This document shows positions 1 to 64,000 of a stretch of DNA of 64,000 nucleotides, piece after piece. The position numbers and the translations under genes were made by a program. Under the pieces are notes generated by a model. The model did no database searches. It had not been told where the DNA came from and was given only the letters and a program-made list of their open reading frames with translations. Positions within the stretch are counted from its first letter, which is position 1, and every line of letters begins with the position of its first letter. This stretch comes from Microbispora sp. NBC_01189 (GTDB lineage: Bacteria; Actinomycetota; Actinomycetes; Streptosporangiales; Streptosporangiaceae): positions 5,265,501 to 5,329,500 of the forward strand of contig NZ_CP108581.1 of the NCBI RefSeq assembly GCF_036010665.1, given 5' to 3'.

Positions 1-1107
1 GAGATCGGCGTCATCTCGCCGGAGCCCACGCCGTCAAACCGGGGCCTCGGCGTCGGCGAGGTGGGCTACCTGATCACCGGCGTGAAGGACGTGCGCCAGT
101 CGCGGGTCGGCGACACGGTCACCAACGCGGTCAAGCCGGCCGCCGAGGCGCTGGGCGGCTACGACCATCCGAAGCCGATGGTCTACTCGGGGCTCTATCC
201 GATCGACGCCGACGACTATCCCGAGCTGCGCGAGGCCCTCGACAAGCTGCGGCTGAACGACGCCGCGCTCGTGTACGAGCCGGAGACGTCGGCGGCGCTC
301 GGCTTCGGCTTCCGCTGTGGCTTCCTCGGCCTGTTGCACATGGAGATCGTGCGGGAGCGGCTGGAGCGCGAGTTCAACCTGTCGCTGATCTCGACGTCTC
401 CCAACGTCATCTACCGGGTGAACATGGAGGACGGCGCCGAGCACGTCGTCACCAACCCCTCGGAGTTCCCGGTCGGCAAGATCGGCGAGATCTACGAGCC
501 GATGGTGAAGGCCACGGTGCTCGCGCCGGCCGAGTTCATCGGGGCGATCATGGAGCTGTGCCAGGGCCGCCGCGGGCAGCTCCAGGGCATGGACTACCTC
601 TCGGAGGACCGGGTCGAGATCCGCTACACGCTGCCGCTCGGCGAGATCATCTTCGACTTCTTCGATCAGCTCAAATCGAAGACCCGGGGGTACGCCTCGC
701 TCGACTACGAGCCGTCGGGCGAGCAGGCGGCCGACCTGGTCAAGGTGGACATCCTCCTGCAGGGCGAGACCGTCGACGCGTTCAGCGCCATCGTCCACCG
801 CGACAAGGCGTACGCCTACGGCGTGGAGATGGCCAAGAAGCTCAAGGAGCTGATCCCGAGGCAGCAGTTCGAGGTCCCGATCCAGGCCGCGATCGGCGCC
901 CGCGTCATCGCCCGTGAGAACATCCGCGCGATCCGCAAGGACGTCCTCGCCAAGTGTTACGGCGGTGACATCAGCCGGAAGCGCAAGCTGCTGGAGAAGC
1001 AGAAGGAAGGCAAGAAGCGGATGAAGATGGTCGGCCGCGTGGAGGTCCCGCAGGAGGCCTTCGTCGCCGCTCTCTCGTCCGAGGCGCCGGACAAGACCAA
1101 GAAGTAA
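1..1107 (+). CDS. lepA: Elongation factor 4 (LepA), 5' end outside the window
   Basis: Ribosomal back-translocase GTPase acting on stalled or mistranslocated ribosomes. The frame is open from base 1, so the GTPase domain lies upstream and about 368 codons are visible. The segment starts with [13 protein letters not shown] and [20 protein letters not shown], typical of LepA domain II. It continues with the domain III motif [15 protein letters not shown] and ends in the LepA-specific C-terminal domain, with [19 protein letters not shown] and the motif RVEVPQEAF. That C-terminal domain separates LepA from EF-G. The gene ends normally at TAA 1105-1107. Confidence 0.97.
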
Positions 1108-1176
1108 CTCTCCGCCTGGTTTCATGACAACTTAATGGGATCGCGCGGAAACATGACCATCCGTTAACGTTTGGCC

Positions 1177-1818
1177 ATGCGCATCCTCTCTGTGAACGTG
1201 GGCCGGGCCGTCGACGCCGAGTGGGCCGGCGACCTCCGGCGTACCGCCATCGACAAGCGCCGCGCCGAGGGGCGGGTCGCCGTACGCGAGAACGGCCTGG
1301 CGGGAGACGAGCGCGCCGACACCGTCAACCACGGGCACCGGGACCAGGCGGTGTACGCGTACGCCCGGGAGGACTACGACTGGTGGGAGCCCCGGATGGG
1401 CCGCGACCTGCGCGACGGCCGGTTCGGGGAGAACCTCACGACATCGGGGGCCGACCTGACCGGGGCGCTCCTCGGCGAGCGGTGGCGGGTCGGCACCGCC
1501 GTCCTGGAGGTCACCTATCCCCGCATCCCGTGCGTCGTGTTCCGCAACTGGCTCGACGAGCGCGGCTGGGTCAGGCGTTTCACCGAGGCGGGCCGCACGG
1601 GAGCGTACTTCCGGGTGATCCAGGAGGGTGAGCTCGGCGCCGGCGACGAGATCGAGGTGCTGGACCGGCCCGCGGACGGCGTCACCATCGGCGAGTCGTT
1701 CCGGGCCTACCACGGCGACGCGGACCTGCTGCGGCGGATCCTCGGCCGCCCCGGCCGCAGCGACAAGTGGGACAAGGTCGCCCGGCGCGTGCTCGGAAGC
1801 CGCACCGAGGCCTCCTAA
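1177..1818 (+). CDS. MOSC domain protein (YiiM-like)
   Basis: MOSC domain protein of about 213 residues, a family that carries sulfur for molybdenum-cofactor enzymes or detoxifies N-hydroxylated compounds. Visible family features are GLAGDERADTVNHGH near residue 42 (YiiM-type G-D-x-x-D/H pattern), RFGENLTTSG, and YPRIPCVVF with the conserved cysteine thought to carry the persulfide. The ATG at 1177 is preferred over the in-frame TTG at 1171 because it begins the conserved MRILSVNVG. It converges with the TetR gene and their stop codons overlap by 4 bp. The specific substrate is unknown. Confidence 0.85.
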   Translation: MRILSVNVGRAVDAEWAGDLRRTAIDKRRAEGRVAVRENGLAGDERADTVNHGHRDQAVYAYAREDYDWWEPRMGRDLRDGRFGENLTTSGADLTGALLGERWRVGTAVLEVTYPRIPCVVFRNWLDERGWVRRFTEAGRTGAYFRVIQEGELGAGDEIEVLDRPADGVTIGESFRAYHGDADLLRRILGRPGRSDKWDKVARRVLGSRTEAS

Positions 1819-2462
1819 CGCGCGGAGAACCGGGCGAGGATCCGGTCGATCATGCGCCCCCTGTCCGGCCAGGGGAACGCCGGGAGGCCCGCGCTGAGCA
1901 CGGCGTACCCGTGCAGCGCCACCCACAACGCGGTGGCGTCGAGTTCGGGGGAGCCGCTCCCGCTCCCGCCGTCGTCGCTGCCGTTGCGGCCACTCCCGGC
2001 GTCACTGTTCCCGGCCCCGGCGACCACGGCCACGAGCCGTCCGAACGCCTGCCCGCCCGACAGATCCGCCAGCGCCCTCGCCTCGCCGCGGGGGCCGCGC
2101 CGGTGCCGCTCGAAGGCCACCCGGTAACGCTGGGGCCGCTCGTCGGCGAAGGCGACGTACGCCTCGCACAGGGCGCGGGGCCGGGCCGCCGGGTCGTCCA
2201 CGCCCTCGACGGCGGCGGCGAGCGCCGCGTCCAGTTCCGCGAACGCCCGCTCGACGACGGCGTCCACGATCGCGTCCCGGTCCGGGAAGTGCGCATAGAT
2301 CGACGGCGCGGCTATCCCGGCCCGCCGCGCGACCCCGCGCAGGGTGATCGCGTCCTCGCTGCCGGTCTCCTCCAGCAGGGCCGTCGCCGCCTCGACGATC
2401 TCCTCCCGTAGCCGGGCGCCCTCGCCCCGCCTGTTGCGCGCACGCCGCTCCTCGATGCTCAT
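1815..2462 (-). CDS. TetR-family regulator with WHG-type C-terminal domain
   Basis: DNA-binding repressor of 215 residues. The N-terminal helix-turn-helix is clear: AATALLEETGSEDAITLRG followed by VARRAGIAAPSIYAHFPDR at about residues 40-60. The C-terminal ligand domain with DERPQRYRVAFERH resembles the WHG subgroup. A glycine/serine-rich stretch (GSGRNGSDDGGSGSGS) near residue 160 looks like a flexible insertion. It diverges from the DinB-like gene at 2525 across a 62-bp gap with strong palindromes, so it probably represses both itself and that gene. The inducing ligand cannot be read from the sequence. Confidence 0.88.
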   Translation of the reverse strand: MSIEERRARNRRGEGARLREEIVEAATALLEETGSEDAITLRGVARRAGIAAPSIYAHFPDRDAIVDAVVERAFAELDAALAAAVEGVDDPAARPRALCEAYVAFADERPQRYRVAFERHRRGPRGEARALADLSGGQAFGRLVAVVAGAGNSDAGSGRNGSDDGGSGSGSPELDATALWVALHGYAVLSAGLPAFPWPDRGRMIDRILARFSAR

Positions 2463-2472
2463 GTTTACATAC

Positions 2473-2505
2473 GTTAGCTTATAGGTCTAAGCTAACAGTC
2501 GTTAG
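2473..2505. promoter_or_regulatory. Palindromic operator between divergent TetR and DinB-like genes
   Basis: GTTAGCTTA (2473-2481) and TAAGCTAAC (2488-2496) form a perfect 9-bp inverted repeat with a 6-bp spacer. Its right arm overlaps a second one, CTAAC (2492-2496) with GTTAG (2501-2505). The AT-rich site sits directly upstream of the TetR start and 20 bp before the DinB-like start, as expected for an autoregulated divergent operator. Confidence 0.7.
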
Positions 2506-2524
2506 GCTACTGAAGGGAGCGGAC

Positions 2525-3082
2525 ATGAGCGACGTCATCCAGCTGATCGACCAGGCGATCGACGCGACGGCGGGCATTGTGAAGGGCATCGGGGATCACC
2601 AGTGGGACGCGCCCACGCCGTGCGCGGGGTGGCACGTGCGGGCGGTGCTCAACCACACCGTGGGCGGCATGCGCATCTTCACCGCCGAACTCACCGGCGC
2701 CGGCGCCGATCACGAGGCCGACTGGCTGGGCGACGACCCGCGGGCGGCCTTCGCCGCGGCGGGGGACGCCGACCGGGAGGCGTGGCACCGCGACGGCGCG
2801 CTCGACCACACCGTGCACATCTCGCTCGGCGCGCTGCCCGGGCCGATGGCCGCCGTGATCCACTTCACCGAGGTCCTCGTCCACGGTGTCGACCTCGCCG
2901 TCGCCACCGGCCAGGAGGACCGGGTGGACGAGCCGCTCTGCGAGGAGTTGCTGGCGACGATGCGCGGCATGGGCGGCATCGACGCCTACCGGCTGCCCGG
3001 CGTCTTCGGGCCGGAGGCCGAGGCGCCCGCCGGGGCGCCCGCGCATCGGCGCCTGCTCGCCTACCTCGGCCGTACGGTGTGA
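2525..3082 (+). CDS. TIGR03086-type, DinB-like / mycothiol-dependent isomerase N-domain protein
   Basis: Protein of 185 residues from the DinB / maleylpyruvate isomerase N-terminal superfamily. These are four-helix bundle metal proteins, often mycothiol-linked in actinomycetes. Signatures are DHQWDAPTPCAGWHVRAVLNH, the classic W-x-x-PTPC-x-x-W-x-V-x-x-L-x-H motif with a metal-binding His, and HFTEVLVHGVDLAVATG in the C-terminal half with the second metal His. The start has a GAAGGGAG ribosome site 6 nt upstream. The divergent TetR regulator suggests induction by a small molecule. The substrate is not known. Confidence 0.82.
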   Translation: MSDVIQLIDQAIDATAGIVKGIGDHQWDAPTPCAGWHVRAVLNHTVGGMRIFTAELTGAGADHEADWLGDDPRAAFAAAGDADREAWHRDGALDHTVHISLGALPGPMAAVIHFTEVLVHGVDLAVATGQEDRVDEPLCEELLATMRGMGGIDAYRLPGVFGPEAEAPAGAPAHRRLLAYLGRTV

Positions 3083-3359
3083 CGGACGGCGGGTGCGTGA
3101 GAACGGGACGCGGTCACCTCTCGCCCGGGTGGGCGGGAGGTGAAAGTTACAGCCGGTGCTCCGCGGCGGCGTGACCCGTCGCGGCTTCCCGCGCCCAGAT
3201 CAGGCCGGTGCGCGCCGGATCGCACGCCGGCGTCGCTCATCCGGGTGTCTTGACCGCTCCCCGCCGCATGGGATTGGCTCCGCGCCGTGGCGCCGTCCGT
3301 GGCCGCCACCGGACCTTCGCCAAGGGGATATGTCTGCGACCGGCAACGATCACTGGTGT

Positions 3360-3373
3360 TGTTAACGCTAACA
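3360..3373 (+). promoter_or_regulatory. LacI-type operator upstream of the alpha-galactosidase gene
   Basis: TGTTAACGCTAACA is a near-perfect 14-bp palindrome (12 of 14 positions symmetric) with the central CG typical of LacI-family sugar operators in actinomycetes. It lies about 40 bp before the GH27 start, placed to block its promoter. The rest of the 325-bp gap 3083-3407 shows no gene. Confidence 0.55.
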
Positions 3374-3413
3374 TCCCCGTCAGTTGAAGCGCACCCGCTG
3401 AGGAGCGATGCCG

Positions 3414-5075
3414 ATGGACAGGAAACGCATCCGCACGACGCTGGTCCCCGCCGTCACGGCGGCGCTGGCACTCGCGTCGGGCGCCGTGGCGCTTACCACC
3501 GTGAGCCCGGCGCAGGCACTGGAGAACGGGGTGGCCAGGACCCCGCCGATGGGCTGGAACAGCTGGAACACCTTCGGCTGCAACATAAGCGAGTCGCTGA
3601 TCAGGGGGATGGCCGACGCCATCGTCAACAGCGGAATGCGTGACCTCGGCTACCAGTACGTGGTGGTCGACGACTGCTGGTTCAACCCCAACCGCGACTC
3701 GTCGGGCAACATCCAGGGCGACCCCACCCGCTTCCCCAGCGGGATGAAGGCGCTCGGCGACTACCTGCACAACAAGGGCCTGAAGTTCGGCATCTACCAG
3801 GTGCCCGTGGACAAGACCTGCGCGCAGTACTTCAACAGCTACCCGGGCGCGACCGGCAGCCAGGGCCACGAGGCGCAGGACGCCCGGCAGTTCGCGGCGT
3901 GGGGAGTCGACTACCTGAAGTACGACTGGTGCTCCCCGAACGGCACGATCAACGACCAGGTCACGACGTTCGCGAAGATGCGCGACGCGCTGAAGGCGAC
4001 CGGGCGGCCGATCGTCTACAGCATCAACTCCAACAGCATCCACGCGAAGACCGGCCCGCAGCGCAACTGGGGCGACATCGCGAACATGTGGCGCACCACC
4101 GAGGACATCACGAACAAGTGGGACACCGGACAGACCAACGGCTATCCCATGGGCATCCAGAACATCGTGAACGTCACCGTCCCGCTCGCCTCGTACGCCG
4201 GCCCCGGGCAGTTCAACGACCCGGACATGATGGAGATCGGCCGGGGCGGCATGAACGACACCGAGATGCGCAGCCACTTCGCGCTCTGGGCGATGATGGC
4301 CTCCCCGCTGATCGCGGGCAACGACATCCGCTCCATGGACTCGGCGACGCAGACGATCCTCAAGAACAAGAACCTCATCGCCATCAACCAGGACTCGCTG
4401 GGTCTGCAGGCCACCCAGGTCTCCAATGACGGCACCCGGCGCGTGCTCGCCAAGAAGCTCGCCAACGGCGACGTCGCGGTGGCCCTCTTCAACCAGGGCG
4501 GCTCGACCACCACGGTCTCGACGACCACCTCCGCCATCGGCAAGCCCGGCGGCACGGTGACGCTGACGGACGCGTGGACCAACGCGACCAGCACCACGAG
4601 CGGCACGATCTCCGCCAGCGTTCCGGCGCACGGCACCGTGGTCTACCGGGTCAGCGGCCCGGGGAGCAGCCCGAGCCCCAGTGCGAGCCCCAGTGCGAGC
4701 CCGAGCGCCAGCCCCAGCGTGAGCCCGAGCGCGAGTCCCAGTGCGAGTCCGTCGGCTTCGCCGACGAGGTCCCCGGTTCCCGGCGGATGCTCGGCGACGA
4801 TCAATACGATCAACAGCTGGGGCGGCGGGTTCCAGTCCGAGGTGACGGTGCAGGCGGGCAGCTCGGCGGTCAACGGCTGGACCGTGAAGTGGACCTGGCC
4901 GGGCGGCCAGAGCATCAGCAGCCTGTGGAACGGCCGGCAGAGCGTGTCCGGTTCCTCGGTGACGGTCACCAACGAGTCCTACAACGGCTCGATCGCGGCA
5001 GGCGGCTCCACGACGTTCGGCTTCACCGCCAACGGCAACGCGGCGACCCCCACCGCGACCTGCACCAGCCCCTGA
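3414..5075 (+). CDS. Secreted GH27 alpha-galactosidase with Ser-Pro linker and CBM2 module
   Basis: Exported enzyme predicted to release terminal alpha-galactose from plant galactomannans or oligosaccharides. A signal peptide of about 37 residues ends near SPAQA. The GH27 barrel follows: TPPMGWNSWNTFGC, YQYVVVDDCW, the nucleophile Asp in YLKYDWC and the acid/base Asp in MWRTTEDI. A beta-sandwich is followed by a repetitive Ser-Pro-Ala linker (about residues 420-455). A CBM2 of about 95 residues closes the protein, with flanking Cys in CSATI and TATC and exposed Trp in VNGWTVKW and SSLWNGRQ. ATG 3414 is preferred over 3408 because GAGGAG is only 2 nt from the latter. A LacI-like operator precedes it and a strong terminator follows. 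Confidence 0.93.
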   Translation: MDRKRIRTTLVPAVTAALALASGAVALTTVSPAQALENGVARTPPMGWNSWNTFGCNISESLIRGMADAIVNSGMRDLGYQYVVVDDCWFNPNRDSSGNIQGDPTRFPSGMKALGDYLHNKGLKFGIYQVPVDKTCAQYFNSYPGATGSQGHEAQDARQFAAWGVDYLKYDWCSPNGTINDQVTTFAKMRDALKATGRPIVYSINSNSIHAKTGPQRNWGDIANMWRTTEDITNKWDTGQTNGYPMGIQNIVNVTVPLASYAGPGQFNDPDMMEIGRGGMNDTEMRSHFALWAMMASPLIAGNDIRSMDSATQTILKNKNLIAINQDSLGLQATQVSNDGTRRVLAKKLANGDVAVALFNQGGSTTTVSTTTSAIGKPGGTVTLTDAWTNATSTTSGTISASVPAHGTVVYRVSGPGSSPSPSASPSASPSASPSVSPSASPSASPSASPTRSPVPGGCSATINTINSWGGGFQSEVTVQAGSSAVNGWTVKWTWPGGQSISSLWNGRQSVSGSSVTVTNESYNGSIAAGGSTTFGFTANGNAATPTATCTSP

Positions 5076-5089
5076 CCTTCTGACGGTAC

Positions 5090-5132
5090 GGATGGGGGAC
5101 CGGGGCGGGGGCAGCGCCCCGGTCCCCCATCC
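5090..5132 (+). terminator. Strong hairpin terminator after the GH27 gene
   Basis: Perfect 18-bp inverted repeat (arms 5090-5107 and 5115-5132, 7-nt loop), very GC-rich and without a T-run, as is usual for actinomycete terminators. It lies 15 bp after the GH27 stop. Confidence 0.8.
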
Positions 5133-5169
5133 GCTCACCTGAGGACGCCAAATCGGCCCTGTCCGTACG

Positions 5170-5263
5170 CGGGGACGCCGTCGACGCTCTGCTCGGCGGG
5201 ACGGGGCGCTGCCAGTCGGCCCACGTCCACGTCCGGCACCTGGAGGTTCGGTTCAGGCACTAG
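5170..5263 (-). pseudogene. Relic of GH18 chitinase with internal deletion
   Basis: Read on the minus strand this stretch encodes PNLQVPDVDV directly followed by RPAEQSVDGV. The larger chitinase remnant at 5884-6492 has the matching pieces NFHVRDVDV and RPVPAEQSVDGV, but separated there by about 30 residues. It is therefore a second, shorter relic of the same gene with an internal deletion. Both relics end at a CTAG tetranucleotide at the N-terminal side (here 5259-5262), which also forms the stop codon of the VOC gene. Confidence 0.6.
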
Positions 5264-5670
5264 TCGCGCTTCGGCCAGATCAGGCCCTGGTCGGTCCAGA
5301 TGACGCCCTTGTTGCGGCACAGGCAGAAGGGGTGGCCGATCGGGTCGGTGTAAACCCGCCAGCCGTAGCCGTTGGGGCCGATGAAGTCCTGCCGCAGCGT
5401 CGCGCCGAGGTCGAGGACGCGGCGCTGCTCGGACTCGATTTCGTCCACTTCGAAGTCGAGGTGGAACTGCTTGGGGTGCTCGCGGTCGGGCCACCGCGGA
5501 GCGCGGTAGTCGTCCACGCGGATGAAGGCCAGCTCGACCTCGCCGAACGTGATGCCGGCCCAGTTCTCGTGGCTGCCTTCCTTGATCGGGCGGCCCGTCA
5601 CCTCGGAGTAGAAGGCTGCCAGTTTCATCGTGTCCGGGCAGTCGATGATGAAATCGGTGAGTCGCAGCAT
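5260..5670 (-). CDS. VOC (glyoxalase/bleomycin-resistance fold) family protein
   Basis: Single-domain protein of 136 residues with the paired beta-alpha-beta-beta-beta units of the vicinal oxygen chelate fold. It starts with LTDFIIDCPDTMKLAAFYSEVTG and contains the metal-ligand-like His in QFHLDFEV and a C-terminal YTDPIGHPFCL, the common V/Y-x-DP-x-GNPF motif. Function within this large family (resistance, isomerase, dioxygenase) cannot be assigned. Its stop codon TAG coincides with the edge of the neighbouring chitinase relic, so the 3' end may have been created or trimmed by that rearrangement. Confidence 0.8.
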   Translation of the reverse strand: MLRLTDFIIDCPDTMKLAAFYSEVTGRPIKEGSHENWAGITFGEVELAFIRVDDYRAPRWPDREHPKQFHLDFEVDEIESEQRRVLDLGATLRQDFIGPNGYGWRVYTDPIGHPFCLCRNKGVIWTDQGLIWPKRD

Positions 5671-5755
5671 CCCGCGATCGTGTCACAAGATCAAGGAAGC
5701 CTTGCCTGTCGCGAAGCCGTCTGCCCTGCTGCGCGACGCCCCGGGTGAATCATCT

Positions 5756-5885
5756 CAGGACGGATTGAACTCCTCCCCGGCCTGAAGGCGGGTTGACACA
5801 CGCGTATCTGATCTTGTCCCGGGCCGCCGGGTCGCGGTGGCCGCACCGGTGGCAGGTCTGTGACGTGCCCGGGGCGGGAACCTTC
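5756..5885 (-). pseudogene. Tail of an IS200/IS605-type tnpB with the element's right end
   Basis: On the minus strand the frame reads TSQTCHRCGHRDPAARDKIRY, the first CxxC half of the zinc ribbon that closes TnpB/OrfB proteins. The second CxxC is missing; the frame runs into VNPPSGRGGVQSVLR. The DNA below the ribbon (about 5765-5800) has the short CCTTCAGG hairpin and GGGGAGGAGTTCAA, typical of IS605-group right ends where the guide RNA is made. No TnpA and no nuclease domain remain. The remnant joins the truncated 3' end of the chitinase fragment, suggesting insertion followed by deletion. Confidence 0.65.
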
Positions 5886-6492
5886 ACAGGCCGACGACCT
5901 TCTTCACCTCGAAGCCGGCGTCGATTTTGGCGGCGGCGGCCGGGAGGAAGGCGCTGAGTTCGGCGCGCCGGTCGTGGGCCTGCATCTGGCGGCGCAGTTC
6001 GGCCAGGAACAGGGTGAAGTTCTGCCTGTCCTCGGCCCGGATGACGTTGCCGTCGTTTCCGGCGGAGCCGGGCCATTCCCAGTCGAGGTCGATGCCGTCG
6101 AACACGCCGGTCGCGGCGCCGGTGGGCAGGCCGGGCAGGTTGCCCTTGAGCCACAGGTCGACGCAGGAGGCGGCGAGCCTGGCCCGGGAGGCGGGGGTGA
6201 GCACGGCGTCGGAGAAGTACTTCGATCCGGTCCAGCCGCCGAGGGAGATGAGGACCTTGAGGCCGGGGTGGCGGGCCTTGAGCTTCCTGCGCTGGCCGAG
6301 GTTGCCCTTGAGCGGCTGGTCGTCGGCGTCGGCGACGCCGTCGACGCTCTGCTCGGCGGGCACCGGGCGCTGCCAGTCGGCCCAGGGATCGGCCGAGTAG
6401 CAGGTGCCCTCGGGGCCGACGAAACCGAAGGCGTAGTTGAGATGGGTCAGCTTCGCCGCCGCCCCGCTGACGTCCACGTCCCGAACATGGAA
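5884..6492 (-). pseudogene. GH18 chitinase fragment, truncated at both ends
   Basis: About 200 codons of a family 18 chitinase. The frame begins NFHVRDVDVSGAAAKLTHLNYAFG without the signal peptide and the usual preceding segment. It retains KVLISLGGWTGSKYFSD and the catalytic DGIDLDWEWP (D-x-x-D-x-D-x-E). It stops shortly after the catalytic strand, roughly half a domain, where the TnpB tail begins. Without the C-terminal half of the barrel it should be inactive. An ATG inside the fragment at 6477 could give a 197-residue product, but no ribosome site is evident. Confidence 0.8.
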
Positions 6493-7067
6493 ATTCCGGC
6501 CCTAGTACTGCCCTTAGCGCAACATGTCATTGTTGGAATGTCGGCCCAGGGCTTGGCGACCACCATCTAGCACGATTTCCCGCCTGACGTGCTCCGATGC
6601 TGTCATGCTGCCGTATCTAGCATCGTCAGCACTTACCGCCAAGCCCGAAGACAGCGACAGACGACCACGTATCGGCGAGGACTTTCTCTACAGGGTCAAG
6701 GGGCTCGCTTCGCTCGCCCACGGCCGCTCGGCGGCCTGGTGGGCTTGCGCATGCGGCCCTGGAGGGCCGTACGCGCCCGCCGCCGCCCGCGTCCGGGCCG
6801 GAAGGCGACGATTGCGTTCTATCCGCGTGTCCGCCTTTTGGGTAAGGGCGCCTTCGATGATCTCTTCCAAGGCTTGGTCGAGACCGCTCCGCCATATCTG
6901 CAGGCATTACGCTGACTGTGCGATCCTTTGAGGCGGCGCTTGCGAGGCGGGATGGACAGGTTCGACATTGGCCGTTTGACGGACTTCGACATTTCTACCG
7001 CCGCCAAGCACGGCACCGACCTCATGACCGCCATCCGCGACGCCCTGCTCGGCCGCGCCTGGATCCC
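6493..7067. other. Accessory DNA with no confident gene
   Basis: Only short overlapping frames with poor codon character. One, 6928 to the IS66 target site, reads DRFDIGRLTDFDISTAAKHG. If the IS66 copy and one target duplication are removed it continues in frame across 8652 to a stop at 8706-8708. It may be a remnant of a gene or an older insertion sequence, but no family is recognised. A CTAGTACTG near 6500 marks the edge of the chitinase remnant. Confidence 0.4.
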
Positions 7068-7075
7068 CCCCGACC
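7068..7075. repeat. Left 8-bp target duplication of IS66 copy 1
   Basis: CCCCGACC immediately before the left inverted repeat. The identical octamer follows the right end at 8644-8651. IS66 elements duplicate 8 bp, so this marks a complete simple insertion. Confidence 0.85.
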
Positions 7076-8643
7076 GTATGCATTCAGCACTTCGTGATCA
7101 TGCTGGTGTGAGCGCCGCCTGGGCGGTGGGATGATCTTTGGGTGTCGAAGACCCCGGATCGCCGCCCGTCGTATGACGAGCTGGCCTCGCTGGTGGTCCG
7201 GCAGATGGCCACGATCGAGGCCCAGCGGGAGACGATCGCGCAGCTGGAAGCGACCGTCGAGAGGTTGAGCGCGCGGGTCGCGGAGTTGGAACGCAGGCAG
7301 AGCCGCAACTCAGGGAACTCGTCGTTACCGCCGTCCAGCGACACCTTTGTCCGCCCCGACAAGAAGCCGCCGGCCAAGAGCGGGCGCAAACGGGGACGTC
7401 AGCCTGGTGCACCGGGAAGCGGCCTGGCGATGGTGGACGACCCGGACGAGGTCGAAGACCACCTCCCAGCCGCGTGTGGCGGATGTGGGAAGGAACTGTC
7501 GACTGGCGACAGTGTCGGCTACTCGCGCCGCCAGGTCCGCGATATCCCCCTGGTGACGGTCACGGTGACCGAGCATCGGGCGCATCGCTGCCGATGTCGC
7601 GGATGCGGCCGCCTCACCAGCGCGGCCATGCCCGAGAAAGTAGCGGGCGCGCCGTCGTCGTACGGACCGAATCTGCGTGCGCTGGCGGCGTACTTGCTGG
7701 TGTTCCAGCACCTACCGGTAGAACGCTGCGCCCAGCTGATCGCCGACGTCACCGGAGCCCGGGTCTCGCCCGGCTGGGTGTCGTCTGTACTGGCCGAGGC
7801 CGCAGCCCTGGTCGCCGACAGCATCAAAGTGATCCGTGCGCTGCTGACCCTCACGCATGTGCTGCACGTCGATGAGACCACCACGAGGATCGGGGCGAGA
7901 CGCCGCTGGCTGCACGTGGCCTGCACCGCCACCTTGACCCTGCTCGGGCTGGGCGAACGCTCCCGCCGGGGCGTCAACTCCCTTCGGGTCCTGCCCGAGT
8001 TCCGGGGCGTGCTGGTGCATGACTCCCTCGCCTTGTACGACGGCTACCCTCACGCCCGGCACCAACTATGCGGAGCCCACCTGGTCAGGGAGCTGACCGC
8101 CGCGGCAGAAGACCACCCCGCACAGCGGTGGCCGGCTCAGATCCGCTGGGCGTTGGCCGAGCTGAACAAACAGGCCGTCAAGGCCCGTGAGAGCGGGCTT
8201 GCAGAGATCCCACCCGAACGCGCGCGGGTCTACCTCGAATCCTTCCACCGCGGGATCACGGTCGGGCTGTCACTGCATCCCCGCGCGCCAGGACGGAAAC
8301 AGTCCCCGGCCCGCAACCTGCTCGAACGCCTGCGGGACCGGACCGCTGACGTGCTGCGCTTCGCCGACTTCCCCGGTTGGGTGCCGTTCACCAACAACAC
8401 GGGCGAGCGCGCGCTGCGCCCGGTCAAGACCCAGGTGAAGATCTCCGGCTGCCATCAATCCGAAGACGGCGCCGCGTACTGGCTTACTGTCCGCTCCTAC
8501 CTCGACAGCGCCCGCAAGCATGGGCTCAGTGCCTTCGAGGCGATCCACCGCGCCTTCACCGGCAACCTCTGGATGCCACCCGTCGCACTCGACACGTGAT
8601 CAGCAAATATCACCCAGCGTCACAGAACCTTCTGAATGCTTAC
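7076..8643 (+). mobile_element. IS66-family insertion sequence, copy 1 (1568 bp)
   Basis: Bounded by GTATGCATTCAGCACTTC on the left and the inverse of GTAAGCATTCAGAAGGTTC on the right, with a perfect 8-bp target duplication CCCCGACC. It carries only a TnpC-type transposase, without the TnpA/TnpB accessory genes of classical IS66 (ISBst12-like layout). The left end differs at several positions from that of copy 2 (GTAACCATTCAGAAGTTC), so its terminal repeat is degraded. Confidence 0.88.
7142..8599 (+). CDS. IS66-family transposase (copy 1)
   Basis: DDE transposase of 485 residues. A coiled-coil/zipper N-terminus (about residues 15-50, MATIEAQRETIAQLEATVE) is followed by NSSLPPSSDTF, a basic KRGRQPGAPG patch and a zinc finger with CGGCGKEL and CRCRGCGR. 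The catalytic core shows VLHVDETTTR (first Asp), GVLVHDSLALYDGY (second Asp) and NNTGERALRPVK (Glu), with the IS66 C-terminal box after it. Start is GTG at 7142. It appears intact. By eye it is about 95% identical to the copy at 9550-11007. Confidence 0.95.
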   Translation: MSKTPDRRPSYDELASLVVRQMATIEAQRETIAQLEATVERLSARVAELERRQSRNSGNSSLPPSSDTFVRPDKKPPAKSGRKRGRQPGAPGSGLAMVDDPDEVEDHLPAACGGCGKELSTGDSVGYSRRQVRDIPLVTVTVTEHRAHRCRCRGCGRLTSAAMPEKVAGAPSSYGPNLRALAAYLLVFQHLPVERCAQLIADVTGARVSPGWVSSVLAEAAALVADSIKVIRALLTLTHVLHVDETTTRIGARRRWLHVACTATLTLLGLGERSRRGVNSLRVLPEFRGVLVHDSLALYDGYPHARHQLCGAHLVRELTAAAEDHPAQRWPAQIRWALAELNKQAVKARESGLAEIPPERARVYLESFHRGITVGLSLHPRAPGRKQSPARNLLERLRDRTADVLRFADFPGWVPFTNNTGERALRPVKTQVKISGCHQSEDGAAYWLTVRSYLDSARKHGLSAFEAIHRAFTGNLWMPPVALDT

Positions 8644-8651
8644 CCCCGACC
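8644..8651. repeat. Right 8-bp target duplication of IS66 copy 1
   Basis: CCCCGACC directly after the right end of the element, identical to 7068-7075. Confidence 0.85.
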
Positions 8652-8900
8652 CGGCCTGATTCGCAGGCTACCACCCGCAATCACGTACGCCCATCAGCGA
8701 TCACATAACGCGATCACTCAACACCGGAATGCGTCGGACGTGAATGCTTACCTCGGGACAGGCAGCGGTGAGGTCGTCCAACATGCTTCGGTGCTTCTCT
8801 CGTACTCTTCTTCGCGGGCGCGGCCCTTGTTCGCCTGGTTAGTCTCACGTGGCCTCAAAGGGCGCCGGAAGCAAGTCCTCGACGACGCCAAGTGATAGCG
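8652..8900. other. Spacer between IS66 copy 1 and the next gene
   Basis: No gene recognised. The first 57 bases continue the short frame that was interrupted by the IS. A frame ending at 8893-8895 just before the terminator has the basic tail RGLKGRRKQVLDDAK, but its upstream part runs antisense-like through the IS and no start can be supported. Confidence 0.35.
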
Positions 8901-8934
8901 AGGCGGCTCCCGGGACACTTCCCGGGGGCCGCCT
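8901..8934. terminator. Hairpin terminator, probably bidirectional
   Basis: 15-bp stem (arms 8901-8915 and 8920-8934, one G-T type mismatch) with a 4-nt loop, followed by GGATTT. It lies just beyond the 3' end of the minus-strand secreted protein gene. Confidence 0.7.
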
Positions 8935-8955
8935 GGATTTCTCTCCGTCTAGAAA

Positions 8956-9330
8956 CTAGGGGCAGGTAGGTATGGCTTTTGTGGGATTATCGACGTAGGC
9001 ACTATAGATCCACCCGGTAGGGTCGCTGTAGTACCACAGGTTTCCAGCCGAATTCACCCACTTGCACCTGATCCAGAGCACCTCACCATAACCATAATGA
9101 CCGGTGATGTCGCACGCTGCAGCTGGTCCGGTATGGGTCGCAGCCGGCGTGGTTTTTATGACGTGAACACTTCCCGGGCTGGAACCAGCTGGCCACCAGT
9201 TACATCCACCCACGGTGGCTTGGGATGCAGGTGCGACTGCGGGTGCCTTCCCAGCGGCGTGCGCAGTCGGCATGAACGCCATAGCAGCCATGACCGATGC
9301 TGCAGTGACGAGAAATCTGGCTCTGACCAC
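8956..9330 (-). CDS. Small secreted protein, SH3-like
   Basis: Exported protein of 124 residues of unknown function. The signal peptide runs from MVRARFLVTAASVMAAMAF to the AHA cleavage site near residue 26. The mature part has an Ala/Pro-rich stretch, then a compact Cys-containing domain with YGYGEVLWIRCKWVNSAG, LWYYSDPTGWIYSAY and a final Cys. The pattern of short strands ending in G-W-I-Y/V resembles bacterial SH3b domains. GTG start with GGAGGA 4 nt upstream. It lies between two inverted IS66 copies. Moderate-GC codon use suggests a passenger gene. Confidence 0.75.
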   Translation of the reverse strand: MVRARFLVTAASVMAAMAFMPTAHAAGKAPAVAPASQATVGGCNWWPAGSSPGSVHVIKTTPAATHTGPAAACDITGHYGYGEVLWIRCKWVNSAGNLWYYSDPTGWIYSAYVDNPTKAIPTCP

Positions 9331-9486
9331 TCAGTCCTCCATGGACGTCTATTTCCGGGGTCGCGTGGTTCCCGAATATAGAGATATCATCCGGCCCTCA
9401 GAACCGCTAGAGGGCTTTAACGAATGACGTTATGCAGTTGTATCGTTACGGTGTGATGACAGGAGGCTGGTCGTCGTTCATACCTG

Positions 9487-9505
9487 GTAACCATTCAGAA
9501 GTTCG
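9487..9505. repeat. Orphan IS66 left inverted repeat abutting copy 2
   Basis: GTAACCATTCAGAAGTTCG is identical to the outermost 19 bases of the distal (left) end of IS66 copy 2, yet sits directly against that copy's opposite end (GTAAGCAATCAGAAGG from 9506) in the same direction. The two ends are joined with no spacer. Confidence 0.75.
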
Positions 9506-11073
9506 GTAAGCAATCAGAAGGTTCTGTGACGCTGGGTGATATGCGCTGATCAGGCGTCGAGTGCGACGGGTGGCATCCAGAGGTTGCCGGTGAAGGCGCG
9601 GTGGATCGCTTCGAAGGCGCTCAGCCCGTGCTTGCGGGCGCTGTCGAGGTAGGAGCGGACGGTCAGCCAGTGCGCGGCGCCGTCTTCGGATTGATGGCAG
9701 CCGGAGATCTTCACCTGGGTCTTGACCGGGCGCAGCGCGCGCTCGCCCGTGTTGTTCGTGAATGGCACCCAGCCGGGGAAGTCGGCGAAGCGCAGCACGT
9801 CACCGGCCCGGTCCCGCAGGCGTTCCAGCAGGTTACGGGCCTGGGATTGTTTGCGTCCCGGCGCGCGGGGATGCAGCGACAGCCCGACCGCGTTCCCCCG
9901 GTGGAAGGCTTGCAGGTAGATCCGTACACGCTCGGGTGGGATCTCGGTCAACCCGCTGTCGCGGGCCTTGATGGCCTGTTTGTTCAGCTCGGCCAGTGCC
10001 CAGCGGATCTGTGCCGGCCACCGCTGCCCGGGGTGGTCTTCGGCCGCGGCGCTTAGCTCTCTGACCAAGTGGGCTCCGCACAGTTGGTGCCGGGCGTGCG
10101 GGTAGCCGTTGTACAGCGACAGCGAGTCGTGCACCAGCACGCCCCGAAACTGTGGCAGAACACCGAGGGAGTTGGCTCCCTGGCGGGAGCGTTCGCCCAG
10201 GCCGAGCAGGGTCAAGGTGGTCGTGCAGGCCACGTGCAGCCAGCGGCGCCTCGCCCCGATCCGGGTGGTGGTCTCATCGACGTGCAGCACATGCGTGAGC
10301 GTCAACAGCGCGCGGATCAGCGTGATGCTGTCGGCGACCAGGGTGGCGGCCTCGGCCAAGACGGACGATACCCAGCCGGGCGAGACCCGTGCTCCGGTGA
10401 CGTCGGCGATCAGCTGGGGGCAGCGTTCCACCGGCACATGCTGAAACACCAGCAGGTACGCGGCCAGGGCGCGTAGATTCGGCCCGTACGACGACGGCGC
10501 GCCCGCCACCATCTCGGGCATGTCCGCGCTGGTTACAGCACCGCACCCGCCACAACGGCAGCGATGCGCCCGATGCTCGGTCACCGTAACGGTGACCAGG
10601 GGAATGTCGCGAACCTGGCGGCGGGTGTACCCGACGCTGTCGGTGGCCGACAGCTTTTTCCCGCATCCGCCGCAGGCGGCCGGGACGTGGTGTTCGACCT
10701 CGTCCGGGACCTCGACCATGGCCAGGCCGCTTCCCGGCGCGCCGGGCTGGCGGCCCCGTCTGCGCCCGCTCTTGGCCGGCGTCTTCTTATCCGGCCGGAC
10801 GAAGGTGTCGCTGGACGGTGGTAACGACGAGTTCCCTGAGTTGCGGTTCTGCCTGCGTTCCAGCTCGGCGACCCGCGCGCTCAACCTCTCGACGGTCGCT
10901 TCCAGCTGCGCGATCGTCTGCCGCTGGGCCTCGATCGTGGCCATCTGCCGGACCACCAGCGAGGCCAGCTCGTCATACGACGGGCGGCGATCCGGGGTCT
11001 TCGACACCCAAAGATCATCCCACCGCCCGGGCGATCCTCACGCCACCATGATCACGAACTTCTGAATGGTTAC
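9506..11073 (-). mobile_element. IS66-family insertion sequence, copy 2 (1568 bp, inverted)
   Basis: Same length as copy 1 and opposite orientation. The ends are GTAAGCAATCAGAAGGTTC at 9506 and the inverse of GTAACCATTCAGAAGTTCG at 11073. The flanking octamers GAAGTTCG (left) and CTCTGATT (right) differ, so there is no target duplication, and the left flank is itself an IS66 end. Confidence 0.85.
9550..11007 (-). CDS. IS66-family transposase (copy 2)
   Basis: Intact 485-residue homologue of the copy 1 transposase with the same domain order: N-terminal coiled coil, NSSLPPSSDTF, zinc finger CGGCGKKL and CRCGGCGA, then a DDE core with VLHVDETTTR, GVLVHDSLSLYNGY and NNTGERALRPVK. Differences from copy 1 are scattered single substitutions, so the two diverged after duplication or arrived separately. 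GTG start 66 bp inside the element end. Confidence 0.95.
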   Translation of the reverse strand: MSKTPDRRPSYDELASLVVRQMATIEAQRQTIAQLEATVERLSARVAELERRQNRNSGNSSLPPSSDTFVRPDKKTPAKSGRRRGRQPGAPGSGLAMVEVPDEVEHHVPAACGGCGKKLSATDSVGYTRRQVRDIPLVTVTVTEHRAHRCRCGGCGAVTSADMPEMVAGAPSSYGPNLRALAAYLLVFQHVPVERCPQLIADVTGARVSPGWVSSVLAEAATLVADSITLIRALLTLTHVLHVDETTTRIGARRRWLHVACTTTLTLLGLGERSRQGANSLGVLPQFRGVLVHDSLSLYNGYPHARHQLCGAHLVRELSAAAEDHPGQRWPAQIRWALAELNKQAIKARDSGLTEIPPERVRIYLQAFHRGNAVGLSLHPRAPGRKQSQARNLLERLRDRAGDVLRFADFPGWVPFTNNTGERALRPVKTQVKISGCHQSEDGAAHWLTVRSYLDSARKHGLSAFEAIHRAFTGNLWMPPVALDA

Positions 11074-11130
11074 CTCTGATTGGCGGTTCATGGTCCGCCC
11101 CCGCTGCTCGATTGTTCGTGGCCCTTGGTC

Positions 11131-11215
11131 GGTGTCAACGCCGTCTATGCGGGTTGGGTGTGCGGTTGCGGTGTACGTCGTTGGTGGACGGACACGCGAA
11201 GACGGCATTGACACC
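11131..11215. repeat. Long-arm inverted repeat in a non-coding gap
   Basis: GGTGTCAACGCCGTCT (11131-11146) is matched by the inverse arm AGACGGCATTGACACC (11200-11215), 15 of 16 paired, with a few more matches just inside. The 53-bp centre has no gene. It could be a tiny non-autonomous element or an attachment/transfer locus of the neighbouring integrative element. Nothing else is visible in 11074-11283. Confidence 0.5.
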
Positions 11216-11283
11216 TCGGTCGGGCCACTGATGTCGGCAGCTATCGGGGGCGGGGGAGGAGTGGCGCGGGTTGTGAACGCGAG

Positions 11284-11314
11284 CGCGGCCCCGCCCGAGG
11301 TGAGCGGGGCCGCG
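11284..11314. terminator. Hairpin terminator of the 11330 gene
   Basis: Perfect 11-bp stem CGCGGCCCCGC / GCGGGGCCGCG with a 9-nt loop, 15 bp past the minus-strand stop at 11330. Confidence 0.75.
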
Positions 11315-11329
11315 TGAGGGCTGGACCGT

Positions 11330-11629
11330 CTATCGCATCTCGCCGAGGAGCAGGGCATGCCACACCCTGCGGGCCTCCTCGATCGACCAGCGGTGTGTCT
11401 CCTCGACCTTTGGTGTGGGTTCGGTCTGGGTGGTCTTGCGGATGAACGCCTGCCCACCGGCCTGGAGTAGTTCGTAGACGACGGCTCGGCAGTCGCACGT
11501 CCACGCGAGCGCCCGCACTCGCCGGACTCCTTCGAACGGTTCGTGCCAGACGAGTTTCACGTGATCTTTTTGGCGCATCTCCCAGTGCGGACTCAGGCAC
11601 TCGTCCAAGTGTGGGATGGAGGCCGCCAT
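11330..11629 (-). CDS. Hypothetical protein of an integrative element
   Basis: 99 residues, not recognised. It starts MAASIPHLDECLSPHWEMRQ and contains DHVKLVWHEPFEGVRRVRA, CDCRAVVYELLQAGGQAFIRK and a C-terminal SIEEARRVWHALLLGEMR. Mixed alpha/beta, soluble, three Cys. It sits 13 bp downstream of another small hypothetical gene with a clear terminator after it, so the two likely form an operon next to gntR and repSA of the pSAM2-like element. Confidence 0.6.
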   Translation of the reverse strand: MAASIPHLDECLSPHWEMRQKDHVKLVWHEPFEGVRRVRALAWTCDCRAVVYELLQAGGQAFIRKTTQTEPTPKVEETHRWSIEEARRVWHALLLGEMR

Positions 11630-11642
11630 CAGTACTGCCGCC

Positions 11643-11984
11643 TTACCGTGTCCCGCCGTTGGCCCAGCCGGCGATCCAGCGGACGGCGGACTGTGGTTGG
11701 TCGACCGTGGACAGCGGAACGACGGTCCCGGACTTCGGTAGCTTGATCAGGAAGCGGCGGGGCTTGTGCTTCTGGTCGATGGTGACCGTCGCGACTTGTC
11801 CGCCGAGGCCGTAGATGTCCAGCTCCGAGACTGCCGGGTCCCAGACGGGGAGCCCGGTCATCCGCAGGGTGATGTGGCTGATGAGCCGGGTACGGACCTC
11901 TTGGGATCGGAGTAGGTCGCTGAGGGCGGCCAGGATGCCCGCTTGCTGGTCGGCGGTCCGGTTGCTGATCGTGTTGTGACGCAT
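11643..11984 (-). CDS. Hypothetical protein of an integrative element
   Basis: 113 residues, not recognised. It contains ILAALSDLLRSQEVRTRLI, DIYGLGGQVATVTIDQKH and SAVRWIAGWANGGTR, a small alpha/beta protein without membrane segments. The ATG at 11984 is chosen over the upstream TTG at 12026 because GGGAGAG precedes it at proper distance. It diverges from gntR at 12116 across a gap with short direct and inverted repeats, suggesting GntR control. Confidence 0.6.
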   Translation of the reverse strand: MRHNTISNRTADQQAGILAALSDLLRSQEVRTRLISHITLRMTGLPVWDPAVSELDIYGLGGQVATVTIDQKHKPRRFLIKLPKSGTVVPLSTVDQPQSAVRWIAGWANGGTR

Positions 11985-12030
11985 GGCTCTCCCATCTGTC
12001 TCGCTGACGGGTTGAGCGTACGCCAACCTT

Positions 12031-12073
12031 CCTAGTCCTACCTAGTCCTTCTCCTAGGTACCTCTAGGTACCT
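12031..12073. promoter_or_regulatory. Repeat-rich divergent regulatory region (candidate GntR operators)
   Basis: Two CCTAGTCCT units (12031 and 12041) are followed by two CTAGGTACCT units (12053-12072). CTAG is rare in this genome type, so four copies in 43 bp stand out. The array lies between the small hypothetical gene and gntR, where KorSA-like regulators of integrative elements usually bind. Confidence 0.5.
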
Positions 12074-12115
12074 GTGGTAACGACATGGAACGCTTTCGTT
12101 CCTACTCTTGAGCCC

Positions 12116-12385
12116 GTGATCGAGTTCCGGCCTGACCAGCTCAAATGGGAAGCCGTCCTCGAAGAGATACGACGCCGTATCCGGACGGGCGAATACCAGG
12201 TGGGACACCCCATCCCTGGCGAACCCCGCATGGCCGAAGAGTTCGGCATCGCCAAGGGCACCGCACGCCGCGTCATCAACGAACTGCTCAAAGCAGGTGA
12301 CGTCTACACCGTGCTCGGCAAAGGCACCTTCGTCGCCGACCCCGAGACCGGCGGCCCGCCCAGGAGAGACACCGAAGACGAGTGA
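12116..12385 (+). CDS. Short GntR-family regulator (KorSA-like)
   Basis: Winged-helix DNA-binding protein of 89 residues with no effector domain. It reads IEFRPDQLKWEAVLEEIRRR, then IRTGEYQVGHPIPGEPRMAE and EEFGIAKGTARRVINELLKA, the GntR helix-turn-helix, and ends with GKGTFVADP. Such single-domain GntR proteins control replication and transfer genes of actinomycete integrative elements. GTG 12116 is chosen because the family begins MIEF; an in-frame GTG lies at 12074. A terminator follows immediately. Confidence 0.8.
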   Translation: MIEFRPDQLKWEAVLEEIRRRIRTGEYQVGHPIPGEPRMAEEFGIAKGTARRVINELLKAGDVYTVLGKGTFVADPETGGPPRRDTEDE

Positions 12386-12412
12386 AGGCCCCCGAACGAA
12401 TTCAGGGGCCTT
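12385..12412 (+). terminator. Terminator after gntR
   Basis: AAGGCCCC and GGGGCCTT form a perfect 8-bp stem with a 12-nt loop, starting at the gntR stop codon. Confidence 0.7.
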
Positions 12413-12584
12413 CTGCCTTCTATCGGTTGTCAGCGAGACGATGGAAGGCGCACCAAGCGTAGAGCCGACGAGCCAGAGGCAGTAGCCACCCCCGGTGGCG
12501 CCGTCGGCCCAACCGCTTCGCGGCCCTTCGGGTGCCTACGGCATTGCGCCGGCCGCACCACTCCCGCACCCACATCTCCGCCGG

Positions 12585-13982
12585 TCAGGCCGACTCTCCC
12601 CGCTCACGAGCGATCCGGCGCGCGGTGGCGACGCGTTGCCGGATCATCTCGGCCCACAGGTGTTCGCCGTGCCGGTAGCCGCTCCCAGCGAAACGCCACT
12701 CACCAACCGTCACCGTCTCCCGCTCGGCAGGATCAGGCAGGCCGCGCCGTTCCCGAGCCCGTTCGGCCTGGTGATCGGCCCGCACCTGGCGCAGCGCGCC
12801 GAGCGTGGTCGAGTAGTGACGGCTCTTGGTCGAGAAGTGGCCCCGATAGCCGAGCATGTGCGCCCACCGCCGCAACGGGACCAGCCGGTAGGCCGGATCG
12901 ATTGCCAACGCGAAGCAGGTGTAGATCATGCGCCGGGCATGCTCGGTGACGTCGAGCCGCGCGACATCGGCGACCTCCCGGATCGGCCGGTCCACGGTCC
13001 CGGCTGACTCGGCCCCCTTCGTCGCGTACTTCGCGATGTAGGCCGCCACCCGCTGATCCGCGAGCCCTTCCAACGAGGTCGCGACATAGATGGGGTCCAC
13101 GTCCAGTTGCGTTCCCCACCGGCCGACGAACAACGGGTCATCGTCCGGCACGGGAACGGACACCGCAGCCGCGGCTGCCCGAATCGCCTCCCGGAGCACC
13201 GGCACCGTCGCCCAGTCCGGCGGCCGATCCGATGGGCCATTATGTCCGTCGAGACGGATCACCGCGTGGAAGTGGACCAGGCCCCGCGCCTGATACTCGG
13301 CCACCTTCGCGTACGACAGCCGCAGCCGCCGCCGCAGCTCGGCCCGTGAAACGCCGAGATGCCGCGCGAAAGTCGCTGGTAGCGCCTGCGTGAACCGCCG
13401 CCACAGCTCGCCCGCGTGCGCATTCCACAGGACCGCGCCCCGGTAGTCGTAGCAGTCCACGCAGATCGGCTGCCCGACCTGGGGGTCATCGTCGGCATGC
13501 CGGACCCCGCAGCCTTCCGGCCTGCCGTGCTCGCACACCGTGTTGTCCCTCCGAGGACGACACGGCAGCACCTTGTCACCCTTCTGTCGCCGAGCGTGGA
13601 CCGCGCCGAACGAGGGGGCCGTGAACGTGGCGAACACGCGGGGATGGGCGCTCACGTCCTCGGGGACGCCCTTGCCGCCGCGCAGGCCGGACAGGATCAG
13701 GTGATAGGTATCGTCCCGGTAGACCTCCGAGCAGGCCGGGCACCGGGACGCGCGACGGTTGCCGCACGCCGTCAGCAGGTACCCGGTCGGCTCGTCGGCC
13801 GTCCGGTAGACGTCCAGCACTTCCAGCCCGGCATCGAAGGTGATCCGGTGACCCTGCAGCCGGATCGGTTGTGCACAGCCGCCCGTCGCGCGCACCATCT
13901 CCTGCCACCGGGCGAAGTCCGGCATGGCGGCGCGCTGGGCGGCGGCGAGGACATCGGGGGAGAGCGGAGGGAGTTCGCTCAC
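12585..13982 (-). CDS. repSA: Replication initiator of pSAM2 (RepSA) type
   Basis: Rolling-circle initiator of about 465 residues for an actinomycete integrative and conjugative element. The N-terminal half has a zinc-binding pattern (CGNRRASRCPACSEVYR and further Cys pairs around VCEHGRPEGCG and CVDCYDYRG). The HUH-like motif is in GLVHFHAVIRLDG, with a downstream AYIAKYATKGAE segment typical of RepSA. GTG start at 13982 overlaps the preceding small gene by 4 bp. No integrase, excisionase or TraB-like translocase is found nearby, so the element is no longer self-mobile. A truncated second copy lies at 17143-18203. Confidence 0.88.
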   Translation of the reverse strand: MSELPPLSPDVLAAAQRAAMPDFARWQEMVRATGGCAQPIRLQGHRITFDAGLEVLDVYRTADEPTGYLLTACGNRRASRCPACSEVYRDDTYHLILSGLRGGKGVPEDVSAHPRVFATFTAPSFGAVHARRQKGDKVLPCRPRRDNTVCEHGRPEGCGVRHADDDPQVGQPICVDCYDYRGAVLWNAHAGELWRRFTQALPATFARHLGVSRAELRRRLRLSYAKVAEYQARGLVHFHAVIRLDGHNGPSDRPPDWATVPVLREAIRAAAAAVSVPVPDDDPLFVGRWGTQLDVDPIYVATSLEGLADQRVAAYIAKYATKGAESAGTVDRPIREVADVARLDVTEHARRMIYTCFALAIDPAYRLVPLRRWAHMLGYRGHFSTKSRHYSTTLGALRQVRADHQAERARERRGLPDPAERETVTVGEWRFAGSGYRHGEHLWAEMIRQRVATARRIARERGESA

Positions 13983-14212
13983 GCGGCGTCCCTCCCGCTG
14001 TCGGAGGCGGTGTCGTGCGCGTCGCCGACGTACTCGGCACCGTGGATGGCGGCGAGCCGCCGCCACTTGTTGACGCCCCACCGGGGCGAGCGTTCGAGCT
14101 GCCGCTTGCACCACTCCTCAGCGAGCGCAGCCATTGGACCCAGTTCCTCGGGTACCAGCGGAGACCTCCTTTCCTCGTAGGAAGCCCCCTCGCGCGAACC
14201 CGGGAAAGACAA
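13979..14212 (-). CDS. Small hypothetical protein upstream of repSA
   Basis: 77 residues, not recognised. It contains EEWCKRQLERSPRWGVNKWRRLAAIHGAE-like basic helices and an acidic tail. The stop overlaps the GTG of repSA (GTGA), indicating translational coupling and an operon. The listed TTG start has no good ribosome site; an AGGAGG near 14165-14170 suggests the true start may be a few codons inside. Position before repSA suggests an accessory role in replication, which is inference only. Confidence 0.5.
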   Translation of the reverse strand: MSFPGSREGASYEERRSPLVPEELGPMAALAEEWCKRQLERSPRWGVNKWRRLAAIHGAEYVGDAHDTASDSGRDAA

Positions 14213-14263
14213 AGCACCAGCGCAGAGCAGACCGAAGGCAGGTCTGTAGTGCGGTGGTGCTTT
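14211..14263. repeat. Nested hairpin at the head of the repSA operon
   Basis: AAAGCACCA (14211-14219) pairs with TGGTGCTTT (14255-14263), and inside it CAGACC (14228-14233) pairs with GGTCTG (14241-14246). A two-tier stem just upstream of a rolling-circle initiator operon could be a regulatory leader or origin structure. Confidence 0.45.
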
Positions 14264-14332
14264 CAGCGAGGCGATATGTGGAGTGTTTTATGCGACGGTG
14301 AACCGGTGAGCACGTCCAGGGGGCCTACCGCT

Positions 14333-15969
14333 CAATGCCACTAACTTTGATCATTAGTGCTGATCAAGCGGCCTCGGGTTGCATGACAGCAGGGGCGGTA
14401 TGACCGGTGGCGAGCGCGATGACGGGTGCTTTCGCGGGTTGGGTGGACTTGGGGTTCAGGAGCCAGAACGTGATGACGGTCCGCGGTGGCAGCGGGCTCT
14501 TCGCCGGATCCTTCTGACGGGGAAAGCGGCGTCCCGAGCGGCGTTGTTCGCGGCGGAACGATCGGGTGCGCCGGGTTTCGGGGAGCAGATGACGCGGGTC
14601 GGTGATCTCGTAGATGACGTCGTCGACGAGATCGTCGAGTTCAGCGGGGGGAAAACGCCGCCTCGTCGCTGGCGTGGCGGCGGACGGCTTGGGCGGTGCG
14701 GGTGAAGGAGATCCGATCTGGGTCAAGACGGGCCCGTTCGGCGGCGGTGGTGATCAGGTGCCGGATCGCCTGGTAGACGCAGAGCAGGGCGTAGACCTCT
14801 TGGCGGACCATGTCGGGGCTCTTGGAGCGCAGGACCACCTCTGGTCCGCCGCGCAGCCGGGTTTCCACATCGCCGATCACGGTTTCGGCCTCCCAGCGTT
14901 CGGCGTAGCGGTCGGGGAACTCGCGCAGGGGGTACTGCTCGATGTCGAGCAGTGTGGTGGCCAGGCAGAACAGTTCGCTTTCCGGGGCGTCGCCGGTGGC
15001 CGGGCGTGGGTCGTCGGGGTCGGCGGACACGCTGTATTCGATGATCCGGACGCTGATGCCGGGGATGCCGGCCGGGTCGGTTTTCTTGCGGCGCAGGCGG
15101 CGCGCCTGGTCGGGGTCGGCGATCCGCGATCGGTAGGTGCCGTCGTCCAGGACCTCAAGGATGGGCAGGTCAACGCCGGCTTTCACGCGGAAGATCGCGT
15201 GCGCGCCGGTCGCGGTGATGGCGGCCAGGTCTTCGTGCGACAAGAACAGCCGGTCGGCCACCACCAGGTCGTTTTCGCCGAGTTTCGGCCACAGCTTACG
15301 GGCCAGGGTCTGCTCGCCGTCGGCCAGCGGCCCGACCTCGGCTCCTTGCAGGGTCCGGGTTCCGGTCTCCGCGAGCGCCACGACACGCACCTGGGGGAAC
15401 GCGCCTTCGCTCTTGTCGTTGCCCGGACGGCCGAACTCGGCGTCGTTGTCCGGCGTGGCCTGCACGTTCATGGTGAACCCGTCGATCGCCAGCGTGCGCA
15501 GCCCGCGCCAGTACGCCCACGGCGCCTGCTCGGGTGTGGCGGTCAGCGGCGTCATCGACATCGCCAGCAACTCGGCCAACGGCTCCCAGCCCAGCCGCGC
15601 CCGGCCCTTCGTGAGCGCCGCCGTCGAGGGCTGCATGTCTGTCTCCCGGCGACGCCGGTACGCCCGCGCCCACTCCAGCCCACCCAGCAGTTGGTTCCAT
15701 ACCTCGCTGTAACCGCAGTCGAAGTACACGATCATGGCCATCGCGAAGTACGCCATCACCCGCGCGGGCAGCGTACGAGTCCGCTGCTCACGGGCGTCCC
15801 ACTCGTCAACCGCGACATCCACCATGTCCGGCGGGAACGCCGCGGTCAGCACCCCGATCCCAATCCGGTCCGTCAGCCGGACCCCAGCCACGCCCGCCTT
15901 GACCTGCTGACCCGCTCTCGCCACGAAGCGATCATAGTGGGGCATCAGAGCACAAAGTTAGCGGCATTG
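14333..15969 (-). mobile_element. IS4-family insertion sequence (1637 bp)
   Basis: Ends are CAATGCCACTAACTTTG at 14333 and the inverse of CAATGCCGCTAACTTTG at 15969, 16 of 17 matching. One transposase gene fills it. No clear target duplication is seen (left flank ends TACCGCT, right flank begins CAACTGC). It separates repSA from the tRNA-like att region. Confidence 0.8.
14364..15945 (-). pseudogene. IS4-family transposase with a C-tract frameshift
   Basis: The first frame (15945 to 14641) encodes 434 residues with the IS4 N-terminal domain (GIGVLTAAFPPDMVDVAVDE) and a DDE core: TLAIDGFTMN (Asp), ENDLVVADRLFLSH (Asp) and the Y-2-R-E-4-K-like YAERWEAETVIGDVE. It ends early at EAAFSPR. Dropping one C from the run of six C near 14650 would continue it as SPAELDDLVDDVIYE to a stop at 14364. 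Either a one-base insertion has broken the gene, or the tract is used for frameshifting. The catalytic residues all lie before the shift, so the short product might still act. Confidence 0.8.
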
Positions 15970-16104
15970 CAACTGCTCGGATCCCGCACCCCTCCGGGGC
16001 TGGATCAGTCGGCCCAGGGCGTACCAGAACTCGTCTCGCCCACAGTCGCAGTGCGTCGCATGTGCGTCGTGACGTGGTAGTGACACCAGAAGAAGCAGCA
16101 TTGC

Positions 16105-16188
16105 CGCAGGTAGTGGCTAGTACTGCTCCGCCCCAGGTGGGGCTCTGTAAAACAGTCGCCCCAGGTTCGAACCCATCACCTGCCACCA
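16105..16188 (+). other. tRNA-like sequence / candidate attachment site
   Basis: The 3' part reads GGTTCGAACCC, then ATCACCTGCCACCA: a T-loop, an acceptor strand and an encoded CCA. GCAGGT at 16106-16111 could pair with ACCTGC, but the D-, anticodon and T-stems do not fold well, so this is not a normal tRNA gene. Integrative elements of the pSAM2 type insert into tRNA 3' ends and leave such a copy at one boundary. The position next to repSA and just before a terminator fits an att remnant. No second copy is found in the window. Confidence 0.4.
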
Positions 16189-16193
16189 GCAGG

Positions 16194-16237
16194 AAAGAGG
16201 CCCCTGACCAGCAGTAATGCCGGTTCGGGGCTCTTTT
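16194..16237 (+). terminator. Terminator after the tRNA-like sequence
   Basis: AAAGAGGCCCC pairs imperfectly with GGGGCTCTTTT around a 22-nt loop, with a T-run at the end. Such structures commonly follow tRNA genes. Confidence 0.6.
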
Positions 16238-16394
16238 GCTGTGTCCGGCTGTCCACGGTGTTCATCGGCTGGCTACGGCTCGTCGCGGCCAATACGCGGC
16301 CAGGTTTTCCCGATCAAGGAAGCGTCTCTGGAACGCCAGCCAGGTCTGATCGTTTTTGGTTAACTTGCTCGGAGCGGCGTGGGAAGGTGGGTTG

Positions 16395-16838
16395 ATGGCA
16401 ACCTGGTTACAACTGGTAAGCAGCCTGGTTGCTGCGCTCATCGGAGGGGTGATCGCTCCGCAGATCACTCAGTCAAAGGAACGGCGCGCGGCGCGGGCGG
16501 TAGTGCGTGAGCGCATAGCTGACGTTGAGTCGCTTCGGTGGCTAGAATATCCGTACACAGACTTCAAGCGTGCGCTGGCGGCGCTGGAGGCGGCTGCTCT
16601 CGTTGCTCGTGTCCCGCGGACTGCCGTACAACGCTACGTCCGTGCATCTGAGGCTGCTCGTGGAGCGATGAAGGAAGCCCCAGGCGCGGGACCGCATGGC
16701 GAAGACGCAAGCTACCTGCTTTCCGATGCACCTGAGGCTCTCGCTCCTGCGTCAGCCTTGGAGGAACTGAGTGCAGCCCTGTGGCACCCATGGCTTGTCC
16801 GTTTGCCATTTGCTAGGCACCGCTTCAAGGCTTCGTAG
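16395..16838 (+). CDS. Hypothetical membrane-anchored protein
   Basis: 147 residues, not recognised. One N-terminal hydrophobic segment (ATWLQLVSSLVAALIGGVIA) is followed by a charged, helical cytoplasmic part with KERRAARAVVRERIADVES and several Ala-rich helices. The ATG 16395 is preceded by GGGAAGGTGGG. It stands alone between the tRNA-like terminator and the broken repSA. The anchor-plus-helix layout is seen in many accessory proteins of mobile elements, but no role can be given. Confidence 0.6.
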   Translation: MATWLQLVSSLVAALIGGVIAPQITQSKERRAARAVVRERIADVESLRWLEYPYTDFKRALAALEAAALVARVPRTAVQRYVRASEAARGAMKEAPGAGPHGEDASYLLSDAPEALAPASALEELSAALWHPWLVRLPFARHRFKAS

Positions 16839-17142
16839 CCTCCATATGCGACGCATGGCCTCCCCTCCCTGTCCGTGAATGCGCTTGGCGTAGACGCGCA
16901 TGCTTGTGTGAAGCCGCCGCCGATCGGCTTGTCTGGGCTGGCTGGGGATCAAGTGAGTGACAATCTGGGTGACAACCGCAGCGGACGATCACGGACACCG
17001 GCGAACGACGACGGGCACGACCAACAGGCCAAGCCGATGTCTGAGCACCTCAAGAACGATGTTGAGTTCGTTTGGGAGCAAGCAGTCGTCGCCCGTGCTG
17101 CCGCCGACTAACCAAACGAGCGGGAGTGAATAGGGGAGACGG
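16839..17142. other. Gap with no supported gene
   Basis: A 78-codon plus-strand frame (16875-17111) has ordinary composition but no ribosome site or recognisable motif. Homology to repSA begins abruptly at about 17143. Confidence 0.4.
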
Positions 17143-18203
17143 GATCATCTCGGCCCACAGGTGTTCGCCGTGCCGGTAACCGCTCCCGGCGAAGCGCCAC
17201 TGGCCGACCGTCACCGTCTCCCGCTCGGCGGGATCAGGCAGGCCGCGCTGCTCCCGAGCCCGCTCGGCCTGGTGATCGGCCCGCACCTGGCGCAGCGCGC
17301 CGAGCGTGGTCGAGTAGTGGCGGCTCTTGGTCGAGAAGTGGCCCCGGTTGCCGAGCATGTGCGCCCACCGCCGCAGCGGCACGAGCCGATACGCCGGATC
17401 GTTCGCCAGGACGAAGCAGGTATAGATCATGCGCCGGGCATGCTCGGTGACGTCGAGCCGCGCGACGTCGGCGATCTCCCGGATCGGCCGGTCCACGGTC
17501 CCGGCTGACTGGGCCCCCTTTGTCGCGTACTTCGCGATGTAGGCCGCCACCCGTTGATCCGCGATGCCCTCCAATCCCGTCGCAACGTAGATGGGGTCCA
17601 CGTCCAGTTGCGTTCCCCACCGGCCGACGAACGACGGGTCATCGTCCGGCACGGGAACCGAGACCGCAGCCGCGGTTTCCCGAATCGCCTCCTGGAGCAC
17701 CGGCACCGTTGCCCAGTCCGGCGGACGATCCGACGGGCCATCGGGGCCGTCGAGGCGGATCACCGCGTGGAAGTGGACCAGGCCCCGCGCCTGATACTCG
17801 GCCACCTTGGCGTACGACAGCCGGAGCCGTCGCCGTAGTTCGGCCCGTGAAGTGCCAAGGTGCCGGGCGAACGTCGCCGGTAGTGCTTGGGCGAAGCGCC
17901 GCCACAGCTCACCGGTATGGGCGTTCCACAGCACCGCGCCCCGGTAGTCGTAGCAGTCCACGCAGATCGGCTGCCCGACCTGGGAGTCATCCTCGCTGTG
18001 CCGAATACCGCCGAATACCGCAGCCTTCCGGCCTGCCGTGCTCGCACACCGGGTTGTCCCTCCGAGGACGACACGGCAGCACCTTGTCCCCCTTCTGTCG
18101 GCGCGCGTGGACCGCGCCGAACGAGGGGGCGGTGAACGTGGCGAACACGCGGGGATGCGCGCTCACGTTTTCGGGCACACCCTTGCCGCCCCGCAGGCCG
18201 GAC
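17143..18203 (-). pseudogene. Truncated, frameshifted second repSA
   Basis: About 95% identical in protein to the repSA at 12585-13982, with GLVHFHAVIRLDG and AYIAKYATKGAQ retained. The N-terminal part is lost above about 18203 (the first roughly 100 codons) and the last ~20 codons are replaced by unrelated sequence. Near 18000-18020 the decamer GCCGAATACC is present twice in tandem, shifting the frame by one. Three independent lesions make it a clear pseudogene. It indicates a second related element or a partial duplication. Confidence 0.85.
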
Positions 18204-18413
18204 GACGGATCAACACTCCGAGGTAAAAGCCTTGAATAGCCGATCAGAGGAGCTCGCGTCCGTGCTTCCCGCTTTACTCGTCGGCTCAGCTCAAGTGGAT
18301 CAGTTTCTTGCCCAACAGCGTTACAGCCAGGCAACCGTTGCTTGCTGTGAGCGCTCGCGGCGGTCGCGGTGGTTGTGGGACATGCGCCGGCTCGGAACTA
18401 CTGATGCCTTCTG

Positions 18414-19343
18414 TCATTGCGCCGCGCAACTTATGCTTGCTACATCTGCCGCGTTGGCCGCGTAAGTTGTGAGTTGGTTCCACTCCGCGTGGGGATTCTT
18501 GTTCTGCTTCAGCCAGCGCTGTAGATTGTGTAGGTCAATATCAAGCATTTGTTTGGCATCGGCTTCAAGCTGGTGGAGCTTACTTTCTTGGTCACTTGGT
18601 ATCTTTCTCGGAATGGTGCGATAGGTAGCAGAGCTTTGTCTGGCCGTCTGAACAGCTTCAACGGCTGCGTCATAGCGTGCCTTGTAGTCGGGTTTTGCTC
18701 CTGTTATCCTGCCGTCTTCTTCGATGATTGAATCCTGCAGGGCCCCCAGCGCCCGGCTCTCGTCGGCAGCTGCGCGTATAAGTTTCCGGCATATTTGGTC
18801 GGCGGCGGCGTTTGATGCGGAGACTGGTGCCGCAGTGTCTGACGGCTTCGGCACGAAAATGCCGTGCCACAGCCCGGCAACTAGTACGGCGGCTGCGCCT
18901 ATCGCTATGCCCCAAATTTTTATTTTTTCGCTTCGCTTCCAAGCCATGGGCGACATGATAGCTGCCCGTCCTCGGCTAGGTGCGGACATCGCGATGTTGG
19001 GAATATTGTCGCTCCGATAAATATATTTTGATGGGTCCTGAATCAATATCAGAAGACTGCACAAATAGTCAGGCACCTCTGTGTCCGTCCCATGCGTTCC
19101 GCTGTACTGGTAGGCGCCACCGGCTGCATCGGTGGAAGACTTCCCTTCGGCAGTCTCGTCGGTGATCAGCACGGCGTTGCTGGGATTCCCGTCGCCAAGA
19201 TGCCCGATCGCCCAGGTCCCAGCTTCGTCCAGGACCACTTGCTCTGGCCAGGACGTCCCGGGGCCAGGAAGTGTTGCATCCGGTCGGGGGTGGTGTGTCG
19301 CCGTCTCGGCTAGCGACCAGCAGTCCTTGTCCTTCAGCTCCAT
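18414..19343 (-). CDS. Hypothetical single-pass membrane protein
   Basis: The open frame covers 309 codons. The second half, from an internal ATG at 18956 (MSPMAWKRSEKIKIWG), looks like a complete small protein: a transmembrane segment IWGIAIGAAAVLVAGLWHG, then an extracellular helical domain with paired Cys (DQICRKL and VASISCAAQ). The first half (KDCWSLAETATHH, EQVVLDEAGTWAIGHLGDG) is soluble-looking and may be a separate fused or decayed gene. GC is lower than in neighbours, with A/T runs near 18915-18930, suggesting foreign origin. A 60-codon frame just upstream (19334-19516) overlaps its start. Confidence 0.55.
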   Translation of the reverse strand: MELKDKDCWSLAETATHHPRPDATLPGPGTSWPEQVVLDEAGTWAIGHLGDGNPSNAVLITDETAEGKSSTDAAGGAYQYSGTHGTDTEVPDYLCSLLILIQDPSKYIYRSDNIPNIAMSAPSRGRAAIMSPMAWKRSEKIKIWGIAIGAAAVLVAGLWHGIFVPKPSDTAAPVSASNAAADQICRKLIRAAADESRALGALQDSIIEEDGRITGAKPDYKARYDAAVEAVQTARQSSATYRTIPRKIPSDQESKLHQLEADAKQMLDIDLHNLQRWLKQNKNPHAEWNQLTTYAANAADVASISCAAQ

Positions 19344-19509
19344 CGGCAGCTCGCCAGCATCTGGTCACACGTCAGTCGGCTCTCCCTGCGCGGGAAGAAA
19401 CCGGTCGCGCGGTCCAGCAGTTCTTGCCGCAGCGTGGCGTGCTCTCCATATTGGAATAGGTAACTCACGGCCACGCCCGAAAACTCCCCACGGAAGCGCC
19501 GAGACGTAG

Positions 19510-19887
19510 GTGACACAGGAACTCGCCCCGTCAGGAACCGGTGTCCGGCAGTCGCTCGGGGTCCGGCGGCACAAGGGCGTTCGGGTGATTTTCACGCTTC
19601 TTCTCTGGGTCACCCTTGTGGCGTTTCCGATCAGTCTTTCGTTGTATGTCGACGATCAGATCGGCTGGCCGTTGGCCCTCCGGGACGCGATGGCCGTGGG
19701 TACTCGGCTCTCGCCTATGGTGGCCCTTTTCTTCCTGTCGCCGAAGGTGTCCTACCGGCGGCGAGACTGTCTCATGTACCTGGTCCCCCTTTACGGGGTT
19801 CTCGTATTTCCCTTCATAATCTTCTGGCGGATCGTCCGTCTGCCTCTGCGTGACTGGCCGTCGCGGCCCGATGAGCGTCACCTCTGA
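19510..19887 (+). CDS. Small multi-pass membrane protein
   Basis: 125 residues, not recognised. Hydrophobic segments at about residues 27-45 (VIFTLLLWVTLVAFPISL), 65-77 and 86-107 (LMYLVPLYGVLVFPFIIFW) predict three membrane passes with a basic N-terminus. GTG start. It is followed 64 bp later by hemW and marks the end of the accessory region. Confidence 0.5.
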   Translation: MTQELAPSGTGVRQSLGVRRHKGVRVIFTLLLWVTLVAFPISLSLYVDDQIGWPLALRDAMAVGTRLSPMVALFFLSPKVSYRRRDCLMYLVPLYGVLVFPFIIFWRIVRLPLRDWPSRPDERHL

Positions 19888-19951
19888 CGGGCCTGTCCCG
19901 GTTCCGCTCCGGCCTGCCTCGGCAGGGTGTGAGTGACGGCAGACTGGAGGG

Positions 19952-21172
19952 GTGCCTTCCGTGCTTCCCGACGGCGATCCCGTCCCCGCGAGCGGCGCGC
20001 TGCCGCCCGGAGCCCTCGACGGGCTCGGTTCCCGTCCGTTCGGCTTCTACGTGCACGTGCCGTTCTGCGCGACGCGCTGCGGCTACTGCGACTTCAACAC
20101 CTACACGGCCGCCGAGCTGGGGCCGGGCGCCGCGCAGCGCGACTACGCCGCCACCGCGATCGAGGAGGTGCGGCTGGCCCGGCGGGTGCTCGGGGACGCC
20201 GCACCGCCGGTCGAGACGGTTTTCTTCGGCGGTGGCACGCCGACGCTGCTGCCCGCCGCCGACCTCGTACGGATCCTGGACGCCGTCGCCGGGGAGTTCG
20301 GCCTGCGGCCGGACGCCGAGGTGACGACCGAGGCCAACCCCGAGTCCGTCGACCCGACCTACCTGAAGGAACTGCGGGAGGGCGGCTTCACCCGCATGAG
20401 CTTCGGCATGCAGAGCGCGGGCGAGCACGTCCTCGCCGTCCTCGACCGGCGGCACACGCCCGGCCGCCCCGCCGAGGCCGTACGGGAGGCCCGCGCGGCC
20501 GGGTTCGAGCACGTCAACCTCGACCTGATCTACGGCACGCCGGGGGAGAGCGACGACGACTGGCGGGCCTCGCTGGAGGCCGCCCTGGCGGCCGGCCCCG
20601 ACCACGTCTCGGCGTACTCCCTGATCGTGGAGGACGGCACCCGGCTCGCCGCCCGCATCCGGCGCGGCGACCTGCCGATGCCGGAGGACGACGTGGCGGC
20701 CGACCGCTACCTCATCGCCGAGGAGGCCCTGACGGCCGCGGGCCTGACCTGGTACGAGATCTCCAACTGGGCGGCGGGAGACGAGGCCCGCTGCCGCCAC
20801 AACCTGCTCTACTGGACCGGCGGCGACTGGTGGGGGGTCGGCCCGGGGGCGCACAGCCACGTCGGCGGCACCCGCTGGTGGAACGTCAAGCACCCCGTGG
20901 CATACGCCGCCCGCCTGGCGGACGGAGCCTCGCCGGCGCACGCCCGCGAGGTGCTCACGGCGGAGGACCGGGCCGTCGAGCGCGTCATGCTGGAGCTGCG
21001 CCTCGCCTCGGGCTTCCCGCTCGCCGACCTCGCCCCCGAGGCGCGTACGGCCTGCGCGCGGGCGCTGGGAGGCGGGCTGCTGGAGACCGAGGCGTTCAAG
21101 GCGGGCCGGGCCGTGCTCACGCTGCGCGGCCGGCTCCTCGCCGACGCCGTCGTACGCGACCTGACCCCCTAA
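19952..21172 (+). CDS. hemW: Radical SAM HemW-type protein (heme chaperone)
   Basis: 406 residues, related to oxygen-independent coproporphyrinogen oxidase but of the HemW class, which binds heme and delivers it rather than oxidising porphyrinogen. The 4Fe-4S site is CATRCGYC (CxxxCxxC) within FYVHVPFCATRCGYCDF near residue 40. FFGGGTPTLL, the GMQS and DLIYGTPGE elements of the SAM barrel and a C-terminal HemN_C domain (ARCRHNLLYW, GPGAHSHVGG) follow. GTG 19952 start. Its stop overlaps that of the convergent DUF3097 gene by 4 bp. The next genes are hrcA and dnaJ, a common order in actinomycetes. Confidence 0.93.
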   Translation: MPSVLPDGDPVPASGALPPGALDGLGSRPFGFYVHVPFCATRCGYCDFNTYTAAELGPGAAQRDYAATAIEEVRLARRVLGDAAPPVETVFFGGGTPTLLPAADLVRILDAVAGEFGLRPDAEVTTEANPESVDPTYLKELREGGFTRMSFGMQSAGEHVLAVLDRRHTPGRPAEAVREARAAGFEHVNLDLIYGTPGESDDDWRASLEAALAAGPDHVSAYSLIVEDGTRLAARIRRGDLPMPEDDVAADRYLIAEEALTAAGLTWYEISNWAAGDEARCRHNLLYWTGGDWWGVGPGAHSHVGGTRWWNVKHPVAYAARLADGASPAHAREVLTAEDRAVERVMLELRLASGFPLADLAPEARTACARALGGGLLETEAFKAGRAVLTLRGRLLADAVVRDLTP

Positions 21173-21984
21173 TCTGCCTGGTCCGGGGCCGTGACGAAGT
21201 CGATGAGTTCTTCCACGCGGCCGAGGAGTTCGGGCTCCAGGTCGGCGTAGGTCGTGACGCGGCCGAGGATGTGCCGCCACGCCTCCTGGGGGTCCATCCG
21301 CCAGCCCAGGGCGGCGATCACGCCCTCCTTCCACGGCACGCCGCGCGGCACGTCCGGCCACGCCGGGATGCCGAGCGCCCGGGGCTTGACCGCCTGCCAG
21401 ATGTCCACGAAGGGGTGCCCGGCGACGAGCACGTCCGTGCCGGAGACCCGGGCGGCGATGCGGCTCTCCTTGGAGCCGGGCACCAGGTGGTCCACGAGCA
21501 CGCCCAGCCGCCTGCCCGGCTCCGGGCCGAACTCCTCCACGATCGCGGGCAGATCGTCGACGCCCTCCAGGAACTCGACGACGACCCCCTCCACGCGCAG
21601 GTCGTGGCCCCAGATCTGCTCGACCAGCGCGGCGTCGTGGAGGCCCTCGACGTAGATGCGGCTCTCCTTGGCGACCTGGGCGCGCAGCCCCCCGACCGCG
21701 ATCGACCCGGAGGCGCTCCGCAGCGGGCCGGACGGCCGGGCCTTCGGACGGACCAGCGTCACCGGCCTGCCGTCGAGGAGGAACCCGGCGGGGGTCAGCG
21801 GGAACACCCGCCGCCGCCCGAAGCGGTCCTCCAGCGTGACGGCCTCCTTGTCGCAGTCCACCACCGCGCCGCAGAAGCGGCCCTCGGCGTCCTCGACCAC
21901 GAGGCCGGGCTCGGCCGGGATCTCGGGGATCTGCCCCCGCCGTGGCCGCCGCCAGTCTCCGGAAAGCACGTCCCGCCCGTACAT
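21169..21984 (-). CDS. DUF3097 family protein
   Basis: 271 residues, conserved actinobacterial family of unknown function. It begins MYGRDVLSGDWRRP and contains FLLDGRPVTLV, RIYVEGLHDAALVEQIWG, LGVLVDHLVPGSKESRIA and HPFVDIWQAVKP. The E-G-x-H-D and D-H-L-V-x-G-S-K-E motifs resemble a toprim-like nucleic-acid enzyme fold, which is inference. ATG 21984 is chosen over longer upstream frames because the family starts MYGRDV. Single gene, divergent from hrcA. Confidence 0.85.
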   Translation of the reverse strand: MYGRDVLSGDWRRPRRGQIPEIPAEPGLVVEDAEGRFCGAVVDCDKEAVTLEDRFGRRRVFPLTPAGFLLDGRPVTLVRPKARPSGPLRSASGSIAVGGLRAQVAKESRIYVEGLHDAALVEQIWGHDLRVEGVVVEFLEGVDDLPAIVEEFGPEPGRRLGVLVDHLVPGSKESRIAARVSGTDVLVAGHPFVDIWQAVKPRALGIPAWPDVPRGVPWKEGVIAALGWRMDPQEAWRHILGRVTTYADLEPELLGRVEELIDFVTAPDQAD

Positions 21985-22099
21985 GCGGGGAACGCTAGCA
22001 AATCCCGGGCCGCCGGCTCGCCCGATGCGCCCGCAATCACGTCGCGTTGCCCCTGATCGTCTCCTCGTTATCGCACGCCGAGCGGTCGTAGCCGTACAC

Positions 22100-22126
22100 T
22101 TGGCACTCGGGAACACAGAGTGCCAG
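22100..22126 (+). promoter_or_regulatory. CIRCE operator upstream of hrcA-dnaJ
   Basis: TTGGCACTC, nine bases, GAGTGCCAG: the CIRCE architecture bound by HrcA (consensus TTAGCACTC-N9-GAGTGCTAA). It ends 34 bp before the hrcA start and overlaps a possible -10 TACACT at 22095-22100. Confidence 0.85.
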
Positions 22127-22160
22127 GGTCGGTGTTTCCGAGGCACAGGGAGGTGACACA

Positions 22161-23174
22161 TTGCTCGACGACCGCAAGCTCGCCGTCCTGCGCGCCATCG
22201 TCGAGGACTACGTGTCCACCAATGAGCCGGTGGGGTCCAAGGCCCTGGCGGACAGGCACAACCTCGGCGTCTCCCCGGCGACCATCCGCAACGACATGGC
22301 GGCGCTGGAGGAGCAGGGCTACATCACGCAGCCGCACACCAGCGCCGGGCGGGTCCCCACCGACAAGGGATACCGCCTGTTCGTCGACCGGCTGTCGCAG
22401 ATCAAGCCCTTGTCCGGGGCGGAGCGCAGGGCCATCGAGACGTTCCTCGCCGGGGCGGTCGACCTCGACGAGATCGTCATGCGCACGGTGCGGCTGCTCG
22501 CGCAGCTCACCCGGCAGGTGGCCGTGGTGCAGTATCCCTCGCTCACCCGGTCGTCGGTCCGCCACGTGGAGATCGTTCCGCTGGCGGAGCGCCGGGTCAT
22601 GCTGGTGCTGATCACCAACACCGGGCGGGTGGAGCAGCGGGTGGTCGATCTGCCCGAGGCGCTCGCCGAGGACCGGATCGCGAACCTGCGCTCCGTGCTG
22701 AACGGCTGCCTCGACGGGTGCTGGCTCTCGCAGGTGCCCGAGACCGTGGCCGGCATTCCCGAACGGCTGCCGCCGGAGGAGAGACCGGTGGTGGCGACCA
22801 TCATGTCCGTGCTCCTGGAGACGCTCGTCGAGCGGCACGAGGAGAAGATCGTCTTCGGCGGTACGGCCAATCTGGCGGGCGCCGACTTCAGCGTGGGCCT
22901 GCGCGACGTGCTTGAGGCGTTGGAGGAGCAGGTCGTGCTCATGCGCCTGCTGGGCGAGACCGGCGGGCTGTCCGAACTCACCGTCAGAATCGGATCCGAG
23001 AATCCCTACAGCGGGCTGCGCGGCACCTCTATCGTGGCCGCCGGATACGGTTCGGGCGACAAGGAACTGGCCCGGCTGGGAGTGCTGGGCCCGACACGAA
23101 TGGACTATCCGGTGACGATGGGTGCGGTGCGCGCTGTCGCGCGGTACGTGGGCCAGATCCTGGCGGGGTCATAA
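22161..23174 (+). CDS. hrcA: Heat-inducible transcription repressor HrcA
   Basis: Repressor of class I heat-shock genes, 337 residues. The N-terminal winged helix has [41 protein letters not shown] and [18 protein letters not shown] central GAF-like domain follows, and the C-terminal part has the conserved SVIGPTRMDY-like [22 protein letters not shown] start with GGGAGGTGACACA just upstream. The CIRCE site in front shows autoregulation, with release when GroEL is titrated by unfolded protein. Followed without gap by dnaJ. Confidence 0.96.
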
Positions 23175-24311
23175 GTGTCCAACGACTACTACGCGACCCT
23201 TGGCGTCCGGCGCGACGCCAGCCAGGAAGAGATCAAGAAGGCGTATCGCCGTCTCGCCCGGGAGCTGCATCCGGACGTGAACCCCGACCCGGAGACCCAG
23301 GAGCGGTTCAAGGAGATCAACCAGGCGTACGAGGTGCTGTCCGACGCGGGCAAGCGCCGCATGTACGACATGGGCGCCGATCCGTTCGCGAGTGGCGGCG
23401 GGCCGGCCGGGGCGGGCGGCTTCGGCGCGGGCTTCCCCTTCAGCGACATCATGGACGCCTTCTTCGGTTCCGCCGGCGGCGCGCGGGGTCCCCGCTCACG
23501 CGCCCGCCGGGGCCGCAACGCCACCATCCGGGTCGAGCTGGACCTCGCGGAGTCCGCCTTCGGCACCACGCGCGAGATCGTTGTCGACACGGCCGTGGTC
23601 TGCGACGTCTGCCAGGGCTCCGGGGCCGCGTCGGGCACCCACCCCGACACCTGCGACATGTGTCACGGGCGGGGCGAGGTCTCACAGGTCACCCGCTCGT
23701 TCCTGGGCCAGGTCATGACGTCCCGCCCCTGCCCTCAGTGCGGCGGGTACGGCAGCGTCATCCGGCACCCCTGCATTGAGTGCTCGGGCGAGGGACGGGT
23801 CCGGACCCGGCGCACGATCAAGGTGCGGATCCCGGCCGGCGTCGAGGACGGCACGCACATCCAGCTCGCGGGCGAGGGCGAGGTCGGGCCGGGCGGAGGC
23901 CCTCCGGGCGACCTGTTCCTGGAGATCGTCGAGCGGCCGCACCAGATCTTCGAACGCCGCGGCGACGACCTCCACTGCACCGTCCAGATCCCCATGACCG
24001 CCGCCGCGCTCGGCACCGTCCTGTCGGTCGACACCCTCGACGGCGCGGAGGCGATCGACGTGCGGCCCGGCACCCAGGCCGGTCAGGTCATCCCCCTGTA
24101 CGGAAAGGGCATCCAGCGGCTCAACGAGACCGGCCGGGGCGACCTGCTGATCCACGTGACCGTCGAGACGCCGACCAAGCTCGACCCGCAGCAGGAGGAA
24201 CTGCTGCGGGAGCTGTCGAAGCTGCGCGGGGAGGAACGGCCGCCCGGCAAGTTCACTCCCGGCCAGCAGGGCTTCTTCTCGCGCCTGCGGGACGCCTTCA
24301 ACGGCCGCTGA
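23175..24311 (+). CDS. dnaJ: Chaperone DnaJ (DnaJ2 type)
   Basis: Hsp40 co-chaperone of 378 residues that stimulates DnaK ATPase and holds substrates. The J domain (residues 1-68) has [20 protein letters not shown] and HPDVNPD with the essential HPD. A Gly/Phe linker follows. Four CxxCxGxG zinc motifs are [24 protein letters not shown] and CIECSGEG. The C-terminal beta domain has ILIPAGV-like [10 protein letters not shown] and [15 protein letters not shown] start directly after the hrcA stop, so co-transcribed under CIRCE control. The short 27-codon repeat frame follows 5 bp later. Confidence 0.96.
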
Positions 24312-24316
24312 CGCAC

Positions 24317-24400
24317 ATGAGCGAGCGGAGCGAGCGAATCGGTAGGCACAGTGCGTTTCGCGCATGCGACCCCGAGCCGCCAGGCGAGGGGGTGGCATGA
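24317..24400 (+). CDS. Repeated 27-codon coupler mini-ORF, copy A (before rsmE)
   Basis: ATG to TGA, 84 bases. The peptide starts MSERSERI and ends [11 protein letters not shown]. The same frame, same length and same stop context occurs at 39508-39591 before ureB. The two copies differ at 6 of 84 bases, one of them silent. The stop overlaps the rsmE ATG as ATGA, and the GAGGGGGTGGC near the end provides the ribosome site for rsmE. It begins 5 bp after the dnaJ stop. Whether the peptide or only its translation matters is unknown; it may be a dispersed repeat that inserts at gene junctions. Confidence 0.65.
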   Translation: MSERSERIGRHSAFRACDPEPPGEGVA

Positions 24401-25131
24401 GCGTTCCGGTGTTCCTGTCGGAGGCGGCCGGTCAGGCGGGGGACACGATCGTCCTCGACGGGCCGGAGGGGCGGCACGCCGCGTCGGTGCGCCGCCTGCG
24501 GGCGGGGGAGCGGGTCGACCTCACCGACGGCGCGGGCCGGGTGGCCGAGTGCACGGTCACGTCGGCAGGCAAGGACGCGCTGACCGCCGCGGTGCTCCGC
24601 CGGTACGAGGTGCCGCCCCCGCGGCCGAGGCTGGTGGTCGTGCAGGGCCTGCCCAAGGGCGACCGGGGCGAGCTCGCGGTCGAGATGATGACCGAGACAG
24701 GGGTGGACGTGATCGTCCCCTGGGCCGCCGCCCGCTGCGTCACCCAGTGGAAGGGCGACCGGGCCGGCAGATCACTCGCCCGCTGGCGGAGCACGGCGCG
24801 CGAGGCGGCCAAGCAGGCCCGGCGCTTCCACCTGCCCGAGGTGACCGAGCAGGCCACGACCGCGGGGGTCCGCTCGCTCGTCTCGGCGGCGGCGCTCGCG
24901 GTCGTGCTGCACGAGGAGGCCGCCGAGCCGCTGAGCCGCCTCACGCTGCCGGACGTCCCCGGCGACATCGTGATGATCGTCGGCCCGGAGGGCGGCGTCA
25001 CCGACGAGGAGATCGCCGGGTTCCGCGCGGCGGGAGCCGTACCGGCCCTGCTCGGCCCCACCGTGCTGCGCACCTCGACGGCGGGCGTGGCCGCGGCGGC
25101 CGTCCTGCTGGCCCGCTGCGGCCGCTGGTGA
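24397..25131 (+). CDS. rsmE: 16S rRNA m3U1498 methyltransferase RsmE
   Basis: SAM-dependent SPOUT methyltransferase of 244 residues that modifies U1498 in the decoding centre. An N-terminal PUA-like domain (DGPEGRHAASVRRLRAGERV) is followed by the knotted domain with VVVQGLPKGDRGELAVEMM, EQATT and the SAM-binding IVGPEGGVTDEEI and LGPTVLRTSTAGVAAA. ATG 24397 is chosen because an upstream in-frame ATG (24364) only adds codons from the repeat cassette. Coupled through ATGA to the preceding mini-ORF and so to the hrcA-dnaJ transcript. Confidence 0.94.
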   Translation: MSVPVFLSEAAGQAGDTIVLDGPEGRHAASVRRLRAGERVDLTDGAGRVAECTVTSAGKDALTAAVLRRYEVPPPRPRLVVVQGLPKGDRGELAVEMMTETGVDVIVPWAAARCVTQWKGDRAGRSLARWRSTAREAAKQARRFHLPEVTEQATTAGVRSLVSAAALAVVLHEEAAEPLSRLTLPDVPGDIVMIVGPEGGVTDEEIAGFRAAGAVPALLGPTVLRTSTAGVAAAAVLLARCGRW

Positions 25132-25143
25132 GAACCGCCGTCG

Positions 25144-25818
25144 TCAGGGAGTGGGGGTCTCGGCCGAGTTGGGCGTGACCGTCTCCGCAGGCGGGGGGCT
25201 GGGGGTGGCCGATGGCGTGGCGGTCGCCGTGGGCGGAGCCGACGAAGGGGCGGCGGTGTGCGTGGCCGACGGCGGCGCGGACTGCGCCGTCTGAACGGGC
25301 GGGCACGTCGCGGGCAGGGTCGGCTCGGGGTCGACCACTCCGGCCCGCGCCGCAGGCGACGCGCAGGGGTCGGACGGCGACGGCGACGGGCTGGTGGCCG
25401 GGCCCGGACGGTGCGACGGAGACGGGCTGGTCCGCTCGTGCGACGGGCTCGGGCTGGTGGTGACGATGATCACCACCCCGGGCCGCGAGGCGGCCCCCTC
25501 GGCGGGCGGGCGCGTCACGGTCGAGCTCTCCGGGTCCTGCTCGCGGGCGTCGCCCGACACCGCGATACCGGTGCGGTCGGCGACCTGCTCGCGCAGGCCG
25601 GGGACGAGCATCACGACCGCGCCCGCCGCGAGGACGGCTCCGGCGGCCGCGGCGCCCACCCGCAGCCACAGCACGTTCCGCAGGCCGCGCAGGCCCCGCC
25701 GGTCGATCCGCCGGCGGATGATGTCGAGTCCTTCGGGAGACGGCACGACCGAGTCCGCCTCCGCGCGCAGGGCACGGCGAAGCGACTCGCCGTACTCGTC
25801 GTCGGACGGGAAGGTCAT
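25144..25818 (-). CDS. Single-pass membrane protein with Pro/Ser-rich exterior, sigma-factor partner
   Basis: 224 residues. The cytoplasmic N-terminus (about 1-50) contains YGESLRRALRAEADSVVPSP and an Arg-rich segment, then one transmembrane helix (VGAAAAGAVLAAGAVVMLV). The rest is a low-complexity extracytoplasmic tail rich in Pro, Ser and Thr (SPSPSHERTSPSPSHRPGP) with a short Cys pair. The start overlaps the stop of the SigE-family sigma gene (ATGA). Topology and coupling suggest an anti-sigma or co-regulator, but the zinc anti-sigma motif HxxxCxxC is absent. Proximity of the tail to peptidoglycan suggests envelope sensing, which is inference. Confidence 0.7.
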   Translation of the reverse strand: MTFPSDDEYGESLRRALRAEADSVVPSPEGLDIIRRRIDRRGLRGLRNVLWLRVGAAAAGAVLAAGAVVMLVPGLREQVADRTGIAVSGDAREQDPESSTVTRPPAEGAASRPGVVIIVTTSPSPSHERTSPSPSHRPGPATSPSPSPSDPCASPAARAGVVDPEPTLPATCPPVQTAQSAPPSATHTAAPSSAPPTATATPSATPSPPPAETVTPNSAETPTP

Positions 25819-26420
25819 GAGAACTGCTCCAGTGCCATCCGTAGTGCGGCCATGCCGCGGGACGTGTGACTCTTCACCGCGCCCTTGCTGATGCCCATCG
25901 CGTGCGCGATCTCGGCCTCCGACAGGTCGCCGTAGTATCGCAGCACCAGCGCCTCGCGCTGCCGGTTGGGCAGGCCGCGGAGCGCCTCGATGACGGCCGA
26001 GCGTTCGAGCTCGCCGATGGCGCCGTTCTCGGCGCTCGGCGCGTCCGGCAGGCCCTTCGGGGCGTACTTCTCGACGACCGCGCGGTGCCGCAGCACCGAA
26101 CGCGAGCGGTTCACGACCGATTGGCGAAGGTAGGCCAGTGCCTTGTCGGTGTCCCTCAGGCGCCGCCACGCTCCGTGGAGAGCGACGAACGCGTCCTGAA
26201 CGACCTCTTCCGCGCTGGCCACGTCACGAACCAGCAGCACCGCGAGACGCACCAGTGACCGATAGTGAGCGCTGTAGAGCGCCGTCACGGCCATGTCGGC
26301 ATCCCACCCGACGGGCACCGTCCCCAACGACCTTTCGGCCACGAGGGTCTCGGTGGTCACGTCAATAGGACGCTCGTCGTCCCCGGGGGGTTTACGTTCT
26401 TCCGAATCATTAGAGGGCAT
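25815..26420 (-). CDS. SigE-family (ECF) RNA polymerase sigma factor
   Basis: About 201 residues. Sigma region 2 is visible in ALYSAHYRSLVRLAVLLVRD and AEEVVQDAFVALHGAWRRL. Region 4 has ALRGLPNRQREALVLRYYG, then SEAEIAHAMGISKGAVKSH and TSRGMAALR. This matches the actinobacterial SigE-like ECF class. ATG 26420 is the likely start; the open frame extends to 26477. Coupled by ATGA to the membrane protein downstream and divergent from the HIT gene, so probably signals an envelope stress. Confidence 0.9.
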   Translation of the reverse strand: MPSNDSEERKPPGDDERPIDVTTETLVAERSLGTVPVGWDADMAVTALYSAHYRSLVRLAVLLVRDVASAEEVVQDAFVALHGAWRRLRDTDKALAYLRQSVVNRSRSVLRHRAVVEKYAPKGLPDAPSAENGAIGELERSAVIEALRGLPNRQREALVLRYYGDLSEAEIAHAMGISKGAVKSHTSRGMAALRMALEQFS

Positions 26421-26541
26421 GGCCCGACGGTGTCCTCGCGCGACACTAGGGGGGTTGTCTGGTGAAGTCTCGCACAACCACAGTAGCCGGGAGGATCATT
26501 GCCGTCATCAATCGTCGTCGGCGACCGTTAGGCTGAGGCGC

Positions 26542-26886
26542 GTGACCGACTGCCTATTCTGCAAGATCGTGGCCAGGCAGATCCCGGCGGAAATCGTCCT
26601 GGAGACCGGGCGGGCGCTCGCCTTCCGCGACATCAACCCGCAGGCCCCGACCCACGTCCTCGTCGTGCCCAAGGCACACCACGAGAACGCCGCCGCCCTG
26701 GCAGCGGCCGACGACGGCCTCGCGGACGACCTGCTCAAGGCCTGCCACGCGGTGGCCGTCCAGGAGGGTGTGGCCGAGCCGGGCTACCGGGTCGTGCTCA
26801 ACACCGGTCCGGGGGCCGGGCAGACGGTCTTCCACGTCCACGCGCACGTGCTCGGCGGCCGGAGCCTCACCTGGCCCCCCGGCTAG
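26542..26886 (+). CDS. HIT-family nucleotide hydrolase
   Basis: 114 residues of the HINT branch. It begins TDCLFCKIVARQIPAEIV with the Cys pair, continues with FRDINPQAPTHVLVVPK, and ends with the catalytic triad motif QTVFHVHAHVLGG (H-phi-H-phi-H). Likely a purine nucleoside phosphoramidase acting on AMP-linked substrates. GTG 26542 is chosen because the family begins (M)xDCLFCKI, although the frame is open upstream. Lies 59 bp before phoH, in the usual HIT-phoH-ybeY order. Confidence 0.92.
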   Translation: MTDCLFCKIVARQIPAEIVLETGRALAFRDINPQAPTHVLVVPKAHHENAAALAAADDGLADDLLKACHAVAVQEGVAEPGYRVVLNTGPGAGQTVFHVHAHVLGGRSLTWPPG

Positions 26887-26945
26887 AAACACCGCAGTAG
26901 CATTAGAGGGAACCGAGGAGGCGATCAGGGCCGCAAGGGCCGCCC

Positions 26946-27968
26946 ATGTCCGAGTCACAGCACATCAACCAGACCCAGGCCAAGGTAGTCATCCCCGAGG
27001 GGCAGCCGATGGTCAGCCTCCTGGGGTCGGGTGACGAGCTCCTGCGGGTCATCGAGGGCGCCTTCAGCGCCGACATCCACGTGCGCGGCAACGAGATCAC
27101 CATCACCGGCAGTCCCGAGGAGAGCGGCGTCGTCGTCCGCCTCTTCGAGGAGCTGATGGAGTTGGTCGGCTCGGGCGCCGAGCTGTCCCCCGACGCCGTC
27201 GAACGCAGCATCCACATGCTGCGGATGGCCACCGACCGCCCGGCCGAGGTCCTGTCCCTGGACATCCTGTCCTCCCGGGGCCGGACCATCCGCCCGAAGA
27301 CGGTCAACCAGAAGCGGTACGTCGACGCGATCGACAGGCACACCATCGTCTTCGGCATCGGCCCCGCCGGCACCGGCAAGACGTACCTGGCGATGGCGAA
27401 GGCCGTGAAGGCCCTGCAGAACAAGCGGGTCAACCGCATCATCCTCACCCGCCCCGCCGTCGAGGCGGGGGAGCGGCTCGGGTTCCTGCCCGGCACGCTC
27501 TACGAGAAGATCGACCCCTATCTGCGGCCGTTGTACGACGCTCTGCACGACATGCTGGACCCCGACTCGATCCCTCGTCTCATGGCGGCCGGGACGATCG
27601 AGGTCGCGCCGCTCGCCTACATGCGCGGGCGCACGCTCAACGACGCCTTCATCATCCTGGACGAGGCGCAGAACACCTCGCCCGAGCAGATGAAGATGTT
27701 CCTGACCCGGCTCGGGTTCAACTCGAAGATCGTCGTCACCGGCGACGTGACCCAGATCGACCTGCCCGGCGGCCAGGACAGCGGCCTGAAGGTCGTCCAG
27801 CACATCCTCGAAGGCATCGAGGACATCCATTTCAGCAGGTTGACCAGCGCGGACGTGGTCCGGCACAAGCTGGTGAGCGACATCGTCGACGCCTACGGCC
27901 GATACGACGCCGCGATGGCCTCCGAGCCGCGGGCGATCAGCAAACGGCCGCGGAACAACCGACGGTGA
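26946..27968 (+). CDS. phoH: PhoH-like ATPase
   Basis: 340 residues. An N-terminal KH-like region (FSADIHVRGNEITITGSPEE) precedes the PhoH P-loop domain: Walker A in FGIGPAGTGKTYLAMAKA, the family box RPAVEAGERLGFLPG, Walker B in DAFIILDEAQNTSPEQMKMF and VVTGDVTQIDLPGGQDSGL. PhoH proteins are RNA-linked ATPases/helicases, and the gene normally sits with ybeY and era in ribosome and rRNA maturation clusters, as here. ATG start with GGGCCGC spacing typical of this operon. Confidence 0.95.
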   Translation: MSESQHINQTQAKVVIPEGQPMVSLLGSGDELLRVIEGAFSADIHVRGNEITITGSPEESGVVVRLFEELMELVGSGAELSPDAVERSIHMLRMATDRPAEVLSLDILSSRGRTIRPKTVNQKRYVDAIDRHTIVFGIGPAGTGKTYLAMAKAVKALQNKRVNRIILTRPAVEAGERLGFLPGTLYEKIDPYLRPLYDALHDMLDPDSIPRLMAAGTIEVAPLAYMRGRTLNDAFIILDEAQNTSPEQMKMFLTRLGFNSKIVVTGDVTQIDLPGGQDSGLKVVQHILEGIEDIHFSRLTSADVVRHKLVSDIVDAYGRYDAAMASEPRAISKRPRNNRR

Positions 27969-27996
27969 GCACGACCATGGCGGGTGAGGAGACCCC

Positions 27997-28467
27997 GTGA
28001 GCATCGAGGTGGCCAACGAGTCCGGCGTCGAGGTCGACGAGACGGCACTCGTCGAGCTCGCCGGGCACGTCCTGGGCCGGATGGGGATCAACCCGCTGGC
28101 CGAGCTGTCGATCCTGGTGATCGACGCGGGGGCGATGGCCGAGCTGCACGAGCAGTGGATGGGGGAGCCGGGCCCGACCGACGTGCTGGCCTTCCCGATG
28201 GACGAGCTGCGGCCCAACACCGGGCGGGACGAGGACGCCTCCCCCGACCCGGCGCTGCTGGGCGACGTGGTGCTGTGCCCGCAGGTGGCCGCCAAGCAGG
28301 CCGCCGAGGCCGGGCACGGCGCCCAGGACGAGCTGGAGCTGCTGTGCACGCACGGCATCCTCCACCTGCTGGGCTACGATCACGCCGAGCCCGAGGAACA
28401 CGCCGAGATGTTCGGGCTGCAGGACGAGCTCCTCGGCGCCTGGCGGGAGGTGCGGCGGAAGCCGTGA
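27997..28467 (+). CDS. ybeY: Endoribonuclease YbeY (rRNA maturation)
   Basis: Zinc-dependent single-strand endoribonuclease of 156 residues, needed for 16S 3'-end maturation and ribosome quality control. The H-x3-H-x5-H zinc motif is seen in [13 protein letters not shown] at about residue 116. [11 protein letters not shown] and LGDVVLCP are further family signatures. GTG start; its stop overlaps the GTG of the CorC-like gene (GTGA). Confidence 0.95.
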
Positions 28468-29759
28468 ACAACGGCTGGCTGGTCTCGGCCGTCGTCCTCA
28501 TCGTGGTCGGCGGCCTCCTCGCGAGCGCCGAGACCGCGCTGACCCGCATCTCCCGCGTGCGAGCCGAGGAGTTCGTCAAGGAGGCGCGGCGCGGTTCGGT
28601 GCGGCTGCGGACGATCGTCGCCGACCCCCCGCGTTACCTCAACCTGGTGCTCCTGCTACGGCTGAGCTGCGAGCTCGTCGCCACGGTGATCGCGACGCTG
28701 CTGTTCATCGACTGGCTCGGCGACCGCGGCCAGGCGTACGCCGGGGCGGCCGTGGCCATGATCCTGGTGAGCTACGTGATCGTCGGGGTCATGCCGCGCA
28801 CGCTCGGGCGCCAGCACGCCGAGCCCGTCGCCCTGGCGAGCGCGCCGGTCGTGTACGGCCTGACCAAGATCTTCGGGCCGCTGCCGGAGCTGCTGATCCT
28901 GCTGGGCAACGCGCTCACCCCCGGCAAGGGCTTCCGGGAGGGGCCGTTCACCTCGGAGGCGGAGCTGCGCGACCTGGTCGACCTGGCCGAGCAGCGCCGG
29001 GTCATCGAGCCCGACGAGCGCGAGATGATCCACTCGGTCTTCGAGCTGGGCGACACGCTGGTGCGCGAGGTCATGGTGCCGCGCACCGACATCATCTTCA
29101 TCGAGCGGGGCAAGACGCTGAGCCAGGCGCTCTCGCTGGCCCTGCGCAGCGGCTTCTCCCGCATCCCCGTCGTGGGGGAGAACGAGGACGACGTGGTGGG
29201 CATCGCCTACCTGAAGGACATCGTCCGCCGCATACAGGACACCGGCGACGACGGCGTCCGGGTGGACGAGCTCATGCGCCCCGCGACGTACGTGCCGGAG
29301 AGCAAGCCCATCGACGAGCTGCTGCGCGAGATGCAGGCGCGGCAGATCCACCTCGCCATCGTCATCGACGAGTACGGCGGAACCGCCGGCCTCGTCACGA
29401 TCGAGGACGTGATCGAGGAGATCGTCGGGGAGATCGCCGACGAGTACGACCAGGAGACCCCGCGGATCGAGTGGCTCGACGACGGCGCCGCCCGGGTGAC
29501 CGCGCGGCTCCCGGCCGGCGAGCTGGGCGAGCTGTTCGGCACCGAGATCGAGGTCGAGGACGTCGAGACGGTCGGCGGCCTGCTGGCGCACGCCCTGGGC
29601 CGGGTGCCGATCGCGGGCTCCGAGGCCGTGATCGGCGACCTGCGCCTGACCGCCGAGAACCTCGCGGGACGCCGCAACCGGATCAGCACCGTCGTCGTAC
29701 GCCGTGAGGAGCCCGCTCCCGGCGACGAGGTCGTGGCCGTGAGCGCCGACCACGAGTGA
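28464..29759 (+). CDS. CNNM/CorC-type membrane protein with paired CBS domains
   Basis: About 431 residues, probably a magnesium/cobalt efflux or transport regulator. N-terminal DUF21/CNNM membrane region with three or four hydrophobic segments ([20 protein letters not shown] at the start). Two CBS domains lie around residues 190-310 ([54 protein letters not shown]), followed by the CorC/HlyC C-terminal domain with [13 protein letters not shown] and [16 protein letters not shown] start overlaps the ybeY stop. Conserved neighbour of ybeY and era in actinobacteria. Confidence 0.92.
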
Positions 29760-29800
29760 ATCTGGTCCGCGTATATCCGGCCTGGGTAATGTGACCTCCC

Positions 29801-32020
29801 ATGGCGGTCTTCTCCGTACTCGGAGCGCTACAAGCCATCCGCGAAGACGGGCCGATCGAGTTCGGCGGCCCACGTCAGCGTTCGGTGCTCGGGCGGCTTC
29901 TGGTCGCCCGGGGCCAGGTCGTGCCGGTCGGGCGGCTGATCAGCGATCTGTGGCGGGACCAGCCGCCGCCGGGCGCCGCCGGTTCGATCCAGACGTACGT
30001 CTCCCACCTGCGCCGGGCCCTGGAGCCGCAGCGGACGATCCGCACGCCCGCGAGGCTCCTCGTGACCGTGCCCCCGGGGTACGCCCTGCGCGCCGAGCAC
30101 GTGGACGCCTGGCGGTTCGAGGAACTGGTGCGGCTGGGCAGCCGCCGGCTGCTCGACGGTGACGCCGCCGCCGCGGTCGTCGCCCTGGAGGAGGCGCTGG
30201 CCCTGTGGAAGGGCCCGGCGTACCAGGAGTTCGCCTCGGCGGACTGGGCGCTGAACGAGATCGCCCGGCTCGACGAGGTCCGGGCGACGGCCGTCGAGCA
30301 GCGGGCCTCGGCGGTGATGGCGCTCGGCACGCCCGGCTCGGTCGTCGCGGACCTGCGCGCCCACCTCGCCGAGCACCCGCTGCGCGAGGAGGGCTGGCGG
30401 CTGCTCGCCACCGCGCTCTACCGGCAGGGCAGGCAGGGCGACGCGCTCGCCGCGCTCCGCGAGGCCCGCCGCATGCTCGTGGCGGAACTCGGCGTCGATC
30501 CCGGTCCCGCGCTGCGCCGCCTGGAGGCCGGCATCCTCGCCCATTCCCCCGAGCTGGACCTGCCCCGCACGGCCCGTGAGGCCGAGAGGGACAACCCGGC
30601 CGCACGTCTCCCTCTCCCGCGCGGCCTCCCAGCAGTTCTCCTTCAAGTCCGCACAGCGGCTCCCACAGCGGCTCCCACAGCGGCTCCCACAGCGGCTCCC
30701 GCGGCCGGCCTCGCGGAGATTTCCACCACGGTTCCCGTGGCAGCGGCCCGTCAGGAAGGCCGGATCCGGTTGTTCGGGCGGCGGAGCGAGGTGTCGCTTC
30801 TGCTGGGCCTGTCCGAGGGCGTCGCACTCGTCACGGGCGAGGCGGGCATGGGCAAGACCGCGCTCGTGGAGGAGGTCGCCGCCGTCCGGGCGGGGCGGGG
30901 CGCGCGGGTCGCGATCGGGCGCTGCCCGGCGACCCGGGGCGCGCCGCCCGGCTGGGCCTGGGCCGAGATCCTCCGTACGCTCACGACGGCCGTGCCGCCG
31001 CGCGAGCACACGGCCCGGAGCGTGCGGGGGGAGGGATTCCACGGGCGGCGGGCGGTCGCGGCCTACCTGCGCGACACCGCGGCGGAGGCGCCGATCCTGC
31101 TCGTCGTCGAGGACCTGCACCGCGCCGACCGGGAGACGCTGGACACCCTCCTGGACGTCGTCGCGGAGACGGCCGGTGCGGCCGTCGCCGTCGTCTGCAC
31201 CTTCCGGCAGGAGGAGGCGGGCCGGCTGACGGGGACGGCGGCGGCGCTCGCCCGGCGCGAACCGCTCCGGATCGGCCTGCGCGGCCTGCGGCCCGGCGCC
31301 GCCGCCGGCCTCGTCACCGCCGTCGCCGGCCTGCCCGTCACCCGCCCGGCCCTGACCGCGCTCGCCGCGCGCACCGGGGGCAACCCCTTCTTCCTCCGGG
31401 AGACCGCGCGCCTGATCGCGGCCGAGGGCGAGGCGGCGGCCCTGACGACCGTTCCCGCCGGGGTCCGCGACGTGGTCGCGGCACGCCTCGCCGTCCTGCC
31501 CGCCCGGGTGCGTACGGTGCTGGACGTGGCGGCGGTGCTCGACGCCGAGGTCCCGGGGAAGCACGCCGGGGGCGTCGACCTCGACGTGCTCGCGGCCGTT
31601 CACGGCGGTGGTGAGGACGCCGTGGTGGACGCGGCCGAGGAGGCGCTCCTGGCCGGGATGCTCGTCGAACCCGGCGACGGCGGGCTCCGCTTCGCCAGCC
31701 CCGTCCTCCGCGACACCGTGTACGGCGCGATGCCGCTGCTGCGCCGCGCCCGCACGCACGCCCGGGTGGCGGCGGTGCTCGAACGGCTGCGCCCGGACGA
31801 GGCGGCGGCGCTCGCGCACCACCACGCGCTGGGCGGCGACCCGGTGAGGGCGGCACGGTACGCCCTGACCGCCGCCGAGCGGGCCGACCTCCGCTACGCG
31901 CGGCGGGAGAGCGGGCTCACCCGGGCACCCGGGTCGCGGCCCGCCAGAGACTACGCCTCGGTGGCCCGCGACCGGCTCCGGGAGACACAGAACCCGCCGA
32001 CGGGTGCAAGCCTTCTTTAA
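29801..32020 (+). CDS. SARP/AfsR-type regulator with AAA ATPase domain, no TPR tail
   Basis: 739 residues. An OmpR-like winged helix (SVLGALQAIREDGPIEFG to YVSHLRRALEP, residues 1-90) and a bacterial transcriptional activation domain (BTAD, to about 245) come first. A short repetitive linker (four AAPT units, 30656-30703) follows. The ATPase has Walker A ALVTGEAGMGKTALVEEV and Walker B ILLVVEDLHRADRETLDTL, with the LuxR/MalT-like arm to the end. The usual C-terminal TPR array of large AfsR-like proteins is missing: the protein ends soon after LAHHHALGGDPVRAARYAL. It sits alone between corC and the era operon and may control a target elsewhere. Confidence 0.88.
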   Translation: MAVFSVLGALQAIREDGPIEFGGPRQRSVLGRLLVARGQVVPVGRLISDLWRDQPPPGAAGSIQTYVSHLRRALEPQRTIRTPARLLVTVPPGYALRAEHVDAWRFEELVRLGSRRLLDGDAAAAVVALEEALALWKGPAYQEFASADWALNEIARLDEVRATAVEQRASAVMALGTPGSVVADLRAHLAEHPLREEGWRLLATALYRQGRQGDALAALREARRMLVAELGVDPGPALRRLEAGILAHSPELDLPRTAREAERDNPAARLPLPRGLPAVLLQVRTAAPTAAPTAAPTAAPAAGLAEISTTVPVAAARQEGRIRLFGRRSEVSLLLGLSEGVALVTGEAGMGKTALVEEVAAVRAGRGARVAIGRCPATRGAPPGWAWAEILRTLTTAVPPREHTARSVRGEGFHGRRAVAAYLRDTAAEAPILLVVEDLHRADRETLDTLLDVVAETAGAAVAVVCTFRQEEAGRLTGTAAALARREPLRIGLRGLRPGAAAGLVTAVAGLPVTRPALTALAARTGGNPFFLRETARLIAAEGEAAALTTVPAGVRDVVAARLAVLPARVRTVLDVAAVLDAEVPGKHAGGVDLDVLAAVHGGGEDAVVDAAEEALLAGMLVEPGDGGLRFASPVLRDTVYGAMPLLRRARTHARVAAVLERLRPDEAAALAHHHALGGDPVRAARYALTAAERADLRYARRESGLTRAPGSRPARDYASVARDRLRETQNPPTGASLL

Positions 32021-32054
32021 GCGGCTTGCAAGTGCGCCCTGCCACTGTTGTCCC

Positions 32055-32082
32055 AGGCGCCCAGAAGGGGTTCGGGGCGCCT
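32055..32082 (+). terminator. Hairpin after the SARP regulator gene
   Basis: AGGCGCCC and GGGCGCCT form a perfect 8-bp stem with a 12-nt loop, 35 bp past the stop. Confidence 0.5.
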
Positions 32083-32155
32083 CATAGGGAGTCCGGCGCT
32101 CCGGGAGGGGTTCGCGGCGCACCGGCAACTCCCATGGGGGATCCGTAAGCGGTGC

Positions 32156-32185
32156 GGGGCTTTCACCTTCCGAGGTGGAAGCCCC
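32156..32185 (+). terminator. Second hairpin after the SARP regulator gene
   Basis: GGGGCTTTCACCT pairs with AGGTGGAAGCCCC (12 of 13) around a 4-nt loop. It could be a terminator or a leader structure for the secreted protein gene 85 bp downstream. Confidence 0.55.
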
Positions 32186-32270
32186 GTATCGGTTACGCAA
32201 AGTGATTACCCGCTTCCGGTCCGGGGAAGGACAACCTCCGGTAATGCGCCCGAGCGGCGGGGAGGCGGGC

Positions 32271-33020
32271 ATGCGGATCGTCCACGCGGCAGTCGCGGGC
32301 TTCCTGGCCCTCGCCACCGGGCTCAGTGTCGCGACGTACGCCACCGTGGGAGCCGAACGGGGAGCCGCACAGGGAGCCGCACGGGGAGTCACGGCCACCG
32401 AGCGGGCCGCCCGCGACACCCAGGGCACGGGAACCACGCGGAACGCCATGGCGGCGCGGAGCGCGGGGCGTCTGAGAGGCGTGCTGGGGACGATGCGAGA
32501 TCTTCCCGAGGGCTTCTTCAGCCACGCGCGGGCGCCCTGGCGGGCGCCCTTCCGCCCCCGCGCGAGCGCCTGCCGCGCACTCTTCGACGCCGCGGCGGGC
32601 AGGCCTCCGCGGGCCGGCCTCGGCGGCGCCACCGCCGTGACCGCCGCGACGTACGACGGCCCGCACCTCGGCGAACTGGCCGGCGTCGGGCTCGCCGTCT
32701 ACGACGGGAACGAGGCGGCCGGGCGCCTCGACGCGCTGCGCGCCGCCCTGATCCGCTGCGCCACCGCCGACGCGGGCACGCCGTACGACCGCCTGAAGGC
32801 CTCGCCGGTGCCGCTGCCGGGCATCGGCGGCCCCGACGCCGCCGGGCGCGGGCTGACCGGCCGGGTCGGCGGCTACCCCTACCGCATGCACCTGGTCGTC
32901 GCCCGCTCCGGCCACACGCTGATCACGCTCGTGCACGCGGGCCTGACCCCGCCCGACCCGGCCCGTACGGCCGAACTGGCCCGTCTGCTCGTCCGGGAGG
33001 TCGGTACGCTTGACGGGTGA
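32271..33020 (+). CDS. Hypothetical exported or membrane-anchored protein
   Basis: 249 residues, not recognised. N-terminal hydrophobic segment MRIVHAAVAGFLALATGLSV suggests a signal peptide or anchor, followed by a low-complexity Ala/Arg/Gly stretch and a globular C-terminal half with a possible disulfide (SACRALFDAA and LIRCATADAG). Motifs such as YDGPHLGELAGVGLAVYDG have no known function. ATG 32271 has GGGGAGGCGGGC directly upstream; the open frame extends further. Its stop overlaps the next start (GTGA), coupling it to the deaminase-like gene and era. Confidence 0.65.
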   Translation: MRIVHAAVAGFLALATGLSVATYATVGAERGAAQGAARGVTATERAARDTQGTGTTRNAMAARSAGRLRGVLGTMRDLPEGFFSHARAPWRAPFRPRASACRALFDAAAGRPPRAGLGGATAVTAATYDGPHLGELAGVGLAVYDGNEAAGRLDALRAALIRCATADAGTPYDRLKASPVPLPGIGGPDAAGRGLTGRVGGYPYRMHLVVARSGHTLITLVHAGLTPPDPARTAELARLLVREVGTLDG

Positions 33021-33352
33021 CACAGACGCTGGACCCCGAGGACACCAAAATCATCACGCTGGCCAGGTCGGCGCGGGCACGCGCGGGCGCCCCGGAGGGC
33101 GCCGCGGTGCGTGACGAGACGGGCCGAACGTACGCCGCGACGACGGTGGCGCTGCCCTCGCTCCGGCTCTCGGCCCTCCAGGCGGCCGTGGCCATGGCCG
33201 TGGCCAGCGGGGCGAAGTCGCTGGAGGCGGCGGCGATCGTCAGCGAGGCCGACGAACCCGGCGAGCAGGACGTCTCCGTCGTCGAGGACATGGGCAACGG
33301 CACGCTGTTCCTGGCCGCCCCGGACGGCTCGCTGAAGGGCCGGTACATCTGA
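33017..33352 (+). CDS. Cytidine deaminase-like protein lacking the zinc site
   Basis: 111 residues with the fold outline of short cytidine deaminases (AVRDETGRTYAATTVALPSL, LSALQAAVAMAVASGAKSLE) but without the H/C-A-E and P-C-x-x-C zinc motifs, so it should not deaminate cytidine. Such degenerate homologues regularly precede era in actinobacteria, and their role is unknown. GTG start overlaps the preceding stop; era begins 1 bp after its own stop. Confidence 0.75.
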   Translation: MTQTLDPEDTKIITLARSARARAGAPEGAAVRDETGRTYAATTVALPSLRLSALQAAVAMAVASGAKSLEAAAIVSEADEPGEQDVSVVEDMGNGTLFLAAPDGSLKGRYI

Positions 33353-33353
33353 C

Positions 33354-34265
33354 GTGAACGCCGAACCCAGCGGTTTCCGCGCGGGCTTCGCCTGCTTCGT
33401 CGGCCGGCCCAACGTCGGCAAGTCGACGCTGATGAACGCACTGGTCGGCACCAAGGTGGCGATCACGTCGTCGAAGCCGCAGACCACGCGGCGGGCCATC
33501 CGCGGCATCGTCCACCGGCCGGACGCCCAGCTCGTCATCGTCGACACCCCCGGCTTCCACCGTCCGCGCACCCTGCTGGGTGAGCGGCTGGACAGCCTGG
33601 TGCTGTCCACGCTCACCGAGGTCGACGTCATCGGGTTCTGCGTCCCGGCCAACGAGCCGATCGGCAAGGGCGACCGGTTCATCGTCGAGAAGCTCACCGC
33701 GGTCAAGAAGACGCCGGTCGTGGCCGTCGTGACCAAGTGCGACCTCGCCACCCGGGAGCAGATCGCGCACCAGCTCCTGGCGGTGTCCGCGCTGGCCGAG
33801 TTCGCGGAGATCGTCCCGGTGTCCGGGCAGAGCGGCGAGCAACTCGGCGTCCTCGCCGACGTGCTGATCAAGCGGCTGCCCGAGTCGCCCCCGCTGTACG
33901 TCGGCGGCGAGCTGACCGACGAGCCGGAGCAGGTGCTCGTCGCCGAGCTGATCCGCGAGGCGGCACTGGAGGGCGTGCGGGACGAGCTGCCCCACTCGAT
34001 CGCCGTCATGGTGGAGGAGATGAACCCCCGGGAGGGCCGCGACGACCTGCTCGACGTGTACGCCCACATGTTCGTCGAACGGCAGTCGCAGAAGGCGATC
34101 GTCATCGGCCCGGGCGGCGCCCGGCTCAAGGACGTGGGCACCCGCGCCCGGCAGCAGATCGAGGCCCTGCTCGGCACCCGGGTCTACCTCGACCTCCGGG
34201 TGAAGGTGGCCAAGGAGTGGCAGCGCGACCCCAAGCAGCTGCGCCGGCTCGGCTTCTACGACTGA
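33354..34265 (+). CDS. era: GTPase Era
   Basis: 303 residues, 30S assembly GTPase that binds the 3' end of 16S rRNA. GTPase motifs are G1 GRPNVGKSTLMN, G2/G3 QTTRRAIRG and VDTPGFHRPRTLLG, and G4 VVTKCDLA. The C-terminal KH domain has QKAIVIGPGGARLKDVG and EALLGTRVYLDLRVKVAKEW. GTG start. Last gene of the operon; next gene is convergent. Confidence 0.96.
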   Translation: MNAEPSGFRAGFACFVGRPNVGKSTLMNALVGTKVAITSSKPQTTRRAIRGIVHRPDAQLVIVDTPGFHRPRTLLGERLDSLVLSTLTEVDVIGFCVPANEPIGKGDRFIVEKLTAVKKTPVVAVVTKCDLATREQIAHQLLAVSALAEFAEIVPVSGQSGEQLGVLADVLIKRLPESPPLYVGGELTDEPEQVLVAELIREAALEGVRDELPHSIAVMVEEMNPREGRDDLLDVYAHMFVERQSQKAIVIGPGGARLKDVGTRARQQIEALLGTRVYLDLRVKVAKEWQRDPKQLRRLGFYD

Positions 34266-34324
34266 TCCCGCCGCTCGCGCCGCCGGTCAGCGCCGCCGCC
34301 TGCGCCGCCCGTCGGCGGTGGTGG

Positions 34325-34810
34325 TCAGCGGCGGCGAAGCAGCGCGGCGCAGGCCAGTAGGGCCAGCGCGACGGAGGCCAGCAGCCCGGTGAACCAGCCG
34401 TACTGGACCGTCGGGTGCACCCGGAGCAGCCCGGAGACGTGGAAGTCGAGCCGGCTCACCAGGTCGCGCGGATCGGCGAGGAACATCGCCAGCGCGAACG
34501 CCGCGACCGCACCCGGCAGGATCGCCAGCCCGGTGAACAGCCAGCTGCGCGCCGCGCCGAGCACGCCGAGCAGCATCGCGGCGATCCCGGCGCCCAGGAC
34601 GACCCATCCGGGGCCCTCGTCGACGCCGCGCACGGCGGTGAGCGAAGCGTCGAACACCCCGATCTCGGCCGTGAGGCCGGCCCACGGGAGCAGTGCGGCG
34701 ACGGCCAGTACGAACCCCGCGGCTGTCACCCCGGCGGCCCGCAGGGCGCCGGCCACGCTCGTGCGGCGCGGCCGGGAGGCGGAATGCGGTGTGAGTTCCG
34801 ACACGATCAC
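34325..34810 (-). CDS. Hypothetical four-helix membrane protein
   Basis: 161 residues, not recognised. Hydrophobic segments near residues 30-46 (GVTAAGFVLAVAALLPWAG), 70-86, 92-110 (GLAILPGAVAAFALAMFLA) and 140-157 predict four membrane passes. The loop between the first two contains a WAGLTAEIGVFDASLTAVRG stretch. ATG start. Convergent with era and upstream of nothing obvious; no function inferred. Confidence 0.65.
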   Translation of the reverse strand: MIVSELTPHSASRPRRTSVAGALRAAGVTAAGFVLAVAALLPWAGLTAEIGVFDASLTAVRGVDEGPGWVVLGAGIAAMLLGVLGAARSWLFTGLAILPGAVAAFALAMFLADPRDLVSRLDFHVSGLLRVHPTVQYGWFTGLLASVALALLACAALLRRR

Positions 34811-34942
34811 CAGGCTACGGCCCGGCGCCGCCCGATGCGGAGATCGGGCGCGGTCCGGCGGCCATTCGGCGATTCGGTGGGTCCGGGGAGCGGGGGTGCG
34901 GGATCGGGGGCGGCCGGGGAGCGGGGGTGGCCGGGGGCGCGG

Positions 34943-35710
34943 TCAGCCGGTCGCGTGTGCTGCGGCGGCGTCCTCGCCGCGTTCGAGCCGCCGTCTGAGC
35001 TGCACCGCGTCCGCGCCCAGGGCGGAGACCAGCACGCCGGGACCGGCGAGCGGGAGCGCGGCCCAGCCCTCTCCGACCACCGCCCGCCGCTCCCGCTTGT
35101 CCCCGGCGGACGGCCGCCAGGCGGGGCCCGCGACCAGGGTGGAGCCGACGCACCGGGCGTCTCCGTAGACGGCGGGGCTGCCGTCCACGGTCTCCTCGCC
35201 GATCACCAGGTTCTGCCGGAGCAGGGGCCGTCCGGCGACGGTCGCGTCGAACCTCGCCTGACAGCGGCCCGGCCGCTCCCCGTGCCGCCCGAACACGATC
35301 TCCTCGCGCCACAGGACGGTCGCGTCCTCCGCCAGCGAGAGCCGTACGACCAGGTGGTGGGAGCACCCGGCGGCGAGCACGGTCGGCTCGGGGGAGAAGC
35401 GCAGCGTCGCACCGGCCCCCACCCGTGCCCGCACCAGCATGATCGAGGGAGCCTCCGCGAGGCCCGGCAGCACCAGCGTGGCGGCCACCGAGCACACCTC
35501 CAGCGACGTGCCCGGCGCGACGTCCACGCCGAGATCGAGGTGGTCGCCACGCAGGGGCCCGGCGCCCGTCGAGACCAGATGCACCCGATGCGGGCCGGTC
35601 TGCCGCAGGGTCAGCGGCGGGTCCGACCACAGGGTCTCCAGCCGGGTGCCGCCACCGGCCATGCTCGTCCTGATCAGCGCCCGCGCGGTGACCGCCGCCG
35701 CCGTGCTCAC
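34943..35710 (-). CDS. ureD: Urease accessory protein UreD
   Basis: 255 residues. UreD forms the UreD-F-G complex that inserts nickel into apo-urease. Family features are [18 protein letters not shown], GGDxxx-like [37 protein letters not shown] and a C-terminal [20 protein letters not shown] 35710 overlaps the ureG stop (GTGA). Last gene of the ureABCFGD operon. Confidence 0.9.
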
Positions 35711-36459
35711 GGCGCCGTGACGGGACGCGACGGCTGCTCCTCGTGCTCCTCGCGCTCCTTCCGCTCCGCCGAGTCCCTGTCGCCGTGGTGGTGGGCGACG
35801 CCGTGCTCGTGCCGCCAGACGTCGACCATGTCGGTCACCCACTGCGCGACCATGTGCGCGCTCCGGTCCTCCCTGATCGAGGTGAACAGCACCGGCCTGC
35901 CCTCCCGTACGGCCGCCGCGTCGCGGGACATCACGGTCAGGTCGGCGCCGACCATCGGCGCGAGGTCGGTCTTGTTGATGACCAGCAGGTCGGCCGTCGT
36001 CACGCCCGGGCCACCCTTGCGGGGCACCTTGTCGCCGCCGGACACGTCCAGCACGAAGATCTGCCGGTCGGCCAGCCCCCGGCTGAAGGTCGCGGTCAGG
36101 TTGTCGCCGCCGCTCTCGACGATCACCAGGTCGAGCGGCCCGAACCGTTCCTCCAGCGTCTCGACCGCGTCGATGTTGGCCGCGATGTCGTCGCGGATCG
36201 CGGTGTGGGGGCAGCACCCGGTCTGCACCGCCTGGATCCGCTCCGGGTCGATCACCCCCGCCCGGCGCAGGAAGTCGGCGTCCTCGGTGGTGTAGATGTC
36301 GTTGGTCACGACCCCGAGCCGCAGCGACGGCCCGAGGCTGCGGCACAACGCCGCCACCAGGGCCGTCTTGCCGCTGCCGACCGGGCCGCCGATGCCGAGG
36401 CGGAGCGCCCGCCCGTCCGGCGCGGCCGCGTCGTGAAGGTCGTCGTGGTAAGCGCCCAT
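35707..36459 (-). CDS. ureG: Urease accessory GTPase UreG
   Basis: 250 residues. GTPase delivering nickel to urease. P-loop in [37 protein letters not shown], the nickel-binding CPH in [14 protein letters not shown], and [13 protein letters not shown]. The tail after about residue 218 is His- and charge-rich ([18 protein letters not shown]), a possible metal store; this matters because no ureE is present. ATG start, with a 76-bp gap to ureF. Confidence 0.95.
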
Positions 36460-36535
36460 GATTTGGGCCCTTCTGCTCGTGAGCCGCGGCTCGGTCGGCG
36501 ACGTCGGGCGACGTCGGGGGACGTCTCGGGAGGTG

Positions 36536-37408
36536 TCAGGAGACGAAGAGCTTCATCGGGTTGGCCAGGTGTCCCTCCGCGAGGAGGTCGAGGGCCGGCG
36601 CGCTGTGCCCGGGCAGCCCCGCCCAGCCCCCTCGCCACTCCGTACGGGCGGATCCGGGCGCGTCGCCCGGCAGCGGATCGGAGTCGCCCGCCGGGTCGTT
36701 CAGCGCCGGGGTGGTCGGCGTCGTGTCCGTGATTCTCGTGTCCATCGGCTCCCCGTCCATCAGCACCGTGTCTGTCCGGACGGGCTCCGTCAGCACCGTG
36801 TCCATGAGGGACGCGCAGGCCGCGTGGGCCGCGTCGTTGAGCGCCGGCGCGAGGTCGGCGAGCAGGCGGTGGACGGTGACCGGATCGAGGCCGAGGAGCC
36901 GCACGGCGGCCGTGGCCGGGCCCGTCACCGAGGTGTAGGCGGCGGCCAGCGCCGCCTGCTGGGGCTCGCAGCCCGCGGACGCCGCCGCGGCGCCCAGCGC
37001 GATCGGGTGATGCGGGCCTTCCGGGATGGCCCGCGCCAGCGTGTCCAGGGCCGCCGAGGGCCACAACCGGCGGGCCGTACGCAGCAGGAGCCGCCCCTGG
37101 GTCCGCGCGGCCTCCCGCTGGGCGGGCGACGCGGTCCTCGCGTCGGCCTCGTCGTCCAGCCGCCGCCACAGCCGCCGGCGGACGTCTTCCGCCGCCGCGA
37201 GCTCGCAGGCGGCGGCCGACAGGGCCGCGGTCACGAGACCGGCGGTGGCGAGCCTGCCCCGCAGGAACCGCGCGAGGTCGTCGACGTCGGTGACCGTGCC
37301 GAGCCGCACGGCCTCCTCCACCCCGCCCGAATGGGCGTGACCGCCCGCGGGCAGCCGGGAGTCGGCGAGCAGCAGCAGGGCCGCCGGGTCTCCGCGCATG
37401 CCGTCCAT
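36536..37408 (-). CDS. ureF: Urease accessory protein UreF with C-terminal repeat insertion
   Basis: 290 residues, longer than the usual 220-230. The family parts are [19 protein letters not shown] at the N-terminus, [23 protein letters not shown]-like central helices and the closing NPMKLFVS. Between them, at about residues 200-265, lies a low-complexity insertion with repeated D-T-V-L-M-D and E-P-(V/M)-x-T-D segments, encoded by repeated CAGCACCGTGTC (plus strand 36760-36800). UreF relays conformational control of UreG. The start ATG is 9 bp after the ureC stop. Confidence 0.88.
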
Positions 37409-37416
37409 CGCACCTC

Positions 37417-39135
37417 TCAGAAGAGGAAGTAGCGCTGCGCCATCGGCAGCGACTCGGCCGGGGCGGGCTCGATGAGCTCGCCGTCCACGTGTACGGCGAA
37501 GGTGTCGGGGTCCACCCGGATGTCCGGCAGGGCGTCGTTGAGGGGCATCGCGTCCTTGCGCCGGGCGCGTACGTCGGCCACCGGGGCCAGCCGCCTGCGG
37601 ACGGCCAGCCGGTCGGCGAGCCCGCCCTCCAGCGCGAGCGGCGCGACGAAGTGCAGCGACGTCGCCGCGGCGGTGACCGGGGCCGCGCCGAACATCGGGC
37701 GGGGCAGCACCGGCTGCGGCGTCGGGATCGACGCGTTCGCGTCGCCCATCTGCGCGTACGCGATGACCCCGCCCTTGAGCACGAGCTCGGGCTTGACCCC
37801 GAAGAAGGCCGGGCTCCACAGGACGAGGTCCGCGAGCTTGCCGGGCTCGACCGAGCCGATCTCCGCGTCGAGCCCGTGGGCGACGGCAGGGTTGATCGTG
37901 TACTTCGCGACGTACCTGCGGGCGCGCAGGTTGTCGGCCGGGCCGTCGCCGGGCAGCGCGCCCCGGCGGCGCTTCATGACGTGCGCCGTCTGCCAGGTGC
38001 GGATGACGGTCTCGCCCACGCGTCCCATCGCCTGCGAGTCCGAGCCGATCATCGAGATCGCGCCGATGTCGTGCAGCACGTCCTCGGCCGCCATCGTCGA
38101 CGGCCGGATCCGCGACTCGGCGAAGGCCAGGTCCTCCGGGATGGAGGGGTTGAGGTGGTGGCACACCATGAGCATGTCCAGGTGCTCGTGGTGGGTGTTG
38201 ACCGTGTGCGGCCGGGTCGGGTTCGTGGACGACGGCAGCACGTTGGCGTGGGAGGCCACCGTGATGATGTCCGGCGCGTGCCCGCCCCCGGCGCCCTCGG
38301 TGTGGTAGGCGTGGATCCCCCGGCCGGCGATGGCCCCCAGGGTCGACTCCACGAACCCCGCCTCGTTCAGGGTGTCGGTGTGGATGGCGACCTGCACGCC
38401 CGTCGCGTCGCACACCCGCAGGCACGCGTCGATGACAGCGGGGGTGGTGCCCCAGTCCTCGTGCAGCTTGAACCCCGAGGCGCCGGCCCTGAGCTGTTCG
38501 AGCAGCCCCTCCTCGCTGACGGTGTTGCCCTTGCCGAGCAGGGCCACGTTGATCGGGTACGCGTCCAGGGACTCCAGCATCCGGCCGACGTACCAGGTGC
38601 CGGTCACGGTGGTGGCCTTGGTGCCCTCGGCGGGCCCGGTGCCGCCGCCGACGATCGTGGTCACGCCCGAGGCGAGCGCCTCGTCGAGGATCTGCGGGCA
38701 GATCAGGTGGACGTGCGAGTCGACCGCCCCCGCCGTGACGATCTTGCCGTTGGCTCCGAGGATCTCGGTGGACGGGCCGATGACCAGATCGGGGTGGACG
38801 CCGTCCATCGTGTCGGGGTTGCCGGCCTTGCCGATGGCGACGATGCGGCCGTCGCGCACCCCGATGTCGGCCTTGACGACCCCCCAGTGGTCCAGGATCA
38901 CCGCGCCGGTGATGACGAGGTCGGCCGCGCCCTCGGCTCTGGTGGCGCGCGCCTGTCCCATCGACTCGCGGATGACCTTGCCGCCGCCGAACACCGCCTC
39001 GTCGCCGGCTCCGGCCGGCCCCATCGAGAGGTCCTCGGTCACCTCGACGTACAGGTCGGTGTCGGCCAGTCGCACCCGGTCGCCGGTGGTCGGCCCGTAC
39101 AGCGCGGCGTAGCGGGAGCGCTCGATGCTAGGCAC
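37417..39135 (-). CDS. ureC: Urease alpha subunit
   Basis: Catalytic subunit, 572 residues. The nickel ligands and catalytic residues are in [10 protein letters not shown] (HxH), GFKLHEDWG with the Lys that is carbamylated, [26 protein letters not shown], and the flap His in [10 protein letters not shown]. The Asp ligand is in [11 protein letters not shown]. Overlaps ureB by 8 bp. With UreA and UreB it hydrolyses urea to ammonia and carbamate in the cytoplasm, using urea imported by the adjacent transporter. Confidence 0.98.
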
Positions 39136-39511
39136 CCGTCGTCCTTTCGGTCCCCGCCGGGCTTTCGGTCCCCGTCGGTCTCTCGTCCAGGGGCCCGGCC
39201 CACTCGGGGCGCAGGCCGGGCACCACCCGTGCGCCCGCGAGTGGAACCAGCGTCACGTCGCGCTCCACGCCGGGCTCGAACCTGACGGCGGTGCCCGCGG
39301 GGATGTCGAGGCGGTGGCCCCAGGCCGCCTCCCGGTCGAACTCCAGACCGGGGTTCGCGGCGGCGAAGTGGTAGTGCGACCCGACCTGCACCGGCCGGTC
39401 CGCCGTGTTGACGACTCTCAGGGTGATCCGCTCCCTGCCGGGGTTCAGCGGCACGTCGCCCTCGCCGTACAGGATCTCGCCCGGCGCGCCCGCGCCGCTC
39501 GCCGCGCTCAT
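39128..39511 (-). CDS. ureB: Urease beta subunit
   Basis: 127 residues. Core motifs are [38 protein letters not shown] and GTAVRFEPG. The last ~25 residues ([18 protein letters not shown]) are low complexity. ATG 39511 overlaps the stop of the 27-codon coupler frame (ATGA). Separate ureA, ureB and ureC genes are the standard bacterial three-subunit arrangement. Confidence 0.95.
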
Positions 39512-39587
39512 GCCACCCCCTCGCCTGGCGGCTCGGGGTCGCATTCGCGAACCGCGCTGTGCTTATTGATTCGCTCGCTCCGCTCGC

Positions 39588-39591
<4 letters not shown>
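39508..39591 (-). CDS. Repeated 27-codon coupler mini-ORF, copy B (between ureA and ureB)
   Basis: Same 84-base frame as at 24317-24400, with peptide MSERSERI at the start and [11 protein letters not shown] at the end. Here both ends are coupled: its ATG overlaps the ureA TGA (ATGA) and its own TGA overlaps the ureB ATG (ATGA). GAGGGGGTGGC supplies the ureB ribosome site. The insertion separates ureA from ureB, which are normally adjacent, yet keeps continuous translation. No homology to known peptides is recognised. Confidence 0.65.
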
Positions 39592-39890
<299 letters not shown>

Positions 39891-40072
39891 GGCGGGACGA
39901 TAGGTACCCGCGGTTTCTCCCGCGTTACCCAGGGATTTCGTATGCGTATCCGGACGAAGGTGAGGCTTCGCTAATGAGTTGTTAACCGTCGTGATTTCGA
40001 CGGGAAATAGCGCGCGCCCACCTTTGCGGCAGACGGATCGGCGCGGGGGCCGTAGGCGGCAAGGAGAAGCAC
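39891..40072. promoter_or_regulatory. Divergent control region between urease and urea transporter
   Basis: 182-bp gap holding promoters for ureA (left) and urtA (right). The sequence around TTGTTAACCGTCGTGATTTCG (39976-39996 approx.) is the most AT-rich part and likely holds the urtA promoter. Nitrogen control by GlnR would be expected, but no convincing GlnR double box (GTnAC-N6-GAAAC) can be read. AAGGAG precedes the TTG of urtA. Confidence 0.5.
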
Positions 40073-41299
40073 TTGCGGAACTCAGTATGGCGTACCGGTG
40101 CGGCCATCGCGCTCTCGGCGGTGACGCTCGCGGCGTGCGCCGGACAATCTGGAAAAAGTGACACATCAGCCTCATCGGGGGGCGGAGACACCATCAAGGT
40201 CGGCATCCTCCACTCCCTCAGCGGCACCATGGCCATCAGCGAGGTCACGGTCAGGGACGCCGAACTGCTCGCCATCGACGAGATCAACGCGGCGGGCGGG
40301 GTGCTGGGCAAGAAGCTGGAGCCCGTCGTGGAGGACGGCGCATCCGACTGGCCGACGTTCGCGGAGAAGGCCACCAAGCTGATCGCGCAGGACAAGGTCG
40401 CCACGGTCTTCGGCGGCTGGACGTCGGCGAGCCGCAAGGCGATGCTCCCCGTCTTCGAGAAGCGCAAGGCGCTGCTGTGGTACCCGGTCCAGTACGAGGG
40501 GCTGGAGAGCTCCCCCTACATCTTCTACACGGGCGCCACGACCAACCAGCAGATCGTCCCGGGCCTCGACTACCTGAAGGAGAAGGGCAAGAAGAAGCTC
40601 TTCCTCGTCGGCAGCGACTACGTCTTCCCGAGGACCGCGAACAAGATCATCAAGGCGTACGCCGCGGCGAACGGCATGGAGGTCCTCGGCGAGGAGTACA
40701 CCCCGCTCGGGCACACCGAATACAGCACGCTGGTCAACAAGATCACCGAGGCGAAGCCGGACGCGGTGTTCAACACCCTGAACGGCGACAGCAACGTCGC
40801 GTTCTTCAAGCAGCTCAAGAGCGCCGGGGTCAGCGCCGAGCAGATGCCGGTCATGTCGGTCTCGGTGGCCGAGGAGGAGGTCAAGGGCATCGGCGTCGAC
40901 AACGTCGCCGGGCAGCTCGTGGCCTGGAACTACTACCAGACGACCGACACCCCGGCGAACCAGAAGTTCGTCGCCTCCTTCAAGGCCAAGTACGGCGCGG
41001 ACAAGGTGACCTCCGACCCCATGGAGGCCGGATACAACGCCGTCTACCTTTGGGCCGAGGCCGCCAAGAAGGCCGGGAGCACCGACGTCGAGGCCGTGAA
41101 GAAGGCGGCCGGGGGCGTCACGCTCGACCGCCCCGAGGGCAAGGTCACGATCGACGGCGACAACCAGCACGTGTACAAGACCGCGCGCATCGGCGTCGTC
41201 CAGCCGGACGGCCAGATCAAGGAGGTCTGGAACTCCGGCGAGCCGATCAAGCCGGACCCCTACCTCAAGACGTACTCCTGGGCCGGCGGCCTGGTCTGA
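40073..41299 (+). CDS. urtA: Urea ABC transporter, substrate-binding lipoprotein
   Basis: 408 residues. Signal peptide with lipobox LAAC ([11 protein letters not shown], Cys near 22). The UrtA family features are [38 protein letters not shown]-like segments, [19 protein letters not shown] and [19 protein letters not shown] start after AAGGAGAAGCAC. Presents urea (or related short amides) to the permease; position next to urease supports urea. Confidence 0.95.
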
Positions 41300-41373
41300 C
41301 CGCCGCCGATGACCGTGTACAGCCGCGACCGGGGCGCGCCGCGCCCCGGCGCGGGACAACGTCGGGAGGTGAC

Positions 41374-42228
41374 GTGGAAGGGGTGCTGAACCAGCTGCCG
41401 ATCGGACTGTCGATCGGAGCGGTCCTGCTGCTCATCGCTCTCGGGCTGACCTTCACGTTCGGGCAGATGGGCGTGATCAACATGGCCCACGGCGAGTTCA
41501 TCATGGCGGGGGCCTACACGGCCTTCCTGCTGCAGGGCGTGGGCTTCCTGGTGGCCCTGCCGGCGGCCTTCGTGGTCGCCGGGCTCATGGGCCTGGTGCT
41601 GGAGCGCACGCTCATCCGGCGCTTCTACGGCCGCCCGCTGGACACGCTGCTGCTCACCTGGGGAGTCAGCCTGATGCTCCAGCAGCTGGCCCGGGACCTG
41701 TTCGGGGCGCCCAACGTGCAGGTCGTCTCGCCGGCCTGGCTGCGCGGCGGCCTCGGCATCCTGCCGTACAACCGGCTGTTCATCATGGCCCTCGCCGTGC
41801 TGTCGGTGCTCGCCATCTGGGCGTACATGCACAAGACCGGGCAGGGCCGGCGGATGCGGGCGGTGATGCAGAACCGCAGGCTCGCGGCGACCAGCGGCAT
41901 CGACACCGGGCGCGTCGACCAGCGGACGTTCTTCATCGGCTCCGGCCTGGCCGGGGTCGCGGGGGTCGCCCTCACGCTGATCGGGCCGGTCGGGCCGACG
42001 CTCGGGACGTACTACATCGTCGACGCGTTCCTGGTGGTCGTGGCGGGCGGTCTCGGGCAGCTCCGCGGCGCGGTGCTGGCCGCGGTCGGCCTCGGCCTGC
42101 TGAACTCCTACGCCGAGTTCTGGAGCGACGCCAGCCTGGCCAAGGTGATCGTCTTCGTGGCGATCATAGGGTTCCTGCAGATCCGGCCGCAGGGGCTGTT
42201 CTTCGTCCGATCGCGGGCGCTGACGTGA
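41374..42228 (+). CDS. urtB: Urea ABC transporter permease UrtB
   Basis: 284 residues, LivH-like permease with about eight hydrophobic segments. QLPIGLSIGAVLLLIALGLT, GQMGVINMAHGEFIMAGAY (the conserved permease box) and ALTLIGPVGPTLGTYYIVDA are diagnostic of UrtB. GTG 41374 has GGGAGGTGAC upstream. The stop overlaps urtC by 4 bp. Confidence 0.94.
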   Translation: MEGVLNQLPIGLSIGAVLLLIALGLTFTFGQMGVINMAHGEFIMAGAYTAFLLQGVGFLVALPAAFVVAGLMGLVLERTLIRRFYGRPLDTLLLTWGVSLMLQQLARDLFGAPNVQVVSPAWLRGGLGILPYNRLFIMALAVLSVLAIWAYMHKTGQGRRMRAVMQNRRLAATSGIDTGRVDQRTFFIGSGLAGVAGVALTLIGPVGPTLGTYYIVDAFLVVVAGGLGQLRGAVLAAVGLGLLNSYAEFWSDASLAKVIVFVAIIGFLQIRPQGLFFVRSRALT

Positions 42229-43310
42229 CGGCCGTCGAGGCGCCCGTCGAGGCGCCGCCCGTCGTACGGCGGGAGCCGCGCCGGTGGCAGGGACCGGCGG
42301 TCTTCGCGGCGGTGGCGCTGCTCGCCCTGGTCGTGGCGCCGCTGCTGCTGGAGCCGTTCCGCCTCGGGCTGCTGGCGAAGTATCTGTGCTACGCGATCGT
42401 CGCTCTCGGCATCGGCCTCGCGTGGGGGCAGGGCGGCATGCTGACGCTCGGGCAGGGGGTGTTCTTCGGCCTCGGCGGCTACGCGATGGGCATGTATCTC
42501 AAGCTCCACGACGCGGGCGGGGACCTGCCCGACTTCATGGTCTGGAGCGGGGTGGAGAGGCTCCCGGCGCTCTGGACACCGTTCGGCAACCCGGTCTTCG
42601 CGCTCGCCATGGCCGTCGCGGTGCCCGTCGTGGTCGCGCTGCTGCTCGGGGCGCTGGTGTTCCGCCAGCGCGTACGCGGAGCGTACTTCGCGATCCTCAC
42701 CCAGGCGCTGGCGGCTGCGCTGGTGATCCTGCTGGTCGGGCAGCAGGGGCTGACCGGCGGCACGAACGGGCTGACCAACTTCTTCGACTTCTTCGGTCAG
42801 GACCTCGCCGCCGACGAGACGCAGCGGGGGCTCTACCTGACGGTGGCGGTCGTGCTGGGGGCGCTCTACCTGGGCGCCCGGCAGCTCGTCCGCAGCCGGT
42901 TCGGGCGGCTGCTGCTGGCGGTCCGGGACGGCGAGGACCGGGTGCGCTTCCTGGGCTACAACCCGGCCACCGTGAAGACGCTGACCTTCGCCGTCTCGGC
43001 GGGCATGGCCGGCATCGCGGGAGCGCTGTTCGTCCCGGTCGTCGGGATCATCTCGCCGGCGCTGCTCGGCGTCGTCCCCTCGCTGGAACTCGTCGTCGGC
43101 GTGGCCGTCGGCGGCCGCTTCGCCCTCGCGGGCGCGCTGCTCGGCGCGGTCGTCATGGGCTACGCCCGGACGTACTTCAGCGAGGAGCTCCCGGCCGCCT
43201 GGCTGTACCTGCAGGGCGCCCTGTTCGTCCTCGTCATGACGCTCGCGCCCAGGGGCATCGCCGGCCTGGCCGCCGGGCTCGTACGGAGGAGAAGGGAGGC
43301 CGGGACGTGA
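42225..43310 (+). CDS. urtC: Urea ABC transporter permease UrtC
   Basis: 361 residues, LivM-like permease partner of UrtB. It contains AKYLCYAIVALGIGLAWGQG, MLTLGQGVFFGLGGYAMGMY, QQGLTGGTNGLTNFFDFFG and VGGRFALAGALLGAVVMGYA. GTG start overlaps urtB (GTGA) and its stop overlaps urtD in the same way, giving tightly coupled subunits. Confidence 0.94.
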   Translation: MTAVEAPVEAPPVVRREPRRWQGPAVFAAVALLALVVAPLLLEPFRLGLLAKYLCYAIVALGIGLAWGQGGMLTLGQGVFFGLGGYAMGMYLKLHDAGGDLPDFMVWSGVERLPALWTPFGNPVFALAMAVAVPVVVALLLGALVFRQRVRGAYFAILTQALAAALVILLVGQQGLTGGTNGLTNFFDFFGQDLAADETQRGLYLTVAVVLGALYLGARQLVRSRFGRLLLAVRDGEDRVRFLGYNPATVKTLTFAVSAGMAGIAGALFVPVVGIISPALLGVVPSLELVVGVAVGGRFALAGALLGAVVMGYARTYFSEELPAAWLYLQGALFVLVMTLAPRGIAGLAAGLVRRRREAGT

Positions 43311-44098
43311 GCGAGGCCCCAGCGGAGACCACCTCTCCGGAGACCGCGTTACTGGAGATCAGAGGTCTGCAGGTCGCGTTCGGCGGCTTCCGGGCCATCG
43401 ACGGCGTGGACCTGACGGTCGGGCGCGGCGAGCTGCGGTTCCTCATCGGGCCGAACGGCGCGGGCAAGACCACGCTCATCGACGTGATCACCGGCCTGAC
43501 CAGACCCACCGAGGGAACGGTGCGGTTCGAGGGCCGGGATCTCGCGGGCCGCCGGGAGCACGAGATCGTCCGGCTCGGCGTGGGCCGCACCTTCCAGACC
43601 TCCGTGGTCTTCGAGGAGCTCACGGTGCTGGAGAACCTCGACCTCGCCGCGTCGTTCCGCCGTCCCCTGTGGTCGCTGCTGCGCCGCGGGCGCGGGGTGT
43701 CGGAGGAGGTCGCGGCGGCGCTGGAGACGATCGGCCTGACCTCGCCGGCGCACAGCAGGGCCGGGGTGCTCTCCCACGGGCAGCGGCAGTGGCTGGAGAT
43801 CGGCATGCTGATCGTCCAGCGGCCGCGGCTGCTGCTGCTCGACGAGCCGGTCGCCGGCATGGCGTCCGACGAGCGCGAGCGCACCGGCGAACTGCTCACC
43901 GAGATCGCCCGCGACCACACCGTGATCGTGGTCGAGCACGACATGGACTTCCTGCGCCGGTACGCCTCCCAGGTGACCGTCCTGCACGAGGGCAAGGTGC
44001 TGATGGAGGGCTCGGTCGACGAGGTGCGGGCCGATCCGCACGTGCAGGAGATCTACTTGGGACGCGCGCGGGAGGATGCCGAGGATGCTGTCCGTTGA
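43307..44098 (+). CDS. urtD: Urea ABC transporter ATPase UrtD
   Basis: 263 residues. Walker A LIGPNGAGKTTLIDV, the Q-loop GRTFQTSVVFEELT, the signature LSHGQRQWLEIGM and Walker B LLLLDEPVAGM, then the switch His in VVEHDMDF. The LSHGQ signature and the R-T-F-Q-x-S/T element are typical of UrtD. GTG start overlaps urtC. Confidence 0.95.
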   Translation: MSEAPAETTSPETALLEIRGLQVAFGGFRAIDGVDLTVGRGELRFLIGPNGAGKTTLIDVITGLTRPTEGTVRFEGRDLAGRREHEIVRLGVGRTFQTSVVFEELTVLENLDLAASFRRPLWSLLRRGRGVSEEVAAALETIGLTSPAHSRAGVLSHGQRQWLEIGMLIVQRPRLLLLDEPVAGMASDERERTGELLTEIARDHTVIVVEHDMDFLRRYASQVTVLHEGKVLMEGSVDEVRADPHVQEIYLGRAREDAEDAVR

Positions 44099-44777
44099 GG
44101 GACTCGAAGCGGGGTACGGCCGGGCCCGGGTGCTGTTCGGAGTCTCGCTGGAGGTGCCCCCCGGCCGCCTCGTCTGCGTGATGGGCCGAAACGGGGTCGG
44201 CAAGACCACCCTGCTCAACACCGTCATGGGCGTGCTCCCGGCGACCGGCGGGAAGGTGACGTTCGAGGGCAGGGACGTCACCCGCCTGCGCCCCGACCAG
44301 CGCGTACGGCTCGGCATGGGCTACGTGCCGCAGGGGCACGAGACGTTTCCGCAGCTCAGCGTGATCGACAACCTGCTGGTCACGCTGGAGGCGTCCGCGC
44401 ACCGCGACCAGGCCGCGGTAGAGGAGGCCCTGGAGGTCTTTCCGCGGCTCAAACCGCTGCTCAAACGGCCGGCGGGCTTCCTGTCCGGAGGCCAGCAGCA
44501 GCAGCTCGCGATGGCCCGCGCCCTGGTCACCCGGCCGAAGCTGCTGATCCTGGACGAGCCGACCGAGGGCATCCAGCCGTCGATCATCCTGGAGATCGAG
44601 GAGGCGGTCGAGCGCCTGCACGCGACCGGGCTCGCGATCCTGCTGGTGGAGCAGTATCTGGACCTCGCGCTGCGGCTGGCCGACGCGTTCCTGATCCTCG
44701 ACGCCGGGCGCGTGGTGCGCTCCGGTGCGGCGCGGGATCTGCGGGACGAGGAGGTCCACCGCCTGCTGTCGGTCTGA
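44085..44777 (+). CDS. urtE: Urea ABC transporter ATPase UrtE
   Basis: 230 residues. Walker A CVMGRNGVGKTTLLNT, YVPQGHETFPQLSV, signature LSGGQQQQLAMARAL and Walker B LLILDEPTEGIQPSII, the UrtE-specific E-G-I-Q-P-S-I. ATG 44085 is chosen over ATG 44076 because GGAGG at 44071-44075 gives a correct 9-nt spacing only for the former. It overlaps urtD by 14 bp. End of the urtABCDE operon. Confidence 0.95.
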   Translation: MLSVEGLEAGYGRARVLFGVSLEVPPGRLVCVMGRNGVGKTTLLNTVMGVLPATGGKVTFEGRDVTRLRPDQRVRLGMGYVPQGHETFPQLSVIDNLLVTLEASAHRDQAAVEEALEVFPRLKPLLKRPAGFLSGGQQQQLAMARALVTRPKLLILDEPTEGIQPSIILEIEEAVERLHATGLAILLVEQYLDLALRLADAFLILDAGRVVRSGAARDLRDEEVHRLLSV

Positions 44778-44989
44778 ACCGGCCTGGGCCACCGAACCCG
44801 GGGGGAGACGCCGGGAGGGAAGGCGCTTACGCTGGAGAGGAGGAAGCGATCGCGCGTGTGAACGCCTTTGGCCGCGCCGTGGGCTCCGCGCCCTTCGGGA
44901 TGGGAGCCGTACAGACCCGGCACTGCGCACGGCCCGACCGCTTCCTCCGTCGTCTCCGGCGACACCGGTCAAGCATCGCGCCATCGCTG

Positions 44990-46003
44990 TCAGATGGCGA
45001 GCTGCAGCCCGTGCCAGGTGTCGAAGACCTCGAAGCCCATCGCCTCGTTGATCGCGCGCATGTGCGGGTTCTCGACGGAGTTCCACGTGATCACGCGCTC
45101 GGCCGAGGGCTCGCAGGCGCGCAGCCACATGAGGTTGGCGAGCTTGAGCACCAGGCCGAGCCTCCTGCCGCGGTGCGCCTTGAGCACCGCCGTGGAGGAC
45201 TGGCGGACCCACCCCTCCGGCCGTTCGGCGTCGATCACGAGCTGGGTGTATCCCGCCGGGTCGCCGCCGCCCAGGTGGCGGGCGATCACGGTGTAGGTCC
45301 GCTGGCCCGCCCGGGAGAGCATCTCGTCGCGGGCGCGCACACGCTCCGCGGTCCACCGCTGGTCCTTCATCGCGAGATCGCCGAGCGGCTCGTCGTTCAT
45401 GCCCTCGTTCAGCCGGGCCATGTCGTCGAGCAGGTCGGCGGGGGCCGGCCCGGCCCACCGTTCGAGCGAGTAGCCGGTGGCGTGCCGTACGGCGCGGGCC
45501 CGCAGGAGTTCGAGGCCGGACCAGTCGGCGGTGGGCAGGTCGAGCACCAGCCGGGTCTCGGTGATGGCCCGGGAGAAACCGCGGGCGACGGCGAAGGCCG
45601 AGCCCGGGCCGTCCACGGGAGCCTCGCCGACCAGCACGCTCCGGCCCTCCGCCCGGGCCCGCGCGGCGGCGTGGTCGAGCAGCGCTCCGCCGATGCCCTC
45701 GCGCCGGCGGCCGGGATGGGTCATCACCTGGAGCAGGGCGAGGTGGGTGTTGTCGTGCGAGGGCAGGCGGAGGATGTGGCCGCCGGTCACCTGCCCGCCG
45801 TCACGCGCCACCCAGGTCTCCGTACGCTCACCGGTGGACCCGCTCGCGGCGCCCGCGGCGAAGTGCCGCCACGACATGGCCGGGCCGGGCAGTGCGCAGA
45901 CCCGGGCGATCTCGTACAGGCCGCCCAGGCCCGCCGGACTGTCCTCGGGGCCGTCCTTCGGGCCGTTCTCGTGCTCCGCGGCGGCGACGCGCTCGATATG
46001 CAT
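44990..46003 (-). CDS. Tandem-domain GNAT acetyltransferase
   Basis: 337 residues. Two GNAT folds: the first with the acetyl-CoA loop in VMTHPGRRREGIGGALLDHA (R/Q-x-x-G-x-G/A), the second with STAVLKAHRGRRLGLVLKLA and WNSVENPHMRAINEAMGFE. The pattern resembles actinobacterial mycothiol-synthase-like or antibiotic-modifying tandem GNATs, but the substrate is unknown. ATG 46003 is used; GTG/ATG at 46021 would add six residues. Convergent with urtE across a 212-bp gap with no gene. Confidence 0.85.
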   Translation of the reverse strand: MHIERVAAAEHENGPKDGPEDSPAGLGGLYEIARVCALPGPAMSWRHFAAGAASGSTGERTETWVARDGGQVTGGHILRLPSHDNTHLALLQVMTHPGRRREGIGGALLDHAAARARAEGRSVLVGEAPVDGPGSAFAVARGFSRAITETRLVLDLPTADWSGLELLRARAVRHATGYSLERWAGPAPADLLDDMARLNEGMNDEPLGDLAMKDQRWTAERVRARDEMLSRAGQRTYTVIARHLGGGDPAGYTQLVIDAERPEGWVRQSSTAVLKAHRGRRLGLVLKLANLMWLRACEPSAERVITWNSVENPHMRAINEAMGFEVFDTWHGLQLAI

Positions 46004-46123
46004 GCCGACAGGAAACCGCACCGCCTTTTCGCGACGCGAACCATTTTGTCACGGCGGTTGTGGGCGGCGGCTGTGGGCGGCGGAGGCGGTGCGGGTCCGG
46101 GGGCCGGAGCGGAGTGGACGGAT

Positions 46124-46369
46124 CTACTGGAGGTAGTTCTCGACCTCGCTGACGGGGCGGGGAGCGGCGTTGTCGGGGTCCTCGCCCATCCCGCGCCGCG
46201 CCCGGCGCTGGCGGAGCAGGTCCCAGCAGCGGTCGAGCTGCTCCTCCAGCGAGGCGATCCTGGTGTGCTCCTCCTCGGAGGTCAGCTCACCCGCGACGAG
46301 CCGTTCGCGCAGCGAGTGCTCCTCCTCGACGAGGTCCTTGATCTGCCCCAGGATCTGGTTGTCCTCCAT
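46124..46369 (-). CDS. DUF2630 family protein
   Basis: 81 residues, an acidic helical protein of unknown role found in many actinobacteria. It begins MEDNQILGQIKDLVEEEHSL and contains SEEEHTRIASLEEQLDRCWD and LLRQRRARR, then a polar tail. A two-helix coiled coil is likely. ATG start with GGAGGGGTC upstream. Single gene next to the divergent leuA leader. Confidence 0.88.
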   Translation of the reverse strand: MEDNQILGQIKDLVEEEHSLRERLVAGELTSEEEHTRIASLEEQLDRCWDLLRQRRARRGMGEDPDNAAPRPVSEVENYLQ

Positions 46370-46466
46370 CTGACCCCTCCTTCGTCACGGCACACCCTAA
46401 CCCGCCCCCCGCTCCGCGGGCCGTCTCGGTATCTGATCGCGTGTCTCGTCCCGCTGAGGCGTCTGC

Positions 46467-46472
46467 TAGTCT
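46467..46472 (+). promoter_or_regulatory. Probable -10 box of the leucine leader
   Basis: TAGTCT with a purine start site expected 7 nt later, at or next to the A of the leader-peptide ATG (46480). This would make the leader mRNA leaderless, as is common for actinomycete attenuators. Confidence 0.5.
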
Positions 46473-46478
46473 GCTTGA

Positions 46479-48401
<1,923 letters not shown>

Positions 48402-48737
48402 CGACGGCCGGACGGTGCCCGTAGACCTTCTCTGATCCACGGGCACTCTCCAGGACCGGGCGCGACCGGCACGACCTGCCGGCGCGCCGGGGCGTAGGGA
48501 CGGCATCCCGGTCCCGACGCCGAATCCTCGACCGCGCACACCGCACACCCCGCGGCAGCGCGGTCGAGTCGTTTCCCGCCCCGCCCACCCCTCCGCCCGG
48601 GAATCCGTCTGAGCGCATAACGTCCTGCATCCCCCGTCAAATAAGCATTGCCTGCCAGTCTGAAGCGCCTATGCGGGAGATTTCCACGGATCTGGCCCTA
48701 GGATGCGGTCAGACGCCTCATCGAGAAGGAGGCTCGC
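48402..48737. other. Intergenic region after leuA
   Basis: 336 bp. Apart from the terminator at 48415-48446, no gene or clear motif is visible. GAGAAGGAG near 48725 serves the ATPase gene. GC drops toward the right, marking the edge of the accessory pair. Confidence 0.5.
48415..48446 (+). terminator. leuA terminator
   Basis: GTGCCCGT and ACGGGCAC form a perfect 8-bp stem with a 16-nt loop, 14 bp after the leuA stop. Confidence 0.65.
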
Positions 48738-49973
48738 ATGCTGGTGGGTTTCCGAGCCGCGAACGTTCTGTCGTTCCGTGGGGAGTTCGAGCTGTCCTTG
48801 CTCGCGCCGGTAGGAGGAGACCGATTCGCGCGGCCGGTCGATGGATTGCGCATCTCTCCCGTGGCCGCGATCTTCGGTGCGAACGCCTCGGGGAAGACCA
48901 ACGTGCTCGCCGCCATGCGGTGGATGCGCCATGCGGTGCTCGATTCCGTCGCCGACTGGGCCCGGGTCAAGGGGGTGCCGAGACACCGGTTCGCCCTGAA
49001 CCGTGAGGCGGCGCAGGAGACCTCGCTGTTCGAGGTCGACGTCGTGATCGAGGGTACCCGCTACGTCTACGGGTTCGAGGTGTCGGACGTCAGAGTGGAG
49101 ACGGAATGGCTGCACGTCTATCCGCGAGGCAGCCGCCGTCGGCAGGTCTGGTTCGATCGCGACGCCGATCGGCCCGATGAGTACCGGTTTCCGAGCGACC
49201 GGCTCAAGGGGCCGAAAAGGCCCCTGGTCGAATACACGAGGCCGAACGCCTTGTTCCTCACTGCCGCCGGTTCCTTGCACGTCCGGCAGGTCGAGCCCTT
49301 GTTCACCTGGTTCAACGACAATCTCTGGTTCCTCGGCCCCGGCGATGATCAGCATCAGCGCGATGTCGAGATGAGACGGGAGTTGTTGGATCCTGATTTT
49401 CGCAGGCGCGTGGAGGATCTGCTGTCAGTCGCCGATCTGGGGGTGGCCGGTGTCGAAGTGGAGGACCGAGGCGACGAGCCTCCCGAGATATCGCTGATCC
49501 ATCAGGGGCAGGACGGTCGGGTGCCGTTCGACATCCGCCATCAGGAGTCCTTCGGGACGCTCGCCTGGCTGGCCTTTCTCGGTCCCCTGCTCAAGGCGCT
49601 CGACGACGGCGCCGTGCTACTGGTCGACGAATTGGACTCCAGCCTGCATCCGGTGCTCGTCGCCGAGGTCATCCGTTTGTTCGGAGATATGGTGGCCAAT
49701 CCACACGGCGCGCAACTCGTGTTCACAGGCCACGATGTCACCCTGCTCGGCAAGGCCCATCTCGAACGTCCCCTCGACCGAGACCAGGTCTGGATCACGG
49801 AGAAGAGGAGCACCGGTGAGTCGGAGTTCTATCCGCTTACGGATGTGGGCGTACGGCCGGACGAGAGCATGGAGCGCGGATATCTCCGAGGCCGGTACGG
49901 CGGTGTTCCGAGGATCGGGCTGAGGGGCGTAGCGGTGCGGGTCGAACAGTATGCGTCGGAGCAAGACCGATGA
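48738..49973 (+). CDS. RloA-like AAA ATPase (AAA15/AAA_21 type)
   Basis: 411 residues, SMC/ABC-like ATPase of the family found in anti-phage and restriction-linked loci. It begins MLVGFRAANVLSFRGEFELS, the usual N-terminal beta strand. Walker A is AAIFGANASGKTNVLAAM. The C-terminal part has Walker B AVLLVDELDSSLHPVLVAEV and the switch His in LVFTGHDVTLLG, with SESFGT-like QESFGTLAWLAFLGPLLKAL as signature. GC is lower than in core neighbours. The stop overlaps the RloB-like start (ATGA), so the two are made together. The likely role is sensing or assembly for a nuclease partner, as in two-gene ATPase-toprim defence systems. Confidence 0.85.
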   Translation: MLVGFRAANVLSFRGEFELSLLAPVGGDRFARPVDGLRISPVAAIFGANASGKTNVLAAMRWMRHAVLDSVADWARVKGVPRHRFALNREAAQETSLFEVDVVIEGTRYVYGFEVSDVRVETEWLHVYPRGSRRRQVWFDRDADRPDEYRFPSDRLKGPKRPLVEYTRPNALFLTAAGSLHVRQVEPLFTWFNDNLWFLGPGDDQHQRDVEMRRELLDPDFRRRVEDLLSVADLGVAGVEVEDRGDEPPEISLIHQGQDGRVPFDIRHQESFGTLAWLAFLGPLLKALDDGAVLLVDELDSSLHPVLVAEVIRLFGDMVANPHGAQLVFTGHDVTLLGKAHLERPLDRDQVWITEKRSTGESEFYPLTDVGVRPDESMERGYLRGRYGGVPRIGLRGVAVRVEQYASEQDR

Positions 49974-50664
49974 GCCCCGTCAGAAAGCGCGGAGCTCCCA
50001 AGACCCTGCGTGAGCCCCGCGCCATAACCGCCAGCAGAGCCCGACGTGTGCTCTACGCCGTGGTCGAGGGTGAGGCGACGGAGCGTGACTACCTCGAATA
50101 TCTTGAGGAAAGGTACGCGGGGGACCCACGTACCTTCGAGATTCAGGTGATCTGGGAGCGGAACGGGCTCAAGCCGCGTGAGGTGATCGACCGAGCGATG
50201 GAGAAGCACGAAGAACTCGATGATCCGAAGCGAGAGCAGGTCTGGGCCTTCTTCGACAGAGACCAGCACAGTCAGATAGAAGAGTGTCATATCCGCGCTC
50301 AGGCGGGCGGGATCAAGTTGGCGTTCTCACACCCGTCTTTCGTCTGTGGTTACTTCTGCACTTCGCTTCGGGGCCGCCCGGGGCGCAAGGCGGATCGAGC
50401 TCGCGGATCCAGCAGCAGCTGGCTGCCGCACATCCGGCCTACCGGGATTTCGGGAAGCGGGACAAGCGGATAGCGGGTGCACGCCGGCAGGCGCTGGATG
50501 GGAGAGCTGATCACGCGTCCAAGCTGGCCAAAGCGCTGGTTGCCAACTGTCCCAGCGTCGGTTGCTCGGCGAGCAAAGGGCACACCGCCCACTGCAAGGT
50601 GCTCGATCGTGACCCATCGACAGATGTTTGGAAGCTGCTGGAGGATCTGGGCATCGCCCGCTGA
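49970..50664 (+). pseudogene. RloB-like toprim-type partner, one-base frameshift
   Basis: Starts SPVRKRGAPKTLREPRA and has RVLYAVVEGEATERDYLEYL (E-G-x-x-T-E, toprim-like) and VWAFFDRDQHSQIEEC (D-x-D). The family then continues with HPSF-x-LWLLLHF; here frame 1 reads AFSHPSFVCGYF while frame 2 supplies FRLWLLLHFASGP and runs to KVLDRDPSTDVWKLLEDL at 50664. A single missing base at about 50340-50343 therefore splits the gene. The frame-1 product is 167 residues and lacks the C-terminal half. Either the system is dead in this strain or this is a sequencing error. Confidence 0.75.
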
Positions 50665-50718
50665 CACCACGTTCCCGGCTGCCCCGCGTGGCCCAGGAAA
50701 GATCTCTGGGTGTAGCGA

Positions 50719-50940
50719 TCAGGCCATGCGGTCGAACTCGCCGTGCTTGACGCCCTGGATGAAGGTATCCCACTCGGCGGTGGTGAATACTAGGGCCGGG
50801 CCGGTGGGGTTCTTGCTGTCGCGAACCCCCCGACGCCCTTGCGACAGTTCAGCCACCTCAACACAGTTGCCGCCGTCGGACCCGGACCATGTCGACTTGC
50901 GCCACACGGCCGTCTGAAGTTCCTGCGTCAGCTCGTCCAT
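50719..50940 (-). CDS. DUF397 domain protein
   Basis: 73 residues. DUF397 signature: QTAVWRKSTWSGSDGGNCVE, VAELSQGRRGVRDSKNPTGP and a final FTTAEWDTFIQGVKHGEFD. Paired with the DUF5753 regulator immediately upstream (12-bp overlap). Such pairs resemble the WhiJ/AbaA-type developmental modules of streptomycetes, where the small protein counteracts the DNA-binding protein. ATG 50940. Confidence 0.9.
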   Translation of the reverse strand: MDELTQELQTAVWRKSTWSGSDGGNCVEVAELSQGRRGVRDSKNPTGPALVFTTAEWDTFIQGVKHGEFDRMA

Positions 50941-51695
50941 CGCTTCATCGTCTCCTCGATAAGCATCAGGGACTTGCGCTGCGGCAGCGCATCGGCGCGA
51001 ATCCCTTCGAATCTGAACATCAGGCTTCTGACGTCCTCTGGTCTCTCTGTCACGCGGCTCATGATCCCCGGGGATTCGACGTACGCAGTATCGCAGACCC
51101 CCTCGGTCTGCGCGATGGCGAATGCACCGGTTAGGCCCGAGGTGGAGCCGGCGTCGAGAGGTAATACCTGGATGGTGATTCTGGGTGTTTGGCCGGTTTC
51201 GAGAAGGTGCGCGAGCTGGGCCGCCATCACGGCCGGTTTGCCGATCGGGCGGTGCATGACGCCCTCGTCGATGACGACCCACAGCATCGGCGACTTGGGG
51301 CGGCGAAGGATTGACTGCCGTTCCATCCGGGCCACGACGTGTATCTCGACATCTTCGCCGCTCGCCCCGGGCTCGCCGCTCAGGATGGCTCTCGCGTAGT
51401 CCTCGGTCTGGAGTAAGCCGGGCACGAGGAGCGGTTCCCAGGTGCGGATCGCCTCCGCCGTCGCCTCGACGTCGAGCCAAGGCCGGAACCATGGGGGAGC
51501 GGAGGCGTGGCTGACCATCGGCCACAGCCGCATGAGCGCGCCGTCGGCCTCCAGCGCCTCGTCGCAGTGCCGGGCGAACTGCTCCGAGGGTGACCGCTTC
51601 GCGGTTTCGATCATGCTGATCGTGCCTACCGAGTACGGCACCGCACGGGCCAGCCGCAACTGCGACCAGCCTCGCGCCTTGCGGTGCCGCCGCAA
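50928..51695 (-). CDS. XRE-type regulator with DUF5753 domain
   Basis: At least 255 residues. N-terminal helix-turn-helix RKARGWSQLRLARAVPYSVG followed by TISMIETAKRSPSEQF, then the DUF5753 domain with LVPGLLQTEDYARAIL, RMERQSILRRPKSPMLWVVI and ITIQVLPLDAG. The listed TTG start (51695) trims the usual lead-in: the in-frame upstream codons VLTPTDSPTALFGFEL belong to the family but have no ATG, GTG or TTG. An ATA lies 6 nt after a GAGGAGG at about 51755, a possible non-canonical start. Confidence 0.85.
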   Translation of the reverse strand: MRRHRKARGWSQLRLARAVPYSVGTISMIETAKRSPSEQFARHCDEALEADGALMRLWPMVSHASAPPWFRPWLDVEATAEAIRTWEPLLVPGLLQTEDYARAILSGEPGASGEDVEIHVVARMERQSILRRPKSPMLWVVIDEGVMHRPIGKPAVMAAQLAHLLETGQTPRITIQVLPLDAGSTSGLTGAFAIAQTEGVCDTAYVESPGIMSRVTERPEDVRSLMFRFEGIRADALPQRKSLMLIEETMKRWTS

Positions 51696-51907
51696 CTCGA
51701 AGCCGAAGAGCGCAGTGGGGGAGTCGGTGGGGGTGAGAACGCTTTCCGGTGGTATCCGGGACCTCCTCGTCGCCTCTCAGGGGGTTTCATCGCGGCTTCC
51801 ACTGCAACCGTTGATAGCTGGTTGAATCCGTTTGACTACTCAAAGTAGCAAAGGATGGGAAGGTCGGAGGGCAGATCGGGGCTCACGTCTCTCAAGTGGG
51901 TGAAGTC

Positions 51908-52339
51908 ATGAAAACAGTCGGCACGATGCCCGAGGTCCGTCACGAGATCCGTCTTTCCTGTGGCCCTACCTCGCCTTCCCGCGCACGCTCGGAGGTTCGG
52001 CGGCTGCTCGGCCATGAGCACCCGGCGGTGGACGATGCCGCTCTGGCGGCGTCCGAGCTGGTGACGAACGCGATCATGCATTCCGGCTGCCAGGCCGGTG
52101 ACGTCATCGGTTTCACGCTGGTCGTGATGGACGCGTTCGTCCGGGTGGAGGTGCGGGACCCGGGAGCGTCGCTCACCGGTCCTCGTCTCCGTTCCGAACC
52201 GGACGAGGAGGACGGCCGGGGCCTGCTGATCGTCCAGGCGATCGCCGCCGCGTGGGGTGTCAGCCGGTACGACGACCGCCCGGGCTGTACGGTCTGGTGC
52301 GCTCTGCGCATCCCCAGGCCCGTGCTCGACCCGCCTTGA
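51908..52339 (+). CDS. HATPase (anti-sigma-like) ATP-binding protein
   Basis: 143 residues of the RsbW/SpoIIAB-like GHKL fold. N box DDAALAASELVTNAIMHS, G1 VEVRDPGASL, and G2 DGRGLLIVQAIAAAWG, all needed for ATP binding. Together with the divergent DUF5753/DUF397 pair it forms the classic actinomycete three-gene unit whose ATPase may control a sigma factor or the regulator itself. ATG 51908. Confidence 0.9.
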   Translation: MKTVGTMPEVRHEIRLSCGPTSPSRARSEVRRLLGHEHPAVDDAALAASELVTNAIMHSGCQAGDVIGFTLVVMDAFVRVEVRDPGASLTGPRLRSEPDEEDGRGLLIVQAIAAAWGVSRYDDRPGCTVWCALRIPRPVLDPP

Positions 52340-52514
52340 TCCCTCGGGAGAAGGCGATCGTCGGTGGTGGCCCCCACCGGTGACGCCCCCTCAGACGTGC
52401 CCGGCCGGGGACCTTCCCCCGTAGTTCCCGGCCGGGCATTCCAGCGAGAGACGGTGCCCTCGTCCTCCATGTGCCGCCTCTCACGGTTTTTCAGCGCCGG
52501 CCGTGCCGAGCGCG

Positions 52515-53027
52515 TCACTTCCGGTAGTTCTTGCCGGGGGCCTCACCGGGGATCGGCATGGCGATGAGGGCGACCGGGATGAAGAAGCAGATCTGGCCGA
52601 TCGCAATCGTGAGCGTCCAGAGGGCCCTCTCGTCGTACTGCGCGGCGGCCCTGGCGTACAGCTCGTCGGGAACGCGCTCCCCGGACGGGTTCGCGGTGAG
52701 CACGGCCTCCACGAGCTCCAGCGCGACCCGCTCGGCGTCGGTGAAGTAGGGGGCGGTCCGCCAGGTCGCCACGGCGGTGATGCGCTCCTCGGTCTCCCCG
52801 GCCTTGCGGAGGTCCCCTGACTGCCTGATGGTGTGGTACGTGCTGCCGACGATCTGCCCGGCGCGGAGCTGCACCAGGCTGATGACGGTCTGCGGGATCG
52901 AGCCGTTCTGGGTGGCCTTGTGCATGGCTCCGGCGAGCGCGGCCACCTCCTCCGGGAAGAACTGGACGGGGTCGGGCAGACGCGACTGGAGACTGTCTTC
53001 CCTGGTGGCTGTGGGAGTGGACATCAT
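52515..53027 (-). CDS. Carboxymuconolactone decarboxylase-like (AhpD-fold) protein
   Basis: 170 residues. AhpD-fold: PEEVAALAGAMHKATQNGSI, PQTVISLVQLRAGQIVGSTYH and VATWRTAPYFTDAERVALEL. The usual CxxC pair is replaced by R-A-G-Q-I-V-G-S, so a peroxidase role is unlikely. Divergent from an ECF41 sigma factor, which typically controls exactly such a COE-type (carboxymuconolactone decarboxylase/oxidoreductase/epimerase) partner. Tandem ATG at 53027 and 53024. Confidence 0.88.
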   Translation of the reverse strand: MMSTPTATREDSLQSRLPDPVQFFPEEVAALAGAMHKATQNGSIPQTVISLVQLRAGQIVGSTYHTIRQSGDLRKAGETEERITAVATWRTAPYFTDAERVALELVEAVLTANPSGERVPDELYARAAAQYDERALWTLTIAIGQICFFIPVALIAMPIPGEAPGKNYRK

Positions 53028-53113
53028 GGGGTCTTTCCTCCTGGATCGGAGCGGTCCTGCGGGAGATGGGGTGACGCGGGCCCTGTGCGGGGCCGTGCGC
53101 CGTTCCGGTTGTC

Positions 53114-53179
53114 CGACGACGCGGCCGCCGGGAATGTGAGGTGACGCGCCGGCCTCACATTCCGGGTGGTCATCTCGTC
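53114..53179. promoter_or_regulatory. Symmetric divergent ECF41-type promoter pair
   Basis: GGAATGTGAGG (53131-53141) and CCTCACATTCC (53153-53163) are a perfect 11-bp inverted repeat. On the plus strand TCACA (53155-53159) is followed after 16 bp by CGTC (53176-53179). On the minus strand the mirror TCACA is likewise followed after 16 bp by CGTC. TGTCACA-N16-CGTC is the promoter form reported for ECF41 sigma factors. Both divergent genes thus appear to be read by the adjacent sigma factor. Confidence 0.65.
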
Positions 53180-53220
53180 GTACTGACGAAGACAGGTGAG
53201 ACCGAGGGAGCTGGCGAGAC

Positions 53221-54153
53221 ATGACCATCCAGTCCGAGCCGGCGGACGGCCCGATCGATCCGGGTCTGAGCGCGATCGTGGGCGAGCGGCGCCAGCTGAT
53301 CAATCTCGCCTACCGGCTCCTCGGCTCCCTGGCCGAGGCGGAGGACGTCGTCCAGGAGACGTACGCCCGCTGGTACGCGATGTCGCCCTCGCGGCGGGAG
53401 GCCGTCGAGTCCCCGGGCGCCTGGCTGACGAAGGTGGCCGGCCGCATCTGCCTCGACCTGCTGGGCTCGGCGCGGGTCCGGCGCGAGCGCTACGTCGGCG
53501 AGTGGATCCCCGAGCCGCTGCCCGACCGGATGGAGTGGGTCACCGGGCAGGCGGCCGACCCGGCCGACCGGGTCACTCTCGACGAGTCGGTCAGCATGGC
53601 CTTCCTCGTCGTGCTCGAATCGATGACTCCGGCCGAGCGCGTCGCGTTCGTCCTGCACGACGTCTTCTGCCACTCCTTCGCCGAGGTGGCCGAGATCGTC
53701 GGCCGTACGCCGGGGGCGTGCCGTCAGCTGGCCTCCTCGGCCCGCCGCCGCGTCCGCGCGTCGCGGCCCGCCACGGCTCCGACGGCCCGGCAGGCCGGTG
53801 TCGTCAGGAACTTCAAACAGGCGTGGGAGGCCAAGGACATCGACGCACTCATCGGCATCCTCGACCCCGGCGTCACCATGACCGCCGACGGCGGCGGGCT
53901 GGTCGACGCCCTGCTGCTCCCGCTCGAAGGCGCCGAGGAGGTCGCGCGCTATGCCGCCGTCCTCATCGCCAAGGCGGGCGGCCTGACGCTCCTGGAGCGT
54001 ACGGTCAACGGCCAGCCGGGCCTGATAGGACAGTGGGAGGGCGTCACCGAGGTCGTCATGGCGTTCGACGTCGTGGACGATCGGATCCGGCATATCTGGG
54101 CGGTTCGCAACCCCGAGAAACTCCACCCGTGGAGGGAGGAGACACAGCCCTGA
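53221..54153 (+). CDS. ECF41 (SigJ-like) sigma factor with SnoaL-type C-terminal domain
   Basis: 310 residues. Region 2 reads RQLINLAYRLLGSLAEAEDV, VQETYARWYAM; region 4 has MTPAERVAFVLHDVFCHSFA and EVAEIVGRTPGACRQLASSA. Three ECF41 marks are present: WIPEPLPD in the linker, DGGGLVDA in the SnoaL-like domain and NPEKLHPW near the C-terminus. The fused C-terminal domain acts as a built-in activator/inhibitor, so no anti-sigma is needed. ATG 53221. Confidence 0.93.
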   Translation: MTIQSEPADGPIDPGLSAIVGERRQLINLAYRLLGSLAEAEDVVQETYARWYAMSPSRREAVESPGAWLTKVAGRICLDLLGSARVRRERYVGEWIPEPLPDRMEWVTGQAADPADRVTLDESVSMAFLVVLESMTPAERVAFVLHDVFCHSFAEVAEIVGRTPGACRQLASSARRRVRASRPATAPTARQAGVVRNFKQAWEAKDIDALIGILDPGVTMTADGGGLVDALLLPLEGAEEVARYAAVLIAKAGGLTLLERTVNGQPGLIGQWEGVTEVVMAFDVVDDRIRHIWAVRNPEKLHPWREETQP

Positions 54154-54237
54154 CGGTCGTGGACCCCGCGGTCGTGCTGACTCGTTTCGCCACGTCGCCC
54201 ACGTCGCCCACGTGGCCGACGGCCGGTTCTGACTCAG

Positions 54238-54504
54238 CTCAGTGTCCCCGCGCCGGCGGAGCGCTCGATCGGCGATACCGCTGGAGAGCTTGCCCGTCAC
54301 CGATCTGGCCCGGTCGAGGGTCTCGTCCGCCAGCACGGCGTCCTTCTGGGCGCGGAGCACGTCGTCGATCTTCTCGTCGATCGCGGCGAGATAGTCGGTG
54401 ATCTCGTCCATGGTCTGTCGCATCGCGAGCTGCGCCATGATCCCCGCGGCGCCGGCCAGAAGCGCCGGGTTGGCCAGAAACGAAGGATGAAACGGGCAAC
54501 CTGC
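54238..54504 (-). pseudogene. Fragment of a hypothetical protein gene
   Basis: A minus-strand frame with good codon character but no proper ends: PFHPSFLANPALLAGAAGIM, then AQLAMRQTMDEITDYLAAID and EKIDDVLRAQKDAVLADETL. A TAA lies just upstream, and downstream the frame runs without stop into the antisense of the sigma gene. Earliest ATG is 54438. It looks like the middle of a larger helical protein left behind by deletion. Not recognised further. Confidence 0.4.
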
Positions 54505-54592
54505 TTATGTGTCATATAAGTATCAGAAGTAAACCTGTGCCTCATTCAGACGTCCTCTCTTCGGTTGTCCCCACCCGAGTCGAGGAGTGGTT

Positions 54593-55351
54593 TTGCGCGT
54601 CCGTTCTCTGCTTTTGGCCGTGGCTGTGGCTATTGGCCTGTTTGTCCCGATTCAGACTCAATCGGCCGTGGCTTCATCCGCGTCCGCCGCAAGTTGTTAC
54701 CACCAGGTCGGGGACCACTGGGAATGCGTCACCCCCGGCGCCTTCTGCCCTGCCGCCGCCCACGGCTTGTACGGATATTCCGAGAGCGGCGCCAAATACC
54801 AGTGCGTCCAGGACGGCTCGTACTGGAGATGGAAGCCCGCCGGTTCCTCGTCGGGCTCGAACCCCGAACCGACCCCCAAGCCGACGACCACCACGCCTGG
54901 CGGGAAGCCGGCCGCGGCGAAGTGTTCGCGGGCCTACCTGCCCCTGCCCGATCCCCGCTGCACGCCCGGGACGCGCAACCCCGCCGTCACCCAGGCGACC
55001 ATCCGTACGACGATCTGCAGCCCCGGCTTCGACGCGAAGGTGCGGCCCGTGGCGAGCTACCTGAGCGCGCTGAAGGTCAGGCAGATCGCCGAGTACGGCT
55101 ACACCGACCGCAGGCCGGCCCGCTATCAGGAGGACCATCTCATTCCGCTGCTGCTCGGCGGCTCGCCCAAGAGCGTGAAGAACCTCTGGCCGGAGCCCAT
55201 GTGGAAGGTCAAGGGCAGGAGCGCGGCGGACAAGAACGCCGTGGAGCGTCGTCTGTGGAAGGCCGTCTGCGCCGGTGACGTGCCACTGGCCCGCGCGCAG
55301 AAGGCCATCGCGAAGGACTGGCGCACCGCGGTCAGGCAGGCAGGGCTGTAA
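54593..55351 (+). CDS. Secreted protein with HNH-like nuclease motif
   Basis: About 252 residues. Signal peptide LLLAVAVAIGLFVPIQTQSA with cleavage near AVASSA. A small Cys-containing domain (CYHQVGDHWECV, CPAAAHGLYGYSESG) and a Thr/Pro linker (PEPTPKPTTTTPGG) are followed by a C-terminal domain with DRRPARYQEDHLIPLLLGGS and KNLWPEPMW, the D-H-x-x-P/x-L-x-x-G-G-x-x-x-x-x-N-L pattern of HNH endonucleases. TTG 54593 is preferred to GTG 54587 because GAGGAG is 6 nt before it. It could digest extracellular DNA or act in competition. Confidence 0.75.
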   Translation: MRVRSLLLAVAVAIGLFVPIQTQSAVASSASAASCYHQVGDHWECVTPGAFCPAAAHGLYGYSESGAKYQCVQDGSYWRWKPAGSSSGSNPEPTPKPTTTTPGGKPAAAKCSRAYLPLPDPRCTPGTRNPAVTQATIRTTICSPGFDAKVRPVASYLSALKVRQIAEYGYTDRRPARYQEDHLIPLLLGGSPKSVKNLWPEPMWKVKGRSAADKNAVERRLWKAVCAGDVPLARAQKAIAKDWRTAVRQAGL

Positions 55352-55366
55352 CAGCTGTGACAGAGG

Positions 55367-55398
55367 AAAGGCGGCCGGGACACCTCTCGGCCGCCTTT
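55367..55398. terminator. Bidirectional terminator
   Basis: AAAGGCGGCCG and CGGCCGCCTTT form a perfect 11-bp stem with a 10-nt loop and T-run, between the convergent secreted-protein and TetR genes. Confidence 0.85.
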
Positions 55399-55413
55399 TC
55401 GCACGGAGAAGCG

Positions 55414-56112
55414 CTACTCGGCGAAGCCGAGCAGATGGGCCATGCAGGTCATGTTGTGGTCGAACAACTCGGCCCGGTGCTCGATCACGCCGTTGAACTG
55501 GCCGAACAGTTCGAAGCTGACCATTCCGAACAGCCCGGTCCAGGCGATCATCGCCCGTGTGACCACGTCGTCGGACACGCCCGGCATCACCGCTCGTACG
55601 GCCTCCGCGTCCTGGGACAGGACCGCGGGCGGCGGCGGGCACATCGGGGGAGGGGCGAGGCGGCCGGCCCGCTGGGCGTCCGCCAGGATGCGGCCGTACA
55701 CGATCGTGCCCCGTGACGCCGGGCCGATCGTGTCCTCCGGGGCGCGGTAGCCCGGCACCGGCGAGCCGTACAGCAGGGCGTACTCGTGCGGATGGGCCAG
55801 GGCCCATTCGCGGACGGCGCGGCAGGCGGCGAGCCAGCGCCCGGTGAAATCCTCCCGTGGGCGGGCGGCGTCGGCGCGTTCGACGGACTCGCCGATCGCG
55901 TTGTACGCGTCGACGATCAGCACGGTGAGCAGGTCGTCGCGGCTGGGGAAGTAGCGGTAGATGGCGGAGGAGACCATCCCCATCTCCCGGGCCACCGCGC
56001 GCAGGGACAGGCCCGGGGCGCCGTCGGTGGCGAGATGACGCCGCGCGATGTCGGTGATCTCTCTGATGAGTTCCGCCCTGACCCGCTCCCGCGCGGTACG
56101 ACTCGCGTTCAT
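55414..56112 (-). CDS. TetR-family regulator
   Basis: 232 residues. HTH: EITDIARRHLATDGAPGLSL then RAVAREMGMVSSAIYRYFPS. C-terminal domain TetR_C_13-like with HPHEYALLYGSPVPGY and IAWTGLFGMVSFELFGQF. Divergent from yrdB, with two near-identical palindromes between the genes. The Trp/Pro-rich ligand pocket suggests a hydrophobic ligand. Confidence 0.88.
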   Translation of the reverse strand: MNASRTARERVRAELIREITDIARRHLATDGAPGLSLRAVAREMGMVSSAIYRYFPSRDDLLTVLIVDAYNAIGESVERADAARPREDFTGRWLAACRAVREWALAHPHEYALLYGSPVPGYRAPEDTIGPASRGTIVYGRILADAQRAGRLAPPPMCPPPPAVLSQDAEAVRAVMPGVSDDVVTRAMIAWTGLFGMVSFELFGQFNGVIEHRAELFDHNMTCMAHLLGFAE

Positions 56113-56139
56113 GCCTCGATGTTATCAGAGCACCGAATC

Positions 56140-56154
56140 GAGAGCACTGCTCTT
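56140..56154. promoter_or_regulatory. TetR operator 1 (imperfect)
   Basis: GAGAGCACTGCTCTT, 14 of 15 matching the palindrome at 56175-56189. Lies 28 bp upstream of the TetR start. Confidence 0.65.
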
Positions 56155-56174
56155 GACGACTGGCGTTCACATGA

Positions 56175-56189
56175 GAGAGCATTGCTCTC
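56175..56189. promoter_or_regulatory. TetR operator 2 (perfect)
   Basis: GAGAGCATTGCTCTC, a perfect 15-bp palindrome, 31 bp before yrdB. Centre-to-centre distance to operator 1 is 35 bp. Confidence 0.7.
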
Positions 56190-56219
56190 ATAACGGAGCG
56201 AAGAACACGAGGAGTCCCG

Positions 56220-56564
56220 ATGCTGACCATGACCAAGTGGGCGGCCGCCGCCGTCATGTTCTTCCTGGAGCTCGGTGTGCTGATCGCGCTGGCGCGCTGG
56301 GGTTTCACCCGGGAGGCGAACCTCGTGGTCAGGATCCTGCTGGGGCTCGGCACACCGGCCGTGTTCGCGACGCTCTGGGGACTGTTCATGGCCGGCGGCA
56401 AGGCGCCGTACCAGCTGCACGGGATCGCCCGGGGAGCGTTCGAGGTCGCGTGGTTCGGCGCGGGAGCGGCCGCCCTGGCGGCCTCCGGGCTGGTGACCGC
56501 GGGTGTGGTGTTCGCGGTGGTGTACGTGGCCGACGCCGCGCTGCGGCTGCTGACGAGTCAGTGA
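56220..56564 (+). CDS. YrdB-family small membrane protein
   Basis: 114 residues with four hydrophobic helices (AAAAVMFFLELGVLIALARW, GTPAVFATLWGLFMAGGKAP and the last two). The YrdB/DUF2568 mark WGLFMAGGKAPYQL is present. Function unknown. Divergent from the TetR gene and 31 bp before the epimerase, so probably in one transcript under TetR control. Confidence 0.8.
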   Translation: MLTMTKWAAAAVMFFLELGVLIALARWGFTREANLVVRILLGLGTPAVFATLWGLFMAGGKAPYQLHGIARGAFEVAWFGAGAAALAASGLVTAGVVFAVVYVADAALRLLTSQ

Positions 56565-56595
56565 CACATCGACGAAGCATCGACAAGGAGAGATC

Positions 56596-57525
56596 ATGGG
56601 CAGGCATGTCGTGGTGGGAGCGGGACAGGTCGGCGGCGGGCTCGCCGTGGCGCTGGCCGAGCGGGGGCACGAGGTGACCGTCGTCACCCGCTCGGGCTCC
56701 GGCCCGAAGCGGGCGGGGGTGTCGCCGGTCGCGGCCGACGCGGGCGACGCCGCCGTGACGCGGCGGCTCGCGGAAGGGGCCGACGCGATCTACAACTGCG
56801 TCAACCCGCCCTACCACCGCTGGCAGGAGGACTGGCCGCCGGTCGCGGCCTCGCTCCTGGCCGCCGCCGAGTCGTCCGGGGCCGTGCTGGTCACGCTGGG
56901 CAACCTCTACGGGTACGGCCCGGTGGACGGTCCGATGACCGAGGACCTGCCGCTCGCGGCGACGGGCGTCAAGGGCAGGGTCCGGGCGCGGATGTGGGAG
57001 GAGATGCTGGCTGCCCATGAGGCGGGCAGGGTCCGGGTGACCGAGGTGCGCGGCTCGGACTACTACGGTCCTGGCTCGTCCGACCAGTCCTACCTGGGGC
57101 CGCGGCTCCTGGGACCGCTGCTCGGCGGCAGGCCCGCCACCGTCGTGAGCGACCCCGGCATCCCGCACAGCTGGACGTACCTGCCCGACGTCGTGCGGGC
57201 GCTGGCCGCCGCGGCCGGGGAGGAGCGCGCGTGGGGCAGTCCCTGGCACGTCCCGACCGCGCCGCCCGTCACGATGCGGGAGTACGCCGAGATGGTGTGC
57301 GAGGCCGGGGGCGTCCCGGCGCCGCGCCTGCGGCGGCTGCCGGCGTGGATGCTGAAGGCGGGCGGCCTCGCCGTGCCGTTCCTGCGTGAGCTGGGGGAGA
57401 CCCGCTACCAGTTCGACCGGCCGTACGTGCTCGACTCGTCGGCCTCGCAGGAGGTCCTCGGCTTCGCGCCGACGCCGGTCGAGGACGGCGTCAAGGAGAC
57501 CGTCGCGTGGTGGCGGGCGCGCTGA
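56596..57525 (+). CDS. NAD-dependent epimerase/reductase (extended SDR)
   Basis: 309 residues. Rossmann motif HVVVGAGQVGGGLAVALAER at the start. VTLGNLYGYGPVDGPMTED and the SDR substrate region EVRGSDYYGPGSSDQSYLG follow, with Tyr of DYYGPG in place of the YxxxK pair, so the catalytic type is uncertain. Long C-terminal substrate domain with PWHVPTAPPVTMREYAEMV. Likely a reductase or dehydratase rather than a sugar epimerase. ATG after GAGAG. Confidence 0.8.
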   Translation: MGRHVVVGAGQVGGGLAVALAERGHEVTVVTRSGSGPKRAGVSPVAADAGDAAVTRRLAEGADAIYNCVNPPYHRWQEDWPPVAASLLAAAESSGAVLVTLGNLYGYGPVDGPMTEDLPLAATGVKGRVRARMWEEMLAAHEAGRVRVTEVRGSDYYGPGSSDQSYLGPRLLGPLLGGRPATVVSDPGIPHSWTYLPDVVRALAAAAGEERAWGSPWHVPTAPPVTMREYAEMVCEAGGVPAPRLRRLPAWMLKAGGLAVPFLRELGETRYQFDRPYVLDSSASQEVLGFAPTPVEDGVKETVAWWRAR

Positions 57526-57558
57526 GAGCCACGGAGGGGCGGCGGTAGTCTCCCCGGC

Positions 57559-58479
57559 ATGAGAGTGGGGATCATCGGCCTGGGAGACATCGCGCGGAAG
57601 GCCTACCTGCCGGTGCTGGCGGCCACACCGGGGATCGAGCCGCTGCTCTGCACCCGCGACCGGGAGGTCCTCGACCGGCTCGGCGACGCGTACCGGATCG
57701 CGGCCCGTTTCGCCTCGCTGGACGGGCTGATCGCGGCGGGGATCGACGCGGCGTTCGTGCACGCGGCCACCGAGGCGCACGTCCCCGTCGTGGCGGCCCT
57801 GCTGGAGGCCGGCGTGCACGTCTACGTGGACAAGCCGCTCGCGTACGACGCCGCGGCGAGTGCCGGGCTCGTCCGGCTGGCCCGCGAGCGGGGCAGGTCG
57901 CTGATGGTGGGGTTCAACCGCAGATTCGCCCCCGGCTACGCCGCCCTCCGCGAGCTGCCGCGCGACGTGATCGTGATGCAGAAGAACCGCCGCGACCTGG
58001 CCGGCGACCCCCGTACGGTGATCTTCGACGACTTCGTCCACGTGGCCGACACGCTGCGCTTCCTGGCGCCGGGAGAGATCACCGACACCGCGGTCAGGAC
58101 CCGCGTGCGGGACGGCCTGCTGGAACACGTGGTGCTGACCCTGGGCGGCGACGGCTTCACCGCGATCGGCGTGATGAGCCGCACCAGCGGGGCGGCCGAG
58201 GAGACCTGTGAGGTGATGGGCGGCGGCGGGAAGCGGCGGGTCGTGAACCTCGGCGACATGGTGGACCTCGACGGCGGCGAGACCCTCGCGAGGCGGGCGG
58301 ACTGGGTCCCGGTGGCCCGGCAGCGGGGGATCGAGCAGGCCGTCGAGGAGTTCCTGGGCGCGGTCGGCGGCGGACGGATCCTCACGGCCGACGACGCCCA
58401 GGTCACGCACGAGTTGTGCGAGGAGATCGTACGGCGGACGAACGAGCACGAGTCGCGCTTTACCACCTTTTTGCAGTAG
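57559..58479 (+). CDS. Gfo/Idh/MocA-family oxidoreductase
   Basis: 306 residues. Nucleotide-binding start MRVGIIGLGDIARKAYLPVL, then the EKP-like motif HVYVDKPLAYDAAA and GFNRRFAPGYAALRE. The C-terminal beta domain carries the substrate site with FDDFVHVADTLRFLA. NAD(P)-dependent sugar or amino-sugar dehydrogenase, substrate unknown. In line with the epimerase upstream, 33-bp gap. Confidence 0.87.
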   Translation: MRVGIIGLGDIARKAYLPVLAATPGIEPLLCTRDREVLDRLGDAYRIAARFASLDGLIAAGIDAAFVHAATEAHVPVVAALLEAGVHVYVDKPLAYDAAASAGLVRLARERGRSLMVGFNRRFAPGYAALRELPRDVIVMQKNRRDLAGDPRTVIFDDFVHVADTLRFLAPGEITDTAVRTRVRDGLLEHVVLTLGGDGFTAIGVMSRTSGAAEETCEVMGGGGKRRVVNLGDMVDLDGGETLARRADWVPVARQRGIEQAVEEFLGAVGGGRILTADDAQVTHELCEEIVRRTNEHESRFTTFLQ

Positions 58480-58489
58480 GAAGGTACTC

Positions 58490-60076
58490 GTGTCAGAACT
58501 TGTGCTGGGCCCGCTGCTGCGCCACGTGGACGGGTCCGCCGCGACCGTGTGGGTGGAGACCTCCGAGCCCTGCACGGTCCGTGTGCGGGCCGGAGACGCC
58601 TCCTCGGAGGAGTCCACCTTCACCGTGCACGACCACCACTACGCCCTGGTGGACGTCGCCGTCGACGGGCCGGTGGCCTACGAGGTGGACCTCGACGACC
58701 GCCGGGTGTGGCCCGGGGACGACGGCATGCCGCCGAGCGTGATCCACCCCGTCACCGGCCTCAACCGGCTGATCTTCGGCTCCTGCCGGACGAGCGTGCC
58801 GCACGATGAGCCGTACGTGCGCACCCACGGCCCGGACGTCCTGCGGGCGTACGGCCTGCGCCTGATGGAGTCGCCGGACGACCGGCCCGACCTCATCCTG
58901 CTCCTCGGCGACCAGGTGTACGCCGACGAGCTCACCCCGGACATGAAGGACTTCATCGCCGGGCGCAGGGACGAGGGCCCGCAGGAGGTCGTCGACTTCG
59001 AGGAGTACGCCGAGCTGTACCGCCAGGCGTGGTCCGATCCGGCGGTCCGCTGGCTGCTGTCCACGGTCCCGACCCTGATGATCTTCGATGACCACGACGT
59101 CAGGGACGACTGGAACACCTCGTCGGCCTGGCGCGAGCAGATGGCGCAGGTGCCGTGGTGGCACCGGCGCATCGTCTCCGCCTTGGGGTCGTACTACGTC
59201 TACCAGCACCTGGGCAACATCCCGCCGGCCGAGCGGGAGGCCGATCCCGTGCTCGCCGCGCTGCGGGCGGGCGCCGGCGAGGAGACGCTCGACGAGTTCG
59301 CCCGGCGGGCCGACGAGGAGCCCGACTCGGTCCGCTGGAGCTACCACCGGGACCTCGGCGACACCCGCCTCGTGATGCTGGACAGCCGCAGCGCCCGGAC
59401 GCTCGAACCGGGACACCGGCGGATGATCGACGAGGAGGAGTGGAGCTGGTTCGAGAAGCAGGCGACCGGCGACCTCGGCCACCTCGTCATCGGGTCCTCG
59501 CTGCCGGTCCTGCTGCCCTCCGGGATCCACCACGTGGAGGGCTGGAACGAGGCGGTCTGCGACGGCATCTGGGGCCGCCGGGCGGCGCGGTGGGGCGAGC
59601 GGGTCCGGCAGTTCCTCGACCTGGAGCACTGGGGAGCCTTCCGCCGCTCGTTCGAGGACCTCGCGCGGGTGCTGGTCGAGGTCGCCTCGGGGCAGCGGGG
59701 ACGGCCGCCCGCGACCGTCCTGCTGCTGTCGGGCGACGTCCACTACTCCTACATGGCCTCCGTACGGCGGAAGGGCGGGGGACGCATCCACCAGATCGTC
59801 TGCTCGCCGATCCGCAACCCGCTGAGCCGCTCGCTGCGCTTCGCCAACATCGTGGCGTCGTTCGGGCTGGCGGGCCTGCTCGGCGGGGTGCTGGCCCGGG
59901 CCGGCGGCCTGCCCCGGCCGTCGCTGCGCTGGCGCATCAGCAAGGGACCCTGGTTCCCCAACATGATGACCGCCGTCGACTTCGCGCCCGGGGAGGCCGT
60001 GGTCACGTGGTTCACCGACACCGGCGACCTCGACACGGTGACGGTCAGGCCCGAGCCTCCCGCAGCACCGCGCTGA
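58490..60076 (+). CDS. PhoD-like phosphodiesterase/alkaline phosphatase
   Basis: 528 residues. N-terminal Fn3-like domain, then metallophosphatase motifs: FGSCRTSVPHDEPYV, LLLGDQVYADEL, MIFDDHDVRDDW and LSGDVHYSYMASVR, matching the Fe/Ca-dependent PhoD active site. No Tat or Sec signal is present (starts SELVLGPLLRHVDGS), so it may act in the cytoplasm or need no export. The end overlaps rocD by 32 bp in opposite direction. GTG start, 10 bp after the oxidoreductase. Confidence 0.88.
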   Translation: MSELVLGPLLRHVDGSAATVWVETSEPCTVRVRAGDASSEESTFTVHDHHYALVDVAVDGPVAYEVDLDDRRVWPGDDGMPPSVIHPVTGLNRLIFGSCRTSVPHDEPYVRTHGPDVLRAYGLRLMESPDDRPDLILLLGDQVYADELTPDMKDFIAGRRDEGPQEVVDFEEYAELYRQAWSDPAVRWLLSTVPTLMIFDDHDVRDDWNTSSAWREQMAQVPWWHRRIVSALGSYYVYQHLGNIPPAEREADPVLAALRAGAGEETLDEFARRADEEPDSVRWSYHRDLGDTRLVMLDSRSARTLEPGHRRMIDEEEWSWFEKQATGDLGHLVIGSSLPVLLPSGIHHVEGWNEAVCDGIWGRRAARWGERVRQFLDLEHWGAFRRSFEDLARVLVEVASGQRGRPPATVLLLSGDVHYSYMASVRRKGGGRIHQIVCSPIRNPLSRSLRFANIVASFGLAGLLGGVLARAGGLPRPSLRWRISKGPWFPNMMTAVDFAPGEAVVTWFTDTGDLDTVTVRPEPPAAPR

Positions 60077-61250
60077 GCCGGTCGGCCGCCCAGGCCAGGT
60101 CGTCCCGCGAGACTACCAGCGGCGGCGCCAGGCGGATCGTCGAGCCGTGGGTGTCCTTGGCGAGCACGCCGCGGCGCATGAGCGCCTCGCTGATCTCCCG
60201 TCCGGTGCCGAGCGACGGATCGATGTCGACGCCCGCCCACAGCCCGCGCCCGCGTACGGCGACCACCCCCGGGCCGAGGTCCGCGAGGCGCTCGTGCAGG
60301 AACGCGCCGAGGTCGCGCGCCCTGGCCTGGTACTCGCCGGTGCGCAGCAGCCCGACGACCGCGTCGCCGACGGCGCAGGCCAGCGGGTTGCCGCCGAACG
60401 TGGAGCCGTGCTGGCCCGGCCGGATCACGCCCAGTACGTCCTCGTTCCCGACGACCGCGCTCACCGGGACCACCCCGCCGCCGAGCGCCTTGCCGAGGAC
60501 GTACAGGTCGGGCACGACGCCCTCGTGGTCGCAGGCGAACGTCTCGCCGGTGCGGCCGAGGCCCGACTGGATCTCGTCGGCGACGAACAGCACGTTCGCG
60601 TCGTCGCAGATCTCCCTGACGGCGGCCAGATAGCCGTCCGGCGGGACCAGCACGCCGGCCTCACCCTGGATCGGCTCCAGCAGCACCGCCACCGTGTTCT
60701 CGTCGATCGCCTCCCTGACCGCCTCCGCCGAGCCGTACTTCACGACCCGGAAGCCGGGCGTGAACGGGCCGAAGCCGCCGCGGGCGTCGGGGTCGGTGGA
60801 GAAGCCCACGATGGTCGTGGTGCGGCCGTGGAAGTTGTCCTCCATCACGACGATGTTGGCCTGGCCGGGGGCGACGCCCTTGACCTCGTAGCCCCACTTG
60901 CGGGCCACCTTGATCGCGGTCTCGACGGCCTCGGCGCCGGTGTTCATCGGCAGGACCATGTCCTTGCCGCACAGCTCGGCCAGGCCGGTGACGAAACCGG
61001 CGAACCGGTCGTGGAAGAACGCGCGGCTGGTCAGGGTCAGCCGGTCGAGCTGCTCGCGGGCGGCCGCGAGGACGACCGGGTTGCCGTGGCCGAAGTTCAG
61101 CGAGGAGTAGCCCGCCAGGCAGTCGAGATATCGCCTGCCCTCGACGTCGACGACCCACGCGCCCTCCGCCGACCGGATCACCACGGGCAGCGGGTGGTAG
61201 TTGTGCGCGCTGTGGCTCTCGCCGAGCCTGATGTGGTCCTCGCTTCTCAT
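60045..61250 (-). CDS. rocD: Ornithine aminotransferase
   Basis: 401 residues, PLP enzyme converting ornithine and 2-oxoglutarate to glutamate semialdehyde. MNTGAEAVETAIKVARKWGY, VMEDNFHGRTTTIVGFSTD, VLFVADEIQSGLGRTG and the PLP lysine in DLYVLGKALGGGVVPVSAV; HGSTFGGNPLACAV follows. ATG 61250 overlaps the ddaH stop (ATGA), so the pair is co-translated. With DdaH it forms an arginine/citrulline-ornithine catabolic unit. Confidence 0.95.
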   Translation of the reverse strand: MRSEDHIRLGESHSAHNYHPLPVVIRSAEGAWVVDVEGRRYLDCLAGYSSLNFGHGNPVVLAAAREQLDRLTLTSRAFFHDRFAGFVTGLAELCGKDMVLPMNTGAEAVETAIKVARKWGYEVKGVAPGQANIVVMEDNFHGRTTTIVGFSTDPDARGGFGPFTPGFRVVKYGSAEAVREAIDENTVAVLLEPIQGEAGVLVPPDGYLAAVREICDDANVLFVADEIQSGLGRTGETFACDHEGVVPDLYVLGKALGGGVVPVSAVVGNEDVLGVIRPGQHGSTFGGNPLACAVGDAVVGLLRTGEYQARARDLGAFLHERLADLGPGVVAVRGRGLWAGVDIDPSLGTGREISEALMRRGVLAKDTHGSTIRLAPPLVVSRDDLAWAADRLSAVLREARA

Positions 61251-62146
61251 CGGATCTCCCCGCCCGCTCTGATCTTTCCCGCCCTGATCTTTCCCGCTCT
61301 GATCTTTCCCGCCCTGATTTCCAGGGTGCAGCACTTGGGGCCGCCGCCGGCCTTGCGGAGCTCGCTCAGGTCGACCGGGACGACCTCGAAGCCGCGGCGC
61401 TTGAGCTCCAGGACCAGCCCTGCCGCCTCGGCGTTGACGACGACGTTGCGGCCGTCGCTCACCGCGTTGAGGCCCAGCACCTCCGCGTCCGCGGACGTCG
61501 CGACCACGGCGTCGGGGAACAGCCGCCGGAGCACCCTCCTGCTGCCCTCGCTGAACGCCTCCGGATAGTACGCCACGTTGTGGCCGTCCAGCGGGAACAG
61601 GGCGGTGTCGAGGTGGTAGTACCTCGGGTCGACCAGGCGCAGCGTGACGACCGGGCGGCCGAGGAACTCCTGGGCCTCCATGTGCGCCGCCACGTCGGTG
61701 CGGAAGCCCGTCCCGGCCAGGATCATCTCGTCGAGCGTCAGGTAGTCGCCCTCACCCTCGTTGGTGAAGGACGCCTCCAGTGTCTCGTATCCCTGTTCGA
61801 CGAACCACCGCAGGTAGGCGGGGCCCTCGGCGGCCCGCTGCGGGTGGGCGAACCGCGCGCCGTAGACCCGCCCGTCCACGACGAGGGCGCCGTTGGCGGC
61901 GAACACCATGTCCGGCAGGCCCTCCACCGGGTCGATCAGGCTGACACGGTGGCCCAGGCTCTCGTACGCCCGCCGCAGGCTTTCCCACTGCCGCAGCGCC
62001 GTGGCCGTGTCGGCGCCCTCCTCGGGCCGCATCCAGGGGTTGATGGAATACGAGACCGTGAAGAACTCGGGCCGGCACATCAGGAAGTGCCGGGCCGTGC
62101 CCGTGCGGCCACTTTCCGTGGCCGCGGACTCTGGCGCGATTGTCAT
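61247..62146 (-). CDS. ddaH: Dimethylarginine dimethylaminohydrolase-like enzyme
   Basis: 299 residues of the amidinotransferase/DDAH fold. HFLMCRPEFFTVSYSINPWM, DMVFAANGALVVDGRVYGAR, YHLDTALFPLDGHNVAYYPE (catalytic His) and the nucleophile Cys in KAGGGPKCCTLEI. The C-terminus is a tandem 5-residue repeat (IRAGK) from 15-bp repeats at 61266-61325. Hydrolyses methylarginine or arginine to citrulline. ATG 62146 has GGAG at the right distance; the frame is open further up. Coupled to rocD. Confidence 0.88.
   Translation of the reverse strand: MTIAPESAATESGRTGTARHFLMCRPEFFTVSYSINPWMRPEEGADTATALRQWESLRRAYESLGHRVSLIDPVEGLPDMVFAANGALVVDGRVYGARFAHPQRAAEGPAYLRWFVEQGYETLEASFTNEGEGDYLTLDEMILAGTGFRTDVAAHMEAQEFLGRPVVTLRLVDPRYYHLDTALFPLDGHNVAYYPEAFSEGSRRVLRRLFPDAVVATSADAEVLGLNAVSDGRNVVVNAEAAGLVLELKRRGFEVVPVDLSELRKAGGGPKCCTLEIRAGKIRAGKIRAGKIRAGGEIR
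61266..61325 (-). repeat. 15-bp tandem repeat at the 3' end of ddaH
   Basis: Three full units, alternating GCTCTGATCTTTCCC and GCCCTGATCTTTCCC on the plus strand, plus a partial fourth. Encodes repeated IRAGK at the protein end. In frame, so copy number can vary without frameshift. Confidence 0.8.
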
Positions 62147-62252
62147 CGACGACTCCAAGCGGGAAACCGGTGAACGGGACTTCAGCGTAGGAATCGGCGG
62201 ACGGCAATCCAATGCGCCCCCGTTGCGATCACCCGGGGATCGGTTGCGTCCT

Positions 62253-62702
62253 TCAGCCCGTTTGCGGCGATCCGTTAATCAGCCGGGAGAGCACGATGGA
62301 GCTCTTGGTGCGCACCACGAACGGCTCGGCCGCCAGGCGCTCGATGACCCGCTCGACGTGCCGCACGTCGGTCGCGCGGATGTGCAGCAGGGCGTCGGCC
62401 TCGCCGGTGACCGTGCAGGCCGAGACGATCTCCGGGTGCCGGGAGACGGCGAGCCCGATCTCGGCGGGGGAGGTCTTGCCCCGGCAGTAGAGCTCGACGT
62501 ACGCCTCGGTCGTCCAGCCCAGGGCCGACGGCTCGACCCGGGCGCTGAAACCGGTGATCGCGCCGGTGGCGACCAGCCGGTCGACCCGCCGCTTCACGGC
62601 CGGAGCCGACAACCCCACTTGAGTGCCTATTTCGGCGTATGTCGCCCGGGCATCCTCCATGAGGGCCCGGATGATGGCGCGATCGAGCTCGTCCAACCTC
62701 AC
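62253..62702 (-). CDS. Lrp/AsnC-family regulator
   Basis: 149 residues. Winged HTH: LDELDRAIIRALMEDARATY and AEIGTQVGLSAPAVKRRVDR; C-terminal RAM ligand domain with TEAYVELYCRGKTSPAEIGL and VSACTVTGEADALLHIRATD. GTG 62702. Upstream of ddaH-rocD, it probably senses an amino acid of the arginine/ornithine pathway and controls that operon. Confidence 0.92.
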   Translation of the reverse strand: MRLDELDRAIIRALMEDARATYAEIGTQVGLSAPAVKRRVDRLVATGAITGFSARVEPSALGWTTEAYVELYCRGKTSPAEIGLAVSRHPEIVSACTVTGEADALLHIRATDVRHVERVIERLAAEPFVVRTKSSIVLSRLINGSPQTG

Positions 62703-62761
62703 GTGGACCTGTATACAGCCGCCGCCCGGTGGCGACGTCCCGCGCCGCGGCGCCCACGGGG

Positions 62762-63433
62762 TCAGCCGGAGGCCGGGGGGAGTGCGCCGGCGCCGGGCCC
62801 GGGCCGCGGGCAGTAGCCGCCGACCCCGCGCTCCAGCAGGTCGAAGGCGCGTTCGGCGTGCCCGCGGAGGTCCGCGACGATGCCCGGGCCCTCCTCGCCG
62901 GCGAGCCGGCGCATCGCGAAGTGCCGGGTGAGAGCACTGACCACCGCGCAGATCTGGGCCGCCACGAGGGACGGGGTCATGTCGTCCGGATCGGCCTCGG
63001 TCTCGTCGGCGAGCGCGGCGGCGAGCCACTCCTCGCGGTGCCGGCTCATCATCTCCACCCGGGCCTGCAGTGCCGGGCTCTCCCGGATCCGCTGGACGAA
63101 GACCTCCGCGCCCTCGTTGATCCCATAGCGCCAGTCGCCCGAGTCCAGGGCCGCGAGGAAGTCGCGCCGCACCGCCTCGACCGCCGTCTCGCCGGGCCGG
63201 CGCTCGCGGACCACGCGCGCCAGCACGTCCATGCTCTCCTCGCCGCGGTCGAGGAACAGGTCCTCCTTCGTGCGGAAGTAGTTGAACACCGTGTTGACGG
63301 ACACGTCGGCCGCCCGCGCGACCTCGGCCACCGTGACGTTGTCGAACCCCCGCACCAGGAACAGCCCCGTCGCGATGTCGGAGATCCGCTGCCGGGTCTC
63401 CCGCTTCTTCCGCTCCCGCAGGCCCTCTTCCAT
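62762..63433 (-). CDS. TetR-family regulator of an ABC efflux system
   Basis: 223 residues. HTH TRQRISDIATGLFLVRGFDN and VTVAEVARAADVSVNTVFNY followed by FRTKEDLFLDRG. C-terminal domain with MTPSLVAAQICAVVSALTRH. Divergent from the DrrA-like ABC ATPase with a palindrome between; likely represses it until a substrate binds. ATG 63433. Confidence 0.9.
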   Translation of the reverse strand: MEEGLRERKKRETRQRISDIATGLFLVRGFDNVTVAEVARAADVSVNTVFNYFRTKEDLFLDRGEESMDVLARVVRERRPGETAVEAVRRDFLAALDSGDWRYGINEGAEVFVQRIRESPALQARVEMMSRHREEWLAAALADETEADPDDMTPSLVAAQICAVVSALTRHFAMRRLAGEEGPGIVADLRGHAERAFDLLERGVGGYCPRPGPGAGALPPASG

Positions 63434-63464
63434 GTGCCGATTCTAAGGGCGGGCACAATATTTA

Positions 63465-63488
63465 AGTGACTCCAAGTTTGGTGTTACT
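63465..63488. promoter_or_regulatory. Palindromic operator between TetR and ABC ATPase genes
   Basis: AGTGACTCCAA and TTGGTGTTACT form an inverted repeat with 9 of 11 paired around GT. AT-rich for this genome, 9 bp before the ATPase start. Confidence 0.6.
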
Positions 63489-63497
63489 CTACCGACC

Positions 63498-64000
63498 ATG
63501 ATTCATGTCAGAGGACTCACCAAGACGTTCGGGACGGTCGAGGCCGTCCGGGGGATCGACGTCGACGTCTCCGCGGGAGAGATCGTCGGCTTCCTCGGGC
63601 CGAACGGCGCGGGCAAGACCACCACGCTGCGCATGCTGACCACGCTGCTGCGCCCGACGTCCGGCGCCGCCACGGTCGCGGGCGCCGACCTGTTCGCCGA
63701 CCCGGTGGCCGTACGCCGGCGCATCGGCTACGTCGCCCAGGGCGGCGCGTTCGGGCCGTTCACCCCGGTCGGGGACGAACTCGTGCTCCAGGCCCGCCTG
63801 CACGGCCTGAGCCGGGCCGAGGCCCGCGCCCGGGTGACCTCCCTGCTCACCGCCCTGGACCTCGCCGGGGTCGGGGAGCGGACGACGGTCACCCTGTCGG
63901 GCGGCCAGAAGCGCAGGCTCGACATCGCGATGGGCCTGCTCCACCGGCCCGGGCTGCTCTTCCTCGACGAGCCCACCACCGGGCTCGACCCGCAGAGCCG
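63498..64000 (+). CDS. DrrA-like ABC transporter ATPase, 3' end outside window
   Basis: 167 codons visible. MIHVRGLTKTFGTVEAVRGI, Walker A FLGPNGAGKTTTLRML, the Q-loop RRRIGYVAQGGAFGPFTPV, signature LSGGQKRRLDIAM and Walker B LLFLDEPTTGLDP. Matches daunorubicin-resistance type ATPases that pair with an ABC-2 permease. Controlled by the divergent TetR gene. Confidence 0.93.
   Translation, partial: MIHVRGLTKTFGTVEAVRGIDVDVSAGEIVGFLGPNGAGKTTTLRMLTTLLRPTSGAATVAGADLFADPVAVRRRIGYVAQGGAFGPFTPVGDELVLQARLHGLSRAEARARVTSLLTALDLAGVGERTTVTLSGGQKRRLDIAMGLLHRPGLLFLDEPTTGLDPQS

Follow-up and report, generated by a model that had tools for sequence, protein, structure and literature searches.

A small, probably non-autonomous mobile element inserted at start codons in actinobacteria

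The 84-bp unit that occurs twice in the window (the whole 64,000-nucleotide stretch of Microbispora sp. NBC_01189 analysed here) is a dispersed mobile element, and probably a small, non-autonomous one of actinobacteria. It is inserted exactly at start codons, with ATGA left on both sides, at five gene pairs. Taken as a whole, the data are probably best explained by a selfish insert, resembling the MIRUs of mycobacteria, that keeps translation of the downstream gene coupled and keeps its start locked until a mini-ORF inside the insert has been translated.

Two copies of the element in the window

Copy 1 (24317..24400, plus strand) is located between dnaJ (23175..24311, plus strand) and rsmE, a gene for an RsmE-type RNA methyltransferase (24397..25131, plus strand). 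Copy 2 (39508..39591, minus strand) is located between ureA, encoding the urease gamma subunit (39588..39890, minus strand), and ureB, encoding the urease beta subunit (39128..39511, minus strand). The original prediction placed two 84-bp copies at these positions, with 6 of 84 bases differing, and named the four genes. The copies are indeed alike at 78 of 84 bases (93% identity), the second being on the minus strand, and the gene names are backed by Pfam (DnaJ, RsmE-type RNA methyltransferase, urease gamma and beta). The E-values of the window copies in a search of their own genome were 1.1e-37 and 1.5e-29.

Each copy consists of a 27-codon mini-ORF, opening with ATG, and its TGA stop codon. 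As predicted, the stop of the mini-ORF overlaps the start of rsmE or ureB as ATGA at both copies, and at copy 1 this 3' ATGA (24397..24400, plus strand) is, judged from the sequence and from the empty sites described below, the second copy of the target ATGA. Copy 2 has ATGA overlaps at both ends, and the expected chain of ureA, mini-ORF, and ureB is present. The dnaJ stop codon (24309-24311) does not overlap the mini-ORF of copy 1 but ends five bases before it. The unit was also claimed to bring its own ribosome site, and GAGGGGGTGGC was found ahead of the ATG; the ribosome-binding site supplied by copy 1 is GAGGGGG (24386..24392, plus strand). The first 20 bases of copy 1 (24317..24336, plus strand), ATGAGCGAGCGNAGCGAGCG, form a head that is common to elements of many actinobacterial genera.

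Distribution across genomes and genera

In the genome of the strain (7.37 Mb, one contig) there are six near-full copies, together with a truncated tandem partner and, at 4118426, a shorter relative; the four near-full copies and the truncated one beyond the window pair have E-values of 2.1e-12 or better. Matches (E<=0.001) were detected in 14 of 15 Microbispora genomes, this one included, and at more than 20 places in three of them. Copies in head-to-tail arrays share ATGA, as do the three at G005:C1:114952-115186. At the family level, with four candidates scored per genome, 49 of 200 genomes matched (members of the genus included). The pattern of a head followed by ATGA was found in 53 of 345 genomes of the order, where the reversed pattern gave no matches, and in 2 of 396 genomes drawn from the phylum, one of them this genome. 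There are at least 119 stretches in named genomes. The matches listed comprise 80 loci, and the genera among them include Microbispora, Nonomuraea, Nocardia, Nocardioides, Aeromicrobium, Micromonospora, Catellatospora, Streptomyces, Flexivirga, and others. Of 301 genomes in the family to which G579 belongs, 32 carry the head with at most one mismatch, in a scan whose reversed control likewise gave some one-mismatch matches; among the listed places, only genera g74 and g319 have the exact head. Copies were picked by similarity or by an exact head, so intact copies are over-sampled. Within a single genome, non-tandem copies with unrelated flanks can reach 97.6% identity, which suggests fairly recent movement.

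The exact pattern was not found in viral contigs, phages gave no match, and the plasmid search returned a single partial match of 30 bases (NZ_CP058530.1:67232-67261, Halobaculum). This haloarchaeal plasmid stretch is 93% like the first 30 bases of the element, either by chance or as a parallel repeat. No autonomous parent was identified among 20 partial-match regions, all of which are variants of 108 or 111 bp, eroded copies, or heads that continue into a host gene. Rfam returned no RNA family at E<=1 for the 300 bases around copy 1. Both window copies were checked for inverted repeats of at least 8 bases; copy 1 contains none, and copy 2 has one 73% pair whose second arm reaches beyond the element. 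Neither window copy has terminal inverted repeats, which does not fit derivation from a MITE or DDE transposon.

Insertion at start codons

At the dnaJ-rsmE junction, 5 of 15 Microbispora genomes are occupied and 10 are empty. An empty genome (G003) and an occupied one (G012) are identical before ATGA and for eleven bases from ATGA on. The ureA-ureB junction of 15 Microbispora genomes contains one full copy, one 111-bp variant, and 11 empty sites, the remaining states being a head fused in frame to ureB and a degenerate spacer (a reading by eye, without a profile match). Occupied, eroded, and empty states are mixed among the 15 Microbispora genomes at the junctions before ribH (lumazine synthase) and ilvN (acetolactate synthase small subunit), two genes identified from Pfam. 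In Nonomuraea, a junction was read in 37 of 54 genomes: 26 of 30 loci are empty and four have an element or remnant (read by eye), and two of seven further loci are occupied. Comparison of empty with occupied sites gives a net change of about 80 bases plus a second ATGA. A separate observation at the ilvN junction (L227-L241) is that several element-free genomes have an ATGA-bounded spacer, which may be what erosion has left of an older element.

The preferred target is (C)ATGAG. G follows ATGA at 77 of 80 sites compared with 8 of 27 in the background, and C precedes it at 61 of 80 compared with 11 of 27. In other genera (Microbispora loci excluded) G follows at 50 of 57 sites compared with 21 of 52, and at 35 of 42 without possible tandem neighbours; both backgrounds, 27 and 52, are small. 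Just 4 of the 24 other CATGAG sites in the window look like starts, so start codons are enriched among insertion sites, through targeting or survival.

Of 101 terminal copies that could be evaluated, 94 have the downstream ATG in the coding frame, and in most copies the mini-ORF stops right at the former start codon. Among the other seven, three are followed by a further copy or mini-ORF, one stands 22 bases upstream of a gene, and three are decayed and apparently antisense. On the upstream side, 57 of 92 evaluable copies share an ATGA overlap with the end of a gene, an earlier stop precedes 23, the best frame of 11 lies on the opposite strand, and one reads through. The random-ATGA controls are weak (60% positive by the codon model, 47% by composition) and the argument therefore rests on the empty sites. 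In three Microbispora genomes (L055, L111, and L112), apparently at one site, the end of a sugar-kinase-like gene carries a decayed copy in seemingly antisense orientation; the neighbouring genes were examined in L055 and named by eye.

A hairpin predicted to close the downstream start codon

In the computed folds of both window copies, the downstream AUG is buried. The predicted 3' hairpin of copy 1 (24363..24399, plus strand) would pair the ribosome site and the rsmE start codon, as indicated by the fold and by covariation of the ribosome-site stem, and that of copy 2 (39510..39544, minus strand) is predicted from the fold to close the ureB start codon. The probability that the start codon is unpaired is 0.56 at ordinary ATGA junctions (background, n=87), 0.26 in the Microbispora set (n=102), 0.08 in Nonomuraea (n=28), and 0.14 in other named genera (n=62), with p<1e-10 against the background for each of the three sets. 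In genus g53, whose copies measure 72-75 bp, closure of the start codon does not exceed that of the background (n=11, p 0.26). Pairing of the element with the start codon that follows it is thus predicted for three of four sets.

Closure of the ribosome site was rejected as a common rule on grounds of accessibility. Relative to the background, the site is more open in Nonomuraea-type copies and in genus g53, and in Microbispora the ribosome-site window is only marginally more paired (p 0.035) in one of two accessibility comparisons and not more paired in the other. The ribosome-site stem of Microbispora-type copies has paired changes in 25 cells compared with 10 in shuffles (58 of 65 copies), and one of its pairs is UA in 33 and CG in 21 of 58 copies. 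The alignments used for covariation contained 58 of 65 distinct 84-bp copies (seven family copies were left out) and, for the second alignment (A4), 26 of 30; the stem tested was named from a six-copy consensus. The start-codon stem and its neighbour, as named from that consensus, are 96% paired. The consensus fold of 58 Microbispora-type copies lacks a start-codon stem. Individual folds of six copies had z-scores from -3.86 to -0.66, of which two are unremarkable (L003, -0.66; L005, -1.43). A 5' hairpin was predicted in single copies and in six, is missing from the 58-copy consensus, and was dropped.

In the mechanism that we propose, ribosomes from the upstream gene would translate, or re-initiate on, the mini-ORF, and stop-start re-initiation would carry them from there into the downstream gene. 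The hairpin would keep ribosomes from starting independently at the ribosome site of the insert and would be opened by a ribosome translating the mini-ORF. The downstream gene would then stay coupled and the insertion would be nearly harmless; on the best reading, the insert survives at start codons because downstream translation remains coupled. The original suggestion of a mobile or dispersed cassette placed so that operon translation can persist, presumably by coupling, agrees with the copy number and the empty sites at five gene pairs.

In Nonomuraea-type copies the hairpin arm is matched to the individual host gene

In Nonomuraea-type copies, the left arm of the hairpin, which lies inside the mini-ORF, has the form N9'..N5'TCAT and is complementary to ATGA and to host positions 5-9 of the copy's own gene (codons 1-3). 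The fractions that are Watson-Crick paired at host +5 to +9 in 36 non-tandem copies are 0.89, 0.92, 0.94, 0.97, and 0.72, compared with 0.54, 0.82, 0.46, 0.27, and 0.30 expected after re-dealing the flanks; at host +10 the fraction is 0.36 compared with 0.27 expected, which is near chance. The match is significant by permutation (p<=0.0002, n=36), and again when likely orthologues are collapsed (p<=0.0002, n=18). This test includes 36 of 39 Nonomuraea-type copies, with three tandem ones left out and the copies of G251, G272, G275, G276, and G278 outside the set; the arm was anchored by a fixed offset, and three coreless copies (L391, L394, and L397) were retained. These three are related, and a long palindrome in the body replaces the usual arm.

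The excess of pairs is small in the other sets: 2.80 compared with 2.46 expected for the Microbispora 84-bp type (p<=0.0002, collapsed 0.0032), 2.70 compared with 2.54 for the 81-bp type (p 0.035), and 1.91 compared with 1.47 for 46 copies from other genera (p<=0.0002). The last comparison used crude anchoring, with about nine of its 46 rows anchored in the head, and left out Microbispora, Nonomuraea, and Planomonospora loci. The start is more closed with a copy's own flank than with swapped flanks (0.066 compared with 0.159). The identity of 75-bp copies is 0.58-0.95 within groups and 0.70 on average between them.

A bolder reading, possible although somewhat short of probable, is that this actinobacteria-wide element partly rewrites itself for each host gene, gaining on or after insertion a 9-base antisense copy of codons 1-3 that would fold over the start and make the gene dependent on translation of the mini-ORF. 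The arm may have been kept matched after insertion, through selection or through template-switch repair of the near-palindrome. We lean towards such maintenance, with matching at the moment of insertion as the main alternative.

Under that alternative, which we consider rather unlikely, the arm would be set during insertion, either as a guide that base-pairs with the target or as a copy of the target strand (e.g., by fold-back priming). Several observations fit it: complementarity drops sharply after host +9, the preferred target CATGAG can pair with a generic interior CTCATG, and the window copies, with no inverted repeat of at least 8 bases in one and a single pair reaching outside in the other, are unlike a DDE transposon. 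In addition, the arm follows the gene at the Nonomuraea site, since the codons of the occupied genomes G236 and G271 recur in the empty genomes G273, G245, and G277. However, the arms differ among copies, so one fixed inherited guide cannot explain them and a rewriting step would be required. Furthermore, where two copies precede the same gene, their differences can come as matched pairs, which fits later maintenance or possibly independent insertions: codon 3 is GTT in G246 and GTG in G276, and the arm is AAC and CAC, respectively; matched differences are also seen between L377 and L399, L386 and L400, and L382 and L392.

A less likely alternative, with perhaps a minor chance of being correct, is that the arm is a by-product of replication in which intrastrand template switching perfects the CTCAT..ATGAG palindrome, with no translational use. 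Quasi-palindrome correction of this kind occurs in E. coli, and it would account both for an arm that follows its flank and for the other long palindrome in L391, L394, and L397. However, template switching alone leaves the kept frame, the ribosome site, and the closure of the start codon in three of four sets unexplained, and it does not account for a match that ends after codon 3.

The mini-ORF is kept open without sign of selection on its peptide

Among 155 distinct copies, 125 are full-length, and the frame from the first ATG/GTG to the last TGA is open in 111 of these (the other 14 lack an intact in-frame mini-ORF). It is open in all 65 distinct 84-bp copies and all 30 distinct 81-bp copies with intact ends. 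In named genera, ATGA ends 76 of 78 short head-ORFs, and the length is a multiple of three in 72 of 81 pattern matches where it was free to vary from 65 to 92 bases, both counted among the matches listed. Frame retention in Microbispora-type length variants was dropped as an argument, as 11 of 22 full copies other than 84 and 81 bp are not multiples of three.

These open frames might be taken to mean that the element is a gene cassette with a functional 27-residue peptide as its product, and the original prediction of a conserved coupler ORF finds no support as a claim about a conserved peptide. No sign of purifying selection on amino acids was detected, either in pN/pS (0.81 in the coding frame, 0.79 and 0.82 in the shifted frames) or in codon-position entropies, which are nearly equal in the 84-bp type (0.52, 0.57, and 0.56). 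The middle is read in different frames in the 84- and 81-bp subtypes, other genera have unrelated peptides behind MSERSER, and Pfam gave no match at E<=1 to the two mini-ORF peptides examined. MSERSER itself is kept in other genera because the head DNA, which was the search criterion, is kept. A functional product is therefore very improbable, and the sequence data suggest that the peptide is without function.

At L163 (ureB of G009), L179, L180, and L189, eroded heads of the element have seemingly turned into N-terminal tails of host proteins: UreB, a 30-kDa subunit of NADH dehydrogenase, a response regulator of the LuxR type, and an ABC ATPase begin with MSERSER or MSERRER. In several copies from Micromonospora, Catellatospora, Nocardioides, and others (L242-L321), a head-like GAGCGAAGCGAG motif recurs in the tail, in the same orientation as in the head.

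Discussion

The window copies are close in sequence and place, but a chance duplication or ordinary recombination between two operons of the same genome is refuted, its likelihood being negligible, by copies that are numerous, lie at unrelated genes, and span many genomes, and by empty sites with exact borders; after the genome and its relatives had been searched, the copies proved to be neither just two in number nor unlinked to start codons.

The closest known system is the mycobacterial MIRU, to which the element is likened by descriptions and not by sequence. The original prediction knew of no described family, which needs correcting: a review that cites Supply et al. 1997 already presents MIRUs as apparently mobile units, inserted at start codons and spaced at -4 (PMC12548453). 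Another paper gives units of 77 and 53 bp and says that they are confined to M. leprae and the M. tuberculosis complex (PMC4213456). With a shared ATGA these lengths would, by simple arithmetic, become 81 and 57, both multiples of three; the 81-bp subtype of the present element has a 77-bp period. Further likenesses are a short repeat carrying an ORF that ends in a four-base overlap with the next start, insertion at start codons (here from the empty sites at five gene pairs), and tandem copies with a shared ATGA. The element differs in occurring in many actinobacterial genera, compared with the limit to M. leprae and the M. tuberculosis complex stated for MIRUs (PMC4213456), and in the start-closing hairpin and gene-matched arm described here. 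By these descriptions, the kind is known and the element is a variant beyond its stated range with an added feature. A literature search at listing level, with subscription papers mostly outside it, returned no such family beyond mycobacteria and named no gene-matched arm. The predicted start-closing hairpin and the gene-matched arm appear to be new features.

Other systems share parts of this arrangement. In IS200/IS605 elements internal guide sequences pair with the target, and in IS110 elements a bridge RNA does so; guides of both types are fixed for each element. The present element resembles them in having no terminal inverted repeats, a short target, and an internal stretch complementary to the target, but its arm varies with the host gene, and we do not claim membership. 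MITEs, REP/REPIN, ERIC, and BOX are short, dispersed bacterial repeats apparently without an enzyme of their own. The element is likewise short, dispersed, and apparently enzyme-less, but it differs in lacking terminal inverted repeats (in the two window copies) and in lying at start codons, mostly in frame. In hairpin-gated translational coupling and leader uORFs, a start region is shut until an upstream frame is translated. The start region behind the element is likewise predicted to be closed until the mini-ORF is translated, with the difference that this gate arrives with a mobile element and at many unrelated genes.

MIRUs serve in tuberculosis typing. To our knowledge, the route by which MIRU-like units spread and the reason for their position at start codons are an open question. 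With a family beyond mycobacteria that offers many empty and occupied sites, both questions become testable in harmless laboratory actinomycetes. The element seems, moreover, to have left some host proteins with N-terminal tails, and automated gene calling may set starts wrongly near its copies. A start lock that is specific to each gene points to an unusual compensatory evolution of RNA or to an insertion reaction that copies its target; on the bolder reading, if true, a mobile element would equip each host gene with a riboregulatory lock of its own.
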